This document shows, piece after piece, positions 1-25,301 of a stretch of DNA of 25,301 nt; within the stretch, counting starts at the first letter, position 1, and the number at the start of each line of letters is the position of its first letter. Location: the IMG/VR virus record IMGVR_UViG_3300046092_000004, positions 1-25,301 of that record. One strand, written 5' to 3'. The notes under the pieces are model-generated. The model saw only the letters and a list, made by a program, of their open reading frames with translations. It was not told the DNA's origin and did not search any database. Position numbers and translations under genes: made by a program. This DNA comes from a virus.

Positions 1-12
1 AGTTTTGCCCAT
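1..12 (-). CDS. Start of a gene that leaves the window (only 4 codons visible)
   Basis: An ATG at 12-10 reads M-G-K-T before the window ends. It is preceded on the minus strand by GGAG about six bases upstream, a good Shine-Dalgarno site. It follows the Rz gene after a gap of about 57 bases and is the natural next gene of the operon. An endolysin has not been seen in the window and could be here, but four codons say nothing about function. A competing ATG at 64 opens a frame without an equally good ribosome site. Confidence 0.35.
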
Positions 13-69
13 GACAACTCCAGTGAAGTTGCCCTAAAGTAAACGAAATCAATGACAACAACATGAATC

Positions 70-552
70 TTAACGTGATTTGTTCAATGTTTCATAAACA
101 GTGTTGTAAGCATCAATGCAAGCATTCAGTTGCCTGATGGCTTTGTCTCCATCGTCTGTGATGGCGACAAGAGATTTAGCAGTCTCTCCGTCAAGTTCGG
201 CACTTGTTTGAACGCTATCTCTGGGCTCAGCGGGGGTATCTGTGGCGGTATGTACGGGGCAGACGGGGGCTTTGACAGGGAGCCGCAACCGCAAAGCACC
301 AGAGTCAATGTCAGCATTACGCTTTTGTTGAGCAAGTTTTGCATCTTGATTTGCCTTTTGAAGTTTGGTGGATTGGGTCTGAACAACAGTTATAAGGGCT
401 TGTTCCTTTACCCTAGCTTCAGCATTAAGGGCAGCAATCTCAAGTTGTTGACGAGCATTCTCATCCTCGCCACCCTTGTAATAACCGCCACCAAAAGCAC
501 CAACTACTGCCATCAAGATGCCCAACAGCACCCAAGGATTAAATAAACTCAT
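70..552 (-). CDS. Rz-like i-spanin (inner-membrane spanin subunit)
   Basis: The 160-residue protein has one N-terminal membrane segment (about residues 6-26, with GAFGGGYYKGG at its end). A charged, Ala/Gln/Lys-rich stretch follows at about 30-80 that should form a periplasmic coiled coil, and the C-terminal half carries a few cysteines. This N-in, C-out layout and length fit the Rz class, which together with an outer-membrane lipoprotein fuses the two membranes at the end of lysis. Support comes from a second gene nested in another frame that encodes a proline-rich lipoprotein (126-344), the classic Rz/Rz1 arrangement. The start overlaps the stop of the preceding holin-like gene as ATGA. Assignment rests on architecture rather than sequence identity. 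Confidence 0.8.
   Translation of the reverse strand: MSLFNPWVLLGILMAVVGAFGGGYYKGGEDENARQQLEIAALNAEARVKEQALITVVQTQSTKLQKANQDAKLAQQKRNADIDSGALRLRLPVKAPVCPVHTATDTPAEPRDSVQTSAELDGETAKSLVAITDDGDKAIRQLNACIDAYNTVYETLNKSR
126..344 (-). CDS. Rz1-like o-spanin lipoprotein, embedded in the Rz gene
   Basis: This 72-residue frame lies entirely inside the i-spanin gene in a different reading frame. It starts MQNLLNKS, has a hydrophobic stretch LTLTLVL and then the lipobox LCGC with the acylated Cys at about residue 20. The mature part is short (about 53 residues) and proline-rich (PPSAPYIPPQIPPLSP), as in lambda Rz1. The residue after the acylated Cys is Gly, which allows sorting to the outer membrane. 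The ATG at 344 was chosen because AAAGG lies about ten bases upstream. The frame stays open up to 386, but that longer N-terminus (MFRPNPPNFKRQIK) would put basic residues far ahead of the signal peptide. Confidence 0.82.
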   Translation of the reverse strand: MQNLLNKSVMLTLTLVLCGCGSLSKPPSAPYIPPQIPPLSPEIAFKQVPNLTERLLNLLSPSQTMETKPSGN

Positions 553-872
553 GGCTTTGGGGGTTCATCAGTATCAGTAGCTTCTGCTTTGGCTGTAGCT
601 GTAGCTATTGCCTTAACACCAGACCTACCAGCTACACCACCTAAAACACCAGTAATGAACACCATGATGGTGCTAATCTGCTGTGTGTACACCTTATCAA
701 TAGCCGCCATACTGCCATTCATGGGCTGTTGTACAAAAGAAACAGAGTACAGGAACATACCCATAGAAGCTAACAGAATGCTCACCAATACTACGATAAC
801 GAATGCCCATACCCTGACCTCAATCTCATCAGCAGTCAGTCTATTATTAGGTTTATATCCAATAGTTGCCAT
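549..872 (-). CDS. Holin-like small membrane protein
   Basis: The 107-residue product has two predicted membrane segments, about residues 22-45 (VWAFVIVVLVSILLASMGMF) and 66-82 (ISTIMVFITGVLGGVAG), and a charged C-terminal tail ending DTDEPPKP. A small two-TM protein directly before Rz/Rz1 fits a holin, the pore former that times lysis. Function is inferred from topology and context only. The ATG at 872 overlaps the preceding stop by one base (TGATG), and AGGAG lies eight bases upstream. A GTG one codon earlier (875) is also possible, which would give a two-start arrangement one residue apart. The gene ends in an ATGA overlap with Rz. Confidence 0.6.
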   Translation of the reverse strand: MATIGYKPNNRLTADEIEVRVWAFVIVVLVSILLASMGMFLYSVSFVQQPMNGSMAAIDKVYTQQISTIMVFITGVLGGVAGRSGVKAIATATAKAEATDTDEPPKP

Positions 873-1057
873 CACTTCTTCTCCTGTTCGGTTTTAACTA
901 ACATCTCTGGGCAAGTGCCAGAAGCGGTACAAATTGGGGGTTTGCATTCAGCATTAGACCAATTTAATGGGTCTTGGCAAGGATAGCGGTAGCGGTCATC
1001 ACAGCCAGCTAACAACACCAAAAGGATAGATAAGCCCCAAATACAGTAAATGTTCAT
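872..1057 (-). CDS. Small lipoprotein with a CDDRYRYPC motif
   Basis: The 61-residue protein has a signal peptide (ILLVLLAGC) with a clear lipobox LAGC, acylated Cys at about residue 19. The mature part is cysteine-rich and begins CDDRYRYPCQDP, followed by three more Cys. I recall similar short lipoproteins from environmental tailed phages, usually near lysis genes and of unknown role. Aspartate occupies the +2 position, which in enterobacteria keeps a lipoprotein in the inner membrane, so it may not be an outer-membrane spanin. It overlaps the upstream TM gene by ATGA (1054-1057) and the holin-like gene by one base. Confidence 0.75.
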   Translation of the reverse strand: MNIYCIWGLSILLVLLAGCDDRYRYPCQDPLNWSNAECKPPICTASGTCPEMLVKTEQEKK

Positions 1058-1332
1058 TTCTGCTTCTCTCTTTCAAGTTCTTTAATGACCTTTTGCACTT
1101 TTTCCTGCTGTTGTTTCGCTTCATGCTTGGCTTGCAATACATCCATGTACAACATACCCAAAATAGGCAACAGGAGTATGACAAGAATACAAGCAGCAAT
1201 CCATCCCACTACGTTCTCCCAATCTTGCTTACCAGACCTATTACCATCCATAGGTATATTAGGAATAGGAAAGCTACCAACAGGTATGCTTGTTTTTCTG
1301 CTAGGAGTCGCTCCCTTTCCTTTCGTAGCCAT
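1054..1332 (-). CDS. TM and coiled-coil membrane protein (spanin-like or other lysis accessory)
   Basis: The 92-residue product has a Pro/Gly-rich cytoplasmic N-tail, one TM segment at about 41-63 (VVGWIAACILVILLLPILGM) and a charged C-tail (QAKHEAKQQQEKVQK and onward) likely to be helical. This is an i-spanin-like layout, and it sits directly before a lipoprotein gene, but no further evidence supports that role. The first 41 codons overlap the end of the preceding gene in another frame (1209-1332, 124 bases). ATG 1332 has only a weak upstream GGGA. The alternative ATG at 1251 has no visible Shine-Dalgarno site and would cut the overlap to 43 bases. The start therefore remains uncertain. Confidence 0.6.
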   Translation of the reverse strand: MATKGKGATPSRKTSIPVGSFPIPNIPMDGNRSGKQDWENVVGWIAACILVILLLPILGMLYMDVLQAKHEAKQQQEKVQKVIKELEREKQK

Positions 1333-1898
1333 GATTCTGCATCCCGCATCTTCCTTGCTTTTGCTTGCTCCGCAGCAATGATGTCTCTCATGCTGAACAC
1401 TTCTGAATACAAAGCACCCATCTCAGGTGGAGATTGATAGACCATGCACTCTCTGATCTGAACTACCAACCTCTCCATCTCTTGCTGTGCCAAAACCCTG
1501 TTTAGGGCTTCTTCCATCAGGTTCACATCATCAGCAAAGACTACAGTCCTAGCCTTCTCCTCTGACTCCCTAATATGTGCTTCTAACTGTTCCTGTAGCT
1601 TGAAAAACTCACTCAGGCTCTTAACGATTTCAGCTTTGACTTGAGTTTCGTCAACAGCAACATAGTCAGACTTTTTAGCCCTTGCCACAGACTTTGCAGT
1701 TTCAGGCTTGGGACTACCGCCAAATAGTTTACGCAGAGTACCCCAAAATCCTTTAACCTCTTTGCCAATGGCAATAACTTCATTAGCAGTGTTCCTAATC
1801 TCGACAAAAGACTCTTTAGCTTGCTTGTAAAGGTCACAGCCAGCTTGGATATTTTTAACCAAGCCAGCCGCAAGAAGACAAATACTGATTGGATCAAT
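1209..1898 (-). CDS. C-terminally membrane-anchored protein, probable AUU start
   Basis: The reading frame gives about 229 residues from ATT at 1898, or 217 from TTG at 1862. It contains long charged helices (for example SLSEFFKLQEQLEAHIRESE) and ends with a strong TM segment, AYLLVAFLFLIYLWMVIGLV, followed by SKIGRT. I do not recognise a family with certainty. The ATT is favoured because AGGAG (1909-1905) lies six bases upstream and the added N-terminus (IDPISICLLAAGLVK) is hydrophobic and protein-like. The TTG at 1862 has no such site. No ATG or GTG is in frame near the beginning. The frame is the same as that of the upstream 535-aa gene, separated by one amber codon. It follows three ejection proteins and precedes the lysis genes. 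Confidence 0.7.
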   Translation of the reverse strand: MDPISICLLAAGLVKNIQAGCDLYKQAKESFVEIRNTANEVIAIGKEVKGFWGTLRKLFGGSPKPETAKSVARAKKSDYVAVDETQVKAEIVKSLSEFFKLQEQLEAHIRESEEKARTVVFADDVNLMEEALNRVLAQQEMERLVVQIRECMVYQSPPEMGALYSEVFSMRDIIAAEQAKARKMRDAESWLRKERERLLAEKQAYLLVAFLFLIYLWMVIGLVSKIGRT

Positions 1899-1907
1899 TT
1901 CAGTCTC

Positions 1908-3515
1908 CTATTGGGTCTGTGACTTTGACAACAGATTAAACATCAATGGATAGTCAAGTTCAGGGAATAGACCAGTAACCTTGCCAACTTGTCTTGAGCC
2001 TTTACCAGCCAAATAAGCAGCTTCACCAACTAATCTAGGTGAAGATGCGGCTAGATATGACAAACCAGCTGGAGTTGATGAAAACAATGAACCAACAGCA
2101 CCAGCCGCTGGAAGAGTTCCAACTGCTGTAATCCCTCTAGGAGTTACCTTGCTTAAAGCCTGACCAGCAAGTGCTGGCTTGATGGGTATGCCACCACCAA
2201 ATTGAGGTGATGTAGCTTCAAGTTGATTGACTAACTTAACTCGTTGTCCATAGTTTGTGCTTGCGTTATCACGCAAGACAGTTTGAAGTTTACGCAGTCC
2301 AGCATCAGCAGATGCTTTTTTACCTTGAGACAATGCTCTTTCAATCTCCCGAACTTGCTCTGCTGTATCAGCATAAGCCTTCATTGTGTCTGCATAAGTT
2401 GGGGCTTGCTTTTGAATGGTTGACTTTACAGAGTTGTAAATATCCCCAATGATTCCAGTTGAACTTTTTTGATTTATTGGAATATTTGACAAAACATCAT
2501 CATAGATTTTTTGCTTTAAAGCATCTAATGCTTCAGGCGTATGGAATTCTGCTGGATTTTTTGTTTTCCAATCATCAATAATTTTATTTGCTTTTGTAAG
2601 GTATCCAGCAGCATCCTCACTTCTTGCTACTCCTTTAAAGTAAACACGATCATTTGCTTTTTGCAATGCAGAATCAATGTCAGTAAAATTTAAAACAGAT
2701 TTATCTGCCTTAATGTTAACCATACCAGAGCGATATAAATTCTGTTGCTCTTGGATCATTGCTTGCAAGTTAGATTTTGTATCCTCAAGAACTTGAAGCT
2801 GGTCAGCAGTACCACGCAAGTTTTCTGTGAAAGACTTAGCCTTTACACCGCCTTCTTTGCCAGCTTTGTATGCTTCTTCAATAGCCATTGAGCCAGCACC
2901 TGTAGTCATTCCTAAAGTTGGAGCAACCGATTTAGATGCCAAGGCTATTGGTGCTGTTGCTATTCTTAAAGGGTCTGTAACCTTTGCGGCTGTTGTTAGA
3001 ACCTTGGATGCTGTACTTGCTTTAGGAACAAGACCAGCGCCACCAGTAAATACCAATGATGCGTCAGACAAAACGCCAGCAGGGTCAGTAGCTAATGCTC
3101 GTTTTGCACTCTCTACACTTCCATATCTGTTAAGCATAAAAGCACCAACTTGTTCAGCAGACTTCTCACCTTTAAGGCGCATTTGCTTTGCTAAGTCAGA
3201 CTCAAAGAAAGGCTCACCAAGAACCTTTGATGTAGCCCCAACAAATAAAGTTCCAATGTCACTAGCTGTTTTTATAGGGTCTGAAACAGCTTTGAAAACA
3301 TCAGTTGCCATGTTGTATAAAGAACTTGGGAAGTTTACAACTGCACCAGTCACGACTTCAGTTGTTGACAAAGGCTTTTGATTCTGTGCTGTTTGCACTT
3401 GGCTTGGTTGACTTGGTTGGCTTGATGGGGCTAAGCCTTGCTCACGCTCGTAAGCATCAATTTGTGCATCTGTGTACCCTGCCGCTTTAGCGGCTTGACG
3501 ATTAATGGTTGCCAT
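1908..3515 (-). CDS. Internal virion / ejection protein C
   Basis: The 535-residue protein is alanine- and lysine-rich. It opens with INRQAAKAAGYTDAQIDAY and a glutamine/serine linker (about 30-50), and is largely helical. A weakly hydrophobic Gly/Ala-rich part lies near 440-490 (GTLPAAGAVGSLF). Third of three consecutive large proteins after the tail genes, it matches the position of the ejection (pilot) proteins of podoviruses, which leave the head ahead of the DNA to form a conduit through the envelope. This function is inferred from order and composition. The gene ends in TAG at 1908-1910, and that TAG forms part of the Shine-Dalgarno sequence of the next gene. Its start lies three bases after the stop of the preceding gene. 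Confidence 0.7.
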   Translation of the reverse strand: MATINRQAAKAAGYTDAQIDAYEREQGLAPSSQPSQPSQVQTAQNQKPLSTTEVVTGAVVNFPSSLYNMATDVFKAVSDPIKTASDIGTLFVGATSKVLGEPFFESDLAKQMRLKGEKSAEQVGAFMLNRYGSVESAKRALATDPAGVLSDASLVFTGGAGLVPKASTASKVLTTAAKVTDPLRIATAPIALASKSVAPTLGMTTGAGSMAIEEAYKAGKEGGVKAKSFTENLRGTADQLQVLEDTKSNLQAMIQEQQNLYRSGMVNIKADKSVLNFTDIDSALQKANDRVYFKGVARSEDAAGYLTKANKIIDDWKTKNPAEFHTPEALDALKQKIYDDVLSNIPINQKSSTGIIGDIYNSVKSTIQKQAPTYADTMKAYADTAEQVREIERALSQGKKASADAGLRKLQTVLRDNASTNYGQRVKLVNQLEATSPQFGGGIPIKPALAGQALSKVTPRGITAVGTLPAAGAVGSLFSSTPAGLSYLAASSPRLVGEAAYLAGKGSRQVGKVTGLFPELDYPLMFNLLSKSQTQ

Positions 3516-3518
3516 GCT

Positions 3519-5102
3519 TTATCTCCTGCCGCCAGTTAAGTTATTTGGGTTTGTATTTACACCTTCAATCACAAAGCTAGACAAAGGTGGTATAGGTTTT
3601 AAAGCATCTAGTTGCGCCTTGCTAAAACCACCAACACGCAAAACTTTTTCTAACTTGTCATAGGCTTTAGAGGCTTCCTCTGCTTGTCTCCGCAAGTTCG
3701 CTTGAGCTTGAGCAGAGTCCATCCCTTTGGTGACCATTGCTTTGTCAAACTCAGCCTTCTCTGGCGCAGTCAAAGCCGCACCAAACAAATCGTTTCTGAC
3801 CTTGTTGACATTGTTTTGATAATTTTGCCACCATTGATATAAGGCAACACTTTTCTCATCACTTTGCTTGCCAGCCGCAAAAACTGCAATTTCGCCAATT
3901 GCATTAGTTCCATAACCAGCGTATTCTGGCTTAAAGGTGTCATAAAGACCAACAAGTTTGTCAACTCCCGTTGCTCTGTCTGCAAGTTTTGTTGAGTCGC
4001 CAAAGTTAACTGGCTTTCCATCTTTAGCTTTTTCAGCCTCACTTCTTGCTTGTTCAATTTTGAGTTGAACCATTTGAACATTCAAATCTCTAAGAACATT
4101 GCTTGTGGCTCTTGACTGATCTCTAGCACTCTTATCAGACTCATATCTTTGAGCATCGCTATTTAACTTTGTCAATTTTTCCAGCAATGCATTTTGATCT
4201 TCAAAATCAAGATTTACAAAGTTTTTGGAAACTTGGTTAGCGTAAGGCAATATCGTTGGATGAATTGCCTTGCTAGTAATCAATGATTGAATTGCATTGT
4301 CAGATGAAACTGTTTGTGCTGGCTGACCTTCTGGCGTAATAAGTTTCCATGTTCCAGATGGAGTTCTTTCAAGTAGTTTTTCACGATTTTTAAGTTCCCT
4401 TGTTTCAGGTGCAAACTGCTTAAGAATTGCACGACCAGCAAGAGTTGTTGACAGTTTCTTTTCAATTTCAGGATCACGAGTTCCATCTTCTTTAAAAAGA
4501 CCTTTAGCAAGGTTTTCAACCTGTTGAGACTCAAGTCCTTTAGATGCTTTAAGACGTTGCTCAATAATGTCAGTACCAATCTTTCCATAACCCAACAAAT
4601 TGTTGTAAACAGTCTCATCAACAGTGCCATCTTCCTTAACAAGACCTTTAGACAACTCAAGAGCATTGGCTTGTAATCCACGATTCTGCATTCCAATACC
4701 ACGCTCAAGCAACGCTTGTTCACGCTCAAAGCCACGAGCCTGTGCAACAGCAGATTGTTCTCTCACCTTCATCATCTCATTACGCAACAGGAAAGCAGCT
4801 TCTTGATCTCCACCCCGTAATGCGGCTTCAATGGCTTGAGGATAGGTGTCAGGGTTGCTAGGGTCAATCATCCCAATCAATTGCTGACGCTGAGTAATCT
4901 TTTGAAGCATAGGGTCTCGACCACCCAAAGCACCGCCAATAGCACCAGCTAATTGTTGACCAGCACTATAGAAGCCATAGTCAGCTTTTGCTCTTGGGTC
5001 AAGATTTGCATATTGAATCGCTTGAGCCTCTTGCAGTTGACGTTGAGACTGTTGATACTGCTCTGGAGTAGTAAATAAACCGAGAAATGCTGAGTCTGCC
5101 AT
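3519..5102 (-). CDS. Internal virion / ejection protein B
   Basis: The 527-residue protein starts DSAFLGLFTTPEQYQQSQ. It is rich in Gln, Ala, Lys and Glu, with long predicted helical stretches (for example around residues 110-210 and 310-370) and a short Gly/Ala-rich segment, AGAIGGALGG, near 50-60. It contains no enzymatic motif I can recognise. Lying between two other large proteins of the same general type, it is best read as a member of the set of proteins ejected with the DNA. It could instead be an internal core protein that stays in the head. Start and stop are close to its neighbours (gap of nine bases upstream, three downstream). Confidence 0.68.
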   Translation of the reverse strand: MADSAFLGLFTTPEQYQQSQRQLQEAQAIQYANLDPRAKADYGFYSAGQQLAGAIGGALGGRDPMLQKITQRQQLIGMIDPSNPDTYPQAIEAALRGGDQEAAFLLRNEMMKVREQSAVAQARGFEREQALLERGIGMQNRGLQANALELSKGLVKEDGTVDETVYNNLLGYGKIGTDIIEQRLKASKGLESQQVENLAKGLFKEDGTRDPEIEKKLSTTLAGRAILKQFAPETRELKNREKLLERTPSGTWKLITPEGQPAQTVSSDNAIQSLITSKAIHPTILPYANQVSKNFVNLDFEDQNALLEKLTKLNSDAQRYESDKSARDQSRATSNVLRDLNVQMVQLKIEQARSEAEKAKDGKPVNFGDSTKLADRATGVDKLVGLYDTFKPEYAGYGTNAIGEIAVFAAGKQSDEKSVALYQWWQNYQNNVNKVRNDLFGAALTAPEKAEFDKAMVTKGMDSAQAQANLRRQAEEASKAYDKLEKVLRVGGFSKAQLDALKPIPPLSSFVIEGVNTNPNNLTGGRR

Positions 5103-5111
5103 GATTATTCC

Positions 5112-6164
5112 TTAGTAGTATTCGCCCATGATACGTTCCATTTCTGATGGACTTGCGCCACTATAAAATGGATTTGCAGATGCAGGAAGTGCGCCTTCAA
5201 TATTTCTGTTCATTGTGTAATTCTCAAATCCAGATTGCAGTCTTGGGTCTTTAGATGCAGCTTGCAACAAACCACCTAAAGGACTACTTCCTTGACCACC
5301 TTGTTGAGTTCGTGCCGCATTGATACCACCACCATATAAGAATTGACCAACATTAGCACCAGCAGTGGAGGCTCTATTTCCCAACTCTGAGCCTAATCTC
5401 AATGATTCTTGTCCAAGCCCCTCAATTGCTTGACCAGAACCCAAATAACTTGTAAATGGACTCAATGCGCCAACTTGACCAGTTTGATACTGATTCAACA
5501 TATTTGCACCAGTACCAAACAAGCCAGCACCAAACGCAACATTGCGTTGTCCAGCTTCCTGTGCTTGTGTCGCCAACTGAGCATCCTGTTGAGCCATAGC
5601 GTTGTAATAGGCTTCTAATTCAGGTGTAGTAGCACCTAATCCTGCCGCACCACTTGGGCGCATACCTGTAGCACCTACAGACAATCCACCACGACCTTGT
5701 TGGAACAACTGGTTCTGCAACTGAGCCATCTGACGTTCACGGCTAGGCGCAAGCAAATCCTGTTGTCTACTCATGTATTGAGCCGCAACATCTTGAGGAC
5801 TCTGTGCAAGGTACTGCTGACCCAAGCCAAACAATCCACCAGCCGCCTGAGACAAAGGTTGATATTGTTGTTGCGCTCCTTCAGCTTGCGTTAAAGCACG
5901 ACCTGTAAGAGCCGACAAACGATCTTGATAGGCTTTTAACTCAGGACTGACGTTATAGCCAGCACCAGTTAAGTAACCTTCAGGAGACATTTGAAAGTTA
6001 GAACTACCAAAGCGTGTAGTGACTCCAACAGGGCGAAACTTAGCCGCTTCAGCCGCTAATCTAGCAGCCTCAAGTTGAGCCGCAGCAGATGTGTTTGCCG
6101 CTGACTCTGTAGCAGACGCTTGCTCTTGCGCCCCAATAAAACTAAGTACTGCACCAATAGGCAT
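5112..6164 (-). CDS. Internal virion / ejection protein A
   Basis: The 350-residue protein has a short hydrophobic start (PIGAVLSFIGA) followed by an Ala/Gln-rich helical part (about 12-45). The middle is Gly/Gln/Ala-rich and of low complexity (AGGLFGLGQQYLAQS, LFQQGRGGLSVGATG). Many environmental podoviruses carry a protein of this composition as the first of the internal virion proteins. The assignment follows from that composition and from its place just before two larger proteins of the same class. The ATG at 6164 lies one base from the stop of the cupin gene. No catalytic motif is seen, so a lytic transglycosylase activity like that of some ejection proteins is not supported. Confidence 0.65.
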   Translation of the reverse strand: MPIGAVLSFIGAQEQASATESAANTSAAAQLEAARLAAEAAKFRPVGVTTRFGSSNFQMSPEGYLTGAGYNVSPELKAYQDRLSALTGRALTQAEGAQQQYQPLSQAAGGLFGLGQQYLAQSPQDVAAQYMSRQQDLLAPSRERQMAQLQNQLFQQGRGGLSVGATGMRPSGAAGLGATTPELEAYYNAMAQQDAQLATQAQEAGQRNVAFGAGLFGTGANMLNQYQTGQVGALSPFTSYLGSGQAIEGLGQESLRLGSELGNRASTAGANVGQFLYGGGINAARTQQGGQGSSPLGGLLQAASKDPRLQSGFENYTMNRNIEGALPASANPFYSGASPSEMERIMGEYY

Positions 6165-6165
6165 A

Positions 6166-6462
6166 TCAATCTCCCTTAATTAAAATTTCATCCACTTTAG
6201 ACGGGTCTTTCTCGTCTGTGGCATGAATACAAAACCAAACACAATCAGTAATTGCCTTAACGCCGTGAATCAATCCAGCCTTAATCTCTAAACAAGCAGG
6301 AGCAGTCACAATATCAATCTCATCACCACGCAACACAGCAACCTTACCTTCAGCCAAAATAGACAAATGACTAAAGTTATGGGTGTGCTTTAAGATGGCT
6401 ACACCAGCAGGAAACCTAGCTTCCTTTGCATACAGTCCATCAGAAAAGTGGTGTGTAATCAT
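6166..6462 (-). CDS. Single-domain cupin protein
   Basis: The 98-residue product shows the cupin pattern. Metal-ligand candidates H26, H28 and H32 lie in KHTHNFSHLSIL, followed by the strand EGKVAVLRGDEIDIVTAP and a second-motif histidine at H66 (AGLIHGVKA). It fills a whole small beta-barrel and carries no other domain. Similar stand-alone cupins occur in the tail region of environmental phages, but their substrate is unknown and I infer none. It might be a structural barrel near the fibre rather than an enzyme. It lies four bases after the preceding gene and one base before the ejection genes, so it is expressed with virion proteins. Confidence 0.75.
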   Translation of the reverse strand: MITHHFSDGLYAKEARFPAGVAILKHTHNFSHLSILAEGKVAVLRGDEIDIVTAPACLEIKAGLIHGVKAITDCVWFCIHATDEKDPSKVDEILIKGD

Positions 6463-6466
6463 AGAT

Positions 6467-6778
6467 TTACCAAGGCAATGGCGTGTTCTGAGGCGTAACA
6501 GGCGGCGTAATCATGGAGTTGAGTTGACCTTGTACGCATTCTTGGGCATTCAGCATATCTTGAGGAGAAATCCAGCCAACAACGATTTCAGGGGTTAGCT
6601 GGTCGTATGGTGTGACAGCCCCAACTTGCTCAGATGAGTCAAAGTGAGTTATTCCCCGCACAGATGATGTGAAGCCGCTATCAACACCAACGAGTTCCCA
6701 TAACATACTGACAACATAATTTGGATCAGGTTGCTGTATGGTGTTCATCACAAGGATTGTGGTTGTAAAGGTTGTCAT
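6467..6778 (-). CDS. Small fibre-associated phage protein
   Basis: The 103-residue product begins TTFTTTILVMNTIQQPD. A beta-rich part follows (MLWELVGVDSGFTSSVRG), then a conserved-looking segment, TPYDQLTPEIVVGWI, and it ends in proline-rich PPVTPQNTPLPW. I recall short proteins with this central pattern (Thr-Pro-Tyr-x-x-Leu-Thr-x-x-x-Val-x-x-Trp) directly after tail-fibre genes in many phages, without a proven function. It overlaps the end of the fibre gene by ATGA (6775-6778), which implies translational coupling. Candidates are a fibre chaperone or a virion accessory, but neither can be shown here. Confidence 0.65.
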   Translation of the reverse strand: MTTFTTTILVMNTIQQPDPNYVVSMLWELVGVDSGFTSSVRGITHFDSSEQVGAVTPYDQLTPEIVVGWISPQDMLNAQECVQGQLNSMITPPVTPQNTPLPW

Positions 6779-8082
6779 GTCTTGCTTTCTTGATTGGCTT
6801 TGTAAGCGTCTAACTCGGCTTTAAGTTCTTGAATGGCTTTTACTAAATAAGGTACAAGATTTTGATTTAAAGATAACATTCCATTTGAATCTTCAGTTAT
6901 TTGTTTTGGTAAAACTTCTTTGTATTCTTGAGCAATAAAACCAATATCATGTTTGTCATCTTTAATGTAATCAAACTCTACTGGCCTTAAAGATGAAATT
7001 ACAGATAATCCTGATTCTAAAGATACAACATTCTTTTTAATTCTTACATCAGAAGTTACTGACCATGTACTAGAATTTGCACCATTATAAGCACCAGATG
7101 TACCACCAATAAATGCGGTATTAGAACCTTTACCAGTAATGCTTGCACCAACAACAACTTCATTTGTAACTGCTACTCCTGATTGAGTTGCAACATAGCC
7201 AATATATGTATTACTAGAGCCAGTCGTTATTCCATACCCAGACTGAAAGCCCACAGCAGTGTTAGAGTTACCTGTTGAATTTGTTCTCAACGCCTCATAA
7301 CCAACGGCTACGTTTTCTTTTGCACTCAGGTTTAGTTTTGAAGCATTGTAGCCAATAGCAACGCAGCCATCGCCTGTAGTGTTGGTAAACATGGCATCAA
7401 CGCCAACGGCAATATTGTTGAAACCCGATGTATTGCTGTAAAGCGAACTGCCGCCGATGGCAATATTAGATGTGCCTGAGTTGCTTGTGTACAGCGATGC
7501 AAATCCGATGCCGATGTTTCCTGTACTAGTCGTGTTAGTAAACAGCGAATCACGGCCTACGGACAAATTGTGTGCGCCAGAAATATTGTTGGCCAAAGCA
7601 ACTGTTCCGAGGGCTACGTTACTTTCGCCTGTGTCGTTGTCAAACAGCGCAGAACGCCCAATGGCAATATTGGAGTTTCCGCTTGAGTTTGTTTCTAATG
7701 CACTTACGCCAACGGCTACATTGTTCACGCCAATGTTGTTTGTAATCAATGCCCGTGAGCCAACGGCTGTATTTCTAAGCCCACTTGTGTTTGCAGCTAA
7801 AGCAGATGCGCCAACAGCGGTGCAGTCTGCTCCCGATGTGACTGCGCCTAGTGTGCTAGTGCCCAATGCAGTGTTGGTGGCTGTGGATGTCAAACCACGA
7901 CCAATTTTCACCCCGTTGACTGTAATGTCCGATGCAGAGAAATCGTCAACCTTGGTTGCAACAGCAGTTGCAATATTGTTGAACTCAGTATCAATCTCAG
8001 TACCTTTGACAATCTTTAAAGCATTGCCAGAAGATAAACCATCTTTAGTGGCAAAGTTAGTTGATTTTGTGTAATTAGACAT
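6775..8082 (-). CDS. Tail fibre 2 with 17-residue repeats and S74 self-cleaving chaperone
   Basis: The 435-residue protein has three parts. The N-terminal 69 residues would connect to the tail. Residues about 70-307 hold fourteen 17-residue repeats of the form N-x-A-[VI]-G-x-x-[AS]-L-x-x-N-[TS]-[TS]-G (for example NIAIGRSALFDNDTG), a beta-prism pattern like the head of trimeric adhesins. Residues 344-435 form an intramolecular chaperone of the S74 type, starting SDVRIKK. In that family the Ser (S344) and the Lys five residues on (K349) form the dyad that cuts just before the Ser after trimer folding, releasing a fibre of about 343 residues. The C-terminal NLVPYLVKAIQELKAEL helix fits the family. 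It follows the nozzle gene by ten bases. Confidence 0.88.
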   Translation of the reverse strand: MSNYTKSTNFATKDGLSSGNALKIVKGTEIDTEFNNIATAVATKVDDFSASDITVNGVKIGRGLTSTATNTALGTSTLGAVTSGADCTAVGASALAANTSGLRNTAVGSRALITNNIGVNNVAVGVSALETNSSGNSNIAIGRSALFDNDTGESNVALGTVALANNISGAHNLSVGRDSLFTNTTSTGNIGIGFASLYTSNSGTSNIAIGGSSLYSNTSGFNNIAVGVDAMFTNTTGDGCVAIGYNASKLNLSAKENVAVGYEALRTNSTGNSNTAVGFQSGYGITTGSSNTYIGYVATQSGVAVTNEVVVGASITGKGSNTAFIGGTSGAYNGANSSTWSVTSDVRIKKNVVSLESGLSVISSLRPVEFDYIKDDKHDIGFIAQEYKEVLPKQITEDSNGMLSLNQNLVPYLVKAIQELKAELDAYKANQESKT

Positions 8083-8092
8083 TGTTATTCCT

Positions 8093-9652
8093 TTAACTTA
8101 TTTTGCCATTTTTGGCTTGAATTTCAATCTTTTGGATAGACAACGCAGAGCCATTTATATCTGTTTCATATCCAGTTTGCACAACCTTACCTGAACCTGA
8201 CGCAGAAACAGATAATGTTTGTAGAGCAACGCCATCAGAGTATTGTGCAACTACAGTGGCATTAGCACCATACTCAGCAATGTTGTAGTAAGCCTCGCCT
8301 TGCGATGGAATAATAGCGTTGACAGATACATAGTTCGTTTTAAAGTCAAAACCCCATTTAAAGGTAACAGTCTGATTTGTGCCACCAATAATTACAATTG
8401 ACAATTTCTTTAAAATAGAAGTCTGATTTTGATTACCAAGGTCTGCATGGTTCGTGTAATACAACAGACGATATGAAGATTGGTAATCCTGATAAGTGTC
8501 ATATAAACCAATGTAACCATTCTTGCCAATGTACAAAGTACCATCTCTACGAGACAAGAAAGCAGTTGGTGTTATAGAGTCCCAAGTTGTTACTCTTGCC
8601 GCACCATCAGGCAAATAAACCTTGGTATCAAAACAAAATAAACTACCCGCAGATGGTGTAGTCAACAAATAAAACGCTTCACGCTCTGAATAAATAGACT
8701 TAATATTTGTTAATGTCTCACCCGCAATGATTGACATCAAGTCATTACGAATGTTCTTAGACAAGTCTCTTTCAGGCGCAGACTTCTCTTGAATTGTTCT
8801 CATCAAAGAACGAACACCAGAGTTAGACAAGAAAAGCACATCAGTGCTAGTAGTCTGAATACTATCTCTTGCAATGCAACCTATACCTTCAACAGTGTCA
8901 TGCAATGACATTGATGATGGTGTGGTAGCGCCTGAATAGATAAGAATTTGATGCTTGCCAAAAATGAATAGAAAGCCATTGTGTGCAGCAAGACCTGTAA
9001 TTTGGTCAGACCCATTCACCCATACACGATTTACATTTAAAGAACCTGATGTGCCTGTTGACCAAACATGACCAGCAATTAAGTCTGAGAAGAAGACTGT
9101 AGCGTTATCTGTTGTTGTATCTGCCACCCATAAACGACCAAAAGCAGAGATCGCAATGTTGCCATCAGGAACAGTAGCAACATAACCCGTCTTCTCTGAT
9201 ACTCTACGATATGTTGTAGTGCTTACAGCAGGGTCATAGATAAGAGGATTATGACCAGTTTGAAAGAAGTAAGTAATGCCATTTAAGGATGCACACTGCC
9301 AATTACTGTTAGTAATGGTTGGAGCAGTACCGCCGCCACCATAAGTTAACTCAGTAACAACATTGCTTGCGCCAAGTTTAAACAACTTGTTGTTTCCTGC
9401 AAACAATACAGTCAAAGTTCCATTAGTTTGAACTAACTCATGGATGACCTTAACGTCATTAGCACCTAGATTGCCGCTTGAAGAATTAACTCTTGAGAAA
9501 CCTTTTCGTGCGCCCATACGACCATATTGGTCAATGATGCAATTTGTCGCAACCAAAGCAAAACCAGCCGCAAGATCAAGAGGTGAATCTTGCGTATTCA
9601 ACCCATAAAGTGCAGGGGCTGAGATGCTATAGGTTTGTATTTGTTGACTCAT
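8093..9652 (-). CDS. Tail nozzle / tail tubular protein B-like structural protein
   Basis: The 519-residue protein is rich in beta structure and aromatic and glycine residues. It opens with a motif common in podoviral nozzle proteins, in which the chain describes a set of sites being filled: GLNTQDSPLDLAAGFA followed by NCIIDQYGRMGARKGF. Repeated strand-turn units (for example GNNKLFKLGASN, GTLYIGKNGYIGLYDTY) suggest a propeller-like fold. It sits directly after the adaptor and before the second fibre, as expected for the protein that closes the tail tube and holds fibres. The ATG overlaps the adaptor stop by ATGA (9649-9652). Confidence 0.75.
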   Translation of the reverse strand: MSQQIQTYSISAPALYGLNTQDSPLDLAAGFALVATNCIIDQYGRMGARKGFSRVNSSSGNLGANDVKVIHELVQTNGTLTVLFAGNNKLFKLGASNVVTELTYGGGGTAPTITNSNWQCASLNGITYFFQTGHNPLIYDPAVSTTTYRRVSEKTGYVATVPDGNIAISAFGRLWVADTTTDNATVFFSDLIAGHVWSTGTSGSLNVNRVWVNGSDQITGLAAHNGFLFIFGKHQILIYSGATTPSSMSLHDTVEGIGCIARDSIQTTSTDVLFLSNSGVRSLMRTIQEKSAPERDLSKNIRNDLMSIIAGETLTNIKSIYSEREAFYLLTTPSAGSLFCFDTKVYLPDGAARVTTWDSITPTAFLSRRDGTLYIGKNGYIGLYDTYQDYQSSYRLLYYTNHADLGNQNQTSILKKLSIVIIGGTNQTVTFKWGFDFKTNYVSVNAIIPSQGEAYYNIAEYGANATVVAQYSDGVALQTLSVSASGSGKVVQTGYETDINGSALSIQKIEIQAKNGKIS

Positions 9653-10296
9653 ACAGCAACAAACTCCTGATTCTCAGGATAACGAGTGCCTTCTAAAGCA
9701 ATGTAATCAGACAACATGGATTTGTACAACTGGTATGCCTCAGATGATGACAAACCACCATCTTCACCACGTTCTACCAAAGCACGAGAATAGGCATTCT
9801 GAACCACTAAAACATCAGGAACAAGCACAACAGTTGCATCTGATGCTAGGGTAGCCTGTGGAACTGTCAAGGCAAACTTGATTGTGTAAACACCATCAGG
9901 TATTGGGTAGAGATTTACCTTAGTGTTATAGCTACCATCAACGCCATCAAAGGCAAATTCTGTAGGTATTTGATTCGCAAGTGGTGTAAAGTTTAATTTG
10001 CGGTTCATGTCTACAAAACTGATGTTTGTAAGTCCAACATTGCTTGTAGTATTGATTACATCCATTACTTGAAACTTCTGACCAGCACCTGTCAAAGAAT
10101 AAGATGCTGTAGATGCTGCTGTGGTAACAGTAATGGTAGTGCCTAGAACATTCCAAGCAAAAGCATCTTCAATCTGACGCTTGGCATCATTGACAAACTT
10201 GCCAATTAGCGTTGAATAAGATGTTTCGGAAACAGTAGAAACTGCTGTCTCACGCAACCTTACGAGTACATCGTTTACAAGTTCAAGGTAGGTCAT
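9649..10296 (-). CDS. Head-tail adaptor (tail tubular protein A-like)
   Basis: The 215-residue protein begins MTYLELVNDVLVRLRE, then FVNDAKRQIEDAFAWN, the helical start typical of adaptor proteins that dock under the portal. A beta-rich middle follows (TTITVTTAASTASYSL; VNLYPIPDGVYTIKFAL), and it ends with helices (AYSRALVERGEDGG, SSEAYQLYKSML). The order helix, beta domain, helix and the length of about 200 residues agree with gp7/TTPA-type proteins. Context agrees too, since the nozzle gene is next. It overlaps both neighbours by four bases. Confidence 0.82.
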   Translation of the reverse strand: MTYLELVNDVLVRLRETAVSTVSETSYSTLIGKFVNDAKRQIEDAFAWNVLGTTITVTTAASTASYSLTGAGQKFQVMDVINTTSNVGLTNISFVDMNRKLNFTPLANQIPTEFAFDGVDGSYNTKVNLYPIPDGVYTIKFALTVPQATLASDATVVLVPDVLVVQNAYSRALVERGEDGGLSSSEAYQLYKSMLSDYIALEGTRYPENQEFVAV

Positions 10297-10628
10297 GTTC
10301 TTGTCAACCCTTCTTCTTCAAATGTGGCTATAAAACTAAAAGTGCTTGCAGATTGTGTAGTTATTTTTATTTTGTCGCCTTCTTCTAAAACAATGTAGGC
10401 ATTCCCATCAAACTGTAAATATTGTTTTGATGTAAAGTCATAGGAGGTCAATATATCAAGAGTGGTATTAGCACTTGCGTCAAACCATTGAACAGTTATA
10501 TGCTTGGTAGAGCCGCCTGTATTGTGTATATACATTACAGTAAATTTAGAGTAATAGCCAGTCGGACAGGTATAGACTGTAGTGTCTACTGCTGCTGTAG
10601 GACTAACTCCAACTGATAATGCTCTCAT
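10293..10628 (-). CDS. Small beta-rich virion protein (unknown)
   Basis: The 111-residue protein consists almost wholly of strand-like segments (TVYTCPTGYYSKFTVMYIHN; KHITVQWFDASA; FSFIATFEEEGL) with few helical stretches. Small beta-sandwich proteins of this look often lie before the adaptor genes in environmental phages and may be head decoration or tail-completion factors. I cannot choose between these. It is coupled to both neighbours through four-base overlaps. No signal peptide or TM segment is visible. Confidence 0.65.
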   Translation of the reverse strand: MRALSVGVSPTAAVDTTVYTCPTGYYSKFTVMYIHNTGGSTKHITVQWFDASANTTLDILTSYDFTSKQYLQFDGNAYIVLEEGDKIKITTQSASTFSFIATFEEEGLTRT

Positions 10629-10930
10629 TTAGCTTTTGCCTTATTCCTTGCGGAGATAGCTTTAGCTTTTGCCTTTGCGTCAGCCTTTGAGGTTGCACCC
10701 CATGCCTTGAGCGAAAGAAGCAGTCTTGTTGGTTCACCTTTCTTGTCGTACTCTGCACCGCTGTTACCAGCCATACGAGCCAAGAAACTTGCTCTTCTGG
10801 GGTTGTCCCCTGAAGAAACTGGCGGCTTCAAATTACCACCAGTTTCCGCATTATAAGATGATCTCCCTCTGGCATTCAAGCCGCCTTTTGGATTTTGACC
10901 AGCTTTTGTTTGCCAAGTGGGTGTTTTCAT
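10625..10930 (-). CDS. Conserved small phage protein with NPKGGLNARGR motif
   Basis: The 101-residue product reads WQTKAGQNPKGGLNARGR, then ETGGNLKPPVSSGDNPRR and ASFLARMAG, and ends in a very basic Ala/Lys tail (KADAKAKAKAISARNKAKAK). I recall this set of motifs from a phage family of unknown function, often annotated as DUF6321; the number is from memory and should be checked. The high charge suggests contact with nucleic acid or with a capsid interior, but that is inference. It begins right after the TAG stop of a 53-aa gene (no spacer) and ends in an ATGA overlap. Confidence 0.72.
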   Translation of the reverse strand: MKTPTWQTKAGQNPKGGLNARGRSSYNAETGGNLKPPVSSGDNPRRASFLARMAGNSGAEYDKKGEPTRLLLSLKAWGATSKADAKAKAKAISARNKAKAK

Positions 10931-11092
10931 CTACTTACCTTTTTTGGGCTTCTTTGCAGTCTTTGCCGCTTGTTTGAAGTCTGCCGCTGTAGGTGCATTC
11001 TTAGAACCCACCTTGTTCATCTTCTCGCCAGACCCTGCCTTGATACGAGCCTGTTTTGCATTAATTGCAGAATACAACCCTAATTTTGTCAT
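10931..11092 (-). CDS. 53-aa lysine-rich phage protein
   Basis: A very short gene: ATG at 11092, TAG at 10931-10933, 53 residues. The product begins MTKLGLYSAINAKQARIKAG, continues SGEKMNKVGSKN and APTAADFKQAAKTAK, and ends KKPKKGK. I recall small proteins of this pattern (INAK.ARIKAGSGEKM) from many environmental tailed phages, without known function. The start overlaps the stop of the HNH gene as ATGA, and the stop directly abuts the next ATG, so the reading frame fits the operon exactly at both ends. That fit is the best evidence that it is real despite its length. Confidence 0.75.
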   Translation of the reverse strand: MTKLGLYSAINAKQARIKAGSGEKMNKVGSKNAPTAADFKQAAKTAKKPKKGK

Positions 11093-11586
11093 TTATATGC
11101 TCCAACAGCAATTTCTAATTTTTCATCACCTAAAAAAGCAGCAACATCTCTGCACAAGTCATAAAAATCATTGAATTCAAAATCAGATTTCATTCGATTA
11201 ATTGCTTGACACACTAGAATTGTGTTTGCAGGAATATAGCCTTGACCACTATCAATTCTCTCTATTGATACTGTATGCAGATTTCCCGCCTCTAGCGTCA
11301 TAACCCGTCCACTGTAAGCGCAGATGCTAGATTGAGAATTCCAACAATCTACAATGTCTAAAATAGTAAGCGCAAATTCTTGTTGGCGTTTGGCGGCGGC
11401 TTTTTTTGCGTTTTGCAAAAATACCGATGCACGGCCTTCAATAGTTGAGTTAAGTTTTGTTTTTGACCGTTTGTTACCTTCGTTACAGCAAGACTTACAC
11501 CAGCTATGGTATCCATCAATTGTTAGATGATGCTTAAAAAACAAGCTATGTGGCTTGTCTGTTTTGCAACAAAAACAAGTTTTCAT
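11089..11586 (-). CDS. HNH-type (His-Me finger) endonuclease with N-terminal zinc finger
   Basis: The 165-residue protein starts with a zinc-binding pair pattern, C4-x2-C7 and C30-x2-C33 (CFCC and CKSC). After a basic linker comes the nuclease-like part, CAYSGRVM, then LHTVSIERIDSGQGY, NTILVC and NRMK (about residues 89-133). This order (SIERID...GY...N..LVC...N.MK) is characteristic of free-standing HNH nucleases found between phage genes, many of them homing endonucleases. H104, D112, N121 and N130 are the likely active-site and metal residues. The gene overlaps the 54-aa gene upstream and the 53-aa gene downstream by ATGA at each side. It separates small genes of one type, as an inserted mobile gene would. 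Confidence 0.8.
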   Translation of the reverse strand: MKTCFCCKTDKPHSLFFKHHLTIDGYHSWCKSCCNEGNKRSKTKLNSTIEGRASVFLQNAKKAAAKRQQEFALTILDIVDCWNSQSSICAYSGRVMTLEAGNLHTVSIERIDSGQGYIPANTILVCQAINRMKSDFEFNDFYDLCRDVAAFLGDEKLEIAVGAYK

Positions 11587-11747
11587 TTCATCTTCCTTTT
11601 AGGCTTGGACATACCAGCTTCAGACAAAGCAATGGCGACAGCTTGTTTTGGGTTCTTGACAACCTTGCCACCTTTACCTGAACGCAAAGTACCTTCCTTG
11701 TATTCAGTCATAACCTTGCCAATCTTCTTTTGGGCTTTGGTCTTCAT
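11583..11747 (-). CDS. 54-aa basic phage protein (DUF6496-like)
   Basis: A short gene of 54 codons: ATG at 11747, TGA at 11583-11585. The product reads MKTKAQKKIGKVMTEYKEG, then TLRSGKGGKVVKNPKQA, then VAIALSEAG, and ends KPKRKMK. The central string VxNPKQAVAIALSEA is the hallmark of a widespread family of tiny phage and bacterial proteins, which I recall as DUF6496, of unknown function. The start shares one base with the preceding stop (TAATG), and the stop overlaps the HNH gene's ATG as ATGA. These tight joints and the family motif make it a confident gene in spite of its size. Confidence 0.85.
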   Translation of the reverse strand: MKTKAQKKIGKVMTEYKEGTLRSGKGGKVVKNPKQAVAIALSEAGMSKPKRKMK

Positions 11748-11932
11748 TACTTACCCCGTGAGGATTTCTTCATCATGTTGGTAGCAGTCCTGCCACCCTT
11801 CATAGGAAGACCTTTAGGCTTGCCAATAGCTACCATAATAGTCACAGGTACGCCCTTTTTCTTGCCGTATTCTTTGGCTTCTTTCTCGCCTTTTTCAGAG
11901 TAGGGAAACTTCTTTTTTCCGACCATTGGCAT
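11747..11932 (-). CDS. 61-aa lysine-rich small protein
   Basis: The product begins MPMVGKKKFPYSEKGEKEAK and ends MKKSSRGK. It is strongly basic, with a GlyLys-rich middle (GKPKGLPMKGGRTA). Similar MVGKKKFPYxxKG starts occur in small phage proteins of unknown role. The ATG at 11932 was chosen because AAGGAG lies six bases upstream; the frame is open a further 12 codons but has no better ribosome site there. A second ATG two codons on (MVGKK) is possible. It lies between a one-TM protein gene and the 54-aa gene, whose start it overlaps by one base. Confidence 0.7.
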   Translation of the reverse strand: MPMVGKKKFPYSEKGEKEAKEYGKKKGVPVTIMVAIGKPKGLPMKGGRTATNMMKKSSRGK

Positions 11933-11942
11933 AATATTCTCC

Positions 11943-12146
11943 TTATTTCCAGAGTCGATCAGCAACAAAGGTAACGATACCGCCCATGAATGAAGCGATT
12001 GTCATACCCATCCAAAAACCACCTTTGCCCTTATTAGCAAGTTCAAGCAATGCTTTTACATCGGTACTAAGTGAGTGCATCTCCTTCTGGAGAGCCTCTA
12101 CTTGAGCCTCTAATCTACCAAAGTCTCTTGCATCAATATCAGCCAT
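11943..12146 (-). CDS. Coiled-coil protein with one C-terminal TM segment
   Basis: The 67-residue product has a heptad-rich helix at about 9-38 (FGRLEAQVEALQKEMHSL), a short Gly/Lys turn and one hydrophobic segment at about 43-63 (GFWMGMTIASFMGGIVTF). The layout resembles small XhlA-like phage membrane proteins, which help holins at the membrane, but its place among capsid-region genes also allows a virion role. I do not assign either. It starts within the end of the preceding gene (8-base overlap at 12139-12146), with AAAGG about five bases upstream of the ATG. Confidence 0.7.
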   Translation of the reverse strand: MADIDARDFGRLEAQVEALQKEMHSLSTDVKALLELANKGKGGFWMGMTIASFMGGIVTFVADRLWK

Positions 12147-12348
12147 TTGCTACCTTTCGGGGTCTTCCCATACGCTTAATTACAGGCGCAAATGCGGTAT
12201 CTGTTCTAGTCTCTGATTCTACAGACTCTATGGTTACTTCTGGCTCGTCTACCCTTACATATCCCTGATGACCCTTCATAGAATCAATATCATGCTGATA
12301 TGTAAAAGTTACAGTATTACCTGATTGAAGACAGCGAAAAGTAGCCAT
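12139..12348 (-). CDS. 69-aa protein with GRPRK motif
   Basis: The product starts MATFRCLQSGNTVTFTYQHD and ends with a basic tail, KRMGRPRKVANG. The N-terminal half looks like a small beta unit, and the tail carries an AT-hook-like Gly-Arg-Pro core that might bind DNA minor groove; that is inference. The ATG at 12348 has AAGGG about six bases upstream. The frame is open to 12408, but that extension would read through a strong GC hairpin and has no ribosome site, so I reject it. It overlaps the next gene by eight bases. No recognised family. Confidence 0.65.
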   Translation of the reverse strand: MATFRCLQSGNTVTFTYQHDIDSMKGHQGYVRVDEPEVTIESVESETRTDTAFAPVIKRMGRPRKVANG

Positions 12349-12367
12349 AAAACCCTTAAATGAGACA

Positions 12368-12385
12368 GGGGGGACTAGCCCCCCC
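12368..12385 (-). other. Strong G/C hairpin between genes
   Basis: On the minus-strand transcript seven G are followed by CTAGT and six C, a six-base-pair stem with a five-base loop. No U-run follows directly (UGUCUCAUUUAAGG comes next), so it is not a standard intrinsic terminator. It may mark an mRNA processing or stabilising point between the 108-aa gene and the GRPRK gene. Confidence 0.5.
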
Positions 12386-12389
12386 ATCA

Positions 12390-12716
12390 TTAAACTACAG
12401 CACGACAAATAATGAGTTGCAATGTAGTTGATGCCAAGTTGATAGAACCTGCTGTTGGGTTGTAGGTCACAATAGTCACTGTGTTAGCGGCTGAAACATA
12501 GGCTCTACGAACCAAGCCTGCTTCATCTACACCAATTGACATACCAAGAACCATGTCGCCCAAAGCTACGCCTGAAACAGTCACTGTGTCTGTAGCTGTA
12601 GCAGTGGTAGCAACTGATGCGCTATCTAAAGTACATGAAACATCCCAAGTATCTGTAAACAGACCACGAAATTGGTCATTACCCCTGCGGGAAACAACTG
12701 CTGTTGCTGCTGCCAT
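12390..12716 (-). CDS. 108-aa beta-rich protein next to capsid (possible head decoration)
   Basis: The product starts MAAATAVVSRRGNDQFRGLF and then consists of Thr/Val/Ala-rich strands (ATATDTVTVSGVALGD; ANTVTIVTYNPTAGS), ending LIICRAVV. I do not recognise the family. A small all-beta protein coded directly after the major capsid protein is often a decoration or capsid-stabilising protein, so this is a reasonable but unproved guess. The gene is bracketed by two GC-rich hairpins (12,737-12,770 and 12,368-12,385). This suggests its mRNA level is set apart from its neighbours, as for an abundant virion protein. TAGGAG precedes the ATG. Confidence 0.65.
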   Translation of the reverse strand: MAAATAVVSRRGNDQFRGLFTDTWDVSCTLDSASVATTATATDTVTVSGVALGDMVLGMSIGVDEAGLVRRAYVSAANTVTIVTYNPTAGSINLASTTLQLIICRAVV

Positions 12717-12736
12717 TTTGATTTCTCCTAATAGGT

Positions 12737-12770
12737 TAAAAAAGTCCCCCCACCACTAAGGCAGGGGGCG
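12737..12770 (-). terminator. Likely intrinsic terminator after the major capsid gene
   Basis: The minus-strand transcript reads CCCCC, TG, CC, loop UUAGU, GG, U, GGGGG and then ACUUUUUU (six U at 12,738-12,743). The stem has five plus two GC pairs with a small internal loop, followed two to three bases later by the U-run, the usual signature of rho-independent termination. It lies between the stop of the major capsid gene and the ribosome site of the next gene. Partial readthrough would raise capsid mRNA over downstream mRNA. Confidence 0.65.
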
Positions 12771-12779
12771 CAACTGCAA

Positions 12780-13730
12780 TTAGGCAGGAACCAAAAGAGC
12801 AAACAAAGATGCAGACTTAGCCGCACCCACAGAAGCAGCGTTACGCAAAGCTGCAACACCATACAGAGTGTCACTTGTGAACAAAGTTGCCAAGTAATCC
12901 TGTTTGTATTGAACTTGTGAACGGATGCCAATTTGCTCAACCAGAACCATAGAATCCTTATGACCCATCAAGCAAACACGAGCCGCTGCACTGCCAGAAG
13001 CAGTATCAGCATTGCTAGTGGTAAACACGGGGATACCATAAAGATTACCAATTTCACCATTGCGGATAGCATTGCCATCACCCACAAATGCTTGCTCAGT
13101 GTAACGAGCCAAGCCCATCAGCGTGTTACGGCTTGAAGGAGGAATGATGAAGAAACGCTGATCCATTGGGGTGTCATTGTCGTCAAGACGCTGAATAGTG
13201 CGGCGAATAGCAGCATCGGTCAAAGCAGACTCATTGTTGCTTGCGGCAACATAAGCTGTAGTTCCGTCACCACCAATGAAAGCACCAGTCGCATATGCGT
13301 TTGTGCCAGCACCACCATTTGAAGAACGACCGAGGTTAATCAGGTCAGTGTCAACTGCTTTTGCCAAAGAATAACCAGCATCAGAAGTGTAGAACTGACG
13401 CAAAGAATTCAAGGCTTGGGCTTCTGTGATGTCTTCAATCAAGCGGCTGTATTCAAAATGACGATTGATGGACACTTGTACTTCAAGTTCAGTTGCAGCA
13501 ATCAAAGTAACTGCGGCTTCTGAAACTTTCAATGATGCACTGCCACGGGTAGGTGCGGGAATGTGAATCACATCACCCTTCTTACCCTTGAAGTTCATCT
13601 TCATCACGAGGTTAGCCATCGTGAGGTTTTTCTTGTATGCCGCAATAATCTCATCACTCCAAATTTCTGGAATGAAGGTTGCGGCTGTAGTGTTCGTTAC
13701 ACTATTTGCAGGGGAAAATGCTGTTGCCAT
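12780..13730 (-). CDS. Major capsid protein
   Basis: The 316-residue protein has features seen in phage capsid proteins. The N-arm ends FIPEIWSDEIIAAYKKN. The segment GDVIHIPAPTRGSASLKVS is followed by TELEVQVSINRHFEYSRLIED, matching the usual order of E-loop and spine helix. The region DLINLGRSSNGG and the dimension of about 34 kDa also fit. An HK97-type fold is known for such proteins and is inferred here. It follows a scaffold gene by 27 bases, with GGAG seven bases before the ATG, and is followed by a terminator. Both are typical of a highly expressed capsid gene. No separate protease is visible, which agrees with scaffold-driven assembly. Confidence 0.88.
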   Translation of the reverse strand: MATAFSPANSVTNTTAATFIPEIWSDEIIAAYKKNLTMANLVMKMNFKGKKGDVIHIPAPTRGSASLKVSEAAVTLIAATELEVQVSINRHFEYSRLIEDITEAQALNSLRQFYTSDAGYSLAKAVDTDLINLGRSSNGGAGTNAYATGAFIGGDGTTAYVAASNNESALTDAAIRRTIQRLDDNDTPMDQRFFIIPPSSRNTLMGLARYTEQAFVGDGNAIRNGEIGNLYGIPVFTTSNADTASGSAAARVCLMGHKDSMVLVEQIGIRSQVQYKQDYLATLFTSDTLYGVAALRNAASVGAAKSASLFALLVPA

Positions 13731-13757
13731 GATGTATCTCCAAAATCAAAAGTTAAG

Positions 13758-14519
13758 TTATTTGACCCTACCTTCAGAATAAGCCGCAAGAATTTCATCA
13801 TTCAATGCGTCATATCTAGCAGGGTCTTGCATTTTTAGTCGAATCAGGTCAGCCCTTCGATAGACTCTCTTTCCAGACTCCCCACTTCCACCTACATCAA
13901 CACTTGCGGCTTTAAGGTTAGACTTGCGCTGAGTTTCCCCTGCATCTGTAGTCTGTTTAGCCTTAACACCACGCAACTGCTTGTAGGTACTTAGCAATTC
14001 ATTAGCACTGTCGTAATCAAACTCACCATCTGCTTTTGCATACAAACCAATGCGAATAGGTGAAGATTTCACCCAATTCACAAAGTCTGAATCTTGAGCA
14101 ATCTGACCGAAATCAGGATGCTCTGCCGCCAACTTTTGCTGAATTTGCATCTTTTTGAACTCTTGACCAGCTTGTCTAGCCGCAAGTACATCTGGATGTT
14201 GATCTACAGTTCTACGAACCGCCGCCTGTGGATTCTCGAAAAAATCTATTTCTGGCTCTACTGCTTGAGGTTGTTCTTTACCAGCGAGGTTTTGCTTGAT
14301 AAGTTCATCTGCAAGTTTGCGTACTTCACCTACCTCTTGGGCTTGCTTTCCAATCAGCTTTTCAGCCTCTTGGTGCATTTTGATAATATCTGAGAGTTCT
14401 TTACCCCGATATTTATCAGGAATCTCAGCAGACATTGGCTCAAGGGTGTCGGCAAGTTTTTTGCTTTCTACAACTTGTAACTCGTCTTGCATTTCATCTG
14501 GTTCGTTAACAATACTCAT
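13758..14519 (-). CDS. Scaffolding protein
   Basis: The 253-residue protein is highly charged and mostly helical. It has an acidic N-terminus (EPDEMQDELQVVESKKLAD), coiled-coil stretches (SDIIKMHQEAEKLIGKQAQE), a QHPDVLAARQAGQEFKKMQ helix and a basic C-terminal end that includes SGKRVYRRADLIRLKM. Short basic helices at the C-terminus of scaffolds bind the capsid protein. Its place just ahead of the major capsid gene is the standard one. Scaffold proteins direct procapsid building and leave before DNA filling. The sequence is too variable for more detailed assignment. Confidence 0.82.
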   Translation of the reverse strand: MSIVNEPDEMQDELQVVESKKLADTLEPMSAEIPDKYRGKELSDIIKMHQEAEKLIGKQAQEVGEVRKLADELIKQNLAGKEQPQAVEPEIDFFENPQAAVRRTVDQHPDVLAARQAGQEFKKMQIQQKLAAEHPDFGQIAQDSDFVNWVKSSPIRIGLYAKADGEFDYDSANELLSTYKQLRGVKAKQTTDAGETQRKSNLKAASVDVGGSGESGKRVYRRADLIRLKMQDPARYDALNDEILAAYSEGRVK

Positions 14520-14556
14520 AATTTACCTTTTCCTGCCACTTTTGGGTTCTAGGATA

Positions 14557-14583
14557 CACAACGGCATAAATGCTTATGTTGTG
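14557..14583. other. Imperfect inverted repeat at the end of the zinc-ribbon gene
   Basis: CACAA-CGG-CATAA-ATGC-TTATG-TTGTG forms ten base pairs with a three-base bulge and a four-base loop, overlapping the TAA stop at 14,574-14,576. No U-run follows in either direction. It may be an mRNA structure ahead of the scaffold gene, or chance. Confidence 0.3.
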
Positions 14584-14801
14584 GCTTTGCGTTCAGCTTT
14601 TAGCTTGTCAAGATGGCTTTTCTCGAACCTTCCATGCGCTGATGGAAAAGAACCAGACCACCCCTCCAACCTAAAGGCTGGCGCAGAAAGAGTGCGATTT
14701 GTTATTTCTCCGCACTCACACTTAAAACTCTGTAACTCATAATCACAGAGTCTTTCTGTTTTATGCCCGTTTGCACAGGCAAAATCAAACATTCTTTTCA
14801 T
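14574..14801 (-). CDS. FmdB-like zinc-ribbon small protein
   Basis: The 75-residue protein reads MFDFACANGHKTERLC near the start and FKCECGEITNR later. Likely zinc ligands are C9, H13, C28 and C30, a variant of the four-cysteine FmdB-type ribbon. The rest (SAPAFRLEGWSGSFPSAHGRFEKSH) matches what I recall of phage proteins of that group. Function in phages is unknown; FmdB itself is a proposed regulator. The ATG overlaps the end of the preceding gene by 17 bases, and GAGG lies about seven bases upstream. It is placed just before the scaffold gene. Confidence 0.75.
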   Translation of the reverse strand: MKRMFDFACANGHKTERLCDYELQSFKCECGEITNRTLSAPAFRLEGWSGSFPSAHGRFEKSHLDKLKAERKATT

Positions 14802-15024
14802 TCAATTCCTCGTATGCTCTCTCGCTGACCTCTTTTAAGGTTTTCAGCCAAGTCAAGATAGAAAGTTCACCTTTTTTGAACATTAAGGCATTTCCATCAG
14901 GAATAACGCTTAGATTATTCAGCGACTCTATCATAATGTCAATATCTACGGACAAATCCTTCCAACCCTCTGTTGACATCATGTCAAAGCGGGACTCGTA
15001 ATAGCGTTGGAGTTCTGGGGTCAT
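14785..15024 (-). CDS. 79-aa conserved phage protein, unknown
   Basis: The product reads MTPELQRYYESRFDMMSTEG, then WKDLSVDIDIMIESL and FKKGELSILTWLKTLKEV, a compact helical protein. I recall the pattern YYE.RF.MM.T.GWKDL...FRKGELSIL from many podoviruses of aquatic bacteria, next to capsid genes. No function is known to me. It is joined by ATGA overlaps to the 70-aa gene upstream, and its 3' end overlaps the zinc-ribbon gene. Confidence 0.78.
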   Translation of the reverse strand: MTPELQRYYESRFDMMSTEGWKDLSVDIDIMIESLNNLSVIPDGNALMFKKGELSILTWLKTLKEVSERAYEELNEKNV

Positions 15025-15233
15025 GCAGATGCCGCTTCTAATGGAGTCAGGTCTTCTGTTGTCCAGTAATCTTTTGCCAGCATGATGACCAAGTGGTCAC
15101 GATTCCTCTTGAGCGTGTCTGCCCAATCAGCATCAGTCATTCCTTCGGGCTGTCCTGCGTTGATGAGGTTTACGCTGTCCATAGCGGCAGAGTAGTGCTT
15201 GGCAATTTGTTCTTGTTCAGTGAGTTCAATCAT
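15021..15233 (-). CDS. 70-aa conserved phage protein, unknown
   Basis: The product reads MIELTEQEQIAKHYSAAMDS, then GMTDADWADTLKRNRDHL and LAKDYWTTEDLTPLEAASA. The C-terminal motif (NxxHLxIMLAKDYWTxEDLTP) is one I recall from small proteins of aquatic phages, where it accompanies the 79-aa gene found next here. Function is unknown. The ATG has AAGGA seven bases upstream, overlapping the TAA stop of the fibre gene. It is predicted helical with no TM segment. Confidence 0.78.
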   Translation of the reverse strand: MIELTEQEQIAKHYSAAMDSVNLINAGQPEGMTDADWADTLKRNRDHLVIMLAKDYWTTEDLTPLEAASA

Positions 15234-15242
15234 GTCAGTTCC

Positions 15243-17879
15243 TTATGGGTGGGTTGCAACGTAGGCTTCAAACTTTGCGCTTAATTCTTGCAATGCTTTT
15301 ACAAGAACAGGTACAAGTGACTCTCCGTTGTAGCGGAGTTTTTCGCTATCTTCGTTATCAATGATTACGGGATTATTGCCCTCTAATGCAAGTATTTCTT
15401 GCGCTTTAAAGCCGTATCTCACAGAGCCATGTGGCACATCAATCTCACGGGATTCTTTAAACTGAAATGCTACAGGGTTAAGTTTATTTACAAAATCAAG
15501 CCCATGAGTGATGGGTGCAAAATTCATTTTATCTCTTGCGTCAGAAACTACAGTCCACGCCACTTGAACATAGGCATTAGTGACTGATATATGACCCATA
15601 GATATACGATTGTTTTCTGTGATTACATTAAACACTGGCTGAACTGTGCCTGATGAACTTAGTGCGCCAACAGAAATATTTCCAGAACCAGTAGTAGTTG
15701 CGTGAAGCGTATACGCACCAAGGGCATAATTGTAAGCGCCTGTGGTATTAACAGAAAGAGCATATGCGCCTATTGCTGTATTATATAAACCAGTAGTATT
15801 TGCATAAGCAGCCTCATAACCTACTGCTGTGTTGTTAGATGCTGTGGTGTTGGAGTAAAGTGAATACATACCTTGTGCGGTGTTGTATTGCCCTGTGGTA
15901 TTACTTATAAGCGCACTCTGTCCGAAAGCAGAATTACGAAACCCTGTAGTGTTGTTGTACATTGCGTTTTTACCAACAACAGTATTGTATGAGCCTGTCG
16001 TATTAGTGCGTAATGCGCTTTCTCCAATAGCTACGTTTTCAAGACCAGTTGTATTTGATAAACCCGCTTGATACCCTACAGCAGTGTTGGTAGCCCCTGT
16101 GGTAGTTGCGTACAGTGCTTGATAGCCTACAGCAGTGTTGCTTGAGGCTGTGGTGTTGGAGATAAGTGCTTGAGCGCCTACTGCGGTGTTGTTTGCACCT
16201 GATGTGTTATTTGCAAGGGTTTGTTTACCCATAGCGGTATTAGCCGCACCCGTTGTTGCTTGGGCGGCTTCGTAGCCTACTGCCGTATTGTCAGAAGAAG
16301 TGCTATTTAATTGTAATGCTCGTGTTCCAACGGCAACATTTAGTGCGCCTGTGGTATTTGTATAAGCCGCTTGATAACCTACCGCTGTGTTGTTAGATGC
16401 TGTGGTGTTTTTTGCCAGAGCACCCAAGCCAAAAGCCGAATTGGAACTGCCCGTAGTGTTAGCCTGTAATGCACTGTCTGATAAACCAAAACCTAGTGCG
16501 CCAAAAGCACTGTTTCCAGCGCCAGTTGTGTTTGTTGATAGAGCATACGCACCAAAAGCCGCATTAGCAGCACCAGTTGTATTGGCGGTCAACGCATTAG
16601 CTCCAACAGCAGTTGAATAACTTACTGTATTTGCAGCCAAAGCATTTCTACCAATAGCGGTTATTTCAGCACCTGTACTGTTAGCCGCCAAAACATTTGA
16701 ACCCACCGCAGTGTTGGTAGCCACAGCACCAGCACCTCTGCCGACTGTGAGTCCTTCAATAGAACCCGCACCAGTAACAGTCAAGGTGCTAGATGCTGTC
16801 ACAGTTGTAAACGCACCGCTTGAAGCTGTAGTAGCGCCTACAGTGCCGTTGATATTAATTGAAGCAGTACCAGTCAGGTTTGTTACTGTTCCGCTAGATG
16901 GAGTACCAAGAACGCCACCATTTACAACAGGTGCGCCAGCAGTTCCTACGTTTACACCTAAAGCCGTTGCTACACCAGTTCCAAGACCAGATACACCAGT
17001 GGAAATTGGAAGACCTGTGGCATTAGTTAATGTTGCGCTTGTTGGAGTACCCAATATAGGCGTAACTAATGTGGGGCTTGTTGACAATACATTATTGCCA
17101 GAACCAGTAGAAGTTGTAACCCCTGTACCACCATTTGCAACTGCCAATGTTCCTGCTAGTGTAATTGTTCCTAATGTAGTGATAGGACTGCCAGTTACAG
17201 TCAATCCAGTTGTGCCACCTGATAGAGCAACACTTGTAACTGTTCCGCTTCCGCTACCGCCAGTTACAGTTACTGTTACATCGTCACCTGATGTAGTTGC
17301 AGTAATATTAGTACCAACAAAATTTAAACTTTTTACACCATTGGAAACTATTGTTCCTTCATCCTTTACAGCAACCGCCCCATTCGTTGACATGGTAGAG
17401 ATGACTTGAATCTTGTCAGCCAAGTCTGGTGAAACTACTTCACCTACGTTGATCTCTCTGCCATCAGACAAAGCAATGATTAAAGAACCATCAAAGTCAA
17501 TATTGGCGTTGGCTACAGACACACCATCGATGCCGTCAACTCCATTGAGTCCGTTAACTCCCGCTGCGCCTCTCTCACCCCTCAAACCATCCTTACCCGC
17601 CTTACCATCTTTACCATCACGCCCGTCTTTACCATTGATACCATCACGACCATCCTTGATAGTGATGATTCGTTTCTCAAGAACATCGGTTACGTTGTCG
17701 AACTTATTACGAATGTCAGTGTCAATCCTCTTCAGAGATTGGACAACCATTTGAGCATTCTCAGCCGCCTTACGCTGCTGCATTTGCTTAACTTCGGATA
17801 CAGAGTTGTTTACCGCATTAAAGATATTATCTGCAATGCCATCTACATTCCCATCATTGAAGATTTTATCTATTGCCAT
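15243..17879 (-). CDS. Tail fibre 1: collagen-like, 17-residue repeats, S74 chaperone
   Basis: This 878-residue trimeric fibre has a modular layout. It opens with a helical N-terminal coil (about 20-75). Next come about fourteen Gly-X-Y triplets at 77-119 (GRDGINGKDGRDGKDGKAG), then a Ser/Thr/Gly-rich beta section to about 388. About twenty 17-residue repeats follow at 389-733 (NTAVGYQALYATTTG type), and last is the S74 chaperone from S779 (SDARDKM). In the S74 family the dyad, here S779 and K784, cuts before the Ser after folding. This would leave a fibre of about 778 residues. The start overlaps the portal stop by 14 bases, and AGGAG lies seven bases before the ATG. It is unusual in lying between portal and scaffold. 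Confidence 0.88.
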   Translation of the reverse strand: MAIDKIFNDGNVDGIADNIFNAVNNSVSEVKQMQQRKAAENAQMVVQSLKRIDTDIRNKFDNVTDVLEKRIITIKDGRDGINGKDGRDGKDGKAGKDGLRGERGAAGVNGLNGVDGIDGVSVANANIDFDGSLIIALSDGREINVGEVVSPDLADKIQVISTMSTNGAVAVKDEGTIVSNGVKSLNFVGTNITATTSGDDVTVTVTGGSGSGTVTSVALSGGTTGLTVTGSPITTLGTITLAGTLAVANGGTGVTTSTGSGNNVLSTSPTLVTPILGTPTSATLTNATGLPISTGVSGLGTGVATALGVNVGTAGAPVVNGGVLGTPSSGTVTNLTGTASININGTVGATTASSGAFTTVTASSTLTVTGAGSIEGLTVGRGAGAVATNTAVGSNVLAANSTGAEITAIGRNALAANTVSYSTAVGANALTANTTGAANAAFGAYALSTNTTGAGNSAFGALGFGLSDSALQANTTGSSNSAFGLGALAKNTTASNNTAVGYQAAYTNTTGALNVAVGTRALQLNSTSSDNTAVGYEAAQATTGAANTAMGKQTLANNTSGANNTAVGAQALISNTTASSNTAVGYQALYATTTGATNTAVGYQAGLSNTTGLENVAIGESALRTNTTGSYNTVVGKNAMYNNTTGFRNSAFGQSALISNTTGQYNTAQGMYSLYSNTTASNNTAVGYEAAYANTTGLYNTAIGAYALSVNTTGAYNYALGAYTLHATTTGSGNISVGALSSSGTVQPVFNVITENNRISMGHISVTNAYVQVAWTVVSDARDKMNFAPITHGLDFVNKLNPVAFQFKESREIDVPHGSVRYGFKAQEILALEGNNPVIIDNEDSEKLRYNGESLVPVLVKALQELSAKFEAYVATHP

Positions 17880-19932
17880 TTGCCAACTCCTGATTTAAGT
17901 TTTGTAAAAACTCGTTTTCCATGTCTACTACAGTGCTTTTAGCATTATTCATCTGTAACTCAACAATTTTAGACTTGTTTTTAATGTCTGCTTCCTTGAG
18001 CATCAACTCAGCAATCTTGACTCGCTTATCAAACTCTCTAGATGCTTGGTCATCTTCATTGGGAAGGTTCTTTGTCATCGCTGACATATTCTTTGCCTGT
18101 ACTTCTTGCGGCAATAACTGCGCCTCAACAGACAATTTGATAGCTTCTGCCTTGTTCTGCTCTGCCTGACTTGTCTGAACAGCAATACCAGCCTGTGCCG
18201 CTTGCAATGCCAACTGTTGTTGCATCTGTTGCATCTGCTGTTGTTCAGGATTGGGTTGCGTCATCTCATCCAACTTAGCAATCAACTCCATCCTATTAGA
18301 CAAACTGCTGTTTCCTATGATGCCCTTGAGCAAAATAGGCAAAACAGGGGTATTAGCACCCAGAGTCTGCAACAAACCAATGAATTGCTGTTGTTCGTAC
18401 TCACGAGCAATGATTCCTAACGTTGCAGTAGGAATGAAGTTCATGTCAACAGAAGGATAACGCTCTGGATCGAACTGCATATACCTAAAAGCCGCCTTCT
18501 TGATGAACGGCACAAGAAAATCTTCTTGGAAGTTGACCAAAGTACGCTTGTATTTCTTGATGATGGTGGCAACCGCCATCGACATACCAGCACCATCACG
18601 ATTTGACTGAGAAACCACACCCTGAGAGTCTAGAGTTCCTGTAGCTTGTAGCAGCATTCGCTCAAAGTCTTTGGCAGTTGCTAGGTTGTTTGGGTCAGTT
18701 GCTCCAAACTTAAAGGGATACAGGATTTCATTGGGATTGCCGTTGGTGAGAATAGCTTTACCAGCCTTGATCTCAAACTTCATGCCACGGGGCAAACGTG
18801 TGGCATCCATAGCAACCATTGGGGCAGTGGTCAAAGCGAGTGAATCCAAGTGAGCCCTAGTCTGAGCATCAATAGCTTTTTGCATATTGAAGGCTTTTTC
18901 CACTGTACCTCGCCCCAACAAGCGATTAGGAACTGTATCGTCTTGGTACGACAATACAGGTCTGTCTTTCATCATGTAAGGGTTTTCTTCAGCCTTGAGC
19001 AACATACCATCGTTGGCAATTACGACAATGGCTTCCACCATGTCTGAGTAGTCTTCTGCCGCTGAATTCTCAGGGAACAACTCAACAATGTCTTTGTTTT
19101 CTTCCATGTTGTTCAAATACTCACGGGGTACTAATCCGTAGTATGTCAACAACAGTACCTTCTCATCTTGGTACTGGCTAATCTCTTGGGTAGGCTCTAA
19201 GTCAGTATCTTCATAGGTAGGAGTGATGTTTACCTTGCGGTAGATACCTTTCTCAATCCCCTCAACAACCTTGTGGATAGAGACATACTTCTCAATAGCC
19301 ACACCCATACAGTCATCAATGCTTGTCCCATTGGGGTCAAACAAGAAGTTCTTTGGGTTGATAGGCATGATCTTGACAGCAATGCGCTCTTTCTCCATCA
19401 CGCCAATGGCTGCTTGACCCATCTGATTAGGAATAGGCTGAGTAGAAGGGATGTACTCTTTTTCAGTCTTGACAATGATCTCGCCAATGCCAGTACCATA
19501 GATTTCTGCCATCAACTCAATCTGGTCAATGGCTTTACGAATCTTGTCTTTCTTGAAGTCTTCCATCAACTGATTCTTGATTTGCTCAACATCAATTGGA
19601 TTGCCGTTCACATCCTTGATGTCATCTTCAATATCAAAGAAGTCGCCTTGACCAAAGATAGCTTCCATGATCTCAGCATGGCGAGTCTCTACAGCTTGTT
19701 GTGTGGCAGGGGTAACAATGCGGCTACGCTCAGATTCACGGGTCTTATCTTCAGAAGCCCACTGACCACGGAAGATGCGCTCATACTCTAGATAATCAGG
19801 AAGAAAGTTAGTATCTCGCCAATCTCTCCACTTATCACAATGGCTGGTAATAAAATCGGTCAACTCTTTATCAGCCTCAGTAGGCTCATAAAACTCGTTT
19901 TTTTCTAACTTGACTTCTTTGTCTGTTGCCAT
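17866..19932 (-). CDS. Portal protein (head-tail connector)
   Basis: The 688-residue protein opens with helical, charged segments (EADKELTDFITSHCDKWRDW; YLEYERIFRGQW) and then the conserved RSRIVTPATQQAVETRHAEI, typical of large podoviral portals. A beta-rich middle includes GTGIGEIIVKTEKEY, and the wing and stem region has ATAKDFERMLLQATG. The C-terminal part has a Gln-rich coiled coil (PEQQQMQQMQQQLALQAA) that would form the barrel inside the head. The dodecameric portal is the entry for DNA and the dock of the terminase. The ATG abuts the TAA of terL (TAAATG). Its length fits the P22-type class, longer than the T7 type. Confidence 0.88.
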   Translation of the reverse strand: MATDKEVKLEKNEFYEPTEADKELTDFITSHCDKWRDWRDTNFLPDYLEYERIFRGQWASEDKTRESERSRIVTPATQQAVETRHAEIMEAIFGQGDFFDIEDDIKDVNGNPIDVEQIKNQLMEDFKKDKIRKAIDQIELMAEIYGTGIGEIIVKTEKEYIPSTQPIPNQMGQAAIGVMEKERIAVKIMPINPKNFLFDPNGTSIDDCMGVAIEKYVSIHKVVEGIEKGIYRKVNITPTYEDTDLEPTQEISQYQDEKVLLLTYYGLVPREYLNNMEENKDIVELFPENSAAEDYSDMVEAIVVIANDGMLLKAEENPYMMKDRPVLSYQDDTVPNRLLGRGTVEKAFNMQKAIDAQTRAHLDSLALTTAPMVAMDATRLPRGMKFEIKAGKAILTNGNPNEILYPFKFGATDPNNLATAKDFERMLLQATGTLDSQGVVSQSNRDGAGMSMAVATIIKKYKRTLVNFQEDFLVPFIKKAAFRYMQFDPERYPSVDMNFIPTATLGIIAREYEQQQFIGLLQTLGANTPVLPILLKGIIGNSSLSNRMELIAKLDEMTQPNPEQQQMQQMQQQLALQAAQAGIAVQTSQAEQNKAEAIKLSVEAQLLPQEVQAKNMSAMTKNLPNEDDQASREFDKRVKIAELMLKEADIKNKSKIVELQMNNAKSTVVDMENEFLQNLNQELANGNR

Positions 19933-21192
19933 TTATATCCCCGAAATAATATCTAGAGGCTCCCACTCATCTTCTTGGTCATCAACAAAGTATGAGGTTA
20001 CAGCCAGTTGGTCAATGTAGGAAAGAGCATCAGGCAAGTCATCGTGAACACCTTGGGCGGGAAACATCAAGAGTTGATCTTTGAATTCATCCCAATCTTC
20101 CTCAGAGTTCAGCACAATACGCCCATGCTCAAACCTTCCTTGGAGACTCCAGATAATCCTGTCAGTCTTTTTCCTGTTGCCATGCGTTAAGTCAACTATG
20201 TGCGAATATACATTATTTTTCCGCATTAAGTCTGACAAATACGGCAAAACAGCGTTTTTTAATGCTCCTCGCTCAATTCCAACACTCAAAGGGCGGTATT
20301 CACGCATCTTTAGCAGAATCGTGGCAGCAGTCTCTCTGATGTCCCAACGACCAAAAGCAATCTCTTTTACAAACCATTTGCCCTCATCAGTCACCTTGAC
20401 CACAGCAATGGCAGTCTGGTCTAACCTTTTCTTGGAATTAGCCGCTTGTTTGGCAACTTCTTCAAATCCAGCCAAGTCACAAGCTATGAAGTAAGAGCCA
20501 TACTGAGGTTCTTCCCCGTATTTAATCCATTCTTCTTTGAAGACATCTGACCCCGCATTTGAGAAACTTGCCATATACTCTTGCTTGAAGGCAAATGAAC
20601 TTAGGGTCTTCTTCGCACTCTCAATCTCGCTAGGGTCAATAAGTGGGTTATCTGCTGTCGTAAAGTGCCACGATTTCCACTCAGGGTCACTCCCCTCTTG
20701 CCCTAAGTTATACAAGTCATATAACCAGTTGCGTCCCTTTGGTGTCGATATGAACAGGGCTCTACCCTTCTTGTCACTCAAAGACGCTCGAATCACCTGT
20801 TCCCAAGTCTCAGGCTTAATGTCAGCCACCTCATCCAATACGGCGTAAGTCAATGAGACTCCTCGCAATGTGTCGGGTCTGTCTGAGCCCCTTACATATA
20901 TCTTTGCGCCGTTAACGAGTGTGACTTCCATGTTGTTGACATGGCTTGATTGGATAATCTCTCTGCCTACGTCAAGCAGAACATCCCACACAATCTGCCG
21001 AGCCTGCCCCTGAGTAGGGGCAACGTACATCACCGCACTACCAGCAGGACAGCTTAAACCCTCAATCAGTAGCGTAGTAACCGCTAACCTTGACTTACCA
21101 CACCGCCTGCCAGCAACCACAACCTTGAACCTCGTCTTATCGGCGTACACCTCCTGCTGCCAAGGCAGTAGCGCAAAGTTCAAATCAGCCAT
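19933..21192 (-). CDS. terL: Terminase large subunit (ATPase and nuclease)
   Basis: The 419-residue packaging motor shows all main motifs. There is a Walker A variant, AGRRCGKS, at 27-34 and a Walker B, YAVLDE, at 116-121 with catalytic E121. The coupling motif ISTPKG lies at 148-153. The RNase H-like nuclease acids are D239 (FIACDLAG), E307 (GIERGA) and an Asp in HDDLPDALSY (383-392). The protein uses ATP to move DNA through the portal and cuts concatemers. It is short for the family (about 420 residues) but appears complete. It overlaps terS by eight bases and is followed without gap by the portal. Confidence 0.95.
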   Translation of the reverse strand: MADLNFALLPWQQEVYADKTRFKVVVAGRRCGKSRLAVTTLLIEGLSCPAGSAVMYVAPTQGQARQIVWDVLLDVGREIIQSSHVNNMEVTLVNGAKIYVRGSDRPDTLRGVSLTYAVLDEVADIKPETWEQVIRASLSDKKGRALFISTPKGRNWLYDLYNLGQEGSDPEWKSWHFTTADNPLIDPSEIESAKKTLSSFAFKQEYMASFSNAGSDVFKEEWIKYGEEPQYGSYFIACDLAGFEEVAKQAANSKKRLDQTAIAVVKVTDEGKWFVKEIAFGRWDIRETAATILLKMREYRPLSVGIERGALKNAVLPYLSDLMRKNNVYSHIVDLTHGNRKKTDRIIWSLQGRFEHGRIVLNSEEDWDEFKDQLLMFPAQGVHDDLPDALSYIDQLAVTSYFVDDQEDEWEPLDIISGI

Positions 21193-21625
21193 TCTTAGCC
21201 TCTATGTCTTCTATGTCTTCTATGTCTTTGGGTTCTTCTTCAACTGTCGCAGCTACTGGTGCGCCTATGCCAGTGATATTAATGTGGATTGCACTCCTCT
21301 GGCTCTTATCCTTCTCAAACATACTAACTGGCAGGGTGCGGTCTACACACATCTTGATAGCCGCCATCTGTGCGGGGTGGTTGTCGTTCAACGCTATGCT
21401 AATCATCTTCTCGACAACATCCTTACCACTCGACCTGATAAGCATATCCTTCAAGTCTTTGATACGCTGGTTGTCGGTTTTGGGTAGAGCAAGATCAGGA
21501 TTCCTTGCGTACTCCTGTATCTGACGCTTTAAGCCGAATACGCCCTTGGGTCTGCCAGCCTTCTTCTTCTCGGTTGTCGGCTGTGCTTCCTCGTCTTGGA
21601 TGCTGTCCATTTGCTCTATCTTCAC
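21185..21625 (-). CDS. terS: Terminase small subunit
   Basis: The 146-residue protein has a basic patch, KKKAGRPKGVFGLKRQ, near residues 20-35 that should touch DNA. Helices around 58-105 (DMLIRSSGKDVVEKMISIAL; HPAQMAAIKMCVDRTLPVSM) fit oligomerisation, and the C-tail is acidic (DIEDIEDIEAKNG) and could contact TerL. TerS recognises the packaging start site. The start is GTG at 21,625 with AAGGA six bases upstream; the next ATG is five codons on. The position directly before terL supports the call. The acidic tail is encoded by three 9-base repeats. Confidence 0.88.
   Translation of the reverse strand: MKIEQMDSIQDEEAQPTTEKKKAGRPKGVFGLKRQIQEYARNPDLALPKTDNQRIKDLKDMLIRSSGKDVVEKMISIALNDNHPAQMAAIKMCVDRTLPVSMFEKDKSQRSAIHINITGIGAPVAATVEEEPKDIEDIEDIEAKNG
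21201..21227. repeat. Three perfect 9-base tandem repeats in the terS tail
   Basis: TCTATGTCT occurs three times without gap (plus strand). On the coding strand the repeat yields Asp-Ile-Glu units in the acidic C-terminus of TerS. Slippage could change the tail length in steps of three residues. Confidence 0.9.
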
Positions 21626-21663
21626 GATTGTCCTTGAGAGTTGTGGGCGTGATGTTGGGGGGG

Positions 21664-21672
21664 ACTATAGCA
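21664..21672 (-). promoter_or_regulatory. Extended -10 promoter candidate for the packaging and virion operon
   Basis: The minus strand reads TGC-TATAGT, matching the extended -10 form (TGN followed by TATAAT-like hexamer) of sigma-70 promoters. No good -35 hexamer lies 17 bases upstream, as is common for extended -10 promoters. Transcription would begin about 30 bases before the GTG of terS, giving a short leader with the AAGGA ribosome site. Confidence 0.4.
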
Positions 21673-21907
21673 AATTGGGGCGCAATATGCTAGAGTTATC
21701 AGCGTTGGCGCATAGTACCCGAATGATTTCCTTTGGGGTTATCTAATTACTAATTCGGAACTCCCTGCGCCAACACCTATTTTTTTTCAATTGGGAACTG
21801 GTGTATTGCCTCTTTTTTTCCAATTTCGCTTTTTCAGAGGGGCAGAGGCTCCCACAATTATCACGACCAGCGACCACCCCCTCCCCCCTATCAAAATGAT
21901 AAGACAG

Positions 21908-22140
21908 TTATCCACAGGCATCTGTGGATTCTGTGGATAACTTCTGTAAGTCATTGATTCCATTGGACTTTTACAAGACGCTTACAGATTGCTTACAAAA
22001 TCGGCTTTATACAATGTCCATTATGTTAACTTTAAATATCTGAAAGTGTTACACGCATCTGCAAATTGCAACTGGAAATGAAACCAAATGGGCAAAATGT
22101 GGATAACTTGCCCTCCGATCTGTGGATAACCTGTGGATAA
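21908..22140. other. Cluster of five perfect DnaA boxes
   Basis: The nine-base DnaA box TTATCCACA occurs once on the plus strand (21,908-21,916) and four times on the minus strand (TGTGGATAA at 21,932-21,940, 22,098-22,106, 22,121-22,129 and 22,132-22,140). A further near-match (TGTGGATTC) is at 21,923-21,931. Five exact copies within 233 bases is far above chance for a nine-base word. The arrangement is two groups of boxes flanking a more AT-rich middle of about 150 bases. Confidence 0.9.
21971..22003. repeat. Three TTACA repeats at exact 11-base spacing
   Basis: TTACAAGACGC, TTACAGATTGC and TTACAAAATCG begin at 21,971, 21,982 and 21,993, exactly 11 bases apart, about one helical turn. They lie between the two groups of DnaA boxes. 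A TGTAAG at 21,945-21,950 is the inverse of CTTACA. They look like short iterons or a phased protein-binding array. Confidence 0.6.
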
Positions 22141-22340
22141 CTTTTATATTTCGCATTCTGAAAAGGATTTTTTGGTCGGTGGGCGGAGAGGGAAAGAGGC
22201 GGGTGGTGCATTATCGGGGGACTGTCGTTGTAATGCGGTTTGGATTACATTGTTATTGTCAATGCAAACAAGAATGATTCGCATTTAAAAATTCTTAATA
22301 AAACTACGCTAAAACCTAACCTATCAATGCCGCTAGAACG

Positions 22341-22366
22341 CATTAAAACCGCCATTAAAGGCGGGT
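22341..22366 (-). terminator. Likely intrinsic terminator after the 67-aa gene
   Basis: The minus-strand transcript reads CCGCC-UUUAAU-GGCGG and then UUUUAAUG (stem 22,349-22,353 with 22,360-22,364). It lies directly downstream of the TAG at 22,370-22,372. The five GC-rich pairs and the short U-run fit a rho-independent terminator that would separate the replication-type genes from the packaging operon. The U-run is short, so efficiency may be moderate. Confidence 0.55.
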
Positions 22367-22369
22367 TAA

Positions 22370-22573
22370 CTAGCTATCCTTATCTACCCCTAAGAAATCC
22401 TTTAGGTCGTGCTGTGGGCGGTATCCTAGTTCCCACAAGATTGCAAAGCATTCCAGTGCATTCTTGAACCCAAGGGAAATGTCGCCACGACCAGCACAGG
22501 CAAGGATTGCCCTGTCAGCATCAGTTAATACCCTGTTGAAATGGGTTGTGTGTACGCTTGCTGGTCTAGCCAT
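22370..22573 (-). CDS. 67-aa protein, unknown
   Basis: The product reads MARPASVHTTHFNRVLTDAD, then RAILACAGRGDISLGFKNAL and ECFAILWELGYRP. It looks like a small helical protein whose AGRGDISLGFKNAL part resembles short regulatory or ribbon-helix-helix type phage proteins, but I cannot place it in a family. It begins two bases after the stop of the 217-aa gene without a clear ribosome site, which suggests coupled translation. A likely terminator follows directly. Confidence 0.65.
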   Translation of the reverse strand: MARPASVHTTHFNRVLTDADRAILACAGRGDISLGFKNALECFAILWELGYRPQHDLKDFLGVDKDS

Positions 22574-22575
22574 AA

Positions 22576-23229
22576 TCAGATTGGCTTGTACTTAGCTTCA
22601 TAAGGATCACCAGAGAAGATCGCATCTAGGTCTTCTTCCATGTCATCAAAGCCTGAACCTTGACCAAATCCTTCTTTCGGCGTGAACTTAGTCATCCTTG
22701 CAGTTGGGGACAGGGCTTTAGCCTTAATGATGGTCTGCACCTGTGGCTCTTGCAGGAACACCTCAATTTCTTCCAGAGTCCAGATGTTCCCATTGTTGAT
22801 GTCTTTGCGATGGGTCTGGAGTTCGACTGCATCGTTCTCTGTTCTGACCACAACCATCGGAACTCCTCGGACTGACTTCCATTCAAGGAACTGGATGGGT
22901 GGGTTTGGTTCAATCTCATTTTCCAAAGCCCACTTCTCCAAAGCATCAAATCCCTTGCACATCCCGTTAACTGCTTTATGCAGCTTGTCGAGGTCACCCA
23001 TATCTAAGGCATCCCAAACTCTACCCATTTGCAGCCAAACCTTAGTCCTAAACTCAATGTCAACTAAAGTAATCAATCGGTCAACACCCCATTTCTCGTA
23101 GTGCTGACCCTTTTTACGCTCAAGTTCCACCAGCACAGCGTTAGACTGAATCTCCCACTGCGTTGCCTGTCTAGCTGGCTTGATAACTTCAGGAACATCT
23201 TTTCTCGACCTTGATCTAACCATTTTCAT
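22576..23229 (-). CDS. 217-aa protein in the replication region, unknown
   Basis: The product starts MKMVRSRSRKDVPEVIKPAR, strongly basic. The middle is helical (LVELERKKGQHYEKWGVDRL; KVWLQMGRVWDALDMGDLDK), and the C-terminal third is acidic (FGQGSGFDDMEEDLDAIFSG). I recognise no catalytic motif. The acidic tail would suit a single-strand binding or partner-binding role beside a primase-helicase, but this is only a guess. The ATG at 23,229 has AAGGAG two bases upstream and the in-frame ATG at 23,223 has it eight bases upstream, so the second Met (MVRSRSRK) may be the real start. The mRNA leader contains the GACAAA repeat hairpin. Confidence 0.75.
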   Translation of the reverse strand: MKMVRSRSRKDVPEVIKPARQATQWEIQSNAVLVELERKKGQHYEKWGVDRLITLVDIEFRTKVWLQMGRVWDALDMGDLDKLHKAVNGMCKGFDALEKWALENEIEPNPPIQFLEWKSVRGVPMVVVRTENDAVELQTHRKDINNGNIWTLEEIEVFLQEPQVQTIIKAKALSPTARMTKFTPKEGFGQGSGFDDMEEDLDAIFSGDPYEAKYKPI

Positions 23230-23379
23230 AACTCCTTAAAAAAACGACAAAGGGACAAACCGACAGGGGACAAACCTCTTGTACATAGACAAGAGGTGGT
23301 TTGTCCCCATTTACTCGGAAAGACATTTGGGACATTTGTCCCCGTTTGTCTCGTTTGTCACTGGATGAACGTACAGCAC
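23230..23379. repeat. Spacer with GACAAA/TTTGTC repeats, dyad and hairpin
   Basis: The 150-base gap carries GACAAA or its complement TTTGTC at least six times (near 23,255, 23,269, 23,300, 23,335, 23,345 and 23,354). A hairpin joins 23,266-23,282 with 23,289-23,308 (GGGGACAAACC and TCTTGT arms, three-base bulge, six-base loop). A separate 14-base dyad GGGACATTTGTCCC lies at 23,329-23,342. A minus-strand run of seven T at 23,237-23,243 follows the hairpin by more than 20 bases, too far for a normal terminator. The rest of the gap shows nothing else. Confidence 0.75.
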
Positions 23380-25301
23380 TCATGTCTCTAGTGCAGACTT
23401 CAGCCACACCCAATTAGACCCAATTACAACCTTATTTACGGCTACAAGTCTCTCCCTTGCCCGTGTCCAAGCCTTCTTGAAAGCAGCTTTATCATCCTCT
23501 GTACACCCTTTAATGTTCCAGAATTCATCCTTCCAATCATCCAAACTCACGCCAAACCTGCTAGTACCATCTACTACACGATATGAGCCTTTAGCCTTAA
23601 TCGCTTTGTAGAGAGAATCCAACTCAATCTTCTGATTTCCACCGCTACCTGAGTTGTTTTTAGTCCCTTTTGGTCTGCTGTTAGCGATCTCAGGGTTGGG
23701 TCTAACTGCCAAACTGGTGATGGTTTCAAACCCAAGGGCTGACTCACCGACCTCAACATTCACCACTTCAATGCCTACAGTTATGGAATCTGCGCCATCC
23801 TTTTGCTTAGTAACTGTCAAGATGGCATTGCCTACAACTGATGTATCTGCTGAGTTGATAACCGAGTCTTGCCTTTGTATCTCAAGTTCGGTATCCACAG
23901 CACCTAACAGGCTTGAGTGTCCTCGCAGACCTTTCGTTATGTCTTTACCGCTGTGGTGAATCAGCAACATGGCACAGAGGTAGATTGCTTGTAACTTTCC
24001 CGCTTGGGTGATGAAACCACCCATGTCTTCCGAGGAGTTCTCGTTAAAGCCGCCACCTGACATCCTCATCAGGGTATCTAGGATGATGAGTTCAAGGGGT
24101 TCATCTATTTCGGCTATGAGTTCGTTGATGGCAGCTACTAAGGAATCAAAGTCTTCTTGACTTGATCTGATGTTGATTTGAGCCCTGATAACGTAGAGAT
24201 TTGCGCCATCTGGTGAGTTATTCTGTATCTTGCAAGCCTTGACCCTAGCGCCCATACCGCCATGACCCTCACCAGCTATGTACAGGACTGCGCCTTTCTT
24301 AGGTACTCTGTAACCCATCCAATCCCTGCCAGTTGCTACTGCTTCTGCAATATCTAGGGCAATGAACGACTTGAATGATGCTGGTGGTGCGTACAGTGCT
24401 ACGAATGCTCGTCTAGGGATGATGGACTCTATGAGCCACTCAACTGGTTCATCCTTTATGCTGTCCCATGACTCGACAAGGAATCTAGACTGATGGCTAG
24501 ATTGCTCCGCAACTTGCGTAGGTTCAGGGTTATCCAACAATCTTTGTGGAGTGTGAACATCTGTAGGGGACTCCACAACGGGACAGGCTTTCGCTATTTG
24601 CGCCAGCAAGGTGCGAGAACCATCGTATCTGTTGACCCACTCGTAAGCATCTTCTTTGGGATTACTTAGGTTCAAGTCCAAGACCCTGACGCTCTTGGCG
24701 AATGGTATGAGTGCCTCTGTCACCTTTTGGGCGTAGTGCCAACCTACTAGGTCATTGTCTGGCACTACTACCACGTTGGCATCCTTAAAGTATTGGTTTA
24801 AGTCATCATTCCAACCACTTGCTCCAGCATGACTTGTCGTAGCCACTACGCCCAAGCTGCCCAAGGCATCTGCCGCTTTCTCACCTTCTGTTATGTAGAC
24901 AACCCTACCAGCGGCTGTTGCCTGTCGCAGTTCGGGCAGCTTGTAGGGTACAAGTCTGCAATCTCCTAGCTTGCCTACTCGACTGCCATCGGGCATGACT
25001 CTGAGGGTTTTGTAGGTCTTGCCTTTGGAGTCAAAGGTCTTGAATCTTTGCTTGATGAACAGGCTGATGCCTTCCTCATCTGTGTAATGCCATTCATGCT
25101 CTAGCACAGGCGTAGAGATCAATGGGATAGGTTTCATTGGCTTGATGCTGTCGAGGTAGTCAGGTCTATCAGGTAAGACTGGCAGAAGTCCCATATCTTT
25201 GATGGTTGAGAAGACTGTATGCTGGTCACAACCGCTGTGACACTTGAATAGGAAGTTGCCATCATCCGACATTGAGATTGAGAGGCTTGGATGCTTGTCT
25301 C
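23380..25301 (-). CDS. Primase-helicase fusion (CHC2/TOPRIM and RepA-like ATPase), 5' end outside window
   Basis: The frame stays open to the window edge. Upstream of the ATG at 25,272 it reads DKHPSLSIS, the usual lead into CHC2 primase fingers, so that ATG is internal and the gene is partial. Counting from that Met, the second zinc pair is C11-x3-C15 (KCHSGC). A TOPRIM domain shows EGEKAAD at 129-135 and VVPDNDLVG at 169-177. A RepA/RecA-like ATPase has Walker A variant APPASFKS at 295-302, Walker B LELIILDT at 393-400 and LLIHHSGKD at 436-444. It would make primers and unwind DNA at the phage fork. The total above 640 residues fits such bifunctional replicases. It is followed by the GACAAA repeat spacer. 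Confidence 0.88.
   Translation of the reverse strand, partial: DKHPSLSISMSDDGNFLFKCHSGCDQHTVFSTIKDMGLLPVLPDRPDYLDSIKPMKPIPLISTPVLEHEWHYTDEEGISLFIKQRFKTFDSKGKTYKTLRVMPDGSRVGKLGDCRLVPYKLPELRQATAAGRVVYITEGEKAADALGSLGVVATTSHAGASGWNDDLNQYFKDANVVVVPDNDLVGWHYAQKVTEALIPFAKSVRVLDLNLSNPKEDAYEWVNRYDGSRTLLAQIAKACPVVESPTDVHTPQRLLDNPEPTQVAEQSSHQSRFLVESWDSIKDEPVEWLIESIIPRRAFVALYAPPASFKSFIALDIAEAVATGRDWMGYRVPKKGAVLYIAGEGHGGMGARVKACKIQNNSPDGANLYVIRAQINIRSSQEDFDSLVAAINELIAEIDEPLELIILDTLMRMSGGGFNENSSEDMGGFITQAGKLQAIYLCAMLLIHHSGKDITKGLRGHSSLLGAVDTELEIQRQDSVINSADTSVVGNAILTVTKQKDGADSITVGIEVVNVEVGESALGFETITSLAVRPNPEIANSRPKGTKNNSGSGGNQKIELDSLYKAIKAKGSYRVVDGTSRFGVSLDDWKDEFWNIKGCTEDDKAAFKKAWTRARERLVAVNKVVIGSNWVWLKSALET

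Follow-up and report, generated by a model that had tools for sequence, protein, structure and literature searches.

Gene setting of the element

The window analysed here, that is, the whole stretch of DNA under study, is one entire but partial IMG/VR record of 25,301 bases. A 744-base gap within it (21626-22369) lies between the replication genes and the packaging genes, all of which are on the minus strand, and houses a series of DnaA boxes. These boxes delimit an oriC-like element of 233 bases (21908-22140, minus strand, the direction of the phage genes) that is ungapped in 49 distinct relatives, although their flanking sequences have diverged.

On one side of the gap are the genes of the replication module. 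The first encodes a protein of 67 aa (22370-22573, minus strand) that adjoins the element and travels with it; it has no Pfam or PHROG match and gives a small helical model. The second encodes a protein of 217 aa (22576-23229, minus strand) that also co-travels with the element, and its matches are limited to uncharacterised phage proteins, with none in Pfam, in PHROG or among PDB folds. These are followed by the replication gene linked to the element, a primase-helicase with a RepA-type ATPase (AAA_25) and a primase part (23380-25272, minus strand). As listed, this ORF is 630 aa long and reaches nearly to the contig end; the homologue in a relative has 671 aa. On the other side of the gap are a predicted small terminase subunit (TerS; 21185-21625, minus strand), called by its position directly upstream of TerL and with no family match of its own, and the large subunit itself (TerL; 19933-21192, minus strand; phrog_2, E 3e-45), which served as the query for collecting relatives.

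Because the record is partial, statements about the whole genome were drawn from relatives. The longer of these have genomes of ~33-36 kb that close upon themselves, with an exact end overlap of 99 bases in one (G010) and an overlap of 0.9 kb at 91% in another (G001). A third (G003, IMGVR_UViG_3300028025_001978) is a 41 kb contig that repeats after about 33.3 kb, its copies differing by ~9-14% over most of the overlap; from its sequence, it seems to be two strains joined together. The ~8 kb absent from the window could be read in G001, where it encodes a 199-aa protein without a family match, a DUF2800/PD-(D/E)XK exonuclease, a RuvC-like resolvase, a small HTH protein, a peptidase and a phosphoesterase. 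Models for DnaA and for family-A polymerase had no match in 20 related records.

Near-identical DNA was sought in deposited phages without a useful match, and a host search by TerL through 399 genomes of one bacterial order returned partial matches only, at 33-38%. Elsewhere in the window, at 6775-8082 and 15243-17879, are two long proteins with many repeats of an N-T/S-G-x-x-N-x-A-x-G motif and similar C-terminal parts. Both are likely tail fibre proteins, and the C-terminal part of each is probably an intramolecular chaperone domain.

Boxes, melting region and IHF site

The preliminary description had claimed five perfect DnaA boxes in two groups, and all five are found where it placed them. 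The 25,301-base contig has five exact copies of TTATCCACA, all of them within 233 bases. Among 300 first-order Markov versions of the window, exact boxes averaged 0.26, with a maximum of two and never more than one within 233 bases. Read in the direction of the genes, the boxes start at 0, 11, 34, 200 and 224, the last being inverted. Box 1 (22132-22140), box 2 (22121-22129), box 3 (22098-22106) and box 4 (21932-21940) are all on the minus strand; box 3 is oriented towards the melting region. So is box 5 (21908-21916, plus strand), which is inverted relative to the other four. A possible weak sixth box, GAATCCACA (21923-21931, minus strand), is in many relatives one mismatch from the consensus (CTATCCACA or GTATCCACA).

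Relatives were collected via the terminase and via the helicase, independently of the boxes. The box register is held ungapped in 49 distinct relatives, and 16 more are shifted by one base in the middle. The in-register elements (n = 49) diverge from one another by 22% on average and by up to 39%. Boxes 2-5 nevertheless have pairwise identities of 0.93-0.99 (the mean for box 2 is 0.99), as against only 0.36-0.47 in the sequence outside the element. Box 1 is lower, at 0.74, because one subfamily lacks it. Across the family, 212 of the 245 box positions hold exactly TTATCCACA; where a single base departs from it, this is mostly at position 3 or 5 (TTGTCCACA, TTATGCACA). Stop codons are present in all six frames of the element in nearly all members, which excludes a coding explanation for the conservation. 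The same box layout, a search for which was proposed in the preliminary description, is thus kept in relatives, at a non-coding position.

Between the two groups of boxes lies a predicted DNA unwinding element (22005-22054), the least stable 50-base window near the boxes and at the 0.2 percentile of the window as a whole. In seven genomes, the duplex stability of the melting region was at the 0.02-0.7 percentile, and in each it lay between the two box groups. The AT-richer middle noted earlier is indeed AT-rich, and one of its 50-base windows ranks among the least stable in the genome. Inside the unwinding element is a conserved core, GTTAACATAATGGACATTGTAT (22009-22030, minus strand), with an identity of 0.92.

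Three TTACA words at a phase of 11 bases had also been described in this middle. They are literally present in the window, where they start at 21971, 21982 and 21993, but only the middle copy (21982-21986, plus strand; TGTAA on the minus strand) is conserved, in 48 of 49 members. The copy at 21993 is found in 23 of the 49 in-register relatives, 24 having TGTCA there on the opposite strand, and the copy at 21971 is found in 10 of 49. Since the triplet is unconserved, its role as a functional iteron was rejected. Apart from the DnaA boxes, no iteron-like array of phage-specific direct repeats was found.

The strong conservation of the core and of TGTAA, neither of which has a known host binder, bears on who opens the element. 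It is conceivable that the element is an origin whose real initiator is phage-encoded (the primase-helicase, the 67-aa protein or the 217-aa protein) and recognises the core, with DnaA and IHF only helping. Models for such an arrangement are the alpha protein of P4, in which the primase-helicase itself is the initiator, and the iteron plasmids and phage P1, in which DnaA and IHF have a helper role. The two small proteins, being of no known family and co-travelling with the element, would provide candidates. Nevertheless, this reading meets several objections: there is no array of direct repeats of the iteron kind, a single TTACA copy is conserved, the small proteins gave no match to known initiator families, and the model of the 217-aa protein matches no solved fold. 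We consider a phage-encoded initiator unlikely, though a serious contender. As for a Rep protein, none of the scanned proteins matched a known Rep family, but the 67-aa and 217-aa linked proteins are without a family assignment.

A candidate site for integration host factor, AATCAATGACTTA (21947-21959, minus strand), does not figure in the preliminary description; it matches the consensus WATCAANNNNTTR exactly and is situated next to box 4, on the side of the melting region. The consensus is found at the same place in all 65 distinct members, and its distance from box 3 is 147 or 146 bases in every one. The fixed bases are invariant, identity at the NNNN positions is 0.74, and, of 49 members, 28 have A and 21 have G at the R position. 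By itself, the IHF consensus is not rare (1.8 matches are expected per window), so the case for the site lies in its constant position and in which of its bases vary. IHF being known from Proteobacteria, the presence of the site suggests that the host belongs to that group.

Linkage to the replication module and occurrence in other phages

The element is linked to a replication module, defined as the helicase and/or the 67-aa and 217-aa ORFs. Among TerL-selected loci that extend 2.5 kb or more upstream and whose terminases are nearly the same, boxes were present in 15 of 15 with the module (two of these, L046 and L047, have a distant module version and two boxes) and near the terminase in 0 of 23 without it, counts that are uncorrected for shared ancestry. 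Within the 23, a single isolated box occurs elsewhere in two loci, and a 67-aa ORF of 36% similarity in two. In the 20 longer records, some of which were chosen by their helicase and which are likewise uncorrected for shared ancestry, boxes occurred in 14 of 14 with the AAA_25 helicase and in 0 of 6 without. Two of the box-less genomes (G012 and G015) encode a domain of phage replication-initiation proteins; no replacement initiator was identified in the remaining four.

This linkage helps in judging whether the element could instead be a sink for DnaA. The E. coli locus datA requires an IHF site located between DnaA boxes (PMC5835720), and the phage element combines the same two kinds of site. 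A sink or inactivator of this sort would slow host replication, with the phage origin elsewhere, and DnaA would be bound anyway by five strong boxes present in many phage copies. Still, the element goes together with the replication module, sister phages that have another module lack it, and it encloses a strong melting region for which a sink has no need. datA itself lacks an unwinding element, is not tied to replication genes and works by DnaA-ATP hydrolysis. A sink, the alternative raised in the preliminary description, is therefore less likely than an origin opened by host DnaA, and we regard it as very improbable.

TerS also follows the boxes: its identity is 79-97% in most box-bearing relatives and 46-58% in most box-less ones, so that linkage alone cannot tell an origin from a packaging site. 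A cosB- or pac-like site bound by the adjacent small terminase together with IHF would suit the position of the element, which immediately precedes the genes of the predicted TerS and of TerL; the cosB of lambda also carries an IHF site. The repeated word, however, is the exact DnaA consensus with its commonest departures at positions 3 and 5, distant phages with unrelated terminases share both the word and its 11-base pitch, and in several distant phages no terminase was among the nearby genes checked. Taken together, these points make a packaging site a very improbable explanation. A last reading, that the boxes exert DnaA-regulated promoter control over the terminase operon, draws on the placement of the element ahead of genes transcribed in one direction. 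The promoter scan, though, gave one weak site, on the plus strand only and fewer than in shuffles, and control of this kind would leave the IHF site, the melting region and the module linkage without explanation; its chances appear close to nil.

DnaA arrays are also found in more distant phages (helicase 27-38% and TerL 24-54% identity), in the same region near the helicase and terminase genes. In one such group, the array lies between the small and large terminase genes, with the helicase 2.3 kb off, and in another it directly follows the helicase. Other arrays adjoin exonuclease, initiator or PAPS reductase genes, and proximity to the terminase is accordingly common rather than general. A scan for the 0/11/34 sub-layout returned at least 119 viral stretches, and several unrelated phage groups have arrays pitched at 11 bases, some with IHF matches. 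The same sub-layout occurred in 42 bacterial loci, none of which had the 200/224 pair, and the possibility that the array was copied from a bacterial oriC was rejected.

Several other arrangements were observed. Among the matches listed, L166, L177, L191, L222 and about 26 similar viral loci make up a second phage group, in which four DnaA boxes stand at 0/11/22/34 and two more lie about 210 bases upstream with IHF consensus matches between, near terminase and helicase genes. Lactococcus phage AM3 (KY554770.1; L336:2143-3107) has ten exact boxes, many of them spaced 20-21 bases apart, in a stretch of under 1 kb that is largely unannotated. In Vibrio phage BD5 (PV244425.1; L338:3917-4106), a hypothetical gene covers 190 bases that contain five exact boxes and an IHF consensus. 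In the 4.7 kb single-stranded DNA phage genome of a member of the Microviridae (MG945568.1; L337:964-1027), four exact boxes occur in 72 bases between annotated features.

A probable origin opened by host DnaA and IHF

Together, these features argue that the element is an oriC-like phage replication origin, which host DnaA and IHF would open and the phage primase-helicase would then use, a reading to which we assign a probability of roughly two in three. The sequence suggests that replication is started by host DnaA rather than by a phage-encoded initiator. A start through host DnaA had been proposed in the preliminary description, and it gains support from the layout kept in non-coding DNA, the co-segregation with replication genes, the IHF site and the melting region. 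GC skew, which had been put forward as a further check, gave no such support: four trimmed circular genomes and several linear ones had no turn at the boxes, and the skew tracks gene direction. An inflection in GC skew often accompanies chromosome origins but is not required of them.

We infer binding of the element by DnaA and IHF, with DnaA as the main initiator, loading of the phage helicase at this site and the use of a host polymerase. In such a scheme, host DnaA would occupy boxes 1-3 and boxes 4-5, which stand on opposite sides of the AT-rich melting region, while host IHF would bind between the melting region and box 4 and bend the DNA. The bend could allow the DnaA complexes to meet and open the core. 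The phage primase-helicase would then load, either replacing or joining the host helicase, and host polymerase would copy the phage genome. During loop-back opening of E. coli oriC, a bend induced by IHF lets DnaA that is bound to double-stranded boxes reach the melted strand (PMC10797057, PMC13220808); the layout of the phage element fits this kind of opening, with boxes 1-3 on one side of its core and the IHF site and boxes 4-5 on the other. The DnaA-trio motif, in which only the middle A is fixed (PMC8287927), is too degenerate to be assessed in one element, and it has been reviewed as possibly dispensable where IHF is present.

Known systems provide partial parallels. The origins of iteron plasmids and of P1 (pSC101, R6K, RK2, P1 oriR) similarly have DnaA boxes, often an IHF or HU site, and an AT-rich region. 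Those origins need Rep bound to iterons, whereas no iteron array and no known Rep family were found with the phage element. E. coli oriC is of about equal size (245 bp, PMC13220808), and it has the same box word, an AT-rich unwinding element and a DNA-bending IHF site; the phage element differs in that it adjoins a phage primase-helicase and has boxes on both sides of the unwinding element. The lambda origin also has DnaA-box-like sites footprinted by DnaA (PMC3985674), but these are only two imperfect boxes, the initiator is the O protein on its own iterons, and DnaA acts on transcription. DnaA boxes in phage and plasmid origins are thus already known (lambda, P1, pSC101, R6K), and they have been predicted in single phages (PMC11512268). 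The latter include Pseudomonas phage vB_PseuGesM_254, for which the available part of the report gives a single-genome Ori-Finder prediction with DnaA boxes and offers no conservation, IHF or linkage evidence (PMC11512268). In the open-access literature searched, we found no paper on a conserved oriC-like phage element of this kind.

More tentatively, and with odds somewhat short of even, there could be a widespread group of phages that lack any initiator protein and rely purely on host DnaA and IHF at an oriC look-alike. Sister phages would have swapped the element for an initiator gene or the reverse, and the two would be interchangeable modules. Sister phages with and without the element provide a natural comparison of initiation by an initiator protein and by host DnaA. 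Phage origins are mostly unknown in uncultured viruses, and a rigid element made up of DnaA boxes, an IHF site and a melting core offers a way to find them in metagenomes. As an origin, the element would also tie the replication of the phage to the cell-cycle control of its host.
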